A DNA stretch of 44,173 nucleotides from a virus, in the IMG/VR virus record IMGVR_UViG_3300049435_000052, positions 1-44,173 of that record; one strand, written 5' to 3'. Both the position numbers and the translations under genes were made by a program. The first letter of the stretch is position 1; every line of letters begins with the position of its first letter. This document shows, one piece after another, positions 1 through 44,173 of this stretch. Below the pieces are notes generated by a model, which was not told where the DNA came from, ran no database searches, and saw only the letters and a list, made by a program, of their open reading frames with translations.

Positions 1-158
1 GGGTCGTACAGGTAGCCGGCGATCGTCGCGAGCCTGGCGTCGAGCTCGGCCTGTTCGGCGTGCTCCGCGTCGGCGAACGCGCGCGCGGCCTCGTCGGCGG
101 CGTTGAGAGCTTCGAGCCGGTCAGCCGCTTTCGACAGCGCGGAGATGACGGGCGGCAA
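1..158 (-). CDS. Terminase large subunit, N-terminal fragment (runs off window start)
   Basis: Reading the minus strand from a TTG at 158 gives 52 codons with no stop, ending ...IAGYLYDP at base 1. A GGGAGG ribosome site lies about 9 nt before the TTG, inside the end of the preceding terS-like gene (38-nt overlap), which is normal terS-terL spacing. The residues are Ala/Glu-rich and helical, as in N-termini of actinophage large terminases, and the ...YDP ending resembles the segment before the usual PDG...TxYQ motif. That motif appears at the other end of the window (44173 downwards). A direct end-to-end join is out of frame, so 1+3n bases are probably missing. Start codon and link to the other fragment are inference. 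Confidence 0.7.
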   Translation of the reverse strand, partial: MPPVISALSKAADRLEALNAADEAARAFADAEHAEQAELDARLATIAGYLYD

Positions 159-684
159 CGGTCCTCGCCTCCCGCTTCCGGTCGCCGAGGTCGAGCTCGT
201 CGAGCGTCGCCTCGAGCACCGCGACGAGCGTCCCGGCGTAACGTTCGACCGCCTTGAGGTGCCGCTCGGCGATGTTCGTGCCGGCGGCTTTCACCGCGAG
301 GTCCGCGGCGAGCGCCCGTTCCTTCGCCTCCCAGACGGCGAGCTGCCGGGCGTACTCGCCGACCTTGCGGGTCCGGCCGTTCTCGTCGACGACGTAGGCC
401 TCACCGACGAACGCTTGGTCCCAGCCGTGTTCGGTGACGAGCCTGTCGAGGGCGTCGGCGTGCTGGTTCGCGCGGAGCTCTGCGACGGTCATCGCGCGGA
501 GCAGCACGTCCCACGGGTCGGCGGTTGGGACACCGCGGCCCCATCGGGCGACGGCGACGCGGATCGCGGCGGCGTTACGGACTTGCGGGGCGGTCCCGCC
601 GTGGGTGGCGCAGACCGTGCCGCCGGCGATCGCGGCTTTCCGGCAGGGGTGTCCGGCGGTGGTCGTGGCGGTGCAGGCGGCCAC
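121..684 (-). CDS. Terminase small-subunit-like protein (Cys/HGG motif)
   Basis: 187 aa, GTG start. The N-terminus has the pattern C-x3-T-x3-G-x-P-C-x4-I-x-G-x3-C-x2-HGG, a metal-binding-like motif common in the protein encoded just before terL in actinobacterial phages. The rest is helical and charged (VWEAKERALAADLAVKAAG and a C-terminal leucine-rich helix), as expected for a small terminase that recognises phage DNA and hands it to the ATPase/nuclease. It sits directly upstream of the TTG-started terL fragment and overlaps it. The role is inferred from the motif and position; some annotations call this family only hypothetical. A 106-bp gap (685-790) precedes it, where no convincing promoter was seen. 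Confidence 0.65.
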   Translation of the reverse strand: MAACTATTTAGHPCRKAAIAGGTVCATHGGTAPQVRNAAAIRVAVARWGRGVPTADPWDVLLRAMTVAELRANQHADALDRLVTEHGWDQAFVGEAYVVDENGRTRKVGEYARQLAVWEAKERALAADLAVKAAGTNIAERHLKAVERYAGTLVAVLEATLDELDLGDRKREARTVAARHLRAVESG

Positions 685-790
685 CGGTCACCGCCTCCGA
701 ACGCACGAAACCCGGTGGCACGGGAAGGTGCTCACCGGGGTCTGGGCAGGGTTGACTTGCCAGAACCGTGATTCAACTACCGCCGGTTTG

Positions 791-1771
791 TCAAGCCGCG
801 CCCGTCCTCTGGGCCCCGTGAGCCCGCTCTTCGGCGTCTGTCCACGACACTTCGAGAGCCTTCGACTCGACGTCGCATCGGGACCCGATGACCATCCGCG
901 CGGCCCACGTCCGGACCGTTCGTACCGGCATCCCGACGAGCGCCGCGACCTGCCACGGCCGGCCCCACCCGTCGCCGCCAGTGACCGCGTTCGCTGCGTC
1001 CTCGCGCCTGCGTTCGACGTGCGCGCGTAGCGCCAACCGGTACTCGGTCGTGTCATATCGGCGATGGCAGCGGGGGCACTCGTAGTGGTCGGCGAACCCG
1101 TGGCGGGTGATCGGGCGTTCCAGCCGGCCGCCGCAGTCCAGGCACTTCACACCGACGATCGGCAGGTCACTGGAGTGTGTCGTCGTCGCCAGCCGTGACG
1201 CCAGCCGTGCCAGGTCACCGGCGAACTCGTTGAACACCGGATGATGCGCTGCAGCCCAGCCGAGCCGTGCGTTCAGATAGCCGGCTGAGGCCTCGAGCAG
1301 CTGCTCCTGCCGGTCGCCGGCCGACGTGTCGAACATCGCCGGCGGCTCACCGCGCAGGTGCCGCCAGTCGTCCTCCCACCCGGCGAGGGCGACGGCGATC
1401 GACTCCGGGTCGTCGGCCCGGGTGTCGTGCATGTTGCTCGAGCCGAGGTCCCCGACGTGCCCCGGGTTGCCGCCGGCGAGCATCACCAGCGCGTCCCCAC
1501 CAGGGATCTGAGGCTCGGCGCTGCCGCCCCGCTGGTCGTAGCGCTGGGCTGCCGGATGGCCGAGCTCGGCGCGGAGCAACGGGTACAGGCGGACGACCTG
1601 GGCGAGGTCCGCGCGGGTGTTGGCCGCGCACTGCTCGCAGGTCTGTGTCTCGACCGATCGGAGTGACCGTGCGCAGACGACGCACAGCGGATGCCCAGCC
1701 GTAGCCGCATGGTCGACCAACGGCTCGCCGGTTGTCTCGCGGAAGTCGCATTGGACGCAGCGGCGGGTCAC
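791..1771 (-). CDS. Zinc-ribbon and HTH protein of unknown function
   Basis: 326 aa, GTG start. The N-terminus carries cysteine pairs (CVQC; CVVC; CEQC), a middle segment has a second zinc ribbon (CLDC...CPRC) near residues 210-235, and the C-terminus contains an HTH-like stretch (PWQVAALVGMPVRTVRTWAARM). This layout is seen in actinobacterial phage and chromosomal proteins annotated as hypothetical. It lies at the distal end of the early operon, just before terS. Nucleic-acid binding is likely from the ribbons and HTH; a role in early-late switching is speculation. The last 40 residues are rich in Arg/Ala/Glu. Confidence 0.7.
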   Translation of the reverse strand: MTRRCVQCDFRETTGEPLVDHAATAGHPLCVVCARSLRSVETQTCEQCAANTRADLAQVVRLYPLLRAELGHPAAQRYDQRGGSAEPQIPGGDALVMLAGGNPGHVGDLGSSNMHDTRADDPESIAVALAGWEDDWRHLRGEPPAMFDTSAGDRQEQLLEASAGYLNARLGWAAAHHPVFNEFAGDLARLASRLATTTHSSDLPIVGVKCLDCGGRLERPITRHGFADHYECPRCHRRYDTTEYRLALRAHVERRREDAANAVTGGDGWGRPWQVAALVGMPVRTVRTWAARMVIGSRCDVESKALEVSWTDAEERAHGAQRTGAA

Positions 1772-1817
1772 GGCCCAGCCCTCGACGGGTCGGTGCGGTT
1801 CATGGGTCCTTTCAGGG

Positions 1818-2195
1818 TCAGAACGGTGGCTGGTCGGGGTCGGCAGGCACCGGCGGCCAGGGGTCGAGGCCGGCGGGTTCGACGGGCTGGCCGCAGCGGT
1901 GCTCGGGGAGGACCGGGTGGACTTCGCGGTGGAGGCGGTAGCGGTTGCGATGGACGAGCTCGCCGCCGTGATGCAGGGCGTAGGTGTGGCGTCCGGCGGC
2001 GAGGAGTGTCAGTTCGGCGTGGCGGGTGAGCGGGGTTGGGTCGGCGGTGGCGAGGAGGCCTTCGGCGTGTCCGCGGATGATGGGGGCGGCGCAGCGGGTG
2101 CATACGGTGAGTGACGCTCGGTCGGTGATGAGGTGGCGGTGCCGGTTGCCGGGTGGGTGGGCCGGTTCGCTGGTGGTGGGGCTGGGGGTGGTCAT
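1818..2195 (-). CDS. Small putative zinc-binding protein
   Basis: 125 aa, ATG start. It has a CTRC motif (residues about 33-36) and two His-rich patches (LHHGGELVHRNRYRLHREVH), followed by a Pro-rich tail that includes a single Cys (HRCGQPVEP). The spacing suggests one zinc site, CxxC plus distal His/Cys. It begins at the edge of the repeat-rich intergenic segment 2196-2400 and is transcribed in the same direction as the primase gene. No family is recognised with certainty; similar short proteins occur beside primase genes in actinophages. Function unknown. Confidence 0.6.
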   Translation of the reverse strand: MTTPSPTTSEPAHPPGNRHRHLITDRASLTVCTRCAAPIIRGHAEGLLATADPTPLTRHAELTLLAAGRHTYALHHGGELVHRNRYRLHREVHPVLPEHRCGQPVEPAGLDPWPPVPADPDQPPF

Positions 2196-2400
2196 CCGGG
2201 CATGACCGATGACACATATGACAGGGGGAAGTGTTTGTTTCTCTTACGCGCGCGCGTATGGGGTCGAACCAGGGACCATCTGTCATGTGTCATGGGGTGG
2301 AGGGCGAGAGGATCTGTCATAAGTGTCAGACCTGCGGTTTTACGGCTTCGACGTGTCAGGAAGGTCCATGACAGATATGACAGATGGGGGGTGCGGCGGC
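2196..2400. promoter_or_regulatory. Iteron-like cluster of paired ATGACA/TGTCAT repeats
   Basis: This 205-bp gap after the primase-helicase stop has four paired 6-mers. ATGACA-N3-ATGACA occurs at 2209-2223 and 2368-2382. The reverse orientation occurs as TGTCAT-N1-TGTCAT at 2281-2293 and TGTCAT-N3-TGTCAG at 2315-2329. A single TGTCAG lies at 2354-2359. The segment is less GC-rich than its flanks and holds a short CG alternation (near 2247-2256). Spaced direct and inverted repeats beside a primase/SF3 helicase are typical of a replication origin or a regulator-binding site. The repeats are seen; the origin role is inferred. Confidence 0.6.
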
Positions 2401-4878
2401 TCATTTCTGCCACCAGGGGTCGGGGTCTGCGGGCTGGTCGAATGACGGTTCCGATGACAGTTCCGGTGCCGGGTCGTGGCCCTGGTCGATGGTGTTGAGG
2501 CGGATGCCGACGTAGTAGCGGGCGTTCATGTCGCGGGTCGATTCGACCCCGTAACGGTTACGCAGTGTGATGGTGAGGGCTCTGGCGGAGACCGGGGTTT
2601 CGCCTTCGGTGCGGCACCAGGTTTCGTAGGCGTTGCGGAGTTCGGCGACGCGGACGCTGTTGCCGGTGGTGTTGGGGTCGGCGAGGTGGCAGCGGTCTTC
2701 GGTGAAGCGGGCGACGGTGTCCTGGTCGTGGGCGTAGGACTCGGTGGCGGCGCGGACGCCGGCGGGTTCGTCGAGGCCGGTGGTGGCGTAGTGGGCGGCG
2801 CCGGCGATGAGCCAGTTGAGGATGGCGGGGCCTTCGTGGGTGACGAGCTGGTCTTCGAGGTCGGGGATGCGCCGGTCGGGTGGGACGGTGTGGAGGAAGG
2901 GGATGAGGCGGATGCGGCGCCAGAAGGCCTGGCCGCCGGTGCGGACGGCGGGCTGGTGGTTGCCGAGGAGCCAGAGCGAGTGGGTGGGGGTGAAGGTGAA
3001 GAAGTCCTGGCGCATGAACCGGCCGCTGATGACGTCGCGTCCGGTGAGGAGCTTGACCCGGGCTTCGGCGAAGCGCTGCCCGTCGTCGAGCTCGCTGGTG
3101 ACGACGAGGCGGGCGCCGGCGAGGCGGGCGACCTCGGTGGGGTGCCCGGTGCTCTGGGTGGCGAGGAGCAGCTCGGCGGGGGCGCTGATGGCGTAGCCGT
3201 CGTCGCCGAGGCCGGCGACGCGCTGGACGGTGCCGAGCAGGGTGGTCTTGCCGTTGGCGCCCTCACCGTGGGCGAAGGGGAGGACCTGTTCGAGGACGGC
3301 GCCGACGAGGCTGACGCCGAGCAGGCGCTGGACGTAGCCGGTCATGGCGGGGTCGCCGGCGAACGTGTCGGCGAGGAACCGCAGCCACCGTTCGGGGACC
3401 GTGTCGGGGTCGGGGGCGACGCTGGTGGAGCGGGTGTGCAGGGCGGCCGGGTCGGGTGGGCGGGGCGCACCGGTGCGCAGGTCGACGGGGCCGGCGGGGG
3501 TGTTGAGCTCCCACGGTCGGGCGTCCAGGGTGGGTAGCGGCGCGACGATCCGCCGGTCTGTCTGGGCGAGCCGGGCCGTGGCCAGGGTGCCGCGGGTGGA
3601 CAGTGACCAGTGCCGGTGCCGCTGCTGTTCCTTGCTGGCGACGGGGAGGTCGCGGGCGATCGTCCGGATGAGCTCGTGGAGGAGGCCGGGGCTGTCGTAG
3701 CGCCAGCGGTGCCCGTCCCAGACGAGCCAGGCGCCGCGTTCGGGGACGTAGCGCAGCGTCTCGGCGTGGGTGTCGACGAGGCGCAGGGCGTTGCCGTCGT
3801 CGGTGAGGCTGTAGGAGACGGGTTCGCCGGCGACGGTCGCGGTGGCGGCCGCGGGCCGTGGCTGTTCGGGTGGGGGTGTGCCGTACCCGGCGTGGCGCAG
3901 GGCGGCGGCGCAGGCCCGGTAGTCCCCGCCGTGGTCGAGTGCCGTGGTGGCGGCGAACTTGGTGTAGGTGCGCTGGGACTCGAAGACCGTCGAGGTGCTG
4001 AACACGTAGAGCCAGTCGCCGGCGCCGTAGCCGGTGGTGGCGGAGACGCCGGCGGTCTTCCCGGGGCGGCGCCAGTAGCGCTCGGGCCCGCGGGTGTAGA
4101 CGTGCCGCCAGCCGGCGGGGGTGAGGATGTCGGACCAGTCGGCCCGGCCGTTGTAGTCGTCGCCGGGGCTGAGCCCGCCGGCGCCGGCGACCGTGCCGGG
4201 CTGGTCGAACGCCGGGTCGGCGGCGGGCGGGTCGGGGGTCCGGTCGCAGGTCCTGGCCAGCGTGTACAGGGCGTCGCGCTCGTCGGCGGTGAGGACCGGG
4301 ACGGTGTCGGGGCCGCCGGTGACGACCTGCCAGGGGGCGCCGGTGGGGTGGACCGGGCCGGCGGAGGGGGCGACGACGACGAACCCGCCTTCGCCGCGGG
4401 TCTCGACGAGGACCCGGACCGGGTTCGGATCGGTGGCGAGCTCGACGTCGGTGGCGGGGCGGCGGGCGAGCTTCGTGTTGGGTGCGGCGGGCCCGTCGCT
4501 GATGCGGTAGAGCAGGTGCAGCCCGCCGGTGGGGGTGAGCTCGCAGTAGCCCTTGACGACGCGGCGCCACAGCTCGCCGAGGCCCGAGTTGTCGGCGAGG
4601 TCCTCGAGCTCGGCGAGGAGCTGCTCGGTGACGGCGCGGGCTTCGAGCTCGAGCATCTCCAGGTTGCCGGAGACCTTCCCGCAGACCAGGCCGAGGCCGT
4701 GGACGTCGGGCTGGGCGAACCATGCGGTGAGCTCTTCGATGGTGGGCCGGCGGAGCTGGTACTGCTTCCAGACGGCGGCGGGGGCCTTGCTGCCGTCGGA
4801 GCGTGCGGGGACGACGGAGACGCCCTGGGCGTGCCACGCCAGGGCGACCTCGAGGAGGGTGGTCGGGGTGGGGGTCAC
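2401..4878 (-). CDS. Bifunctional primase/polymerase - D5-like SF3 helicase
   Basis: 825 aa, GTG start. The N-terminal ~220 residues look like a prim-pol domain (ALAWHAQGVSVVPARSDGSKAP, GLGLVCGKVSGNLEMLELEA, then TPTGGLHLLYR). The middle has a D5_N-like region (RYVPERGAWLVWDGHRW). The C-terminal half has an SF3 helicase core with Walker A GEGANGKTT near residue 536, then ARLVVTSELDDGQRF (Walker B-like) and SLWLLGNHQPAV (sensor 1). Such P4-type enzymes prime and unwind phage DNA at the origin, so this is the main replication enzyme here. No DNA polymerase gene is seen, so the host replicase is presumably recruited. Iteron-like repeats lie just past its stop. Confidence 0.9.
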   Translation of the reverse strand: MTPTPTTLLEVALAWHAQGVSVVPARSDGSKAPAAVWKQYQLRRPTIEELTAWFAQPDVHGLGLVCGKVSGNLEMLELEARAVTEQLLAELEDLADNSGLGELWRRVVKGYCELTPTGGLHLLYRISDGPAAPNTKLARRPATDVELATDPNPVRVLVETRGEGGFVVVAPSAGPVHPTGAPWQVVTGGPDTVPVLTADERDALYTLARTCDRTPDPPAADPAFDQPGTVAGAGGLSPGDDYNGRADWSDILTPAGWRHVYTRGPERYWRRPGKTAGVSATTGYGAGDWLYVFSTSTVFESQRTYTKFAATTALDHGGDYRACAAALRHAGYGTPPPEQPRPAAATATVAGEPVSYSLTDDGNALRLVDTHAETLRYVPERGAWLVWDGHRWRYDSPGLLHELIRTIARDLPVASKEQQRHRHWSLSTRGTLATARLAQTDRRIVAPLPTLDARPWELNTPAGPVDLRTGAPRPPDPAALHTRSTSVAPDPDTVPERWLRFLADTFAGDPAMTGYVQRLLGVSLVGAVLEQVLPFAHGEGANGKTTLLGTVQRVAGLGDDGYAISAPAELLLATQSTGHPTEVARLAGARLVVTSELDDGQRFAEARVKLLTGRDVISGRFMRQDFFTFTPTHSLWLLGNHQPAVRTGGQAFWRRIRLIPFLHTVPPDRRIPDLEDQLVTHEGPAILNWLIAGAAHYATTGLDEPAGVRAATESYAHDQDTVARFTEDRCHLADPNTTGNSVRVAELRNAYETWCRTEGETPVSARALTITLRNRYGVESTRDMNARYYVGIRLNTIDQGHDPAPELSSEPSFDQPADPDPWWQK

Positions 4879-4929
4879 TTCTCGGGTGGCTGCTCTCCGT
4901 CTCGTCAGCGGATTCCGGTGGTGCTGTCC

Positions 4930-4959
4930 GGGGCCGCCGGCTGCTGGTCCGGCGGCCCC
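4930..4959 (-). other. Strong hairpin between two replication genes
   Basis: GGGGCCGCCGG (4930-4940) and CCGGCGGCCCC (4949-4959) form a perfect 11-bp stem with an 8-nt loop, in the 93-bp gap between the 4972-5544 gene and the primase gene. No U-tract follows on the minus strand, so it is more likely an attenuator, pausing or RNA-processing element that sets primase expression than a full terminator. Confidence 0.5.
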
Positions 4960-4971
4960 GGGGTCGGTGGG

Positions 4972-5544
4972 TCAGGCGGGGAGGCTGATGCCGAGCGCTT
5001 TGAGCGCCTCCTGCTGTTCGGGGGTGAGCGGCGGGGTCGTCCCGTTGGCCGGCGCCGCGGCGGCCGCGGGTGGTGCCGCCGGTGGCGCGGGTGCCTGGGC
5101 GGGTGGCTGCGGCGGGGCCGCTGCAGGGGGCTGCTGTCCGGCCCACGGATCGTCGCCCGCCGGTGCGGTGGGCTGAGCGGGCCGGGTGGTGTGCGCGGTG
5201 AGCCAGGCCTGCGCCTTGGCGTCGTCGACGCCTTCGGTGAACGGGCCGAGGATCCAGGCGGGCTGCCCGGTCTTCGACGGTGCCTGGCCGATCCGGCCGA
5301 GGACCTGCTTCCCGACCTTCGACTGCAGCCGCCCGGCGATGCCGGGGTGGCTGGTGAGCGCGGACTCGACGAGGTCGGCGTCGGGGCAGTCGAGGCAGAC
5401 GTAGTCGATGCGTGCGTGCAGCTTCTCCTTGCCGGCGAGCTCGTCGTGGCGCTGGAACGTCTCGTGGACGGCGGTGACGAGGAGCAGGTGCCCGTTGTGG
5501 TCGGCGGGCTTCAAAAACCCGCCTCCTCCTGGCTGGTCGAACAT
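4972..5544 (-). CDS. Probable ssDNA-binding/replication-associated protein
   Basis: 190 aa, ATG start. The N-terminal ~125 residues form a compact domain starting FDQPGGGGFLKPADHNGHLLLV, with later HARIDYVCLD and GRLQSKVGKQVLGRIGQ. The C-terminal 60 residues are a low-complexity Pro/Ala tail ending in a short helix (TPEQQEALKALGISLPA). A folded, beta-rich domain plus a disordered tail is the general plan of SSB-like proteins, and homologous-looking proteins lie between nuclease and primase genes in many actinophages. Here it sits between a PD-(D/E)XK nuclease and the primase. DNA binding is inferred; the classical acidic SSB tip is absent. Confidence 0.6.
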   Translation of the reverse strand: MFDQPGGGGFLKPADHNGHLLLVTAVHETFQRHDELAGKEKLHARIDYVCLDCPDADLVESALTSHPGIAGRLQSKVGKQVLGRIGQAPSKTGQPAWILGPFTEGVDDAKAQAWLTAHTTRPAQPTAPAGDDPWAGQQPPAAAPPQPPAQAPAPPAAPPAAAAAPANGTTPPLTPEQQEALKALGISLPA

Positions 5545-5562
5545 GTCGGTCTCCTTCTGGCC

Positions 5563-6369
5563 TCAGGCCGTTGCGGTGTTCGGAACGTCGACGGGTGCCG
5601 CGTTCGGTGTGGTGTCTCCGGGGCAGCCCAGGCCGAGGTCGGCGCTGGACGGGGTGAACCATGGGCAGAAGACGCAGGCGTGTGAGGGCAGCGCGGGGAT
5701 GTGGACGAGCCGGTCCGGGTGCGTTTCGACGTCGAGGGCGGCGGCGGACAGGGTGAGGTCGTTGAGGCGGCGCAGCGCGGCCACGGCGACGGTCTCGTCG
5801 TAGGGCTGCGACCAGGTGTAGTGCCCGCCGAGGTAGCCGGACTGGGGGAGGCAGACCATGGCGACGTGCCGGACGTCGTGGCCGGCGCGGGTGAACCCGA
5901 GGCCGTAGGTGTGGAGCTGGGTGCGGTACCGGTCGGGTGCGCCGTTCTTGCGGTAGTTCCGCATGGACGTCTCGCCGATGATCTTCCAGTCGATGACGGT
6001 GCCGGTGTCGGTGTCGAAGAGGTCGGCGGTGCCGGATCCGGCGGGTACGTGCTGGGCGGCGACACGGGTTTCGACGAGCCAGCGGGTGCGGCCGAGGCGG
6101 GTGTTGTCGGCTTCGAAGATGGGGGCCAGCGCGGCGTGGACGGCGGTGCCGACGAACGGTTTCCACGGGTCGGACCCGGTGTTGGTGCGGGGGAGGTCGA
6201 GGAGCCGGTAGGCGAGGCGGCGCAGGCAGGGCTCGCCGAGCTCGGACGGGCCGATGGTGCGCTGCCGGGAGCGGGGTGTGTCGTTGGCGGCGCCGCGGAT
6301 GATGCCGGTGAGCTCGTCGCCGAGCCGGCGTGCGGCGTCGACGGGCTGTTCGAACGGGATGACGGTCAT
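5563..6369 (-). CDS. PD-(D/E)XK exonuclease (Cas4/RecB-like)
   Basis: 268 aa, ATG start overlapping the upstream stop by 4 nt. The order of motifs matches the PD-(D/E)XK fold: an early conserved helix SELGEPCLRRLAYRLL (about 43-58), VGTAVHAALAPIFE, then GTADLFDTDTGTVIDWKI (about 112-130) with the catalytic Asp and the DxK pair, and later QLHTYGLGF (the QxxxY motif). Such enzymes act as recombination or replication exonucleases. Two later cysteines (CVFC, and one in the C-terminal GLGCPGD) plus the early Cys could hold an Fe-S cluster as in Cas4/AddB, but this is not certain. It lies next to the replication genes. Confidence 0.8.
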   Translation of the reverse strand: MTVIPFEQPVDAARRLGDELTGIIRGAANDTPRSRQRTIGPSELGEPCLRRLAYRLLDLPRTNTGSDPWKPFVGTAVHAALAPIFEADNTRLGRTRWLVETRVAAQHVPAGSGTADLFDTDTGTVIDWKIIGETSMRNYRKNGAPDRYRTQLHTYGLGFTRAGHDVRHVAMVCLPQSGYLGGHYTWSQPYDETVAVAALRRLNDLTLSAAALDVETHPDRLVHIPALPSHACVFCPWFTPSSADLGLGCPGDTTPNAAPVDVPNTATA

Positions 6370-7262
6370 GAGGCCCGCTCCTGCGTGTCGTCACGGACCG
6401 CGGCGAGGGCGCGGCGTGCCTGCCGGCGGGTGCATCCGAGGCGTTCGGCGATCTGGCCGGGGTCGAGGCCTTGGCGGTGGAGCCGGTCGCATTCGTCGAC
6501 GCGCCACGCGGTCAGGTCACGGAGCAGCGCGCCGTGCTCGTCGTACTCGCGGGCTTCGGGTTCGGCGGCCGGGTCGTCGATGGTGTCGGTGTCCCAGTAG
6601 GCGGGTGGGAGGTAGCCGCGGCCGCGCCAGTAGGTCGCCGCACGTTGCGACGGTCCGGGGGTGTTCTCCAGCTCGGTGTAGAGCCGGCGGACGGCGATCG
6701 CGGTGGCCCCGCGGACGCGTGCGCGCTTGGCGATTTGCAGGTTCGGCGAGCTCGCGCCGAGACGCTGCGCGAGCTCGCCGGCGGTCCAGCCGTTGGCCAT
6801 GAGCGCCTGCAGGCGGCGTCGGGTGCCGGTGCCGTCGACCGTGGCGCCGGTGACGGGCCGGATGGCCGGGTGGACGGCGAGGAGCCTGGCCTCGGTCTCG
6901 GGGCGGATCCGGCGGCTGGGCTTGCGGCCGGGGAAGGTGCCGAGCAGGACGCGGATGGCGGTGCGGTGCACACCGGAGCGGCGTTCGACCTCGTGGACCT
7001 CGACGCCGGCGGCGAGCAGCTGCCGTACGTGGGTGCGGGCCCGGTCGGCGGGGACGAGCTGGACGAGGCCGGCGGCGCGCTGCTTGGCGTTGCGCCGGTT
7101 GTACCGGCTGTACGCGTCGGCGCAGGGCGCGCAGGTGCATCCGCCGCGGCCGGGTGCGGCCATGGCGAGGGTGCCGTGCTGGCGTGGCGCGCGCCGGCCC
7201 TTGCGCGCGGTGCTGGGTGTGTCGACCTGACGCGGCTGCAGTGTGACCGCCGCCCGGCTCAC
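6366..7262 (-). CDS. Multi-HTH DNA-binding protein (paralog of 9437-10021)
   Basis: 298 aa from a GTG that overlaps the previous stop. An N-terminal patch has clustered residues HGTLAM...GGCTCAPCADAYSRYNRRNAK (CxC-x2-C). It is followed by three HTH-like units: VRQLLAAGVEVHEVERRSGVHRTAI, RRLQALMANGWTAGELAQRLG and a C-terminal GLDPGQIAERLGCTRRQARRAL. The motif GPSQRAA...DTDTIDDPAAEP is shared with the protein at 9437-10021, so the two are paralogs. This family recurs in actinobacteriophage early regions, and a regulatory role in phage transcription is likely but unproven. A longer upstream reading frame was rejected because it overlaps the well-formed 7259-7723 gene. Confidence 0.7.
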   Translation of the reverse strand: MSRAAVTLQPRQVDTPSTARKGRRAPRQHGTLAMAAPGRGGCTCAPCADAYSRYNRRNAKQRAAGLVQLVPADRARTHVRQLLAAGVEVHEVERRSGVHRTAIRVLLGTFPGRKPSRRIRPETEARLLAVHPAIRPVTGATVDGTGTRRRLQALMANGWTAGELAQRLGASSPNLQIAKRARVRGATAIAVRRLYTELENTPGPSQRAATYWRGRGYLPPAYWDTDTIDDPAAEPEAREYDEHGALLRDLTAWRVDECDRLHRQGLDPGQIAERLGCTRRQARRALAAVRDDTQERAS

Positions 7263-7723
7263 GACGGTTCCGCGGGTTCGACGTAGCCGGGATGCTTGCT
7301 GTTCATGTGCCGGGCCAGGTCGGCGAACGTCCGGTTGCAGCAGGGGCAGACGCCGTTGGCGATGCGGCGCTTCGTACGTGTGACGACGCCCTGGGTAGCG
7401 GCGAGCCGGCGACCCGTGTGCTCGTGGCGCTCGCGTTCCTTGCGGAGCGTCTCCTGGTAGAACGATCGGTCTTTCTCGATGCGTGCCCGCCGTCGTTGTT
7501 CGTCGGCGAGTTGCTTGGCGAGCTTGTCGGCCTTGCTCTCCTGCCAGGAGCAGACGTGGCCGTTGGGGCAGTAGAAACCCTTGGCGTCCTCGCGGCGCCG
7601 CTCCTCGTAGTCGCGGGTGACGGCGAAGATGACGCCGCAGCCGGCGCAGTCGAGGACGTAGAGGTCGATGCTGAGTACGCCGTCGCGGTAGCCGCTGATG
7701 CGCGCTTTGGTGTGGGTGGCCAT
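7259..7723 (-). CDS. Double zinc-finger protein
   Basis: 154 aa, ATG start. Two CxxC sites (CAGC near residue 30, and CPNGHVC-like near 50) lie in the first third. A central coiled-coil-like basic stretch (DKLAKQLADEQRRRARIEKDRSF to RKERERHEH) follows. The C-terminus has a C2H2-type finger, CPCCNRTFADLARHMNSKH. C2H2 fingers are uncommon in bacteria but do occur in actinophage small proteins. It is coupled by overlap on both sides (stop/start at 7723 and 7259-7262). DNA or RNA binding is inferred; the biological role is unknown. Confidence 0.65.
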   Translation of the reverse strand: MATHTKARISGYRDGVLSIDLYVLDCAGCGVIFAVTRDYEERRREDAKGFYCPNGHVCSWQESKADKLAKQLADEQRRRARIEKDRSFYQETLRKERERHEHTGRRLAATQGVVTRTKRRIANGVCPCCNRTFADLARHMNSKHPGYVEPAEPS

Positions 7724-7956
7724 CAGTGATCGCCTTTCTCGCGTTCGACCATGGCTTGCTTGACGTAGCAGGCGGCGTCGAGGAGCTCCTCATAGATGTC
7801 GCGGAGGACGTCGCGGCCGTTGAACGGCTGCAGGGCGGTGCCGTACCGCTCGATGCCGACGAGGCGGCGGGCTTCGATGTCGGCTATGACCTGCGACTGG
7901 ATGTCGGGCTGGTCGTTGACGACGGGGAGCGGCTGGTCGCCGGCGCGCTGCTTCAT
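7723..7956 (-). CDS. Small conserved helical phage protein
   Basis: 77 aa from the ATG at 7956, which overlaps the stop of the Rpf-like gene by 3 nt; an upstream start at 8013 exists but would enter that gene. The segment IQSQVIADIEARRLVGIERYGTALQPFNGRDVLRDIYEELLDAACYVKQAM matches a widespread actinophage family that resembles all-alpha NTP pyrophosphohydrolases (MazG-like), with the acidic EELLDA helix. Metal-binding residues are partial only. A nucleotide-pool role is possible; function unproven. Confidence 0.65.
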   Translation of the reverse strand: MKQRAGDQPLPVVNDQPDIQSQVIADIEARRLVGIERYGTALQPFNGRDVLRDIYEELLDAACYVKQAMVEREKGDH

Positions 7957-8450
7957 CGCAGCCCTGTGCAGTCCGCGGACGCCGACCAGGGCGCCCAGCC
8001 GGAACGCCGCCACAAGGTCAGCGCGCGTGCTGTCTGCTCCGCGTACGACGCGGCGGCGGGGTCACCGTGACCGCCGACGCTGGCCCAGGTGGAGCGGAGG
8101 AACTGGTAGCGGCCGCGCGCGACCGATGCGGCGCCGACGCGCCAGGAGCCGTCGCGGCCTGACTCGCACCAGCGCAGCCGGGCCCACTGCGCGGCGGTCG
8201 GATCACCTGAGCGTGTCGTCGCGGTGATCGCGGGCCGCGGGGTGCCACGGGAGACACGCGGATGGCGCCGGTCAGGCGCAGGCGACGAGAGCAGCTCCGC
8301 CAACGGGGGACGTGGCGGGTGGGTCATGCCTTGGTCCGCAAAGGGTGCGGACGTGGACGCCTGACCGGCAGGACTGGCGGTCGTACGACCGAGGAGGAAC
8401 GCGCCGATGGTCAGCGCGACGACAGCGACGACCCGGATGACGCGCGTCAT
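7953..8450 (-). CDS. Secreted Rpf-like transglycosylase domain protein
   Basis: 165 aa from the ATG at 8450, overlapping the ParB-like stop (ATGA). An N-terminal hydrophobic helix (VIRVVAVVALTIGAFLLG, about 4-21) looks like a signal anchor; a Ser/Pro-rich linker follows. The C-terminal ~75 residues match the resuscitation-promoting-factor/lysozyme-like fold: WARLRWCESGRDGSW with the catalytic Glu in CESG, then GRYQFLRSTWASVGG, and a final Cys (SADCTGLR) that could pair with the CESG Cys. It would cleave host peptidoglycan outside the membrane. It lies in the replication region, far from the endolysin. Rpf domains are actinobacterial, which supports the host assignment. Confidence 0.8.
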   Translation of the reverse strand: MTRVIRVVAVVALTIGAFLLGRTTASPAGQASTSAPFADQGMTHPPRPPLAELLSSPAPDRRHPRVSRGTPRPAITATTRSGDPTAAQWARLRWCESGRDGSWRVGAASVARGRYQFLRSTWASVGGHGDPAAASYAEQTARALTLWRRSGWAPWSASADCTGLR

Positions 8451-9440
8451 GAGGCGACCGCCTGGCCCATGACCTTCGCCCGCTCGTCCTCGCGGATGGT
8501 CTGTTCCCAGCAGGGCCCGCAGGCCGGGCCGATGCGGACGCCCTCGGAGTGCCTGGCTGTGATGCACATGCCGGCGGCGGTCGGTGCGAGGTTGTGGTGG
8601 GCGTTGAACGTCGGCACCTGACTGGCCTGGAACCGGCGGCCGGCCTTCGTGTTCTTGCTCTTCGGCGCACCGAGCGGCCGCGGCCGGGCCTTCTGCCGCA
8701 TCTCGACGGCGAGCCGGTAACCATCGACCACGCCCATCTGCTTCGCGACGATCGCGCGCTGCGTTGCCTCGGGAAGGTCGAGCAGCGCGAGACGCGTGCA
8801 GACAGTCCAGGCGCTCAGCCCCGACCCGGTCACCGATCTGCTCGTGCGTCATGCCCATGTTGACCAGGGCCTGGTAGGCGTTGGCCTCTTCGATGGGGTT
8901 GAGCGCGCGGCGCTGCAGGTTCTCCACCAGCATGAGCTCGACCGTCTCCGCCCGGCCCATCGGCGGACGGACCACGACCATGCACGACCGCAGCCGGGGG
9001 ATGAGCAGCATCGCCGCGTGACGGCGGTGCCCGGCGATGAGCTCGTACCGGCCGCCGGTCTTGCGGGTGACGATGAGCGGCTGCAGCAGCCCGACCTCAC
9101 GGATCGACGCGGCGAGCTCGTCGAGGCCTTCGCCGATCTCCTCGCGGATGTTCGCGGGGTGCGCGTCGATCTCGTCCAGGCGGACGCGGAGGAGCTCGCT
9201 GTCAGGTGGTGAGGCGGGCATGGACAGACCCCCCCCCTGAAACTCGGGTGGGGCCGTGTCGAGGTCGCGGACGACCTGGCGCTGGTGGAGGCTCAGGCGC
9301 GCGGCGATCTGCGGCTGTGTCAGTCCTTCGGCGCGGAGCGCGTGCACGGCGGAGATCCGCTCGTCGCGGGTCAGCGGCACGGCACGGTCGCCGGCGACGG
9401 CACGCTGCACCGCGACCTCGTCCACCGGGCCCGGCCTCAC
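8447..9440 (-). CDS. HTH-ParB-like partition/nuclease-domain protein, frameshifted
   Basis: From GTG/ATG context at 9440 the first part has an HTH (ISAVHALRAEGLTQPQIAARLSLHQRQVVRDL), then a ParB N-terminal domain: LRVRLDEIDAHPANIREE, LLQPLIVTRKTGGRYELIAGHRRHAAM and LVENLQRRALNPIEEANAYQ. After MGMTHEQIGDRVG the frame goes wrong. The true continuation (LSAWTVCTRLALLDLPEATQ, then a Cys/His-rich tail CITARH...CGPCWEQ) is in the next frame and ends at 8447. One base too many in the C4 run 8819-8822 explains this. As written the first frame continues to 7953. ParB could also start independently at ATG 9221, after the C9 tract. Related proteins regulate or modify DNA in actinophages; partition is not implied. 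Confidence 0.75.
8819..8822. other. Frameshift point in ParB-like gene
   Basis: On the minus strand GGGG is followed by CTGAGC. Three G here would give DRVGLSAWTVC, the normal ParB HTH sequence; four G shift the frame. It may be a sequencing error, a real mutation or a recoding site. Confidence 0.65.
9229..9237. repeat. Poly-C9 tract at HTH/ParB junction
   Basis: Nine C on the plus strand (nine G in the transcript), 7 nt before a possible ParB ATG at 9221. With 9 the HTH and ParB domains are one protein; with 10 the HTH part stops at 9202-9204. The G-run may also act as a ribosome site. Confidence 0.85.
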
Positions 9441-10333
9441 GACGCGGCCCGGCGGAAACGGCGGCGCTCCAGCGCCTCGACGGTCACACCGAGCCGGCCG
9501 GCGATCTCCTCATCCGAACAGCCGACCTGGCGCAGGAACGCCTCGTCCTCGACCGTCGCGCCCCGCGGTGAGCCGCCGGCCTGGTGACCTGCCGGTGCCG
9601 CGGCCGGGTCGTCGATCGTGTCGTCGTCCCACGCCAGCGGCGGCGCCCAACCCTTCCCCGCAGCACGCGCGGCGGCCAGCGACGACGGGCCCGGCGTCAT
9701 CGACAGCTCGTCGTAGACGGCGGCGACGCGCAGCGCGGTCGACCGGTGCACCTGCCGCCCGTAGAGGACGTTCGCCGGGCGGGACCGGGGACCATAGCCG
9801 AGCCGGGTGAAGATTTCGCGGAGCGGCCACCCGACCCGCACCAGCGCCTGGATGCGGCGGCGGGTGCCGGTCGGGTCGACCCATGCGGGGGGGAGCAGCC
9901 CGGCGCAGTGCAAGGTCTTGTACCGGGTCCGCGCGCTACGCGGGTCGCGTGTGGCCTCGCGCTCGCCGTGGACGAGCGCGACGAGCGGCAACTGCACGGA
10001 GGGCCGGACCCGGGCGGTCATGACGGCACCGGGACAGGTACGCCGGACGTGAGGGTCGCAGGCAGGAACAGCTTGAGACCCCCCCCCCAGCTCGTGAACC
10101 GACTGGCCGGCGGCTGCGGCGATCGCGATGGTGTGCGCGACCTCGAGCGGCAGGCCGGTCTTCGTGCACGCGGCGATCACCCGGGCGTGCTCGGCCTGCC
10201 GGCGGGTGAACTCGCGCTGGCTCCCGGACCCGTCCGCGTAGATGGCCTGGCCAGGGATCCGGCCGGTGCGAGTCCAGTAATCCAATTGGCGATAGGTACA
10301 ACCGGCGAAGTCGACAACCTGCGAACTCCTCAT
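9437..10333 (-). CDS. MerR-like HTH protein fused in frame to multi-HTH protein
   Basis: 298 aa from the ATG at 10333, which overlaps the HNH stop (ATGA). Residues 1-90 are MerR-like (SQVVDFAGCTYRQLDYWTRTGRIP, then a helical half). Residues from the internal ATG at 10021 onward (194 aa) repeat the family of 6366-7262: GTRRRIQALVRVGWPLREIF, MTPGPSSLAAARAAG, DDDTIDDPAAAP and a last HTH (GCSDEEIAGRLGVTVEALERR). A C10 tract at 10079-10088 joins the two. With nine C the first gene would instead end ...VPVPVPS and stop at 10018-10020, in a perfect ATGA overlap with 10021. So the natural state is probably two genes; the fusion is either an error or a slippage product. Confidence 0.7.
   Translation of the reverse strand: MRSSQVVDFAGCTYRQLDYWTRTGRIPGQAIYADGSGSQREFTRRQAEHARVIAACTKTGLPLEVAHTIAIAAAAGQSVHELGGGSQAVPACDPHVRRTCPGAVMTARVRPSVQLPLVALVHGEREATRDPRSARTRYKTLHCAGLLPPAWVDPTGTRRRIQALVRVGWPLREIFTRLGYGPRSRPANVLYGRQVHRSTALRVAAVYDELSMTPGPSSLAAARAAGKGWAPPLAWDDDTIDDPAAAPAGHQAGGSPRGATVEDEAFLRQVGCSDEEIAGRLGVTVEALERRRFRRAAS
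10079..10088. repeat. Poly-C10 tract between MerR-like and multi-HTH domains
   Basis: Ten C on the plus strand. The present length fuses two HTH proteins; one base fewer restores a standard ATGA stop-start junction at 10018-10021. Confidence 0.9.
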
Positions 10334-10797
10334 GCCGCCCTCCAATGAATCCCGAGAGCGACAGCGCGAGCGGATGCGTTGGAGACGCCGTACTTACGTC
10401 CGAGCGCGCGGTAGGACAGACCGGCGTCGCGGTCACGTCGGAGTGCGACGACCGTCTCGGGCGTCAGCTTCGCCTTGCCATGCCGCTCGTTGCGTGCGGT
10501 CTTACCAGCGCGGTCGCGGTCGGCTGCGTTGTCGCGCATGGTGCCGGGTCGGACGTGGATTGGACGGAGGCACTGTGGCCGGTTGCACAGATGCCGGACG
10601 ATCGGTGCGAGCAGTGCACCATGGGTGAACCGTGCGACGACGCGATGCGCGAGCCGCTGACGATCGCCGGGGACCGACAGTGTGCGGTAGCCGCTGCCGT
10701 CGTGCGGCGCCGTGTCGAGCAGCCAGCAGCCGTCAGACGTGACGATGACGGGCTGGCCCTGGAGCATCGCGGCCACGCGGTACTCGTCTTCGGTCAT
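10330..10797 (-). CDS. HNH homing-type endonuclease (first of three)
   Basis: 155 aa, ATG start overlapping the RusA-like stop. An HNH_3-type core is visible: RLAHRVVARFTHGALLAPIVRHLCNRPQCLRPIHVRPGTMRDNAAD, with the His of VRHLCN, the Cys pair and the closing Asn-rich turn. The C-terminus is a DNA-binding HTH (LTPETVVALRRDRDAGLSYRALGRKYGVSNASARAVALG). This pattern is that of a free-standing phage homing endonuclease, which cuts DNA at a target site and spreads itself. It is embedded in the overlapping early operon without disturbing neighbours. Target unknown. Confidence 0.8.
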   Translation of the reverse strand: MTEDEYRVAAMLQGQPVIVTSDGCWLLDTAPHDGSGYRTLSVPGDRQRLAHRVVARFTHGALLAPIVRHLCNRPQCLRPIHVRPGTMRDNAADRDRAGKTARNERHGKAKLTPETVVALRRDRDAGLSYRALGRKYGVSNASARAVALGIHWRAA

Positions 10798-11333
10798 GAC
10801 ATCGCCCAGATGCGGATCCGCGCGCCGGCCGTGGCCATCGCATCCGGGTGTCCGTCCGGGTAGACCTTGACGCTGTGCTCCTCGCTCACCGTCGCGTCGT
10901 CGGTCCACACGCCTGCGTCGGTCAGCGCGTCCCTCGTGGCGCGGACGCACTTGTCGATGTCGGGCTTGACCGTGTGGAACATCGGCGCGTCATCGCGGAC
11001 CAGGTGTGCGTTGCGCCCGGTGCGGTAGTGCGACTTGGGCCGGGGGAAGGTGAACACGGTCTCGACGTAGAGCGGGCCGCCGAGCAGGGAGAACGGGTCG
11101 CCGGTTCCCTCGCGTGCGGCCATCGCGTCGAGCGCCGCGAACTTCACGGCCTCACGCCACGGTTTGAGCGCCGTGGCGTTGTCGTCGTAGATCGCGCCGT
11201 ACCGGTTCCTCGTCTTGCTGCCCTGCGGTGCGGGCTTCCCGAACACGAACACCTCGAGCAGTGGCCGCCCACGGTTGGTGCCGGCGGCCGGGGAAGTGGT
11301 CTCCGGGACGTCGAGCGGCAGCGCGGCGGTCAT
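10794..11333 (-). CDS. RusA-like Holliday-junction resolvase
   Basis: 179 aa from the ATG at 11333 (an upstream start at 11375 would overlap the previous gene). The pattern FVFGKPAPQGSKTRN near the start, TFPRPKSHYRTG in the middle and the acidic motif HTVKPDIDKCVRATRDALTDAGVWTDDATV near residues 115-145 are the RusA signature, with three Asp residues expected to bind Mg2+. RusA enzymes are dimeric resolvases that cut four-way junctions during phage recombination or before packaging. It is placed among recombination genes, which fits. A GGAG ribosome site lies upstream. Confidence 0.85.
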   Translation of the reverse strand: MTAALPLDVPETTSPAAGTNRGRPLLEVFVFGKPAPQGSKTRNRYGAIYDDNATALKPWREAVKFAALDAMAAREGTGDPFSLLGGPLYVETVFTFPRPKSHYRTGRNAHLVRDDAPMFHTVKPDIDKCVRATRDALTDAGVWTDDATVSEEHSVKVYPDGHPDAMATAGARIRIWAMS

Positions 11334-11340
11334 GACGCGC

Positions 11341-11664
11341 TCACAGCGGGAGCTCCTGCTCGGCCCACGGCCCATCCGCTAATGGGGGGGGGCGACGGCC
11401 CAACGTCCGCACCCGGCGCGACGGCTTCGACGGTTTGAAACCGCACGCACGCTTGAGGTTCGGCGTGCCGATCTCCCGGCGCGACCCGTCAGAGTCCAGC
11501 GTCACCGTCGACGTCTCGTTCCCCGCGACCATGACGACACCGCGCGGCGGCGCCGCGGCGTACACCCAGCCGGGGACGGTCCGCTGCACGGGCAGCACCA
11601 CGACCCGCTCACCGGCCCGCGGCGGCCCCTCGTGGAACTGGCCGCACCGGCGGCACGCCTTCAC
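11341..11664 (-). CDS. Small zinc-knuckle protein with poly-P end set by G9 tract
   Basis: 107 aa from a GTG overlapping the preceding stop. It begins VKACRRCGQFHEG (CxxC, His), followed by a beta-rich segment (ERVVVLPVQRTVPGWVYAAAPPRGVVMVAGNETSTVTLDSDG) and a basic region (KRACGFKPSKPSRRVRTLGRR). No family is recognised. The C-terminus depends on the homopolymer at 11384-11392: nine bases give ...PPPLADGPWAEQELPL; eight end at once; ten would extend to an ATGA overlap with the RusA-like start. Confidence 0.55.
   Translation of the reverse strand: MKACRRCGQFHEGPPRAGERVVVLPVQRTVPGWVYAAAPPRGVVMVAGNETSTVTLDSDGSRREIGTPNLKRACGFKPSKPSRRVRTLGRRPPPLADGPWAEQELPL
11384..11392. repeat. Poly-G9 tract near gene end before RusA-like gene
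   Basis: Nine G on the plus strand. Length 8 gives an immediate stop, 9 a stop at 11341-11343, and 10 a stop at 11330-11332 that overlaps the next ATG. Confidence 0.9.
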
Positions 11665-11981
11665 GACCGGCCGTCCGGCAGTGTGAACCGCCGCGAGATC
11701 GACGTGACCGTGCACTGCTCGACCAGCTCCGGCGCCTGCTCCTTCAGCTTCTTCTGATCGAGACGCCGCGACTCGACGACGGTCCACCGGACCGCGACGG
11801 CGCCGTCGACCAGGCCGGTCTCGGCCTCTCCGAGGGCCTCCTCGAGGTGCCGGCGGGCCTCGGCGCGGACCTCTTCCATCCGGCGGATCTGCTCGTCGGC
11901 CTGCCGGTACACGGTGACCCAGCCGGCGTCGGCCTGGCCGAGGTCGACGGTGGCGCGGGTCTCCGGCGCGGCGGCGGTCAT
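11661..11981 (-). CDS. Recombination-associated small protein (YqaJ C-terminal-like)
   Basis: 106 aa, ATG start. After DLGQADAGWVTVYRQADEQIRRMEEVRAEARRHLEEALGEAE, a helical or coiled-coil part, the C-terminus reads VRWTVVESRRLDQKKLKEQAPELVEQCTVTSISRRFTL. This last segment strongly resembles the tail of phage YqaJ-type exonucleases, where the same pattern follows the nuclease core. Here the nuclease core is absent, so it may be a stand-alone accessory domain acting with the PD-(D/E)XK enzyme at 5563-6369 or the RusA-like protein. That pairing is inferred. Confidence 0.65.
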   Translation of the reverse strand: MTAAAPETRATVDLGQADAGWVTVYRQADEQIRRMEEVRAEARRHLEEALGEAETGLVDGAVAVRWTVVESRRLDQKKLKEQAPELVEQCTVTSISRRFTLPDGRS

Positions 11982-12205
11982 GCCGCACCGCCCGGGCGCT
12001 GGAACGGCAGCACGGCCGCGTCGGACCGGTGTCGGAACGCGGGATGGTGGGCTTTCGCCCGGTCCAGCGCGTGAGGGTCTCGGGTGAGTGCGAGCTCGGT
12101 CTGCAGGTCGAGGGTGCCGCCGGTGCGGCAGCCTTCCCAGACGGCGCCGGCGACGAAGCAGAGGATGCCGATGGCGCCGACGGCGAGGGCGATCAGGGGG
12201 CTCAT
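11978..12205 (-). CDS. Small membrane protein
   Basis: 75 aa, ATG start, overlapping neighbours on both sides by 4 nt. An N-terminal hydrophobic helix (LIALAVGAIGILCFVAGAVW, about 4-23) is followed by a soluble tail with a single Cys and several His. Single-span early proteins of this type are common in actinophage operons; function unknown. Confidence 0.6.
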   Translation of the reverse strand: MSPLIALAVGAIGILCFVAGAVWEGCRTGGTLDLQTELALTRDPHALDRAKAHHPAFRHRSDAAVLPFQRPGGAA

Positions 12206-12738
12206 CTGGCACGCTCACGCAGGCGAATGCACGTACGGCAGAGACGCGATCCGTCGCGGCGTACATAGACGTTGTCAGGGGTCAGAAGATGGCCGCCCTT
12301 GACGCAACGGCCGGTTTGGCGGACGCGGGCCGATGGACTGGTGCCGCGCCGCCAGTTGGCCAGATCGGAAACCGCGTCGAGGTGCAACGGTCGGCAGCAG
12401 GCATGCACGCGGCACAGATGGTCGATGACGAGGCCATCGGCAATCGGTTCGACGAGCAGCTCGAACACAACCCGGTGGACGTACCGGAGCCGGCCCTCTT
12501 CGTCAGCGATGACGCCGTAGCCGCGAGTACGAGCTCCGCTCCAGATCCAGCATCCGCCAGGGGTTGCCACGATGCGCGGCCAGAGGCGGTCCACCATCGG
12601 GATACGGCGCGACGGCCGGTCGTCGGTAGTTCCGTGAGTCCGTTGCCGCCAGTAGTGCTTGCCGCACAGCCCGCGGGCAAGGTGCTCACCGACACAGTCA
12701 TCGACGGCGCAGGTACGTGTCAATGTCATCGTGGCCAT
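12202..12738 (-). CDS. HNH homing-type endonuclease with zinc motifs (second of three)
   Basis: 178 aa, ATG start. It starts with a zinc patch (CAVDDCVGEHLARGLCGKHY). An HNH_3 core follows: GGCWIWSGARTRGYGVI, YVHRVVFELLVEPIADGLVIDHLCRVHACCRPLHLDAVSD. It ends with a second metal patch (CVKGGHLLTPDNVYVRRDGSRLCRTC). Its layout matches the plus-strand HNH at 17083-17577 almost block for block, so the two are related copies. Free-standing homing endonucleases cut DNA at specific sites. It overlaps the downstream small membrane gene by 14 nt at its start, within a tightly packed operon. Confidence 0.85.
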   Translation of the reverse strand: MATMTLTRTCAVDDCVGEHLARGLCGKHYWRQRTHGTTDDRPSRRIPMVDRLWPRIVATPGGCWIWSGARTRGYGVIADEEGRLRYVHRVVFELLVEPIADGLVIDHLCRVHACCRPLHLDAVSDLANWRRGTSPSARVRQTGRCVKGGHLLTPDNVYVRRDGSRLCRTCIRLRERAR

Positions 12739-12959
12739 GCCGCACCTCCAGGCAAGTCAGCCTCCGTGGCCTCGTGATGAGCGGCGTCGGGGTCGGGCCA
12801 GTCGTCACCGTCGACGAGCCGGACGTGCGAGTGCTCCTGGCCCCAGGCGAGCCCGGCGGGGCGTACCGGCCGGCGGTCGGCGCCGGGGCGGTGCGCGTGC
12901 AGCTCGGCAGCGGCGACGGTGAGCACGCACACGGCGCAGATGACGACGAGGGCGATCAC
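12726..12959 (-). CDS. Small membrane-anchored protein
   Basis: 77 aa, GTG start overlapping the upstream stop. One N-terminal hydrophobic helix (IALVVICAVCVLTVAAAELHA, about 2-22) precedes a soluble, acidic and His-rich tail. Its end overlaps the start of the HNH gene by 13 nt. No family recognised. Confidence 0.5.
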   Translation of the reverse strand: MIALVVICAVCVLTVAAAELHAHRPGADRRPVRPAGLAWGQEHSHVRLVDGDDWPDPDAAHHEATEADLPGGAAWPR

Positions 12960-13651
12960 TGGGCCACCGCCTCAGCAGCAGCGGCGATCGGTTCACCGTC
13001 GATGTCGCATTCGTGCAGCACCGTGCAGCTGCGGACCTTGCACTTGTCCGCGGAGCTCTGGCTGCCGATGACGACCAGGTCTGCGGCGTCGACCTGGCAG
13101 GCGACGAACCGCGCGTCGCCGCTGCCGTTGTAGTAGCCGAGGGTCAGATGCGGCCGCGGGGACAGGTGCAGGCCCTGTCCGCATGCGTTGGTCGGCTGCC
13201 AGTCGGGCGCTTCGGGCTTGTCGCCGGGTTGGTAGCGGGTGCCGTAGCCGGACAGCCAGTCCTGCCCGACGGCCTTGAACAGGACGGTTTTGCCGTCGTC
13301 GACATGGACGCCGTAGTAGGCGAGCCAGTTCGCCGGGTCGGTCAGGTCGGGCGGGGTGATGACCACCCCGCCGTTGACGGTGGAGCGCATGGACAGGCGG
13401 TGCACTGCAACGTAGGGAGTCGCGTCCACCGTCGCCGAGTCGTACGCGCGCACCGTCGCCGAGCCGTACGCGTCCACCGTCGCCGAGTCGTACGCGCGCA
13501 CCGTCGCCGAGCCGTACGCGCGCACCGTCGCCGAGCCGTACGCGTAGAAAATTTCGTCAGGGGCCGGGTCGACGATTTCGCCGTAGTCGTCGGCCTCCAG
13601 GACCTTAGCGAGTTCGGCGTTGGTGCGGACCTTGCGCCAGCGGGCGGTCAT
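12956..13651 (-). CDS. Octapeptide beta-helix repeat protein with DUF7666-like domain
   Basis: 231 aa from the ATG at 13651 (a longer frame upstream enters other genes). Residues about 37-76 are five tandem octapeptides of AYxSATV(R/D) type, a pattern expected to stack as a small beta-helix. The remainder (LAYYGVHVDDGKTVLFKAVGQDWLSGYG, then GLHLSPRPHLTLGYY and FVACQVDAADLVV) looks like the domain that follows such repeats in other phage and bacterial proteins. Function is unknown; a scaffolding or binding role for the repeat is possible. The DNA repeats are nearly identical, so copy number can change easily. Confidence 0.65.
   Translation of the reverse strand: MTARWRKVRTNAELAKVLEADDYGEIVDPAPDEIFYAYGSATVRAYGSATVRAYDSATVDAYGSATVRAYDSATVDATPYVAVHRLSMRSTVNGGVVITPPDLTDPANWLAYYGVHVDDGKTVLFKAVGQDWLSGYGTRYQPGDKPEAPDWQPTNACGQGLHLSPRPHLTLGYYNGSGDARFVACQVDAADLVVIGSQSSADKCKVRSCTVLHECDIDGEPIAAAAEAVAQ
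13427..13546. repeat. Five tandem 24-bp repeats
   Basis: Five 24-bp units, each starting CACCGTCGCCGAG, at 13427, 13451, 13475, 13499 and 13523. They differ at a few positions, mainly an AGT/AGC change and GCGCG/GCGTC at the end. They encode the octapeptide repeats of the overlapping gene. Confidence 0.9.
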
Positions 13652-13824
13652 GACGCACCGACCGTGATGACAGCCCGCTTGTGGAGCTGGATGCGACGGG
13701 TGGCGATGAACCGTTCGACTGCGGCCGCGCAGGCGACGCACAGTCCCCAGCGGCCGATGGTGGCCCGCTGACGGCAGCAACGGCAGGTCCCCATGTTGGG
13801 GTCGTCCTCGACGGGCGTCGCCAT
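13648..13824 (-). CDS. Small zinc-finger protein
   Basis: 58 aa from the ATG at 13824, which overlaps the upstream TGA by one base; an earlier start at 13839 would overlap further. It has two CxxC motifs (CRCC and CVAC) flanking a short basic loop (RQRATIGRWGL), then a helical basic tail (AVERFIATRRIQLHKR). A single treble-clef-like zinc site is likely. Function unknown. Confidence 0.6.
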   Translation of the reverse strand: MATPVEDDPNMGTCRCCRQRATIGRWGLCVACAAAVERFIATRRIQLHKRAVITVGAS

Positions 13825-14288
13825 CACTCGCCGCCGCACTCGACGTGCGACTGGCAGTTATGCCAGCAGTCAGCGTCGTCAGCGCAGACCGCGTCGCCGG
13901 TGACAGCGCAACGCCGGATCTCGTCGAACTCCGGGAGCAAGCGACGCGAGCAGGCAGCACATTCGACCGCCTGCGGGTGCCCCTCCGTGAACTCCTTCCA
14001 CCCCTGCAGGAACCCGACCAGCTGCAACGGACCCAGCCCGTACAGCAGCGACCCTTGCTCACGCCACTGCGGGTAGCGGGCGTTCGCACGCAGCGCCACG
14101 TCCAACGGCAGCGGGACCAGCGACGTGCGCCGGGCGTTGAGCCGGAACTCGTCGTACCGGCCGGGCAGACGGCCCGTGTGTGTGTAGAGGGTCCCGGCGA
14201 TGCTGCCGTCGTTGTGACCGCTCAGGTAGGCGGTGAGCCGCGGGTCGGACGTGTCGACATCCGGCGGGATCGCAACCGGGGCGGTCAC
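13824..14288 (-). CDS. Early protein with C-terminal Cys cluster
   Basis: 154 aa from a GTG overlapping the previous stop. A central part (LTAYLSGHNDGSIAGTLYTHTGRLPGRYDEFRLNAR) and a leucine-rich helix (YGLGPLQLVGFLQGWKEFTEG) precede a Cys/His-rich end: CAACSRRL, then CAVTGDAVCADDADCWHNCQSHVEC. That end could bind two metal ions. Not assigned to a family. It is in the promoter-proximal part of the early operon, so an early takeover role is conceivable. Confidence 0.6.
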   Translation of the reverse strand: MTAPVAIPPDVDTSDPRLTAYLSGHNDGSIAGTLYTHTGRLPGRYDEFRLNARRTSLVPLPLDVALRANARYPQWREQGSLLYGLGPLQLVGFLQGWKEFTEGHPQAVECAACSRRLLPEFDEIRRCAVTGDAVCADDADCWHNCQSHVECGGE

Positions 14289-14605
14289 TGCGAGTCCCTG
14301 AACATCTGCGCGAACTCGGGCGGCACGACCCATCGGTCCAACTCACCGAGCGGGAACAGACCCCACTCGGTGCCGCTGTCCAAGGCATACAGGTCGCTCC
14401 ACGCGACACCGAGACGGGCGATGACGAGAGCCCGGGCAGACAGGTAGTCCGGGGCGACGACGGTGACGAACCCGTCGCGGTGCGCCCGGTCGTAATAAGG
14501 GTGCGGCTCACGCGGGTACTGCTGGCCGAACGTGACGCGGTACTCGCTCCCGCGGTCGGCGCGGACGTCGGCCTCGGTCGTGCTGGTCTCTGTGCTGGTG
14601 GTCAT
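14285..14605 (-). CDS. Small hypothetical early protein
   Basis: 106 aa, ATG start with an AGGAG ribosome site 9-10 nt upstream. Thr/Ser-rich first 15 residues are followed by a compact mixed domain (YRVTFGQQYPREPHPYYDRAHRDGFVTVVAPDYLSARALVIARLG). The pattern resembles small phage proteins with an acid-aromatic C-terminus (ALDSGTEWGLFPLGELDRW). No function assigned. A strong hairpin lies just upstream (14644-14676). Confidence 0.6.
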   Translation of the reverse strand: MTTSTETSTTEADVRADRGSEYRVTFGQQYPREPHPYYDRAHRDGFVTVVAPDYLSARALVIARLGVAWSDLYALDSGTEWGLFPLGELDRWVVPPEFAQMFRDSQ

Positions 14606-14643
14606 CTGCTGCTGCTCCTCTACGATGGGGACTGCTGTTCCTT

Positions 14644-14676
14644 GACGGGCTCTCGCGTGCGATGCGAGGGCCCGTC
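14644..14676 (-). terminator. Terminator/attenuator-like hairpin after first early genes
   Basis: GACGGGC (14644-14650) pairs with GCCCGTC (14670-14676), and CTCGC (14652-14656) with GCGAG (14664-14668); a single mismatch lies between them. Twelve pairs close a 7-nt loop. It sits between the 14682-14855 gene and 14285-14605. No U-run follows, so partial termination or attenuation of the early operon is most likely. Confidence 0.5.
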
Positions 14677-14681
14677 GAACG

Positions 14682-14855
14682 TCAGGGGGAGTGCGCGGCG
14701 GTCCGGCCGGCGGTGACAGCCTCACGGGCGAGCCGCAGCTGGACGTCGGCGAACACCTCGGAGAGCTCCTCCGCCACGGCCCGACCCGTGTCGCTGTCGG
14801 GATCGAGCGGCTCGACGTGCGGCGGGGTCCACTCGGCCGCGGGCTGCGCGGTCAT
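14682..14855 (-). CDS. Very small early protein after repressor-like gene
   Basis: 57 aa, ATG at 14855 overlapping the HTH gene stop (ATGA), stop at 14682-14684. After a Pro-rich start (MTAQPAAEWTPPHVEPLD) it forms an acidic then basic helix (GRAVAEELSEVFADVQLRLAREAVTAGRTAA). The tight overlap supports it as a real gene co-translated with the regulator. Function unknown. Confidence 0.55.
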   Translation of the reverse strand: MTAQPAAEWTPPHVEPLDPDSDTGRAVAEELSEVFADVQLRLAREAVTAGRTAAHSP

Positions 14856-15181
14856 GCCGGAATCTCCACCGGGGTCTCGTCGTCGCGCTGAGTGGGCGCT
14901 AGCGCGCTCTGTGGCGCACCGAGAGCACGCAAAAGCAGCGCCCGAGGGAGAACGTCCAGAACCTCGGCGATGGCCCGCACCTTGTCCTCACGGGGCTGCC
15001 GGCGGCCCTTGACGATGTCGGTGATGTAGCCCTTGGACGTGCCGATGCGGCGGGCGAGCTCGGCGCGGGTGATCCCGGCCTTGAGCATGAAGTCGAGGAG
15101 GAGGTCGGGGTCGATCTGGTAGCCCACAGCTCTCCCGTCCGCGGCGGTGAGCCAGGTCACCGGGGCTGGTCTGGTAGACAC
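14852..15181 (-). CDS. XRE/Cro-CI-type HTH regulator (leaderless)
   Basis: 109 aa, GTG start. An HTH is clear: LLLDFMLKAGITRAELARRIGTSKGYITDIVKGRRQPREDKVRAIAEVLDV (about 27-77), of the XRE family. The C-terminus is short (25 residues), so this is closer to a Cro or small CI-like regulator than to a self-cleaving repressor. It is transcribed away from the plus-strand XRE/ImmA genes across a 184-bp region with operator-like repeats. Its start codon lies 6 nt after the -10 box, so the transcript should be leaderless. As first gene of the early operon, it may be a Cro-like early regulator. Confidence 0.8.
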   Translation of the reverse strand: MSTRPAPVTWLTAADGRAVGYQIDPDLLLDFMLKAGITRAELARRIGTSKGYITDIVKGRRQPREDKVRAIAEVLDVLPRALLLRALGAPQSALAPTQRDDETPVEIPA

Positions 15182-15183
15182 GT

Positions 15184-15215
15184 CGCTACCGTAGCGAACT
15201 TTCGCGTACTGTCAA
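15184..15215 (-). promoter_or_regulatory. Leaderless early promoter with operator palindrome
   Basis: On the minus strand a perfect -35 box TTGACA (15215-15210) is followed after 16 nt by TACGGT (15193-15188). Only six bases separate it from the GTG at 15181, so transcription should begin at or next to the start codon. CGCTAC-C-GTAGCG (15184-15196), a perfect 13-bp palindrome, covers the -10 box and is a likely repressor site. CGCGTAC also occurs twice nearby (15203-15209 and 15228-15234). Confidence 0.65.
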
Positions 15216-15365
15216 GCACTTCTTTTCCGCGTACCCGTTCTGGCCTCTGACGTGCAGAAAGACAAGCGTGTGAGTTCCTGACCAGGGGGTTTGCAAGGGT
15301 GCTCCTGCGCCACAGTTCGCAGGGATTCGCTATCCGACGTCCCTCTGGGGCGTCAGTCTGTCGCG

Positions 15366-15866
15366 GTGTCACCGAAGCCACCGGCCCAGCCCGAACATGG
15401 ACGTCTGCTCCAGGCGTTCCGGGAGCGACGCGGTCTGACCCGCCGTCAGGCCGCCCGTTTCGCCGGAGTCTCCGACTCGTACTGGGGTCAGGTCGAGCGG
15501 GGCTACCAGGAGGCGAAGGGCCAGATCCGTGACATCCGTCCGACTCGGCAGATGCTCCTGCAGATGGCAGAGGTGCTGCGCCTGGACCGGCGGGAGACGA
15601 ACGCGGTCATGGAGGCGGCGGGAGAGCGGCCGGTGAGCACGACCGACGGCAGCGTCCCCCGCGGCGTCGACGTCGACCTGACCGGGCTGTCGAAGCGAGA
15701 CGTGTCCCTGCTCAACGCGATCGCCGACCGGTTCCGGGAAGCCACCCCGATCGAGGACGCGCCGCCGCTGCGGGCGGTCGCGCAGCGTGGCCAGCGAAAG
15801 GACGCGCCCACGGCGAGCCAGCAGGCGAAAGACCAGCGTCGGAAGCAGACCGGCGGCCGGCCGTGA
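15366..15866 (+). CDS. XRE-family HTH regulator (candidate repressor)
   Basis: 166 aa from the GTG at 15366; an in-frame start at 15291 adds 25 residues without domain support. HTH: LLQAFRERRGLTRRQAARFAGVSDSYWGQVERGYQEA, then a helical part (TRQMLLQMAEVLRLDRRETNAVMEAAG). The C-terminal part (DLTGLSKRDVSLLNAIADRFRE) looks like a regulatory tail. It overlaps by 4 nt with the ImmA/IrrE gene, a pairing typical of prophages and ICEs in which the metalloprotease cleaves the repressor to induce. It is therefore the best candidate for the lysogeny repressor. Confidence 0.8.
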   Translation: MSPKPPAQPEHGRLLQAFRERRGLTRRQAARFAGVSDSYWGQVERGYQEAKGQIRDIRPTRQMLLQMAEVLRLDRRETNAVMEAAGERPVSTTDGSVPRGVDVDLTGLSKRDVSLLNAIADRFREATPIEDAPPLRAVAQRGQRKDAPTASQQAKDQRRKQTGGRP

Positions 15867-16303
15867 CCTACTCGCCGTGGGAGGCGCTGGCCGACCATCC
15901 CGACGTGATCGTGGGCTTCGTCCCGCTCGAGAGCGGGGCCGCGTGGTGGGAACCGGACGAGCGGGTGATCCTGATCGACTCGCGGCTGACCCGGGTCGAG
16001 CGGCGGTGCGCGCTGGCGCACGAGCTCGAGCATGTCGCCGCCGAGGACGCCGCGGTCGACGGGACGGCCGACGACGGGTGGTTCGGCCGGCGGATGGAGC
16101 ACCGGGTGGACGTGGCCGCTGCGCGCCGGCTGATTTCCCTGCCGGCGTTCGTCGATGCGGTGCGCTGGTCGAACCGGGATGACGAGGTGGCCGAGGCGCT
16201 CGACGTCGACCTGGACACGTTGCGCTGCCGGTCGCTGAACTTCACGGCCGAGGAGATCGCGACGATCGAGCGCGAGCTGTGGGACGAGTGGAGGTCGGCC
16301 TGA
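15863..16303 (+). CDS. ImmA/IrrE-family metalloprotease
   Basis: 146 aa, GTG start, ATGA-like overlap with the XRE gene. The zinc-protease motif HELEH is at residues 53-57, with a later Glu in RRMEHRVDVAAARRLI as expected for the third ligand of this family. The protein is the usual size for phage ImmA. Members cleave the partner repressor (as ImmA-ImmR) after DNA damage or quorum cues, starting induction. The physical coupling here supports the repressor at 15366-15866 as its substrate; that is inference. Confidence 0.85.
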   Translation: MTYSPWEALADHPDVIVGFVPLESGAAWWEPDERVILIDSRLTRVERRCALAHELEHVAAEDAAVDGTADDGWFGRRMEHRVDVAAARRLISLPAFVDAVRWSNRDDEVAEALDVDLDTLRCRSLNFTAEEIATIERELWDEWRSA

Positions 16304-16809
16304 TGGCCTTTGTCGTGATCATCGTCGCCGCGATTCTCATCGGGCTGACGGTCAAGTTCTGGTTCGTCACCGTGCCTCTGCTCGGACTGGGCATCCTCGT
16401 CGGCGCGGCGTATTACGTCCGGGATCGGCGGCGATTGGCCGCGATGGATCCGGACGCGCGCGAGACAGTGCTGGAGGAGCGGCGCGTGCGACGGGTCGAG
16501 CGCCGGGAACGGCACCGCGCCGGAGCCGCTGCCGCGAGAGAGGCACGGGAGAGCCGTCAGGTGGGGCGCGGGTCGGCGGTGGACGTGCCGATTAGCCGCG
16601 TCGGCAAGACGGGCGGTCAGGGAGTCGGGCTGGCGTGTCCGCGGTGTGGCGGCGCGCAGTTCAAGCAGCGTCGCAGCCGAGGGGGGCGCGCCGGGATCGT
16701 CGCCGGTACCGTGCTCCTGCCGGGGATCGGCACGGTGGCGGGTGCAGCGCTGACGAAGCAGAAGCAGGTGCAGTGTGTAACCTGCGGTGCACGGTATCGG
16801 CGGGCCTGA
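16303..16809 (+). CDS. Two-span membrane protein with C-terminal zinc ribbon
   Basis: 168 aa from the ATG at 16303, which shares one base with the upstream TGA. Two N-terminal membrane helices (AFVVIIVAAILIGLTVKFW and VTVPLLGLGILVGAAYYV) are followed by a basic coiled region (EERRVRRVERRERHRAGAAAAREARESR). The end is a CPRC...CVTC zinc ribbon that encloses a Gly/Ala hydrophobic hairpin (GIVAGTVLLPGIGTVAGAALT), a plan found in actinobacterial and phage membrane proteins near integrases. Possible superinfection role; unproven. Confidence 0.65.
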   Translation: MAFVVIIVAAILIGLTVKFWFVTVPLLGLGILVGAAYYVRDRRRLAAMDPDARETVLEERRVRRVERRERHRAGAAAAREARESRQVGRGSAVDVPISRVGKTGGQGVGLACPRCGGAQFKQRRSRGGRAGIVAGTVLLPGIGTVAGAALTKQKQVQCVTCGARYRRA

Positions 16810-16834
16810 CGATGTCGGACCCGCGGCCTACGGT
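16806..16834 (+). promoter_or_regulatory. Leaderless promoter for DUF3263 gene
   Basis: CTGACG (16806-16811), 17-bp spacer, TACGGT (16829-16834), then six bases to the ATG at 16841. The -10 box and the 6-nt distance to the start codon are the same as at the early promoter 15188-15215. It overlaps the end of the membrane protein gene. Confidence 0.55.
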
Positions 16835-16840
16835 CGGGCT

Positions 16841-17086
16841 ATGACCGGGCAGCCCCTCACCGACGACGAGCGGCGGATGCTCGCGCTGGAGAAGAAGATG
16901 CCGCGGCCGTCAGGGCCGAAAGACGCTGCGATCTATGAGGTTTTCGGGGTCAGTCCGACCCGGTATCACCAGATTCTGCTCGCTCTGATCGACTGCCGGG
17001 AGGCGTTGGAGTACGACCCCATGTTGGTCTTGCGTCTCCGGCGGCTCAGAGATTCCAGACGGCGAGCAAGGCGGGCGGTCTCGTGA
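16841..17086 (+). CDS. DUF3263-family small protein
   Basis: 81 aa from the ATG at 16841. The pattern LTDDERRMLALEKKM...KDAAIYEVFGVSPTRYHQILLALID, then EALEYDPMLVLRLRRLRDSRRRAR, is the DUF3263 signature found in actinobacteria and their phages. The central SPTRYHQILLALI region reads as an HTH, so DNA binding (for example a regulator or integration accessory factor) is likely. It overlaps the HNH start by 4 nt and has its own leaderless promoter, so it may be transcribed in the lysogen. Confidence 0.8.
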   Translation: MTGQPLTDDERRMLALEKKMPRPSGPKDAAIYEVFGVSPTRYHQILLALIDCREALEYDPMLVLRLRRLRDSRRRARRAVS

Positions 17087-17577
17087 CAGCGTTCTCGGAC
17101 CAGCTACGCGCTCGGGTTGAGGTAGACCCGATAACCGGGTGCTGGCTGTGGACCGGGTCGATCGACGACTGCGGGTACGCACGGCTGCAGTCTCGACCGC
17201 TCCACCGGGCGGGCCGGTCTGCGCGCGTTCACCGGCTGATGTACGAGGAGTTGGCCGGTCCGATCCCCGAGGGGCTGACTCTCGATCACCTCTGTCGCGT
17301 TCGTCGCTGCGTCAACCCGGCGCACCTGGAGCCGTGCACCATCGGGGAGAACGTCCGCAGGGGCACCGGGCCTGTTCAGGTGTACGAGAGGAAACGTGCA
17401 CTCGTCACCTGCAAGCGTGGGCACGCTCTCGTCGGCGCCAACGTCTACCACGCGGGCGGGCGACGACACTGCCGAGAATGCAAGCGGATCCGCGGGCGGG
17501 TCTACGACAAGACGCCCGAGCGGTTAGCCGCTCACCGGCGGCAGCATCACCGACGCGCAGCACGCCGTTCGGCCTGA
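17083..17577 (+). CDS. HNH endonuclease (third of three)
   Basis: 164 aa, GTG start. The core reads PITGCWLWTGSIDDCGYARL, RVHRLMYEELAGPIPEGLTLDHLCRVRRCVNPAHLEPCTIGENVRRGTG, a classic HNH_3 nuclease with the DHLC and NPxHL motifs. A C-terminal metal patch (CKRGHALVGANVYHAGGRRHCREC) follows. It is closely similar in plan to the minus-strand HNH at 12202-12738. It lies directly before the integrase (3-bp gap), so it may have moved in with the integration module or use the attachment region as a target; that is speculative. Confidence 0.85.
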   Translation: MTAFSDQLRARVEVDPITGCWLWTGSIDDCGYARLQSRPLHRAGRSARVHRLMYEELAGPIPEGLTLDHLCRVRRCVNPAHLEPCTIGENVRRGTGPVQVYERKRALVTCKRGHALVGANVYHAGGRRHCRECKRIRGRVYDKTPERLAAHRRQHHRRAARRSA

Positions 17578-17580
17578 CCT

Positions 17581-19041
17581 ATGCCACGCCGCCTCGCCGC
17601 CGTCCCCGACAGCCCCCGCCGGGCCGTCCTCTACGTCCGCGTGTCCGCGGTCATGGGACGCGGCGACGACTTCCACTCACCCGACATGCAGGTCGCGGCG
17701 ATGCGCCAGCTCATCGCACGCCGCGGGATGACCGAGACCGCGGTCGTGTCCGACATCGACCGGACCGGCCGCGACTTCAACCGTGACGGGATCCGCCAGG
17801 TCCTCGACATGGCGAAGGCCGGGACCGTCGACGTCGTCGCGCTCTACGACCTGTCGCGGCTCGGGCGGAACACGGGGGAGTCGCTGCGGGTCATCACCGA
17901 CCTGCGCGCGCTCGGCGTCGACGTGGCGTCCACCGTCGAGCAGATCGACGACACACCTGAGGGCCAGTTCATGCTCGGGCAGTTCCTCGGCCTCGCGCAG
18001 CTCTACTCCGACCAGATGGGCCGGCGATGGCGGCAGGTCGCGCAGCACCGCGCCGAGCAGGGCCTCCCCATCGGCGGCACCGTCCCCATCGGCTACCGCA
18101 GGTCGACCACCGTGCGCGGCGCGCCGCTCGAGGTCGACCCGGAGACCGCGCCGCTCGTCGTCGAGCTTTTCGAGCGGTACGCGGCCGGCGTCACCGGTAA
18201 GACGCTGTGCGCGGACGTGACGCGTCGCCGCGGCCGCCCGTTCCGCCCGTCGGGGCTGCGGCACATCCTGGAAAACACCACCTACCTCGGGCGGATCCGG
18301 CTGGGTGGCCGTGACTACCCGGGGCAGCACCCGCCGATCGTCGACGAGGCCCTGTTCGCGCGGGTGCAGCGGCGGATCGTCGCGAACCGTGCGGTCCCGC
18401 GGAAGCAGCTCGCGCGGATGTACCCGCTGACGGGGCTGGTGGTGTGTGCGCACTGCGACGGGCCGATGAACCATCACACGATCCACGACCGCAAGTACGG
18501 CAGCAGGCTGCGGTTGGAGTGCCGCGGTCAGATCGAACGGGGAACATGCGCGGGCCCGGGGATGCCACCGGCCGCGGACGTCGAAGCGTTCCTCCTCGAC
18601 CAGGTCCGCAAGAGGGTGGCGCTGCTCAGGGTCGACGACGTGGAGCGGGCAGCGTTCCGCGCCGGCCGTGCACGCGCCCGGACCGACGCGACCCGGCTGC
18701 GGAAGGAGCTCGCGGAGACAGAGACGGCTCTCGGGCGTCTCGCCGGGGACCTGGCACGCCGGCGGATCTCGGAGGCCGCGCATCGTGTCGCGGCGAAAGA
18801 CCTCGAGGCCGCACGTGAGCAGCTCGCGGCGGCGCTCGAGGATGCGGAAGCGAGCAGCGCACTGTCGTCGCCGGCGCGGATGGTGAAGGCGGGGGAGCAG
18901 CTGCTCGCGCTGTGGCCGGACGCGTCGTTGGAGGAGCGGAACCGGATGCTGCGCGCGGTCATCCGCCGGGTGCGGTTGCGACGTAGCGACGGGTGGCGTG
19001 AGCCGGTCGCGCGTCGCCTCGAGGTCGACTGGCAGGCCTGA
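17581..19041 (+). CDS. Large serine integrase
   Basis: 486 aa, ATG start. The N-terminal resolvase domain has the catalytic Ser at about residue 22 (YVRVSAVMGRG), and the usual LSRLGRNTGESL and GQFMLGQFLGLAQLYSDQMGRRW stretches. A recombinase domain follows (GYRR...LRHILENTTYLGRI). A zinc ribbon (CAHCDGPMNHH...CRGQIERGTC) and a long coiled-coil region (LRKELAETETALGRLAGDLARR) complete the domain set of large serine recombinases. It integrates the phage at an attB site; reversal would need a recombination directionality factor, which I could not identify. The non-coding stretch after it probably contains attP. Confidence 0.95.
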   Translation: MPRRLAAVPDSPRRAVLYVRVSAVMGRGDDFHSPDMQVAAMRQLIARRGMTETAVVSDIDRTGRDFNRDGIRQVLDMAKAGTVDVVALYDLSRLGRNTGESLRVITDLRALGVDVASTVEQIDDTPEGQFMLGQFLGLAQLYSDQMGRRWRQVAQHRAEQGLPIGGTVPIGYRRSTTVRGAPLEVDPETAPLVVELFERYAAGVTGKTLCADVTRRRGRPFRPSGLRHILENTTYLGRIRLGGRDYPGQHPPIVDEALFARVQRRIVANRAVPRKQLARMYPLTGLVVCAHCDGPMNHHTIHDRKYGSRLRLECRGQIERGTCAGPGMPPAADVEAFLLDQVRKRVALLRVDDVERAAFRAGRARARTDATRLRKELAETETALGRLAGDLARRRISEAAHRVAAKDLEAAREQLAAALEDAEASSALSSPARMVKAGEQLLALWPDASLEERNRMLRAVIRRVRLRRSDGWREPVARRLEVDWQA

Positions 19042-19320
19042 TCTTGGGTCGGTTGCTTACGACGCACGCATGAGCACTGTCAGCAACCGGCAGCAGGAGA
19101 CCGTTGGCGCCGCGACACGCCGGACGTGCACATCAAATCTTCGACGTGGTCGGCAGCACTGGCAGCGCCTCTCGTCCACCACGTCGTCCACAGGTTATCC
19201 ACAAAGAATGGCGGGCTGACCTGCGCTTTTTTCCGGAACGTTACCTTCAGGCGTGGCCGCGTCAGCAGCGCCGCGCAACGGCAAACGCGCAGGTCAGAGG
19301 CTTGCCTACGTGAAAATGCG
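19042..19320. other. Non-coding region after integrase: attP candidate, DnaA-box-like 9-mers, inverted repeat
   Basis: No coding sequence is supported here. Three 9-mers run in one direction at 19172 (TCGTCCACC), 19184 (TCGTCCACA) and 19195 (TTATCCACA, a perfect DnaA-box sequence), spaced 12 and 11 bp. CTGACCTGCGC (19216-19226) is repeated inverted as GCGCAGGTCAG (19287-19297), 60 bp apart. A T6 run directly follows the first arm. Serine-integrase attP sites are usually beside int, so this is the likely location, but the crossover core cannot be fixed from one sequence. Confidence 0.45.
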
Positions 19321-19322
19321 TA

Positions 19323-19436
19323 TTGACATGCGTCGCGTGGGAACGCAGTCTGCTCCTGTCAGCAGCCGGCGGTTGTGGATCGCCAACCCACCATCGGCAC
19401 GACAAAGAGGGCCCCGCTCATCACGGGGCCCTCTTT
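19323..19436 (+). ncRNA. Candidate small RNA between promoter and terminator
   Basis: TTGACA (19323-19328) lies 17 bp before CAGTCT (19346-19351), predicting a start near 19358. A 13-bp terminator ends at 19436, giving an RNA of about 79 nt with no useful reading frame. Within it GGTTG and CAACC can pair around a short loop, with flanking GCCG/CGGC pairing. The promoter is only moderately good at -10, so the RNA is a prediction. Confidence 0.4.
19404..19436 (+). terminator. Strong intrinsic terminator
   Basis: AAAGAGGGCCCCG (19404-19416) and CGGGGCCCTCTTT (19424-19436) form a perfect 13-bp stem with loop CTCATCA. The 5' A-run and 3' T-run allow function in either direction. It closes off the integrase/small RNA block from the cargo genes. 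Confidence 0.85.
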
Positions 19437-19618
19437 ACGTTAACAACGTGTGACGTGTCTCACGATTGCAGGTAACCGGCGGTAGAGTCCGACCCGGCGA
19501 TCCACAGCACACCGCCAGGTTTGGTCCCTCGGACGGGCGACGACAGTTCGTCGCCCCTGACATCGGAGGCCTGCGTGAGGTACGCACGGCGGACACGGTG
19601 GGGTCCGCACGATCGTAG
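19437..19618 (+). promoter_or_regulatory. Cargo-gene upstream region with 9-bp hairpin
   Basis: Leader before the GAF gene. It contains TAGAGT (19483-19488), a match to the actinobacterial -10 pattern TAGRRT, but no good -35. A perfect hairpin GGGCGACGA/TCGTCGCCC (19535-19543 with 19548-19556, loop CAGT) could control expression. Confidence 0.35.
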
Positions 19619-20434
19619 GTGAGCGGGCACGCGTCGACTGCGCCTGGCGGGAAGCGGGCCGGTCGGCGCTCCATCTCCCCGACGGCCCGGCGCGTCGCAT
19701 TCGCGATCCTGAACGGGTCTGGCGCGGTCGCGGCCTACGTTCTCAGCCAGGTCGCGTCCGGAATACACGGCTTCGCCCAGAAGGGCACCATGGCCGGTGC
19801 GGCCGCGTCGATCGTCATCCCCATCGCCGGCACCACGTTCGCCGAGGTGCGTGCGATCCCGCGGGCTCAACGTCTGCGCGAGCGGCTCATCGACGTCACG
19901 AAGCAGTTCGCCGTCACCCTCGATGACGCCATCACCCCGCTGGCCAACAGCGTTGCGGCGATCTCCAGCTCGACCAACCAGGCTGAGCGGAGCCGGTGCC
20001 AGGGGCAGCTGATCCAGGCGGTCGTCGACGCCGCGGCCCGGCTGTGCGGCGACAACCGGACCCGGGCAACGTTCTACGAGGCCCGGCCGGCGAGGGGGCA
20101 GATCATGACCTTGGTGCGGCGCGCCTATGCCGGCAGGGGCGGGACCCAACCGCGGCTGCGCTTCGTGCGCGACGAAGCCGGCCGGGACAACGCCGTGATC
20201 GGCCTGGTCGAGGCCCGGGAGGTCCATTTCATCGAGGACGTGAAGGCCGAGTTTCCGGGCCAGTACGACGGCAAGGACTACGGCACCCTCATCGCCGTGT
20301 CCGTTCCGGGCGCCGAACGGGACTGTGGCATGCTGGCGATCGATGCACCCGACCCCGGCGACCTTGAGCAGATCCACGTCCACACGATGCAGGCCTTGGC
20401 GGCCTTGCTTGGTAGTGGTCTTGTCGCCCGTTGA
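19619..20434 (+). CDS. Membrane-anchored GAF-like domain protein (cargo)
   Basis: 271 aa, GTG start. Two hydrophobic segments, about 26-46 (AFAILNGSGAVAAYVLSQVA) and 57-75 (MAGAAASIVIPIAGTTFAE), form a likely hairpin in the membrane. A helix with QRLRERLIDVTKQFA follows. The C-terminal ~165 residues have the outline of a GAF domain: LIQAVVDAAARLC, RATFYEARP, a middle insertion, and the closing GTLIAVSVPGAERDCGMLAIDAPDPGDLEQIHVHTMQALAALLGSGL. There is no output domain. It lies between the terminator and the toxin-antitoxin pair, the usual place of lysogenic cargo. A sensor or phage-exclusion role is conceivable; not shown. Confidence 0.65.
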   Translation: MSGHASTAPGGKRAGRRSISPTARRVAFAILNGSGAVAAYVLSQVASGIHGFAQKGTMAGAAASIVIPIAGTTFAEVRAIPRAQRLRERLIDVTKQFAVTLDDAITPLANSVAAISSSTNQAERSRCQGQLIQAVVDAAARLCGDNRTRATFYEARPARGQIMTLVRRAYAGRGGTQPRLRFVRDEAGRDNAVIGLVEAREVHFIEDVKAEFPGQYDGKDYGTLIAVSVPGAERDCGMLAIDAPDPGDLEQIHVHTMQALAALLGSGLVAR

Positions 20435-20455
20435 AGTCCGGCCGCGGTGCGGCCG

Positions 20456-20677
20456 ATGACCCCCGTGGACCGCCGCCGCGTGATGGGGCATGCCGTGATT
20501 GCTCGGAAGAAGGTCGTGAGCGACCGTGGCCACCGATGGGTGACCGGTCGCCTCCCCGCCGACGACTACTTCGACCGTGCCTTCGAGGAGAAGGACGCAG
20601 AGGCCAGGGAGGAGGTCGGCAGATGGCTAGAACGCCGTCCGGCCTCACCTCCCCGCCGGCCGCCCTCCAAGCCCTGA
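20456..20677 (+). CDS. Small basic-acidic hypothetical protein
   Basis: 73 aa from the ATG at 20456 (a GTG at 20447 adds three residues; neither has a clear ribosome site). The sequence VIARKKVVSDRGHRWVTGRLPADDYFDRAFEEKDAEAREEVGRWLERR is balanced and helical and ends in a Pro/Arg tail. It follows the GAF gene by about 20 bp in the same direction. The end overlaps the convergent 20645-20872 gene by 33 bp. Not recognised. Confidence 0.45.
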   Translation: MTPVDRRRVMGHAVIARKKVVSDRGHRWVTGRLPADDYFDRAFEEKDAEAREEVGRWLERRPASPPRRPPSKP

Positions 20678-20872
20678 GCCGACCCGCTCCGCAGTGACGT
20701 GGGCGGGCAGCCGTCGTACGACGATCTCGTGGGGTTCGAGGATCACGCACAGCCAGCGGACGAGGATCTGACGACCGTGGCTGTCGACCCGGAGCTCGTC
20801 GGCGTCGACGTCCTCGAGGAGGAGCGCGCCGGGGTGGGCGTGGGGCGGGTAGGTGATGCGCCATGTGGGCAT
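20645..20872 (-). CDS. Small hypothetical protein, convergent with cargo
   Basis: 75 aa from the ATG at 20872. It reads MPTWRITYPPHAHPGALLLEDVDADEL, then GRQILVRWLCVILEPHEIVVRRLPAHV, a small beta-rich domain with balanced composition, so it looks like a true gene despite lying opposite to its neighbours. The 132-bp gap to the HicA-like gene would hold its promoter. Function unknown. Confidence 0.5.
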   Translation of the reverse strand: MPTWRITYPPHAHPGALLLEDVDADELRVDSHGRQILVRWLCVILEPHEIVVRRLPAHVTAERVGSGLGGRPAGR

Positions 20873-20948
20873 CGGGTCGGCCTCTCCGCTGGTGCGGCTC
20901 GACCCTGCCGGGGACGGTAGCCGGTCCTCCCGACTTCCTCGGAAACCC

Positions 20949-20994
20949 TTGCGGTTGGTTCGTGATCTGCTAAACTCTTGCTCAAGCGCAAGAG
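20949..20994 (+). promoter_or_regulatory. Toxin-antitoxin promoter with operator
   Basis: TTGCGG (20949-20954), 16 bp, TAAACT (20971-20976). A perfect palindrome CTCTTGC-TCAAGC-GCAAGAG (20975-20994) begins on the -10 box and ends 10 bp before the first ATG, as expected for autorepression by an HTH antitoxin. Confidence 0.6.
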
Positions 20995-21004
20995 ATGAGG
21001 GACC

Positions 21005-21220
21005 ATGGCAGACGACATCAAGAAGATCCGCAAGGCGCTCGACCAGCAGGGCTGGCGGATCGAGGACCGGAAGGGCGGTCACGCCATGGCCTACCCGCCC
21101 GACCAGACCAAGCCCGCCGTGGTCCTCCCCGGCACCCCGGGCGGCGGCCGGTGGCTGCAGAACCTGGTCGCGCAACTACGCCGGTCCGGGTTCATCTGGC
21201 CGCCGAGGAAGGGGCAGTGA
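21005..21220 (+). CDS. HicA-like toxin
   Basis: 71 aa, ATG start with a GAGGGA ribosome site. The sequence IKKIRKALDQQGWRIEDRKGGHAMAYPP...AVVLPGTPGGGRWLQNLVAQLRRSGF follows the HicA fold: helix, then a strand with the active-site His (residue 26 in GGH), strands and a C-terminal helix. HicA proteins bind dsRNA-like structures and cut mRNA. It overlaps the next gene by one base, as in hicAB pairs. The consensus GSH is GGH here, so activity is likely but untested. Confidence 0.7.
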   Translation: MADDIKKIRKALDQQGWRIEDRKGGHAMAYPPDQTKPAVVLPGTPGGGRWLQNLVAQLRRSGFIWPPRKGQ

Positions 21221-21861
21221 TGAGCGATTGGCAGGTGACGTTCCTCGCCACCCTCCCCGACGTCGACGTCGACCCGGAGGTCCTGCCGGACCTCGTCGAC
21301 CAGCTCGCCGAGCACGGCGGCGCGGTCAGCGCGAAAGGGCGCGAGCTCGGGGTCACCCTGACCGCTTCCGGCGACATCTACGCGGACGCCCTTGTCGACG
21401 GGCGGCGGTCGCTCGAGCGGGCGCGGAAGGCAGCGGGCTGCCCGCCGCTGACGATCGTCGCGGCCGAGGCGCTGACCGTCGAGGAGGCGGACCGCCGGCT
21501 GGCGGAGCCGGTGATCCCGGAGCTTGTCGGTGCTGTGGAGGCGGCGGAGATCCTGAACGTGAGCCGGCAGCGGGTGCACCAGCTCGCGGCCGAGCACGGG
21601 AGCTTCCCGGTGCCGGTGGTGGTGACGAAGACGGCGTCGTTGTGGACGCGTGCGTCGGTCGAGGCGTTCAACCGGTCTTGGACGCGGAAGCCGGGCCGGC
21701 CGGCGAAGGCACCGATGACGCCGGAGGAGACTCGGGCGCGGGTCACGCTGGCGGTGTCGAGGTCGGCGGCGTCGGGAAGGTTCGTCCCGAGTTCTGCGGC
21801 GTCGAGGTCCGGGACGGTGCGGGAGAGCAAGGGGGGTCGCGGCTCGCGCGCTCGTTCTTGA
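21220..21861 (+). CDS. HicB-like antitoxin with HTH domain
   Basis: 213 aa. The first ~85 residues have a small alternating alpha/beta domain (WQVTFLATLPDVDVDPEVLPDLVDQLAEHGGAVSAKGRELGVTLTASG). Residues about 103-150 are an excisionase/MerR-like HTH (VGAVEAAEILNVSRQRVHQLAAEHGSFPVPVVVTKTASLWTRASVEAFNRSW). A basic tail follows. This would neutralise the HicA-like toxin with the N-terminal part and repress their promoter with the HTH. Longer than typical HicB (about 70-150 aa). Such a pair in prophage cargo usually serves maintenance or defence. Confidence 0.65.
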   Translation: MSDWQVTFLATLPDVDVDPEVLPDLVDQLAEHGGAVSAKGRELGVTLTASGDIYADALVDGRRSLERARKAAGCPPLTIVAAEALTVEEADRRLAEPVIPELVGAVEAAEILNVSRQRVHQLAAEHGSFPVPVVVTKTASLWTRASVEAFNRSWTRKPGRPAKAPMTPEETRARVTLAVSRSAASGRFVPSSAASRSGTVRESKGGRGSRARS

Positions 21862-21907
21862 CCGGGCATGACGAAAGCACCCCGCTCCCGGCCGTGGTGG
21901 CCAGGGG

Positions 21908-22063
21908 CTACCCGTGGCGGCCGCGGAAGATCGAGTAGCCGCCGGGGCCGATCAGGAACCCGACGACGATGAGGACGATCCCGAGAAGCAGTGCGCCGCG
22001 GAACAGCTGGACGATGCCGGCGATGACGCAGACGACGGCGATGAGCCAGAGCAGGAAGTACAC
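21908..22063 (-). CDS. Tiny two-span membrane protein
   Basis: 51 aa, GTG start at 22063, stop 21908-21910. Two hydrophobic segments (VYFLLWLIAVVCVIAGIVQLF and ALLLGIVLIVVGFLIG) are followed by PGGYSIFRGRHG, a tail shared by many small actinobacterial membrane proteins. It starts 2 nt after the holin-candidate stop and is the last gene of the late operon. A lysis-accessory role is possible. Confidence 0.65.
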   Translation of the reverse strand: MYFLLWLIAVVCVIAGIVQLFRGALLLGIVLIVVGFLIGPGGYSIFRGRHG

Positions 22064-22065
22064 GG

Positions 22066-22305
22066 TCAGGCTCCTTCGGGTGCGTCGGCGTTCGTGGTGA
22101 CCGCGATGCCGAGGGCGGCGGCGGCCGGGGTGACGATGGCGGTGCCGAGGCCGATCCAGCCGGTGCGGTCGATCGGGCCGGGGCCGACGGCGAGCGCCCA
22201 GCCGGTGATGGATCCGGCAAGGGCGACGAGGTAGCCGACGACGGCCTTCGCGTAGACGAACAGCAGCGGCGGGGCCGCGGGCGTCGCGCGTTGCTTGGTG
22301 GTCAC
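22066..22305 (-). CDS. Holin candidate (two membrane spans)
   Basis: 79 aa from the GTG at 22305, chosen because a GGAGG ribosome site is 5 nt upstream; earlier starts at 22338 and 22317 are less well placed. Two hydrophobic helices: PLLFVYAKAVVGYLVALAGSITGWALAV and WIGLGTAIVTPAAAALGIAV. The size, the small loop and the position right after the endolysin fit a class II holin, which makes holes in the host membrane to release or activate the endolysin. Other single-span proteins upstream could share this role. Confidence 0.65.
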   Translation of the reverse strand: MTTKQRATPAAPPLLFVYAKAVVGYLVALAGSITGWALAVGPGPIDRTGWIGLGTAIVTPAAAALGIAVTTNADAPEGA

Positions 22306-22394
22306 TTGCGCCTCCATGGCGGTCGGAGCGCCCAGCACAGGACGCGGATCCAGGGCTTGTCGCGGGGGATCCGCGGCGGGAGCAGGTCGGTCAT
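22302..22394 (-). CDS. 30-residue mini-protein coupled to endolysin and holin genes
   Basis: ATG at 22394 overlaps the endolysin stop (ATGA), and its TGA at 22302-22304 overlaps the holin GTG. The peptide starts MTDLLPPRIPRDKPWIRVLC and ends WALRPPWRRK; it is Trp- and Arg-rich with a central hydrophobic patch. Such perfect coupling on both sides supports translation. It could be a lysis modulator or only a translational bridge. Confidence 0.45.
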   Translation of the reverse strand: MTDLLPPRIPRDKPWIRVLCWALRPPWRRK

Positions 22395-23077
22395 GCGGCG
22401 TTGCGCCGTTCGAGCGCGTGCCAGGTGTAGTAGCCGGCCACGCCGTTAGGCTTCAGATGGTTGCGGCGCTTGACCGCGTTCACGGCGGTCTCCGTCCTCT
22501 CGCCGAAGTCACCGTCGATGGCGATGTGGAACCCGGCGTCGACGAGGCGGCGCTGCAGCTGGCGGACGGGCTTGCCGGTGTCGCGGCGGCGCAGCGTCGG
22601 ATGGTCGATGATCTCCGCGTACTTCGGGTAGCCGTAGCCGACGAAGTAGGAGGCTTTCGGGTCGCGGATGTGGCGCATGACTTTCCCGCCGGTCCGTCCG
22701 CCTGCCTCGTCGGTGTTGCCTTCGAGGGTGACCACGCGGCCGTCGGAGAGGATGGCTTCGACGATCCCGACGTGGCTGATCCGGCCGATGAAGTCGAAGA
22801 ACATGAGCGCGCCGACCCGCGGGTGCTGCCCGAACCGGTCGCGGCTCTTGTAGTGCTCGGCCAGCGTCGGGGTGTACGCCGACATGGGGACGTCGAGCGC
22901 CCCGCCTTTCTCCAGCCAGCGGCAGGCCGCGTCGGCGCACCACGGCTCGCACGGGTGGCCCCAGTGCTTGGAGTATTTCTGGCAGTTCGACCCTTGCGGG
23001 TGTTCGTGGTAGCCGAGGTCGGCGCGGGCGGCGTCGAGGACGTCGGCCGGGTGCGGGAGCGTCGACGTATGCGTCAT
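22391..23077 (-). CDS. Endolysin: CHAP amidase/peptidase plus peptidoglycan-binding domain
   Basis: 228 aa, ATG start. N-terminal CHAP-type papain fold: catalytic Cys in EPWCADAACRW (about 47), His in GRISHVGIVE (about 102), and Asn/Glu in LEGNT (about 119-121). The C-terminal segment from about residue 160 (KPVRQLQRRLVDAGFHIAIDGDFGERTETAVNAVKRR) is a PG_binding_1 domain. It cleaves peptide links in host peptidoglycan during lysis. No signal peptide is seen, so it needs a holin. It overlaps both neighbours by 4 nt. Confidence 0.9.
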   Translation of the reverse strand: MTHTSTLPHPADVLDAARADLGYHEHPQGSNCQKYSKHWGHPCEPWCADAACRWLEKGGALDVPMSAYTPTLAEHYKSRDRFGQHPRVGALMFFDFIGRISHVGIVEAILSDGRVVTLEGNTDEAGGRTGGKVMRHIRDPKASYFVGYGYPKYAEIIDHPTLRRRDTGKPVRQLQRRLVDAGFHIAIDGDFGERTETAVNAVKRRNHLKPNGVAGYYTWHALERRNAA

Positions 23078-23208
23078 CGGCTGGCCTCGTCGCTGGTGGG
23101 GCTATCCGGGTAGGGCTCGGGCGCCTGGTCGACGTCTTGCGGGCCGTCTTCGGGGCGTGGCCGGTTGTCGCTCTGCTCCGGGACCGGCGCGGGTGTCTTG
23201 TCGGTCAC
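23074..23208 (-). CDS. 44-residue disordered protein
   Basis: GTG start at 23208 overlaps the collagen-like gene stop (GTGA), and it ends by overlapping the endolysin ATG. The 44 residues are almost all Pro, Asp, Glu and polar (APVPEQSDNRPRPEDGP, then DVDQAPEPYPDSPTSDE), so it is disordered and acidic. No function known; translational coupling suggests it is made. Confidence 0.5.
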   Translation of the reverse strand: MTDKTPAPVPEQSDNRPRPEDGPQDVDQAPEPYPDSPTSDEASR

Positions 23209-23795
23209 GGGGCTCCTGTCGGTGTCGGGGACGGCCGGGTGCAGACCTGCTGGCCGGAGTGGAACGGGTCGGGCTGCCAGTCGCACTCGTCTGTGGCGTC
23301 GGCTCCGCGTGCACCGGGGCTGCCTTCCGGTCCGGGTGAGCCCTCGCTGCCAGCCGCTCCGGGTGAGCCCTCGCTGCCAGCCGCTCCGGGTGAGCCGCTC
23401 GGGCCGGGCGCTGGGGTGAGGGCCACGACGACCGCACCGCCCTTCCCGCCGGTGCCGCCCTTGCCGCCTTTCCCACCGTCCGCGCCGTCGCCCCCTTTGC
23501 CGCCGCGCCCGCCTCTCGCGCCGTTGCCGCCGGTCCCACCCGTGGCACCCGGGAGTGCCGTGACCGACACGTTCGGGACGAGGCCGTGCGAGCGGAGTTG
23601 CCGGGCGAGTGCCTGGATCGTCGCGGCCTGCCGAGCGTTGCTCCGCTCGAGCGCTGTAGTGGCCCGGTCCGCTCGGCCGTTCGCCGAGTGCTGCACGACG
23701 TACAGGCCGACGAGGAGCAGGCACATCGCGGTGATGAGCGCGGTGAGGAACGCGTTGCGCCGGAGCCAGGTCAGCGCAGATGCCGGGCGGTACAC
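23205..23795 (-). CDS. Membrane-anchored collagen-like/Gly-rich protein
   Basis: 196 aa from the GTG at 23795, with AGGAG upstream (an ATG at 23837 is further inside the preceding gene). A hydrophobic helix (FLTALITAMCLLLVGLYVV, about 16-34) is followed by a helical stalk (RATTALERSNARQAATIQALARQLR). Then come Gly-rich GGxGG repeats and Gly-Ser-Pro-Gly-type collagen triplets, and a Cys-containing end (DECDWQ...QVC). The DNA has a 27-bp repeat at 23331-23384. It is placed among lysis genes; a spanin-like or cell-wall-spanning role is possible but not shown. Confidence 0.65.
   Translation of the reverse strand: MYRPASALTWLRRNAFLTALITAMCLLLVGLYVVQHSANGRADRATTALERSNARQAATIQALARQLRSHGLVPNVSVTALPGATGGTGGNGARGGRGGKGGDGADGGKGGKGGTGGKGGAVVVALTPAPGPSGSPGAAGSEGSPGAAGSEGSPGPEGSPGARGADATDECDWQPDPFHSGQQVCTRPSPTPTGAP
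23331..23384. repeat. Tandem 27-bp repeat
   Basis: Two identical 27-bp copies (23331-23357, 23358-23384), each starting TCCGGGTGAGCCCTCGCTGC, plus a partial third. They encode the collagen-like triplets of the overlapping gene and may vary in number. Confidence 0.85.
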
Positions 23796-24208
23796 GCTCT
23801 CGCTCCTGCCAGCGTCGGACGGTGCGCGCCGCACCACGCGGCGACGGTCTGCGCTTCGACGATCTGCTTGATGGCCGTGGCCGTGGCCTGCTGACCTCTT
23901 TCGTAGCAGGGGTGGCCGGGGGTCGTGCAGTCGATCAGGACCCGCGAGTTGTCGTTCGTGCCCGACGTGATGTGCCGGATCGACAGCACCCCGGCGGCGA
24001 GGGCGACGGTGGACAGGGTCAGCAGCGCGAGCGCGCCGAGCGCGACTACCCGTTCGAGGCGGGACCGGCGGGCCAGCCGTGTCTGCTCCGCCTGCGCCCC
24101 GGTGATCGCAGCGGCGACGACGCGCATCGCCCCGGTCGCATGGTCGAGCCGGGCGTTGACCCCGGCGAGCAGCTCCCCGAGGTCAGTGGGTGTGTCGTCC
24201 CCCGTCAC
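23771..24208 (-). CDS. Single-span membrane protein with Cys-rich exposed tail
   Basis: 145 aa, GTG start. An N-terminal amphipathic helix (LGELLAGVNARLDHATGAMRVVAAAI) is followed by a membrane span (VVALGALALLTLSTVALAAGVL, about 50-71). The outer part has four Cys (IDCTTPGHPCYERG, AAWCGAH, ARACTARH), suggesting disulfides outside the membrane. It overlaps neighbours on both sides. Located between tail and endolysin genes; may be a lysis or superinfection factor. Confidence 0.6.
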   Translation of the reverse strand: MTGDDTPTDLGELLAGVNARLDHATGAMRVVAAAITGAQAEQTRLARRSRLERVVALGALALLTLSTVALAAGVLSIRHITSGTNDNSRVLIDCTTPGHPCYERGQQATATAIKQIVEAQTVAAWCGAHRPTLAGARACTARHLR

Positions 24209-24380
24209 CGTTTGCCTCCCGTGCTAGCTGATCGGCCGCGGCCTGCAACGCTTCAGCCGCGCGGATGATGTCGGCGGCGACGGTCCGCATAAGCACGACC
24301 GGGTAGATCCCGTCGATCGGGAGCGTCCCCAGGTCGAGTGCCGGCACCGGGTCTTTCGTCTTGCGGCGAAGCCTCATCAC
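24183..24380 (-). CDS. Small helical protein
   Basis: 65 aa with adjacent GTG and ATG starts (24380, 24377). A basic N-terminus (MRLRRKTKDPVP) is followed by a helix (LMRTVAADIIRAAEALQAAADQLAREA) and a His end. It overlaps both neighbours. Unknown function. Confidence 0.5.
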   Translation of the reverse strand: MMRLRRKTKDPVPALDLGTLPIDGIYPVVLMRTVAADIIRAAEALQAAADQLAREANGDGGRHTH

Positions 24381-24691
24381 GACCTCCGTGGGCGGGGCCG
24401 CGGGGGTCTGGGCGGCGGTTCTCTGCGTAGCTCGGCACGAACATCGGCGAGGGCCTGGTTGGACACGTCGATCGACAGCCGCGCCGCGTTGAGCGCGGGG
24501 AGGACGTCGCGGATGATCGAAGCGTTCGCGATCTGCTCCCGTGCCTCGGCGGCGTCGGCCCTCGCGGTCTCCCGCTTGTACGCTGCCCGGGCGAACGCGA
24601 TGAGGATGACGGCGAGGAACCCGAGGACCCCGTAGTTCAGCAGCCCAGTGTAAGGGTCGGACGACGTTGCGGCAGCGACGGCGAAGTTCAC
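24377..24691 (-). CDS. Single-span membrane protein with coiled coil (holin-like)
   Basis: 104 aa, GTG start. One membrane helix (LLNYGVLGFLAVILIAFARAAY, about 17-38) followed by a coiled coil (KRETARADAAEAREQIANASIIRDVLPAL) and a basic Pro-rich tail. This design is frequent in actinophage lysis regions, where such proteins are called holins or holin-like. It comes directly after the hydrolase gene. The exact role among the several small membrane proteins here cannot be fixed. Confidence 0.6.
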   Translation of the reverse strand: MNFAVAAATSSDPYTGLLNYGVLGFLAVILIAFARAAYKRETARADAAEAREQIANASIIRDVLPALNAARLSIDVSNQALADVRAELRREPPPRPPRPRPRRS

Positions 24692-24739
24692 TGGCCCCCC
24701 TGGTTGAACCCCCTCAGATCCGGTGTGCCGTGCAACGTG

Positions 24740-25525
24740 TCAGGACGCTTTCGCAAGCAGCCAGTCGACGATCCCGTAGTCGATCGCATGCACCGTCTCC
24801 GCGTCGCCGTGCGTGTCGGTCGTCGACACCTTCACCGCCGTGCCGTTCGCTCCGAGGGCGGTCGCCATCGCCGTGCACTGCGCGGACGGGACGGTCGTGT
24901 CGCCGTCGGAGTAGCCGATCCACGTCGGGCTGGTGATGAGGTTGGCGTTGTCGTACGGATCTGCGTTAGATGGCAGCGCGGTCGGATAGACCACCGAGTA
25001 AGCGGTGCCAATTTCTGCACGCATCGTCGTGCCTTGATCCGATCCCCAGCGGTAGGTCCCCGAGTAGAAGCCGGTGAGGTCCGACGCCCCCGCGACGGTC
25101 GCATGCCCAGCGACGTGGGACGGCTGCTGCTCCTGATAGCGGTAGCCGTTGCAGCCGCCCATCGACCCGGAGAAGATGACCAACTTAGATGTGTCGAGTA
25201 TTCCGGCGTTTGCCACGCCAAGCGTGGTGGCGAGAGTTGCCAGCTTCGTCGTGCGAAACGTCTCTATGTCAGCGACGAGCGTCGGCCCACCCCACGCCTT
25301 GAGGTCCCAATCGGCCTGCACTACCAGCGCACCCTTGTCGCGAAGGGTCTGGCAAACTCTCCACCAGCCCGGCGTCGCGTTCGGGTCAAGTCCGGTCGCT
25401 GCCGTGCCTGGCTCGCCGTGAAACGCGACCACGCAGTAGCGGCGGGTCAGCGCGCGCGGCACCCAGACAAAGTCGTTCTGCGTTGCGATAACTCGCGATA
25501 GGCCGTAAGAGGCAGCGCCCGTCAC
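24740..25525 (-). CDS. Tail-associated alpha/beta-hydrolase (esterase-like)
   Basis: 261 aa from a GTG that overlaps the fibre stop. The oxyanion region CVVAFHGEPG, the nucleophile elbow FSGSMGG (Ser about 121), the acid in GYSDGDTTVP (Asp about 207/209) and the His in DTHGD (about 239) form a full hydrolase triad. No signal peptide is present. The gene follows the fibre gene, so the enzyme probably sits on the virion tip and removes ester groups (for example acetyl or mycolyl) from the host surface, or acts in lysis like LysB. Substrate unknown. Confidence 0.75.
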   Translation of the reverse strand: MTGAASYGLSRVIATQNDFVWVPRALTRRYCVVAFHGEPGTAATGLDPNATPGWWRVCQTLRDKGALVVQADWDLKAWGGPTLVADIETFRTTKLATLATTLGVANAGILDTSKLVIFSGSMGGCNGYRYQEQQPSHVAGHATVAGASDLTGFYSGTYRWGSDQGTTMRAEIGTAYSVVYPTALPSNADPYDNANLITSPTWIGYSDGDTTVPSAQCTAMATALGANGTAVKVSTTDTHGDAETVHAIDYGIVDWLLAKAS

Positions 25526-27201
25526 TTCGCCTCGGCCAACAGATACGAACGCCCCCCCGTGTTGAAGATTGTGTAGGTCGCTGACGTTCCACCACCGCGC
25601 ACCGCCAACTTGAACGTGCGGGTGCTCGATGTTGATGCGGCGAGACGCACACGCGCCCGGCAGGTGACCCACGCACCCGCTATCACGGAGGTTGCTGTAA
25701 GGAGTCCTGCTGTGTCTATCGTTGTGGTTCCGCTCGTCGTCTCAACAATGTCCAGAAAGATCTCGGTGAGCCCGCTGCCTGCCGTGGTGAGCCGGGCGTA
25801 GACCTGACCTTCCAACCACACTGGTCGGGCTGTCGCCGGGACTGATATTGCGCAACCAGTGATGTCGGTTGAGGCTGCCGACGCGACGGTCTGGGCTGAG
25901 CCGCTGTTGTTCTCTGCGTAGGCGATCTCGTAGCCGTTCGCAGCGGTAACACCAGGCGCGAGCTGCACCCACGCGCCAGCCTGAACCTCGAACGCGGTCC
26001 CGCCGTTCGTGTCGGTCTCGAAGTAGACGTAGCCGTTCGGCCCCGACGTCGCGGACGGCTTCGACGCTGCGGTGCCGTACCCGCCGCCGCCGAGCCACTC
26101 CCACTTGCCGGTAGACCAGCCGGAGAACGTGGCCTCCGACGTCGCGACGATGCAACGCCACCGCGAGAAGTACGGCGCCGGGCCGTTCACCTCGTCGTTC
26201 AGGACGTAGGAGGTCGACGCGACCCAGTCACCACGCGGCTTGAGCCGCAACGCGCTCGCCCCGAGCACGTCGTACAGCGTGTCGCCCGTCGTCTTGTCGA
26301 GGACCTGCCCCGCGCCCGAACCGACCGCGACACCGACCGTCTGCGTCCCCGAGTTGTACGTCGCCGGCGCGGTCGCAGCGACCACACCCGCCGGGCCCGT
26401 CGCACCCGTCGGCCCGGTAGCACCCGTCGCGCCCGTCGCACCCGCAGTGCCCTGCGGTCCCGTCGCACCAGTAGCGCCGGTCGGCCCCTGAGCTCCGGTC
26501 GGCCCGGTCGCGCCTTGCAACGCGAGGACCTGCCAGTAGGTGTGCGCCCCGTCCGTCGCCGGGTCCTGGTTCGTGCTCGACTGCACCGCGAAGTACGACG
26601 TGCCAGAGCGGAACACCCCGTCATTCGCCGAGTACGCGGTCGCCGACGACCAGGTGCCGCGCCAGTTCAGCCCGGACGCGCCGGTCGGCCCGGCTGGTCC
26701 GGTGGCCCCGGTGGCCCCGGTGGCCCCTGCCGGGCCGGTGGCACCGGTAGCGCCAGCGGCGCCGGCGGGGCCGGACGCGCCGGTCGCACCCTGAGCGCCC
26801 TGGGTTCCCTGCGGGCCGGTCGGCCCGGTGGGCCCTGCCGGGCCTTGCGGTCCAGCCGGCCCTGCCGGTCCGACGCCTCCGGCCGCGCCGCCCTCGATGT
26901 CCTTGACCCGCTGACGGAGGTCCGTCGGTGTGGCTTCGACGTGCGGCCCGCCGTCGATCGAGATGCAGACAACCGGGTGGGTCACATCGTTGATCCAGAC
27001 CGGCCCGAACAGGCCACCGTCGCCCGTGTAGACGTCGGAGGTCAGCGCGGTCGTGCCAGCGTCGTCGGAGAAGATGTCGGCCAACGGGATCGGGGTGCTC
27101 GCCGGCGCCGGGTCGAAGAACTCGACGCGCGCGCCTTCGTCCGGCCCGTCAGCGCCAACAGCAACACCCAGATCCGTCCCGCCGTAGCGAATGAGCGTCA
27201 C
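25522..27201 (-). CDS. Collagen-like tail fibre
   Basis: 559 aa from the GTG at 27201 with GGAGG upstream. The first ~108 residues form a tail-attachment domain ending in the helix TDLRQRVKDIEGG. Residues about 109-177 and 230-272 are Gly-X-Y collagen triplets. Between them is a small domain (NWRGTWSSATAYSANDGVFRSG to YWQVLA) like carbohydrate-binding CBM5/12 modules, and a similar repeat occurs later (PRGDWVASTSYVLNDEV). The C-terminus is beta-rich. It is most likely the trimeric receptor-binding fibre, binding host surface sugars. The collagen DNA is highly repetitive. Confidence 0.85.
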   Translation of the reverse strand: MTLIRYGGTDLGVAVGADGPDEGARVEFFDPAPASTPIPLADIFSDDAGTTALTSDVYTGDGGLFGPVWINDVTHPVVCISIDGGPHVEATPTDLRQRVKDIEGGAAGGVGPAGPAGPQGPAGPTGPTGPQGTQGAQGATGASGPAGAAGATGATGPAGATGATGATGPAGPTGASGLNWRGTWSSATAYSANDGVFRSGTSYFAVQSSTNQDPATDGAHTYWQVLALQGATGPTGAQGPTGATGATGPQGTAGATGATGATGPTGATGPAGVVAATAPATYNSGTQTVGVAVGSGAGQVLDKTTGDTLYDVLGASALRLKPRGDWVASTSYVLNDEVNGPAPYFSRWRCIVATSEATFSGWSTGKWEWLGGGGYGTAASKPSATSGPNGYVYFETDTNGGTAFEVQAGAWVQLAPGVTAANGYEIAYAENNSGSAQTVASAASTDITGCAISVPATARPVWLEGQVYARLTTAGSGLTEIFLDIVETTSGTTTIDTAGLLTATSVIAGAWVTCRARVRLAASTSSTRTFKLAVRGGGTSATYTIFNTGGRSYLLAEAK

Positions 27202-27257
27202 AGGGGACCTCCGGGCAGCAGGACGAAGCCGCAAGGTGCGGCAGGGAGCAGGACGGG

Positions 27258-27674
27258 CTACGGGGCTAGCGGGCCGAGCACGAGCACCTGATCAGCGGCC
27301 CACACCAGGACAGCGACCGACGCACCAGCCGGAGCGACCCCGGCGACCAGCGCATGACCCGACCGCTCCGTGCCATTCGGGAGACGCACCATCACCATCG
27401 TCGGTTTCGCCTTCGAGCTCACCGACACGACCGTGGCATCGACGTAGCGCAGCCCCGGATCCGGCGGCGGGTCCGGGGTCAGCGGGAACACCACCCCGTC
27501 GCCGCGGGTGCCGTACAGGTCCGCACCCGACACCGGCCCGTAGAACCCAGTGACGACCTGGCCCCTGACCGGCTTCGCCGCCTCGTCGAGCAGATCCGTC
27601 GCTGGCTTCGCCGCGAACGGGTCCAGCGTCACCTGCAGCGCGGTCGTCGGCGCCGGGTAGTGCCGGCGGGTCAC
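27258..27674 (-). CDS. Small tail protein with OB-like domain
   Basis: 138 aa from a GTG overlapping the previous stop. The first half is helical (FAAKPATDLLDEAAKPVRGQVV). The second half is beta-rich (YVDATVVSVSSKAKPTMVMVRLPNGTERSGHALVAGVAPAGASVAVLVW) with the look of an OB fold, as in the spike/baseplate proteins of contractile and siphophage tails. It lies between the minor tail gene and the fibre, consistent with a tail tip. Not assigned to a family. Confidence 0.6.
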   Translation of the reverse strand: MTRRHYPAPTTALQVTLDPFAAKPATDLLDEAAKPVRGQVVTGFYGPVSGADLYGTRGDGVVFPLTPDPPPDPGLRYVDATVVSVSSKAKPTMVMVRLPNGTERSGHALVAGVAPAGASVAVLVWAADQVLVLGPLAP

Positions 27675-28801
27675 GCGAGCGCCCCCAGCGGGGTGTGCAA
27701 CCGGCGGGCTTCCAGGCCGGCGACGATCGACTCGAGGTCCCGCGCGGTCGCACCGAGCGGCGTCACGGCCAGCGAGTCGCCGTCCGCCTCGTACTCGACC
27801 TCGCCGAGCTGCAGGTCCAGCTGCGTCACCAGCGACAGGCCGCCGGTATACGGGTCGGGTTCGACACCGGCGAACCGGGAGACGCTCCCGGCGCGGACCA
27901 TCGCGAGCTCCCCTTGCGCGCCACCGAGGGACCGGACATGCCCCCGGTGCACGGTCGCGCCGCCGGTGAACACCGGGGCGGGCGCGGTCGCGGGGATGAC
28001 GTTCGCGATGAGCGACGCGGCGGTCCCTGCGGTGATCGGGCCGTGGCCGGTGAGGTCCATCATCTTCTCGACGACCACACCGGACGCGGCCCACACGCCG
28101 TTGGTCGCGGTGACCGTCTTCACCTTGGCCGGGTTCGTCGCGTTATCGAGGTAGCGGACGACGACCTGCGTCCAGAAGTCACCGAGGGACCGCCCGCCGG
28201 GGGTGTCGACGGCGTCGATCAGCCAGCGGGGTGTCGTGGAAGGGACCTTCCAGACGAGGTTGGCGTCGGCGAAGACCCCCCACTGCTGCCCGGTCGACGC
28301 GGCAACGAGGTTGAAGTAGTCGCCGATCGTCCCCGGGTTGTCCGGTGGGGTGGCTGAGGGGTCGGGGAGGTTCCCGGTGCGCCGCCAGCGCAGCGCCCCG
28401 CGGCTGATGGCCTGGTCGACCGCGTCGTTCGTCGGCAGCACCGCGGGCGGGGGGCTGGTGGAGAACACGCACGCCGCGGCGTTCGCGCATGACGGGCCGA
28501 GACCGACCGCACTGACCGTCCACGGGCTGCCACGCTGCGGGTCGTCGAGAATCCCGTGCCAGACCGCGGTCGCGCCCGCGTAGATGACGAGCCGCCGTCC
28601 GATCGACAGTGCCTGGGTGTTGAACCACGGCGACAGGTCCAGGTTGAACGAGCAGGCCGAGTCCCCACCCGGCCAGACGGACGAGTAGCGCAGCCCCGAC
28701 AGCCCCCCGCCCTTCGTGCCGAACCTGGCACCGGAGAGCAGGAACCGGCCGTCGGAGTCGAGGTCCGGGTCGTAGGTGACGGCGGTGAAGATCGGCGGCA
28801 C
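27671..28801 (-). CDS. Minor tail protein (tail-tip hub candidate)
   Basis: 376 aa from the GTG at 28801. The N-terminus (FTAVTYDPDLDSDGRFLLSGARF) and the middle (LVIYAGATAVWHGILDDPQRG, NLVAASTGQQWGVFADANLVW) are typical of minor tail proteins that follow the distal tail gene in actinophages, resembling the tail hub (gp27/Tal-like). The C-terminus (SLVTQLDLQLGEVEYEADGDSLAV) is beta-rich. Assignment comes from position and general pattern. A longer upstream reading (to 29035) was rejected since it overlaps the next gene. Confidence 0.65.
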   Translation of the reverse strand: MPPIFTAVTYDPDLDSDGRFLLSGARFGTKGGGLSGLRYSSVWPGGDSACSFNLDLSPWFNTQALSIGRRLVIYAGATAVWHGILDDPQRGSPWTVSAVGLGPSCANAAACVFSTSPPPAVLPTNDAVDQAISRGALRWRRTGNLPDPSATPPDNPGTIGDYFNLVAASTGQQWGVFADANLVWKVPSTTPRWLIDAVDTPGGRSLGDFWTQVVVRYLDNATNPAKVKTVTATNGVWAASGVVVEKMMDLTGHGPITAGTAASLIANVIPATAPAPVFTGGATVHRGHVRSLGGAQGELAMVRAGSVSRFAGVEPDPYTGGLSLVTQLDLQLGEVEYEADGDSLAVTPLGATARDLESIVAGLEARRLHTPLGALA

Positions 28802-28803
28802 GG

Positions 28804-30549
28804 TCAGCTGTCCCGTTCGGCGAGCCACCGCGGGTAGAGCTGCGCGGCGAGGTCCCACGTCCCGCCCGACGCGGAGACCGCGATGACGTTGTCGCCGGGG
28901 GCGGCGTGGATCGTGCCGGCGCCGATCGTGTTGGCCTGGTTGCTCACGGCCGAGGAGCGGCTCAGGACCTGCCCCACCGAGGTGTGGACCAGCCCGATGC
29001 TGCCCTGCGCGGTGGCCGGGTCGATGAACAGGCACCGGTCGACGTTGGTCGAGTAGATGGTCGTCGCGTCTTCCATCGCGACCGGCATCACCTTGTTGAC
29101 GGTGACGGTCATGCCGGTCCCGCCTGTCACGGCGACGGAAACGGTGAACGAGAGGCTGTCGTTCTCCTCCGGGCCAGGGGTGTCGGGGAGGTTCAGCACA
29201 CCGAGGGAGAAGAACGAGCGGGCCGTGATGAGCGTGTTCGCCTGCGCGGCGGTCAGCGTCATCGCCGTCGACTGGTTACCGCAGGTCGCCGTGATCACGA
29301 CAGTCGTCGTCGCCGCGCCGCTGGGTGAGAGGTCCACCCAGATCTCGTGCGGCCCGGAGAAGGCCGACGCCTTCCCGGTGAACGAGGCGCCGGTCCCGCT
29401 CATCGGGTCGTAGCCGGGCGGTGCACCGGGACGGTGATGCACGAGGACCCGGCCGAGCGTCCCCGCCGTCTTCTTCGTGATGTCGAGCTTCATCGGGGTG
29501 CGGTAGCCGCCCGGCACGGCCGGCACGATCACCGACTGCGCGGCGCTCGAGGTCGTCGCGAACGCGGGCATCCCGGTCAGGTTGTCCGCGAACAGCACCA
29601 CGGTGAAAGCCGTATTCGAGCCGACGTTCTCCGGGCCGATCTTCCACTGCACTTTCCAGTAGGTAACGTGCACCAGGTCGATCGTCGGGCTCGACAGGTC
29701 CGCGCTGAACGTCCGGTACGTCGCCTGCGGGTGCCCGTGCGAACCGCTACCAGGGGACAGAGACAGCGACCTGGTCATCGTCGCGCCGACACTGTCGGTC
29801 AGGACGAGCTCGAGGCCGCCCACGTCGACGGTGCTCGGTGCGAACGGCGACCATGCGGCCTTCACGTCGACCCGGACCTGGCCCATCAGCGACAGGTTCA
29901 GCGCCGTGATCGTCTTGTCGTCGTAGACGGTTGAAGCGGTGAAGTTTGCCGGCAAGGTGAAGGTGTTCGTCACCGCGTTCGTGCCCTGCGTCGCCTGCGT
30001 CGAGGTCGCGAGCGTCCCGGCCGGCGTGGTCTGCTTCCCGATGCCGGTGGTCGCGTCGAGCGCGTCGATCAGCACCGGCGACGCAGCGGCCGACAGCGTG
30101 ACCGGCACTGGGGAGCGGGTGAACGGGAACGCCGGGATCGTCAGTGTGCAGACCGACACGAGCTGCTTCGCGAGCAGCACCGAGTAGGCCCGGCTGATCG
30201 ACCCGACCATGCAGTCGAAGTTGACGGTGAGCCCGCCGTCCGGGGTCCACGGCATCACGTGGGCGTCGCGCGACACAGCCGCGGCGAGCAGCCGGTACCA
30301 CTTCCCGCGGGCCAGGGCGTCGCCCGGGATGATCAGCGGGATGCCGAGCGCCCGGTTACCAGCGTGCGGCGAGGACACCAGGTCGCCGTCGAGGAGCAGA
30401 TTCGGCACCGACTCGGTGACGATGTCCGGGGCACCCAGATCAGCTGCGGGATCCGCGTTGATCGCGCCGATGTACGGGCCGGAGAACGCCGGCGACTGCG
30501 CGAACGGGTAGAGCTCGCCGACGCCGTCGAGGATGAGCGACTCGGCCAT
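28804..30549 (-). CDS. Minor tail protein (distal-tail-like)
   Basis: 581 aa, ATG start that overlaps the tape measure stop by one base. The N-terminal domain (LILDGVGELYPFAQSPAFSGPYIGAINAD, RALGIPLIIPGDALARGKWYRLL) is like the Dit/DUF2303-type ring protein that links tape measure and tip. Its C-terminal portion is a series of beta-sandwich-like segments (Ser/Thr/Val rich). The order tape measure - Dit-like - hub - fibre is preserved. Identification by order and pattern. Confidence 0.7.
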   Translation of the reverse strand: MAESLILDGVGELYPFAQSPAFSGPYIGAINADPAADLGAPDIVTESVPNLLLDGDLVSSPHAGNRALGIPLIIPGDALARGKWYRLLAAAVSRDAHVMPWTPDGGLTVNFDCMVGSISRAYSVLLAKQLVSVCTLTIPAFPFTRSPVPVTLSAAASPVLIDALDATTGIGKQTTPAGTLATSTQATQGTNAVTNTFTLPANFTASTVYDDKTITALNLSLMGQVRVDVKAAWSPFAPSTVDVGGLELVLTDSVGATMTRSLSLSPGSGSHGHPQATYRTFSADLSSPTIDLVHVTYWKVQWKIGPENVGSNTAFTVVLFADNLTGMPAFATTSSAAQSVIVPAVPGGYRTPMKLDITKKTAGTLGRVLVHHRPGAPPGYDPMSGTGASFTGKASAFSGPHEIWVDLSPSGAATTTVVITATCGNQSTAMTLTAAQANTLITARSFFSLGVLNLPDTPGPEENDSLSFTVSVAVTGGTGMTVTVNKVMPVAMEDATTIYSTNVDRCLFIDPATAQGSIGLVHTSVGQVLSRSSAVSNQANTIGAGTIHAAPGDNVIAVSASGGTWDLAAQLYPRWLAERDS

Positions 30550-33326
30550 CAGCCTGGCACCCGGCCGCGGCCCTTGTGGTGCCCGGAGTTACCGGTGCCC
30601 TTCACCGCGTGGCCGACATGCGCGCCGGTCTTCGCAGGATGCGAAGCGATGTCTTTCCGCAGCCCCTTCAGCTCGTGCCGCAGTTCGTGGAGGTCCGCCC
30701 GCAGATCCTTGATCTGCGTCTTGTCCAGGCGGATCTCCCCGCGGAACTCACGCCCGACCTGCGCCGTCGCGTACTGCCGGGCGTAGCCGTGCGGGCCATA
30801 GACCGCCCGGTAGTCACGGTCGATCGACCGGACCCCCGCGCGGCCGTCCGCCTCGATGTCGATCAGGAGCGGGATGCCCTGGCCCGGGCCGAGCTGCGCG
30901 ATCATGTCGAGCAGGCCGGCGACGAGGCCCATCCGCCGGCCCTTGTTCAGCAGCCGGATGAACCGGCGGAGCTTCTCCGCGAAGCCGTGCAGGTACCCGG
31001 CGGTCTGACCGCGTCTCGCCGGGTCGGTGTACCCGGAGCCCCAGACGGTCTCCCCGGTGATCGGATCGACGATCGGCGCATAGTGCTTCGGGCCGGTGAC
31101 GGTGAGCCCGCCCAGGTCCGCGCCGCCGGTGAGCCCGGAGAACAGCGACTGTCCTAGCGACGCGGCGGCCTGCTTGACGTTCGACAGCTTCGACAGTGCC
31201 GCGGTGAGCTGTCCGCCCAGGGCCGCGATCGACGCCTCGATCTGCCGCTTGCGTGATTTCAGCCCGACCGCGATGCCGTCCGGGACGCTCGCGCCGGCGC
31301 GGACGCCGACCTTCGACGGCGACTCGATCTCCAGCGACCGGCGCAGCGTCAGATCCATGGTCCGGCCGACGTTCCCGACCGTGACCGCGAGCCGGGGAAC
31401 CCGCTCGTTCACGCCGTCGGTGATCCCGTCGACGAGCGCGTGCCCGGTCGACCGGCCCGCCCTCCTGGTACCGCCAGGGTTGAGCGACCCGCCGGGGGCG
31501 AACACCGAACCGGGCGGTGCCGTGCCATGACCCGCACCGCCGCCACCGGTGGTCTTGACCTGGACCAGGATGATCCAGTGGCCGTACTGGATGGTGTCGG
31601 ACAGCAGCTGCGCCTTGCCCCGCAACTTGTCGAGCGCGTCGCCGATGGGGCGCCTCTGGTTGAGCACGGCCCGGCCAAGGTTGTAAATGCCGGTGCCGGT
31701 GTCGCCGAGCGCGCGGAGCGTGTCGTGCTTGAACCCGTCGAAGTCCCGCGCGGCTCCCCGTAGCTTCCCGCCGATGCCAGGGATCCAGCCGAACCCGATG
31801 GCGGCCGCGGTGAGGATCGCGCCGGTCACGCCGAGGAAGACCGTCAGCATGCTGCGCATCCCCGTGAGCAGCGCGCCGATCCCTTCCAGGGTGTAGCCGA
31901 TCTGCGTCAGCCACACCTGGGCGAAGGTCTTGATCACCGGCTCGAGGTCGACGAACAGGTTGAGGATGTCGACCTTCGCCGTGTCGCTGTTGTGCCAGAG
32001 CGCGAACAGCCCGCCCGACACTGCGGCGATCGCGAGGACGATCCCACCGACCTCGGGGTTCGCGACGAGCAGCTGGACCAGCCCGCCCAGGGCACCGCTC
32101 GCACCGGGGATCTTGTTCGCCAGGCCGCCCGCCATCCTCGACAGCGCCCAGCCTTCGACGACGAACGCGGCGAGCTGCGGATGCTCGGTGACGAGCTTCG
32201 CGATCGTGTCGACGAACGCGAGCAGCGGCGGGCCGAGCGGCGCCAGCGCCCGCAACACTGCGACGAACGCCCCGCCCAGGTCCATGAGCACATGCCCGAC
32301 GAGCGGGCCGTTCTCCCGGACGTAGTCGACGAAATGCTGGAACGACGACGACTCACCGAGATGCTCACCCCACCGGGCGAACGCCGCCGACAGCCGGACC
32401 ACCCCGCGCTCGACGTCGTGGGCCATCGGCGCGAACGCCATCAGGATCCCGGCGAAGCCGTGCGCCAAGTCCCCCAGCACATGCCCGAACGTGGTGATCG
32501 CCGGTCCGGCTTCCTTGCCCAGGAAGTCGAAGAACCCCTTCCAGAACGGTGAGCCGAGCGCGGTCTTCACGTCCTGCCCGAGGCCCTTGATCGCCGCGGC
32601 CGCCGGCGTCACCAGGCCCGGGAGGAACCCGAGCCCCTCCTTCGCCGCGCCGAGCCACGGGACCAGCGCACCGAGCACGACCGGCGCCAGCGCCTTCTGG
32701 ATCTCGTGGAACTTCTCCTCGACCGAGTCGAGAGCCTTCGACGCCTTCTGCTCGGCCGGCGTCAGGGAGTCCCACGCCGCCTTCTCCTTGGCCAGCGCCA
32801 CGGCCCGGCCCTTGTCGGTAACCGCCGCCGTGTACTCCTTCTGCGCGGCGGTGATCTGCTTCTGCGCCTCACCGATGTGCTTGAAGGAGGGGACCGCGAT
32901 CAGCGCGAACGCGCCGACACCGGTGCCCGCGGCAGTCAGGCCCAGCGCGAAAGCCCCCGTCCCCGCCGTGAGAGTGGCGAGGACGGGGATCAGGGCGGGA
33001 CCGAGGGCGACACCGGCGGCGAGTAGACCGCCGAACCCGCCGCGGCCGGCGGCGCTCGACGCGGCGGTCCGAGTAGCGGCGAGCTCCGCGTCGGCTTTCG
33101 CCGTGTCGACCTCGACGGGGATGTTGATGTCGTCGCCGTCCTGGCGGGCCCGAAAAGCCATGAGCTTCGCGTCGGCGTGCGACGTGTCGGCGTCGACTTT
33201 CGCGGTGACCTGACGGCGCTCGAACTCGTCGGCCTGTGCGCGGGCGACGCGGAGGCCTTCGGTGAACGGATCGCGGTCGACGTCGAGACTGGCTTCGATG
33301 CGGCCGGCGTCAAACGTGTCGGCCAC
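30549..33326 (-). CDS. Tape measure protein
   Basis: 925 aa, GTG start. N-terminal coiled coil (GRIEASLDVDRDPFTEGLRVARAQADEFERR), a hydrophobic stretch (GGLLAAGVALGPALIPVLATLTAG to AFALIAVPSF, about 95-150), a long helical centre with Trp-rich segments, and a second hydrophobic group near residues 390-540. The C-terminus is helical and basic (LRADLHELRHELKGLRKDI). Length rule of about 1.5 A per residue predicts a tail near 140 nm. It sets siphophage tail length and is injected during entry. No lysozyme motif is seen. Confidence 0.9.
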   Translation of the reverse strand: MADTFDAGRIEASLDVDRDPFTEGLRVARAQADEFERRQVTAKVDADTSHADAKLMAFRARQDGDDINIPVEVDTAKADAELAATRTAASSAAGRGGFGGLLAAGVALGPALIPVLATLTAGTGAFALGLTAAGTGVGAFALIAVPSFKHIGEAQKQITAAQKEYTAAVTDKGRAVALAKEKAAWDSLTPAEQKASKALDSVEEKFHEIQKALAPVVLGALVPWLGAAKEGLGFLPGLVTPAAAAIKGLGQDVKTALGSPFWKGFFDFLGKEAGPAITTFGHVLGDLAHGFAGILMAFAPMAHDVERGVVRLSAAFARWGEHLGESSSFQHFVDYVRENGPLVGHVLMDLGGAFVAVLRALAPLGPPLLAFVDTIAKLVTEHPQLAAFVVEGWALSRMAGGLANKIPGASGALGGLVQLLVANPEVGGIVLAIAAVSGGLFALWHNSDTAKVDILNLFVDLEPVIKTFAQVWLTQIGYTLEGIGALLTGMRSMLTVFLGVTGAILTAAAIGFGWIPGIGGKLRGAARDFDGFKHDTLRALGDTGTGIYNLGRAVLNQRRPIGDALDKLRGKAQLLSDTIQYGHWIILVQVKTTGGGGAGHGTAPPGSVFAPGGSLNPGGTRRAGRSTGHALVDGITDGVNERVPRLAVTVGNVGRTMDLTLRRSLEIESPSKVGVRAGASVPDGIAVGLKSRKRQIEASIAALGGQLTAALSKLSNVKQAAASLGQSLFSGLTGGADLGGLTVTGPKHYAPIVDPITGETVWGSGYTDPARRGQTAGYLHGFAEKLRRFIRLLNKGRRMGLVAGLLDMIAQLGPGQGIPLLIDIEADGRAGVRSIDRDYRAVYGPHGYARQYATAQVGREFRGEIRLDKTQIKDLRADLHELRHELKGLRKDIASHPAKTGAHVGHAVKGTGNSGHHKGRGRVPG

Positions 33327-33329
33327 GAC

Positions 33330-33653
33330 TCACCCGTCTCTCACAACTCGCAGCGGACCGGCCATCGACGGGCGCCCGACGCCGGCGTTGACAGCCACAG
33401 GCGCGTTGGCTTCCTCGACGGGGATGTCGCCCGGGCCGGCTTCTTCGCTCCCGGGGCCTTCGGTGAGGCCGAGCTCCTCGGCGGCCATCTCGAGGTAGGC
33501 GCGGCGCTGGTACCAGGGCAGCCGGTCGCCCTCTTCCCAGCCGATCCCGACGCGGCGGAGCAGCCAGCGTTCGACTCGGCCTAGACGACCGCCCGTAAGC
33601 CCCTCGTACCGGCGTTCGGCAGCTGAGGGTCCAGCAGCTTGCCCACCAGCCAT
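33330..33653 (-). CDS. Tail assembly chaperone, T-like frameshift extension
   Basis: 107 aa from an in-frame ATG at 33653, overlapping the G-like gene by 73 nt in the -1 frame and ending 3 nt before the tape measure gene. In most siphophages this second product is made as a G-T fusion by -1 frameshifting. The frame is open upstream of the ATG. I could not find a clear slippery heptamer, so either an unusual site is used or it starts at its own ATG. The chaperone wraps the tape measure during tail building. Confidence 0.65.
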   Translation of the reverse strand: MAGGQAAGPSAAERRYEGLTGGRLGRVERWLLRRVGIGWEEGDRLPWYQRRAYLEMAAEELGLTEGPGSEEAGPGDIPVEEANAPVAVNAGVGRPSMAGPLRVVRDG

Positions 33654-34015
33654 CCGGAGAACGCCCGCTGGATCCGGCCGGGCAGCGCCGTGATCTCCTC
33701 CCGCGGCGGGGTGCCGTGGCAGACCGCGACGATCGCGGCAAGGCCCTTCTCGTTGAGCTCCTCGGTCATGGCGATCGCGTCGCGGATCCGTTCGACCCGG
33801 CTCGGCTTCGGCTTCTCCTCACCGTTCTCGCCGCTCTCTTCGCCCTCTTCGTCGTCGAGGACCTCACTGGCCATCTCCGCGAGCGCCTTGCCGAACTCCT
33901 TGAGGTCGACGTCGGACGGCTCGGGGATGATCCCCTTGCTACCGCCGTGGGCGGTGAAGTCGTAGGCCAGCCCCGGTACCGCGGTGGCGGAGTCGAAGGT
34001 GTCGAAGTCGCTCAC
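33581..34015 (-). CDS. Tail assembly chaperone, G-like
   Basis: 144 aa, GTG start overlapping the major tail stop. It has a small N-terminal part, an acidic cluster (VLDDEEGEESGENGEEKPKPSR) and a helical end (IRDAIAMTEELNEKGLAAIVAVCHGTPP). Position between major tail and tape measure is diagnostic for lambda G-like chaperones. Confidence 0.75.
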   Translation of the reverse strand: MSDFDTFDSATAVPGLAYDFTAHGGSKGIIPEPSDVDLKEFGKALAEMASEVLDDEEGEESGENGEEKPKPSRVERIRDAIAMTEELNEKGLAAIVAVCHGTPPREEITALPGRIQRAFSGWLVGKLLDPQLPNAGTRGLRAVV

Positions 34016-34590
34016 GGCAGGGCCGCCGCGGTCATCGACACGATCCGCACACCGGCCGGCGGGCAGATCGCGCGGAACGTCGTCGCCCACTGCCGGGGCG
34101 CCGCCGCACGCCGGTACGGCGTGGTGACCTGGGAGGTGGACACGGCGAGCGCGAAGTAGAACCGGCGCCAGAAGCCGAAGGTGTTGATGCCCTCGAACCC
34201 GACCGCGTACTGGTTGAGCGTCACGTTCGGGTTCCACTCGGACGTGCCGGGGATCCCCGACGCGGCGGCGACCGTGGTCAGCGCGCCGTGCCCGAGCGAG
34301 AGCAGGACCTGGGCCATCAGGTCCTCCTGCAGCGTCGCCGCGATCTGGTAGTCGACCGAGTTGACGGTCACCAGCGCGGGGTTCGGCTGCTCCTCGATGT
34401 TGATGTCGTTCGTCGACGGGTTCGCGGTGAACGAGACGCCTTCGGCGGTCGCACCGGCGTACACCCACGGTGACGGCCAGATCGTGTTGTAGGCCAGGGT
34501 GTTCGCGACGAGGGCGGTGTTCCCGACCGCCGTGTACATGTAGGCGGGGCCGACGAGCACGTTGGCCGGGTTCGGCGCGGGCGCTGCCAT
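34012..34590 (-). CDS. Major tail (tube) protein
   Basis: 192 aa, ATG start. It begins NPANVLVGPAYMYTAVGNTALV and has long beta-rich regions (EGVSFTANPSTNDINIEEQPNPALVTVNSVDYQIAATLQEDLMAQVLLSLG). This order and length are usual for siphophage tube subunits, and it is followed by the two chaperone genes and the tape measure. Many copies stack to form the tail tube. Confidence 0.8.
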   Translation of the reverse strand: MAAPAPNPANVLVGPAYMYTAVGNTALVANTLAYNTIWPSPWVYAGATAEGVSFTANPSTNDINIEEQPNPALVTVNSVDYQIAATLQEDLMAQVLLSLGHGALTTVAAASGIPGTSEWNPNVTLNQYAVGFEGINTFGFWRRFYFALAVSTSQVTTPYRRAAAPRQWATTFRAICPPAGVRIVSMTAAALP

Positions 34591-34591
34591 G

Positions 34592-34882
34592 TCATGCCCC
34601 CTTCACGGTGAGGCGGATGTCCTCGCCGGTCGCGTCGTTGTGGGCCTTGACGGCGGTGCGGATCTTCTCGATCTCGTCCGCGGCCGCCGGTCGTGGTTCC
34701 TGCGTGACCGGCTCGACGTCGTCGACCGACGGGTCGAACGAGGACAGGTAATGCGGTGAGGCGATCGCGATGGTCGGGCCCTCCGGGTCGGCCTTGGCGT
34801 CGGCCTTGGCCGGCTGCGCGGTGGCGTCGGCGTCCGGTGGGTCAGCGACGGGGTCGGTCACCGGATCGTTGGAACGTGCCAC
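34592..34882 (-). CDS. Small acidic tail-region protein
   Basis: 96 aa from a GTG at 34882 with AAGGAG upstream. A disordered Asp/Ala/Pro start (DPVTDPVADPPDADATAQPAKADAKADPEG) is followed by a short ordered end (EIEKIRTAVKAHNDATGEDIRLTVKG). It may be a tail-tube accessory or N-terminal partner of the tube protein. Its ribosome site lies in a predicted hairpin (34891-34933). Confidence 0.6.
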   Translation of the reverse strand: MARSNDPVTDPVADPPDADATAQPAKADAKADPEGPTIAIASPHYLSSFDPSVDDVEPVTQEPRPAAADEIEKIRTAVKAHNDATGEDIRLTVKGA

Positions 34883-34890
34883 GGCGGTCT

Positions 34891-34933
34891 CCTTCGGGTG
34901 TTGGACATGGCGAAGGACCCGCCGCAGCGGGTC
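34891..34933 (-). promoter_or_regulatory. Hairpin leader that can cover a ribosome site
   Basis: On the minus strand GACCCGC-TGCG-GCGGGTC (34933-34916) forms a 7-bp hairpin, and directly after it CCTTCG (34916-34911) can pair with CGAAGG (34896-34891), which contains the ribosome site of the 34592-34882 gene. The arrangement resembles the major capsid leader. Confidence 0.5.
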
Positions 34934-34956
34934 GTGGTGGTCGGAGAGGTCGCGGG

Positions 34957-35415
34957 CTAGAAGCGGGCGACGGTGAACAGGTAGTTGCCGGTGAAGTGCA
35001 CGCGTCGTGCGCTGTCGGCGGTCAGGAACGCGGGCGGGCCGCCGGTGATCGTCCGGACGTAGTGACCGCCGATCCGCACCGGGATCGGCGTGTCGAGCAG
35101 CAACGCGTCGACCGTGGTCGCGAGGTTCTCCACGTCGACGTAGGCGTCCTTGCTCGCGTCGGGGTTCGGCGCGGCCGGGGTGTACACCGGACTGCCGCCC
35201 GGGCCCTGCTTGCCGCGACACCGGGCCTGGAACGCGATGACCTCGAACGCGTTCTCCTCGATCGCGCCGGGCCCGCCGTAGCGGGTGAGGACCACGACCT
35301 GGTCCGGCTGGGGCGGGAGCTTCGGGCCGAGCGTCACCGTCGCCTGCAGGCCGGCCCCGCCGTCAGCCGCCGGGGTGACGAGCCAGCGCGCGACGTCGTC
35401 CGCGGACAGGCTCAC
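34957..35415 (-). CDS. Tail terminator candidate
   Basis: 152 aa, GTG start. The pattern SADDVARWLVT, GGAGLQATVTLGPKLPPQPDQVVVLTRYGG, FEVIAFQARCRGK, VENLATTVDALLLDTPIPVRIGGHYVR is that of minor-capsid/tail-terminator proteins (gpU-like), which form a ring at the top of the tail. Its position after the gp10-like gene supports this. Reasonably sure from pattern and order. Confidence 0.7.
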   Translation of the reverse strand: MSLSADDVARWLVTPAADGGAGLQATVTLGPKLPPQPDQVVVLTRYGGPGAIEENAFEVIAFQARCRGKQGPGGSPVYTPAAPNPDASKDAYVDVENLATTVDALLLDTPIPVRIGGHYVRTITGGPPAFLTADSARRVHFTGNYLFTVARF

Positions 35416-35834
35416 GGGCCGCGCCGGTGCTTCACGCGCAGCTCCTCATCGGAGAGCCGCGGGACCTCGGGTGGGCGGTCGTAGACGACCGTCCCGTCGT
35501 CGACGACCTTGCCGTGGCCGGACGCGCGGAGGTCACCGAACTCCACCGGTGCCTTCTCGGCGACGGCGGAGACCAGATCGTCGGCGGCGTGCGTCATGGC
35601 GCGGACCGGCCCTCCCGGGCTCAGTGTCTCGCGGGCGAGCCGTTGAAGGTAGCCCGTGCGGCGCTCGAACAGCGGCTGCTCGAGGTACTTGGCCTGCCCG
35701 CCCCGCGGATGGTCGAAGTCGAGGCCCTCATGCTGGTAGTGCGCGTAGACCTGGTCGACCTCGCAGGACGCGACGAGACGCCCCGTGCCGACGTCCTCAG
35801 CGAGCCGGCGGATCCGCTCGTCGAACGTGCCCAC
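35412..35834 (-). CDS. HK97 gp10-like head-tail connector protein
   Basis: 140 aa, GTG start. It starts GTFDERIRRLAEDVGTGRLVASCEVDQVYAHYQHEGLDFDHPRGGQAKYLEQPLF, the typical region of gp10-like neck proteins, and has GYLQRLARETLSPGG in its centre. Overlaps the downstream terminator gene by 4 nt. It joins the head connector to the tail. Confidence 0.75.
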   Translation of the reverse strand: MGTFDERIRRLAEDVGTGRLVASCEVDQVYAHYQHEGLDFDHPRGGQAKYLEQPLFERRTGYLQRLARETLSPGGPVRAMTHAADDLVSAVAEKAPVEFGDLRASGHGKVVDDGTVVYDRPPEVPRLSDEELRVKHRRGP

Positions 35835-35837
35835 CGC

Positions 35838-36326
35838 TCACCACCATTGCCTGTTTGTGGCCAGGGCGCCCGATGTGGGGCCGAGGGCGAACGTGTCCGT
35901 GTCGAACATGGTGCCCTCGTACACGTTGGCCGTGGCGATCGCACCACCGGCCGGGTCCGACGGGCCGAGCGCGACGTCACCGGACGCGAGCCCGTCGAGG
36001 ATCTTCTGCGCCCGCTGGTAGCGGAGCAGCACCGGATCCCCGGGCGGGACCGGGTCGCCGCGGCGGAACGTGAGCGTCGCCAGGTACCCGGCGATGTCCC
36101 TCGTCACGGTCTTGATGAGCGAAGGGACCGTGGTAAACGGGACGGTGTGCCTACCGGCGAGCCGCCCGTCGACCTCATCCGCCGCCTCACCGATCGCGAC
36201 CTCGATCGCGTCGTCGTCACCGGACGCGGCTGTCGACCCGTCCGGGTCCACACCGTTCTCGATGAGGACGTCGCGGACCTCGGACGGGGTGACGTAGCGG
36301 ACTGCCGGGCCGGCGGGGAACGGCAT
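35838..36326 (-). CDS. Head-tail adaptor (gp6-like)
   Basis: 162 aa, ATG start. RYVTPSEVRDVLIENG and AIEVAIGEAADEVDGRLAGRHTVPF, then IKTVTRDIAGYLATLTFRRGD and a helix (YQRAQKILDGLASGDVAL), match the helical HK97 gp6/SPP1 gp15-like adaptor family. Next in order after the capsid gene, as usual. Forms the ring beneath the portal. Confidence 0.75.
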   Translation of the reverse strand: MPFPAGPAVRYVTPSEVRDVLIENGVDPDGSTAASGDDDAIEVAIGEAADEVDGRLAGRHTVPFTTVPSLIKTVTRDIAGYLATLTFRRGDPVPPGDPVLLRYQRAQKILDGLASGDVALGPSDPAGGAIATANVYEGTMFDTDTFALGPTSGALATNRQWW

Positions 36327-36337
36327 CGGTCAGCCGG

Positions 36338-36640
36338 TCAGGTCGCCTTGGCCGCGGACTTGGCCGCGGCGGTGTGGTCGTCGACCTTCGCCTTCTGCGC
36401 GTCCGCAGCGGCCTGCGCCGCGTCGGCCGACGCCTGGAGCCGGTCCGCCTCCGCCTGCGCGAGCGCACCGGGCTTCCCCACTGCCGGCGGGGTCGACGTG
36501 CTGAGCCGCTCCGCCTGTTCGGCGTTCAGCCCGACGACGTCGCCCTTGCCGTAGGTCTTGCGGTTGCCCTTGTCGTCGTAGTCGTCGAGGGCGTCGACGA
36601 GGACCTCGTACTTGCCGGCCTTCGCGCTTTCGGTTGCCAT
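36338..36640 (-). CDS. Small Ala-rich protein after major capsid gene
   Basis: 100 aa, ATG start. An N-terminal small domain (KYEVLVDALDDYDDKGNRKTYGKGDVVGLNAEQAERL) is followed by an Ala-rich helix (AQAEADRLQASADAAQAAADAQKAKVDDH). Similar proteins follow the capsid gene in several actinophages. Possible head accessory; not assigned. Confidence 0.6.
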   Translation of the reverse strand: MATESAKAGKYEVLVDALDDYDDKGNRKTYGKGDVVGLNAEQAERLSTSTPPAVGKPGALAQAEADRLQASADAAQAAADAQKAKVDDHTAAAKSAAKAT

Positions 36641-36653
36641 GGTCGCCTCTCGC

Positions 36654-37532
36654 TCAGATGCCGGTGATGATGGTCGCGGCCTTCGGCTGGTCGATGAAGA
36701 TCGCCGTGGTCCGCAGGAGGTCGGAGCGCCAGGTCTCCGCCTCCGGCTTCCACTTGTACAGCGGTGTCGCCTGCAGCGGCCGCTCGTCCGCGTACCCGCC
36801 GACCCTGCCCTTCTGCACGAGCACTGCCGTACCGGCAGGGACCGCGTAGGTCTGCATGACGTCGAGCCCGACGAACGGGAAGTTGATCCGGCCGGTCAGC
36901 AGCGGGTTCTGGTCCGCGACGTTGCCGGTGTAGACCTGGGTCATCTCGGCCGAGGTCATGATGTCGTTCGCGTTCGTCGGGTTCAGCACGAGCGTGTCCG
37001 GCATGAAGCCGGCCTTCTGGTCGAGGATCAGCTTCCGCGCGGCAAGCACGTCCTTGCGCAGGTGCGTGGTCGACGCCCAGACCGTGGTCGCAGCGAACGT
37101 ATTGGCCGACGCGGCGAGCAGCGCGGTCCAGAACGTCGCGTCGAAGTCCGACACGATGGTGTTCCGGGCCTGGCTGATCTGCGTGTTGACCAGGTCGACG
37201 GCGTTGCGGTCCTGCATCTCCTGGCTGATGGTCACACCGAGGGCCCGCTTGCGCGCGCGGACCGACTTCGGTGTGCCGAGCTGCCCGACGGCGACCGGGA
37301 TCTCGCCGAACTCCTCGACGTACTCCGAAGAGCTGCCGGCGAACAGCGGGGTCGACTCGTAGTAGACGACGGTGCCGCCTTCGGGCTTCCCGGCCGGGCG
37401 GAGGATCTTCTCCGCGACGAACAGCTGGTCGAGCCCGGAGAGCATGAGGGCTGGGATGAAGAGCGGGTCTCGGAGCATCTGCGGGACGGTAAGCGCGGGG
37501 CTGTCCGTCGTCGCGACGATGTTTTGCGCCAT
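36654..37532 (-). CDS. Major capsid protein (HK97 fold)
   Basis: 292 aa, ATG start, AAAGGA ribosome site. The sequence TVVYYESTPLFAGSSSEYVEEFGEIPVAVGQLGTPKSVRARKRALGVTISQEMQDRNAVDLV, later FMPDTLVLNPTNANDIM and INFPFVGLDVMQTYAVPAGTAVLVQKG, shows the E-loop, spine-helix and P-domain pattern of HK97-type capsid proteins. It is followed by connector genes. No N-terminal delta domain is present, so scaffolding probably comes from the separate protein at 38084-39256. The leader before it can fold to hide the start. Confidence 0.9.
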   Translation of the reverse strand: MAQNIVATTDSPALTVPQMLRDPLFIPALMLSGLDQLFVAEKILRPAGKPEGGTVVYYESTPLFAGSSSEYVEEFGEIPVAVGQLGTPKSVRARKRALGVTISQEMQDRNAVDLVNTQISQARNTIVSDFDATFWTALLAASANTFAATTVWASTTHLRKDVLAARKLILDQKAGFMPDTLVLNPTNANDIMTSAEMTQVYTGNVADQNPLLTGRINFPFVGLDVMQTYAVPAGTAVLVQKGRVGGYADERPLQATPLYKWKPEAETWRSDLLRTTAIFIDQPKAATIITGI

Positions 37533-37579
37533 GTGTCGGCTGTCCTTTCATGCGAAAGGCCCCGACACATGCGGGGCCT
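37530..37579 (-). promoter_or_regulatory. Folded leader covering the major capsid start
   Basis: Minus-strand arms, 5' to 3': AGGCCCC (37579-37573) pairs with GGGGCCT (37563-37557), a terminator-like hairpin. CATGTGTCGG (37571-37562) pairs perfectly with CCGACACATG (37539-37530), whose last three bases are the capsid start codon. Inside that, CCTTTC (37558-37553) pairs with GAAAGG (37548-37543), which holds the ribosome site. The first hairpin uses bases needed by the second, so the two are exclusive or form a pseudoknot. Confidence 0.65.
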
Positions 37580-37621
37580 AGCGGGGTTGCCCGGACTCTC
37601 GCCGGGCCGAAGTCGGCGGGG

Positions 37622-38053
37622 TCAGGCGAGAGTGATCCGGACGCGTCCCTTGTTGCCGGACGTGACTCCGGCGGATTCGGCGCAGTAGCCGATGATCGCG
37701 GCGGCCGAGTCGGTGCCGGACACCCAGGGGGTGACCTGACCGGCCGCGGCGGCCTTGAGCCTGTCGCCGTAGTTGGCGTTCGCCGCGTAGGTGACGCCGG
37801 CGACGGTGCCCTGTACGGCGACGGTTGCGGATGGGGGGAGCGGGTAGACGAGCGCGGCCGCCTGGGCTGCGTTCGTCGCGTCGATCAGCGCGATGCCGAT
37901 CACCTTGAGGCTGGTCGCGCCGGCGACGCCGCAAGGGCGCTGGGTGGCGGCGCCGGAGACGGCGCGCGCCTCGACGACCTGCCCCCCGGCAACCGCCTCG
38001 ACGACGTCGCAGGTGATGGGGCTGTCGTCGAAGACCTGGATGGTTCCGGCCAT
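37622..38053 (-). CDS. Capsid decoration/stabilisation protein (DUF2190-like)
   Basis: 143 aa, ATG start with AAAGGA upstream. It reads IQVFDDSPITCDVVEAVAGGQVVEAR, GVAGATSLKVIGIALIDA, GTVAGVTYAANANYGDRLKAAAAGQVTPW, typical of the beta-rich DUF2190/decoration family that binds capsid three-fold sites. Placed between protease/scaffold and major capsid genes, the expected spot. Confidence 0.75.
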   Translation of the reverse strand: MAGTIQVFDDSPITCDVVEAVAGGQVVEARAVSGAATQRPCGVAGATSLKVIGIALIDATNAAQAAALVYPLPPSATVAVQGTVAGVTYAANANYGDRLKAAAAGQVTPWVSGTDSAAAIIGYCAESAGVTSGNKGRVRITLA

Positions 38054-38083
38054 GGGTCCTGTGTCCTTTCGGTCGTCGGGCGG

Positions 38084-39256
38084 TCAGAGCTTGTAGTGCT
38101 CGGCGTAGGCCTCGACGGCCTTGGCCCGGGTCTCGGTGTCGTCGTCGCCTTCGATGCTGCCGATGACGGAGAGGTCGACGGTGCCCTTGCACGCGTCGAC
38201 GACTTTCCGGAGCGCGTCGATCGGGTCGGGCCCGGTCGAGTTCGACAGGTCGATGACGCCGGCGGGCAACGACAGGACGGGCTCGGCGAGGTCGAGGACG
38301 ACCTTCGGGACGCCGGCCTGGAGGAGCCGCTGCTTCTCCTCGCGCCAGTGCGACGCGGCGAGGTCGGTACGGACCTCGTCGAGGGCCTTGCGGTCCTCTT
38401 CACGGGCGGCGTTCGCGAGGTCGATCGCGGCCTGCGCCTCGGTTGAGAGGGCGGCGCCCGCACCGGCGAGCTCGGTCGCCGCCGGCTCCTCCTCGAGCAG
38501 CTTCGCGACCGCCGCGGCGAGCTGCTCGTCGGTGAGCGGCTCCGCTGCGTTGAGCTTCGGCTCTGTGACCGTGGTCGTCGCCGCGGTGGTGGTGCTCGTC
38601 GCGGCTGCCGGGTCGGTCACGGTCGCCGTGAGTTCGGCCAGGGACGCGAGCAGGGCAGCCCGCTCGTCGTCACCCAGGCCGGCGATCTGCTCCCGCAGGG
38701 CTTCGGCGGTGTCGGGCATCAGGGGCTCCTTCTGCGTGGTGAACGTCGCCCCGGTCAGGTCGACCGTGGGCGTGGTGTCGTTGGACAGGTCGACCGCCTG
38801 CCACGGGCGCATGCCGGTGACCTTCGGGTCGAGGGTTCCGAGGACGTGGTTGATCGCAGCGGGGAACTTGCGGCCGTCGGCCTTCTCCAGGCCTTCGACG
38901 ATCCGGACGGACACGCCGAGGTCGGGGTGTTCGTCCACGAGGGCGGCCGCGTCGTCGGAGAGCTCGAGGATCCCGTCGAGTCCTTCCGGAGTGACCTGCA
39001 GGCCGCGGAGGGTGCCGCGCATCCGTTCCGGGTCGAGGGTGTGCCGGTTGTCGTCGCCGGCGAGGAGGAACTTCACCGAGTCATAGGCCCGGTCGCGGAA
39101 CGACGCGGCGAGCGAGGCGAGGTAGTCGGTGGTGAAGTCGAGCCGGCGGCCTTCGTAGGTGAGGGATCCGAGGGGGAGCAGCTGCTTGCGGAACAGCCGG
39201 GGGCCGACGCGGGTGGCGAGGTCGTGGGTGAGCGGGGTGAGCAGCGCTCCGGTCAC
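38084..39256 (-). CDS. Capsid maturation protease with scaffold domain
   Basis: 390 aa, GTG start. N-terminal ~170 residues (RKQLLPLGSLTYEGRRLDFTTDYLASLAASF, GTLRGLQVTPEGLDGILELSDDAAALVDEHPDLGVSVRIVEG) resemble Mu gpI-like phage proteases. The rest is a Glu/Ala/Thr-rich helical scaffold (EALREQIAGLGDDERAALLASLAELTATV, EAQAAIDLANAAREEDRKALDEVR) ending in a helical tail (AKAVEAYAEHYKL). Self-removal of the scaffold is presumed. Identified by position and pattern. Confidence 0.75.
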   Translation of the reverse strand: MTGALLTPLTHDLATRVGPRLFRKQLLPLGSLTYEGRRLDFTTDYLASLAASFRDRAYDSVKFLLAGDDNRHTLDPERMRGTLRGLQVTPEGLDGILELSDDAAALVDEHPDLGVSVRIVEGLEKADGRKFPAAINHVLGTLDPKVTGMRPWQAVDLSNDTTPTVDLTGATFTTQKEPLMPDTAEALREQIAGLGDDERAALLASLAELTATVTDPAAATSTTTAATTTVTEPKLNAAEPLTDEQLAAAVAKLLEEEPAATELAGAGAALSTEAQAAIDLANAAREEDRKALDEVRTDLAASHWREEKQRLLQAGVPKVVLDLAEPVLSLPAGVIDLSNSTGPDPIDALRKVVDACKGTVDLSVIGSIEGDDDTETRAKAVEAYAEHYKL

Positions 39257-40158
39257 CGTTGCCTCCCGAGGATCGCCTTGACGCGGGCCCGGCCGACCGC
39301 GGCGGGGACGAGCCGGTCACCGACCAGCGCGTACCCGCCGGGGATGCTGTGTGTGCGGAGCCACTGGGCGCGCTGCGCTGGTGCGAGGTTGTTGACGGCG
39401 GTAGCGAGCGCCTTGGCCGCTTTCGACGGGCCGGTCTTCACCGTGTGCGCTGTCGTACCGCCGCCGCTCGTGGGCGTGCGGGTGCCGCCGAACTTGCCGT
39501 GGAGCACGTCGCTTGCTGCCTTGAGCGCGGCGGCGACCCGGGCCTTCTCCGCCGCGTCCTGCCGGTCGAGGGCCGCGTTCGCCGCGGCGGCCTTGGCCTT
39601 CCCACCACCGCCGCCCTTGGCCTTCCGGGACCGGTGGATCTGCGCCATTGTCGCCCGGTCGAACCGGCCGGTGACCGGGAGCCCGTGCCGGCGTTGGAAG
39701 TCGCGGATCTGCTTGGCAACACCACCGGGCGGACCGCCCTTCCCACTGCCGGTCTTCGCCTTGAACTTCCCGCCCTGCGGGGTGCCCTTCGGCGCGCGCG
39801 GGTGCAGCTGCTCGGTGAACGACAGGTCGACCGTCGTGCAACCGCAATCGGCACCGGCAGTCAGGTCCTTGTTCGGCTTGGCCAGCGCCGCGGCTTTCAT
39901 CGCCTCCCACCGAGCGACCGCCGCACATGCCTGCGCGCGGGCGTCGGCGCCGACTTCGACCCGGCCGCCGAACGCCCGGCCGGTCGCGCACATCTTCTTC
40001 GCCCAGTTGACTGCGGTCGCGATCGCGCGCGACTCGTCGTAGCCCTGCGCCATCAGGTGCCGGGTGACCCCGCGGAGGATCGGCGGGAGACCGCCGGCGT
40101 CGGAGACCCAGTTCTTGCCGTGACCGAGCGGGCCGCGGGACATGCGGACGTCTGTCAC
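39253..40158 (-). CDS. Head-operon protein with peptidoglycan-binding-like motif
   Basis: 301 aa from a GTG at 40158 overlapping the MuF-like stop; an ATG at 40143 is also possible. The start (GPLGHGKNWVSDAGGLPPILRGVTRHLMAQGYDESRAIATAVNWAKKMCATG) is a helical motif known from actinophage virion proteins. A Lys/Gly-rich middle leads to IRDFQRRHGLPVTGRFDRATMAQIHRSR, which looks like a PG_binding_1 motif. Next come a basic Ala-rich helix and a C-terminal end. May be an internal virion protein ejected with DNA to help cross the wall; inference. Confidence 0.6.
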   Translation of the reverse strand: MTDVRMSRGPLGHGKNWVSDAGGLPPILRGVTRHLMAQGYDESRAIATAVNWAKKMCATGRAFGGRVEVGADARAQACAAVARWEAMKAAALAKPNKDLTAGADCGCTTVDLSFTEQLHPRAPKGTPQGGKFKAKTGSGKGGPPGGVAKQIRDFQRRHGLPVTGRFDRATMAQIHRSRKAKGGGGGKAKAAAANAALDRQDAAEKARVAAALKAASDVLHGKFGGTRTPTSGGGTTAHTVKTGPSKAAKALATAVNNLAPAQRAQWLRTHSIPGGYALVGDRLVPAAVGRARVKAILGRQR

Positions 40159-40802
40159 GCCGCCTCCGTCGCCCCTCGGTGGGTCAGCTTCGCGATCGCC
40201 GCGTTCACCAGTCCGGCACCGAGATAGGGCCGCGTCGGGATGCAACGGCAGTGCGGGTGCGTCGCGCCCGGTAGGCCGATCGACGGCGGCTGCGCGATCA
40301 GGAAGTTGTGCTTGTGCGCCGCCCTGCACTCCGGTGAGGTCTTCGAGTCGATCGTCGCCTTCCACCCGAGCATCGCGCCGAACCGCGCGGCGAGACGGTC
40401 AGCGAGCCCGGCCGAGCGAGCCCGGTTGTCCTGCGCGGCTTTGTGCGCCCGGAAGAGGTCCATCTCGACGACGACCGCACGCTGTACGTCGGCGCCCGCG
40501 TCGAGCCGCCGGTCGATCCGCAGGGTCGCATTCGCGAGGTAGGCGGCGCGGTAGGTCTGCTCGGCCTGGCTGATCCGGACCGACGCCCGGCCGGTGAGGA
40601 CCTGCGCGGGCATGTCGCGGACCGCGACGTTCAAGGCGGCCAGCGCGGAGGACGGGCGGACGTGCAGAACGTTCGCGAGGGTCCCGGCCGCCGCCGCGAG
40701 CGACAGCCCACCGAGGACCGCCGTGAGCACGGCCAGCGCTGCGGTGACCTGCTGCGCCGTCGCGGTCTGCTGCGCCGGCTGCTGCTGGACGGGCTGGGTC
40801 AA
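40155..40802 (-). CDS. MuF-like minor head protein
   Basis: 215 aa from a TTG at 40802 that overlaps the next upstream stop; a low-frequency start but consistent with the TTGA coupling. N-terminal Gln/Ala-rich helix, a long helical part (ALAALNVAVRDMPAQVLTGRASVRISQAEQTYRAAYLANATLRID), and a C-terminal MuF core: KATIDSKTSPECRAAHKHNF...GLPGATHPHCRCIPTRPY with the conserved Cys/His signature. MuF proteins bind the portal and prepare the head for packaging and ejection. Confidence 0.8.
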   Translation of the reverse strand: MTQPVQQQPAQQTATAQQVTAALAVLTAVLGGLSLAAAAGTLANVLHVRPSSALAALNVAVRDMPAQVLTGRASVRISQAEQTYRAAYLANATLRIDRRLDAGADVQRAVVVEMDLFRAHKAAQDNRARSAGLADRLAARFGAMLGWKATIDSKTSPECRAAHKHNFLIAQPPSIGLPGATHPHCRCIPTRPYLGAGLVNAAIAKLTHRGATEAA

Positions 40803-41062
40803 CCGATGTGCCCGTTCCCGTTAGGCAGGACCAGGTTCGCCGCCGACGCCTTCCCCGCATGACATAGCGCGTTACCGATCTGCACAGCCGCCGCCCCGTC
40901 GAGGAAGTACACCGCCGACCCGACCGGCGTCGACACGGTCAACATGACCAGCTGCTGCCCATCACCCGCCATCGCCTGCGCGACGTTGACCATCGTCGGG
41001 ACCGGCCCCACCGGCATCTGCGGCTGCTCGACCGGCTGTCCCATCGGGGCTCCCATCGTCAT
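40799..41062 (-). CDS. Small hypothetical head-region protein
   Basis: 87 aa, ATG start overlapping the portal stop. Pro/Met-rich start (GAPMGQPVEQPQMPVGPVPTM), then a beta-rich segment (QQLVMLTVSTPVGSAVYFLDGAAAVQIGNALCHAG). Not recognised. Its position between portal and MuF-like genes suggests a head accessory role. Confidence 0.5.
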   Translation of the reverse strand: MTMGAPMGQPVEQPQMPVGPVPTMVNVAQAMAGDGQQLVMLTVSTPVGSAVYFLDGAAAVQIGNALCHAGKASAANLVLPNGNGHIG

Positions 41063-42402
41063 GCGGACAGCGCCTGCAACGTCGGCCCACCACCCACGGC
41101 CGCGTCCGTCGCGACCTGCAGCGCCACGTCCGCCGCACCCGAGATCGGCGCCGAACCCGCAGCACCAGGACCCGCCGCGGCCGCGGCCTCGGACCGCGCA
41201 CGGATCGCCGCCGTCACCTTGTCGACGTTCAGGTCGAACATCCCCGCCACCCGGATCGTCAGCTCGTCGACGAACTCCGCCGGCGGCGCGGTGTCCGGTG
41301 AAGCGAGCGCCTCCAACGTCGTCAGCATCTGCTCGACCGTCGGCCCAGAGATCGGACCGAGCTGCACGTCCGGGACCACCGCGTCAGGGCCGCGGTTCAA
41401 CCGGACCAGCGGCCCGACGACCTGGCTGCGGATCGTCCCCGCGATCTCCCGGGCGTTCGCGTCCTGCGCCTGCGTGAACAGATCACGCGAGTCCTTGCTC
41501 AGCGCATAGGACCCGGTCCCCGACGCCGCCGCTGACGTCAGGTCGAGGAACCCGGCCAGGATCGACTGAGCCATCTCCGAGTCGAGGAACGCGATCGCCG
41601 CCTTGAACTGGTCAGCGCCCTTCCCCGAGATGTCGAGGGTGTCGACCGTCGTACCGTTCGGGACCGCCGCGACACCGGAGTTCTTCAGCTTCACCAGTGA
41701 CGCGACGACCTTCTCCTCGTCACCGGAGTTGGTGTGCGCGATCGTCCGGGGCAGCGCCGCACCCTCGAGGAAGATGAACCACAGCGCCCGAACCTTCTGC
41801 TTGTCGAGGAAGCACCGGTACGGCACCTGCATCTCCGACACCCCACGGACCGGGTCGCGGTGCGCGCCGTGGAGGAAGATCACCGCCTTGTTCACCGGGA
41901 TCTTCACCGGCAACGTCTCACCTGGCACGTTTTGGCGGAACCCGAGGATCCGCCCGGTCTTCGGGTCGCGTAGCAGAGTGCACGCGTCCGGCGGCCGCCA
42001 GGCGAGCGAGTCGTACTCGACGAGACCCCGGTCGACGGTGAACACCGTCTCCAGGAACGTCGCCCGGTAGACCAGCGACTCTGCGCCGTGCCCGACGATC
42101 AGCGGCAGTGGTGTGCGCATCCGGTCGAGCGACTCAGACGCGAGCTCGTACTCGCCGGTGTCACCGTGACCGGGTTTGATCGTCAGCGGCGCGGCACGCA
42201 ACGGCAGGGTGAGGACCTGCTCGACGGAGCGGCCGCGGCCGTCACGACGGAGGAAGTCGTCGATGTCGCGGGCGGCCATCTCCGCGGTCAGGTCGTACCA
42301 GGCGCCGGTGATCGGGTCGACGCCCTGCCACGACCGGTACGGTGACAGCTCCGACCCGAGAGTCTTCGTCGCGTTCGCTGGGAGGGTGTCCGGGACGGTC
42401 AT
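41059..42402 (-). CDS. Portal protein (Mu gp29/DUF935-like)
   Basis: 447 aa, ATG start. Recognisable blocks: DIDDFLRRDGRGRSVEQVLTLPLRAAPLTIKPG; ATFLETVFTVDRGLVEYDSLAWRPPDACTLLRD (portal wing); GRILGFRQNVPGE; and YALSKDSRDLFTQAQDANAREIAGTIRSQVVGPLVRLNRG, the DUF935 signature near residues 300-340. A C-terminal Ala-rich tail follows. Twelve copies form the gate for DNA packaging by the terminase encoded just upstream. Confidence 0.9.
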   Translation of the reverse strand: MTVPDTLPANATKTLGSELSPYRSWQGVDPITGAWYDLTAEMAARDIDDFLRRDGRGRSVEQVLTLPLRAAPLTIKPGHGDTGEYELASESLDRMRTPLPLIVGHGAESLVYRATFLETVFTVDRGLVEYDSLAWRPPDACTLLRDPKTGRILGFRQNVPGETLPVKIPVNKAVIFLHGAHRDPVRGVSEMQVPYRCFLDKQKVRALWFIFLEGAALPRTIAHTNSGDEEKVVASLVKLKNSGVAAVPNGTTVDTLDISGKGADQFKAAIAFLDSEMAQSILAGFLDLTSAAASGTGSYALSKDSRDLFTQAQDANAREIAGTIRSQVVGPLVRLNRGPDAVVPDVQLGPISGPTVEQMLTTLEALASPDTAPPAEFVDELTIRVAGMFDLNVDKVTAAIRARSEAAAAAGPGAAGSAPISGAADVALQVATDAAVGGGPTLQALSA

Positions 42403-42755
42403 CGCCGGGCCTCCGTCAGCTCGGCGAGCGCAGTCGGCGCGAGCATGTCGCCGTCGTTCATCGCGAGGACCAGGTCGAGAAGGTCGTCGTGGTCGATCGC
42501 TGGGCCGTGCCGCGGTTCGAGCGCCTCAGCGGGAACCTCCCACATCGTCGCCTTCACACCGCCCGACATGAGCAGCGAGATCGCGTGCTCGTCGGCGGGC
42601 TTACGGACGACGTCGTGGCAGTTCGGGCAGGTGAACTCGTAGTACGACAGCGGCGCGTGGTCGCAGACCATCAGCGTGATGTCCGGGGCGGTCAGATGGC
42701 ACTCGCCGCAGTCGGGGCACGAGCCGACGATGTCCGTCACCGCGCCTCCGCTCAC
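42399..42755 (-). CDS. Zinc-ribbon protein between terminase and portal
   Basis: 118 aa from a GTG at 42755 overlapping the terminase stop (a later GTG at 42740 is also possible). Two Cys pairs near the start, CPDCGEC, then CDH, and CPNCHDVV further on (about residue 45), make a zinc ribbon; the C-terminal half is helical with an acidic end (DHDDLLDLVLAMNDGDMLAPTALAEL). A packaging accessory role is plausible from position. Not recognised. Confidence 0.6.
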   Translation of the reverse strand: MSGGAVTDIVGSCPDCGECHLTAPDITLMVCDHAPLSYYEFTCPNCHDVVRKPADEHAISLLMSGGVKATMWEVPAEALEPRHGPAIDHDDLLDLVLAMNDGDMLAPTALAELTEARR

Positions 42756-44173
42756 CAGGCGACCGCGTCCGCGGTCAGCTCACCGTTCGGCATCCCCTCA
42801 TACTTCGCGACCGTCAGCCCACCGGCCGTTGGGGTGCCGGCGACCCAGAACGCCTGCACGACCGCGTCACCGTCGTCCGTGGACCGGCCCAGACGCTTCG
42901 CGATCTCATCCTTCGACTCGACTTGGATCCGTCCACCCGACACGACCCGCCATTTCGCCGCGGTCAGGTCACCGACGAGCTGGTCCTCGGTGGTCGGCGG
43001 CAACGCGACACCTTCGCCGTAGGCCGGGTCGAGCAGCTCGCGCAGGTTCCACCAGGCGGCCGACCGGCAGTTCGTGAACCCCAGCTCACCGGACCGGTCG
43101 CGGCGCGGGGTCCGTTCCGACGCGTTGAACGCCACGACCGAGCAGCCCTGCTCACGGAGCCGGTCGACGACACCGCCGCCCATCCCGATCACGTCGACCA
43201 CGGCCTGCGCGTGCGGGACACCGTCGAGGGTGCCCTTCACCCGGCCGGCCGTCGCCATCGTGTCCTGCTTCGACCAGCCCCGGAGCTCCTGCACGACCGT
43301 GCCCTGCCGGATCGCCAGCACCGTCCGGTCCGCGCCGAACCGGGCCACGTCGACACCGACGATCCGCCGGCCCGGACGTTCCGGCCGGCCGGCCGCGTCC
43401 CAATCGTGCCACCGTTCGATCGCAGCTTCGACCCAGGCGAGCGGGATGATCCCGTCCTCGTCGTCGGCGTGGAACTCACCGAGCACCCGGTTCGCGAACA
43501 GCGCCGAGGTCTCACCCCACTGGCGTTTCCGCTTCTCGACCCAGTCGACGGAGACCCGGCCGGCGGCGATCGCCTCGTCGACGGTCACATGCCGGGTCCA
43601 CCAGTCCTCGAACCCGGGCTTGCGCGCGTGGATCGCGTAGAACCGGCCGATCGGGGCGCCCGGCGTGGAGAACGCCGCAGCGAACGCCTCGGGCAGCCCG
43701 TCCGACCGGGCACCGGAGAACGCGCCCTCGGCCGCGTCGAACACGGCCTCGTCGATCGACTTCGACTCGTCGAACAGGTACAGCAGCGAGTCGGCGTGCG
43801 CGCCTTCGATGTTCTCGTGGTCGTCGCTCGCGACAGCGGTCGCCGCGCCCAGCCGCAGCTTCAGCGACAGCTTCAGCAGCTCCCGGTCCTCACGGATCTC
43901 GACGGTTACCAGGTCACGGCGGACCCGTCGCGCCCACTTGTGGACCTCCGGCCATAGGTACACCTCGAGGTGCCGCCACACCCCGGCGGTGGTGATGACC
44001 TTCCAGTCGATCCCGGCGGCTTCACGGGTGACGACGAACCACAGCACGAGCAGCGCGAGGACCGCGGTCTTCCCCAGCCCGTGCGGACCGCGGACCGCGA
44101 CCCGGCGCTTGCGGGGGACGGCGGCGAGGACCTCGGTCTGGTAGCCGGTCAGCGACTGCCCGTCGGGGAACGC
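42752..44173 (-). CDS. Terminase large subunit, C-terminal body (runs off window end)
   Basis: About 473 codons without a start, open to base 44173. It begins AFPDGQSLTGYQTEV; Walker A RGPHGLGKTA is at visible residues about 28-37, Walker B is LLYLFDES, and the RNase H-like nuclease has IVGVDVARFGADR and a later acidic motif DGDAVVQAF. It pumps DNA into the prohead and cuts it. The N-terminus is the fragment at 1-158. Late genes follow with 4-nt overlaps. Confidence 0.9.
   Translation of the reverse strand, partial: AFPDGQSLTGYQTEVLAAVPRKRRVAVRGPHGLGKTAVLALLVLWFVVTREAAGIDWKVITTAGVWRHLEVYLWPEVHKWARRVRRDLVTVEIREDRELLKLSLKLRLGAATAVASDDHENIEGAHADSLLYLFDESKSIDEAVFDAAEGAFSGARSDGLPEAFAAAFSTPGAPIGRFYAIHARKPGFEDWWTRHVTVDEAIAAGRVSVDWVEKRKRQWGETSALFANRVLGEFHADDEDGIIPLAWVEAAIERWHDWDAAGRPERPGRRIVGVDVARFGADRTVLAIRQGTVVQELRGWSKQDTMATAGRVKGTLDGVPHAQAVVDVIGMGGGVVDRLREQGCSVVAFNASERTPRRDRSGELGFTNCRSAAWWNLRELLDPAYGEGVALPPTTEDQLVGDLTAAKWRVVSGGRIQVESKDEIAKRLGRSTDDGDAVVQAFWVAGTPTAGGLTVAKYEGMPNGELTADAVAW

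Follow-up and report, generated by a model that had tools for sequence, protein, structure and literature searches.

The major capsid gene of an uncultured actinobacterial-type phage is preceded by a short leader element that is, on comparative sequence grounds, under strong selection and holds this position in each of the five known members of a small clade. We tentatively propose, with a rough probability of 0.42, that this element acts in cis as an RNA leader of the capsid mRNA with two predicted states, one leaving the ribosome site open and the other closing it. The phage comes from record IMGVR_UViG_3300049435_000052, analysed over its 44,173 bases (71% GC; hereafter the window).

The structural genes flanking the leader lie on the minus strand, and their features are collected in the table below. 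The protein encoded behind the leader matches PHROG 1650 (E 7.7e-72) and Pfam Phage_capsid_4 (E 9.8e-13), and it has related proteins in 264 phage records, the matches listed being annotated as major capsid; judged by these matches the gene is the major capsid gene, as the first-pass annotation had it. The upstream gene, separated from it by 89 nt, matches PHROG 673 (E 1.2e-9), which is labelled head scaffolding. Despite this label its product is probably a capsid cement (decoration) protein, because a relative in another record (L332) matches the Pfam family Phage_cement (E 2.8e-7). A gene of 390 aa (38084-39256, minus strand), without a family match, may encode a protease-scaffold. Two consecutive hairpins, H0 and H1, occupy the gap between cement-like and capsid genes, and a sigma-70 consensus scan found no promoter in the leader region. 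Stop-codon hairpins equivalent to H0 are present in records L002 and L014, where the sequence changes preserve pairing, and L003 has a shifted local hairpin.

Table. Features of the capsid leader and its flanking genes (window coordinates).
Feature	Position	Strand	Details and basis
Major capsid protein gene, 292 aa	36654..37532	-	start ATG 37532-37530
Upstream gene, 143 aa, probable capsid cement (decoration) protein	37622..38053	-	PHROG 673; Pfam Phage_cement via a relative
H0, hairpin spanning the cement-like gene's stop codon	37595..37633	-	arms 37633-37620 and 37608-37595
H1, terminator-shaped hairpin AGGCCCCG-CATGTGT-CGGGGCCT, then short T-tract TTTC (37557-37554)	37557..37579	-	7-bp pairing AGGCCCC (37579-37573) with GGGGCCT (37563-37557); sequence, stem invariance, prefix folding
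Closing stem, 5' arm CATGTGTCGG	37562..37571	-	covers the loop of H1 and some of its 3' arm
Closing stem, 3' arm CCGACACATG	37530..37539	-	spacer between SD and ATG, plus the start codon
Anti-SD strand CCTTTC	37554..37559	-	CCT common to the H1 3' arm; invariant in relatives
Shine-Dalgarno (SD) site GAAAGGA of the capsid gene	37543..37549	-	sequence; pairing part GAAAGG 37549-37544

In the mRNA sense, the intergenic gap ends in UAGGCCCCGCAUGUGUCGGGGCCUUUCGCAUGAAAGGACAGCCGACACAUG. The three pairings that had been pointed out at 37530-37579 are all present, on the minus strand, that is, the capsid coding strand: H1, whose 7-bp pairing extends to 8 bp (AGGCCCCG/CGGGGCCT), a perfect 10-bp closing stem with the capsid start codon inside its 3' arm, and a 6-bp stem in which the tail of H1 pairs with the Shine-Dalgarno sequence. 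The motif GAAAGGA occurs only twice in the window at 4-12 nt ahead of an ATG. As a terminator, H1 offers a GC-rich 8-bp stem of about -16 kcal/mol, followed by UUUC as its only U-rich tract, and a terminator scan requiring at least 5 T in 8 omits it. The upstream AUG in the inner loop (CATGAAAGGA) was considered as the start of a longer capsid protein and rejected, since relatives disagree on its reading frame with respect to the capsid start, L002 alone having it in frame.

Within the window, the 10-bp repeat alone is unremarkable at 71% GC, since 18 overlapping 10-mer inverted-repeat pairs with a spacing of 3-40 nt were found against 9.5 ± 3.5 expected. The minus-strand fold is more stable than that of shuffled sequences, with a z of -3.35 over 61 nt and -2.70 over 101 nt. 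In a set of 58 rough gene-start predictions, no start has a longer perfect helix than that of the capsid gene (10 bp, with 8 bp in the runners-up), and only two have a lower equilibrium accessibility, extensive pairing at gene starts being the rule in this genome. Conservation, as read from the alignments, is a stronger argument than these window statistics and decides the matter against chance.

Four other contigs, whose capsids are 70-72% identical to that of the window, carry the element almost unchanged. Over these five sequences 34-36 nt are near-invariant (34 columns of H1, tail and SD being invariant) while four-fold degenerate sites are only 55-67% identical between the window and the four contigs, which argues that the element is under selection; the neighbouring gap and the ribosome site of the upstream gene align poorly. 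The H1 stem never varies in the five members and therefore gives no covariation evidence. Bases CA..GT of the H1 loop and CCG.C.C of the spacer are conserved as well. In the closing stem about 98% of the pairs are kept; a compensatory change replaces one U-A by C-G, and another U-A has become U-G. Covariation among related phages, suggested earlier as a check, was thus seen in one compensatory pair and one G-U, but is not significant (95 of 500 shuffles were as good, with only two clearly separate lineages).

More distant capsid relatives (approximately 30-42% identical, from Gordonia, Rhodococcus and Streptomyces phages and metagenomic sisters) mostly have short gaps and lack the element, which confines it to one small clade. 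One of the records, L334, has a different GC-rich hairpin-like stretch before its capsid gene, in a gap of 104 nt. Searching for further members by capsid alignment, H1 loop pattern and upstream gene yielded only element-free sister groups.

Folding was predicted for the RNA alone, pseudoknot-free and without ribosomes. In the four distinct versions of the leader the predicted minimum-energy fold hides the SD and is 3-7 kcal/mol better than the SD-open one; H1 appears dissolved in all four, and its loop and 3' arm join with the tail, SD and spacer in a long hairpin, which in the window version also takes in the AUG. These mutually exclusive predicted folds agree with the first-pass annotation, in which H1 and the 10-bp stem were said to share bases and so to compete or form a pseudoknot. 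The site is closed more effectively by native spacers than by most shuffled spacers (of which a fraction of 0.03-0.10 did as well) or stretches drawn at random from the window (0.008-0.08), and of the elements tried with it the window spacer suits its own alone. When growing transcripts are folded, H1 is predicted to form first (-16 to -18 kcal/mol) and to remain the most stable structure up to roughly AUG-4 to AUG+1, when the long hairpin takes over in the four distinct sequences, across a predicted barrier of 10.6-14 kcal/mol. The best SD-open alternative at the capsid start costs 7.5 kcal/mol, ranking 50 of 58 starts from the costliest, a low cost, as would be expected if H1 makes the open state cheap.

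The resulting scheme would be that H1 folds first during transcription and occupies the strand able to pair with the SD, so that the ribosome site would be open and ribosomes could load. Should the leader remain free of ribosomes, the spacer and AUG could invade the H1 loop to make the more stable long hairpin, hiding SD and start codon, and capsid synthesis would depend on new mRNA under active translation. Two competing predicted folds in every known member, together with strong selection, fit such a switch, and closing-stem changes that mostly keep pairing count in its favour. Counting against it are the non-significant covariation with its two lineages, the extensive pairing that is usual at gene starts at 71% GC, and the more distant relatives lacking the element. 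A closed equilibrium fold is also odd for a capsid, which is needed in large amounts, and refolding across the predicted barrier may take longer than an infection lasts. The idea of a capsid switch, already raised in the first reading of the sequence, is therefore sustained in part, by the competing folds predicted across the whole clade and by the selection, and weakened by the finding that similar leaders are common and mostly lack the predicted closed state.

These similar leaders deserve some attention. Unrelated phages share the general build (a GC hairpin, then CCTTTC, GAAAGGA and a start codon), usually once per genome, ahead of major tail, decoration-like, Ku-like (L008), minor-tail and unrelated capsid-like (L004) genes, and it also precedes a hydrolase gene in two Microbacterium genomes (L019 and L026), the labels Ku-like, capsid-like (L004) and hydrolase coming from our own reading of the sequences. 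The build is thus not restricted to phages. In the two Microbacterium genomes (5927-5943 in L019, 4836-4852 in L026, both minus strand) the same hairpin and CCTTTCGCATGAAAGGA stand directly before the gene, which encodes a HAD-type hydrolase. Phages L133, L147, L148 and L169 have a UUCG-loop hairpin, GGCCCTTCGGGGCC, and GAAAGGA before a decoration-like gene, and the predicted equilibrium fold of L133 likewise dissolves the UUCG-loop hairpin. When genome contigs were scanned for the tail motif, most matches were unrelated and due to chance, and a small number were actinobacterial genes sharing the GC-hairpin build. Contigs L021, L023, L031, L034 and L044, from the Oscillospiraceae bin Nt197P3bin64, have in common a stretch ending in CCTTTCGCATGAAAGGAATGGTCATACATGA, at most about 100 nt from a contig end, past which they diverge into different genes, so that it may be either a repeated leader or an assembly boundary.

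A scan that asked for a GGCCCC hairpin, TTT and a start codon in this order, and accepted any SD, found 30 leaders with many SD types, of which only 4 had GAAAGG. This indicates that terminator-shaped hairpins at ribosome sites are common in phages and that they do not generally serve to pair their tail with the SD. CATG after the T-tract was tried as a general terminator motif and discarded (6 of 164). H1 is predicted to be dissolved at equilibrium in all 4 family members, and among 25 comparable leaders from outside the family this holds for 1; the Fisher p of 0.0002 counts related sequences as independent and overstates the case, the family members being related.

The frequency of such leaders bears on what we regard as the main alternative, a passive element: a weak hairpin of intrinsic-terminator type, or an insulator, just before the ribosome site, which would trim or stabilise upstream transcripts or stop the GC-rich leader from trapping the site, the pairings of tail with GAAAGG and of loop with spacer being incidental. 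Since terminator-shaped hairpins with many SDs are common before phage genes, the same build recurring ahead of other phage genes and host genes, and since capsid is needed in bulk and the closed-form covariation is thin, this reading is nearly as likely as the switch. It fits less well with the short T-tract and with a region devoid of promoter-like sites, in which a much-needed capsid gene would be reached only by read-through. The conserved loop and spacer bases would be unneeded by a terminator, and H1 is predicted to be unstable at equilibrium in the clade, compared with its being formed in 24 of the 25 other leaders. The succession of H0 and H1 filling the gap, and the similar hairpins before other abundant virion proteins (major tail, decoration-like), would also suit an RNA processing or stability site, where an RNase cut near H0/H1 would release a separate capsid mRNA protected by its 5' hairpin and raise capsid over the upstream genes; we consider this unlikely, given that it leaves the conserved anti-SD strand and spacer unexplained.

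A switch in which capsid, another phage protein or heat shifts the fold equilibrium would be permitted by the architecture and by an element under selection. We judge it very improbable: an Rfam covariance-model scan of the window gave no match above the gathering score, and predicted SD opening hardly changes with temperature (in silico unpaired probability for the window SD of 0.15 at 10 C and 0.21 at 50 C). The suggestion of a temperature trigger is therefore unsupported, the SD being predicted to stay closed throughout this range. Direct translational coupling, another of the initial proposals, is also unlikely: with the upstream stop codon about 42 nt ahead of H1, a ribosome terminating there would, in our estimate, be too distant to melt the hairpin directly.

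If the two-state leader is real, the folding order of an mRNA would time the most abundant virion protein in the late operon of a DNA phage with no regulator protein. A broader and rather doubtful extension is a protein-free timer, in which a terminator-shaped hairpin keeps the site open early and the start region closes later, so that capsid would come mainly from fresh transcripts, the build having been gained separately before other virion genes. If the element is instead passive, the conserved build of hairpin and ribosome site would be an unannotated element recurring before several virion genes, which could help to annotate gene starts and to design expression in high-GC hosts.

A search of the open-access literature for a described capsid-leader hairpin in actinophages gave no match, and several known systems offer partial parallels. 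H1 resembles the intrinsic (Rho-independent) terminators of phage operons in that, along the transcript, Ts come after a GC-rich hairpin, but differs in having only TTTC, a tail complementary to the SD of the next gene, and a downstream gene with no promoter in sight. The actinophage motifs in print that come nearest are of the Start-Associated type: Cluster K mycobacteriophages contain Start-Associated Sequences (SAS) and extended SAS, about half of the copies having an inverted repeat just upstream (PMC3203893), and SAS-like motifs are found in Microbacterium cluster EF phages (PMC7302621). The leader likewise has a conserved motif at an actinobacteriophage ribosome site with an upstream inverted repeat, as in the extended form. 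However, SAS are 13-bp motifs with about 10-19 copies per genome, and the leader element is single-copy, of other sequence and placed before the capsid gene, for which reason we do not file it with SAS. A repeated motif of this type was rejected, with one copy in the window and one tail-pattern match in each related record.

A likeness in mechanism would be offered by the Helicobacter pylori aapA3 mRNA, with metastable hairpins that hide the SD (PMC6733600), where folding order during transcription controls SD access as we predict here. The early hairpins of aapA3 close the SD and the early H1 would leave it open, so that the two would be mirror images. In the MS2 maturation-gene leader, as summarised in PMC6733600, a transient open fold precedes a stable cloverleaf. 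MS2 is an RNA phage whose mechanism was studied experimentally, and our scheme, derived from prediction, concerns a DNA-phage capsid gene within a run of structural genes; the likeness would be a resemblance in working rather than membership. What the two would have in common, should the prediction hold, is a transient fold of the nascent RNA that permits translation before the stable closed fold is reached.
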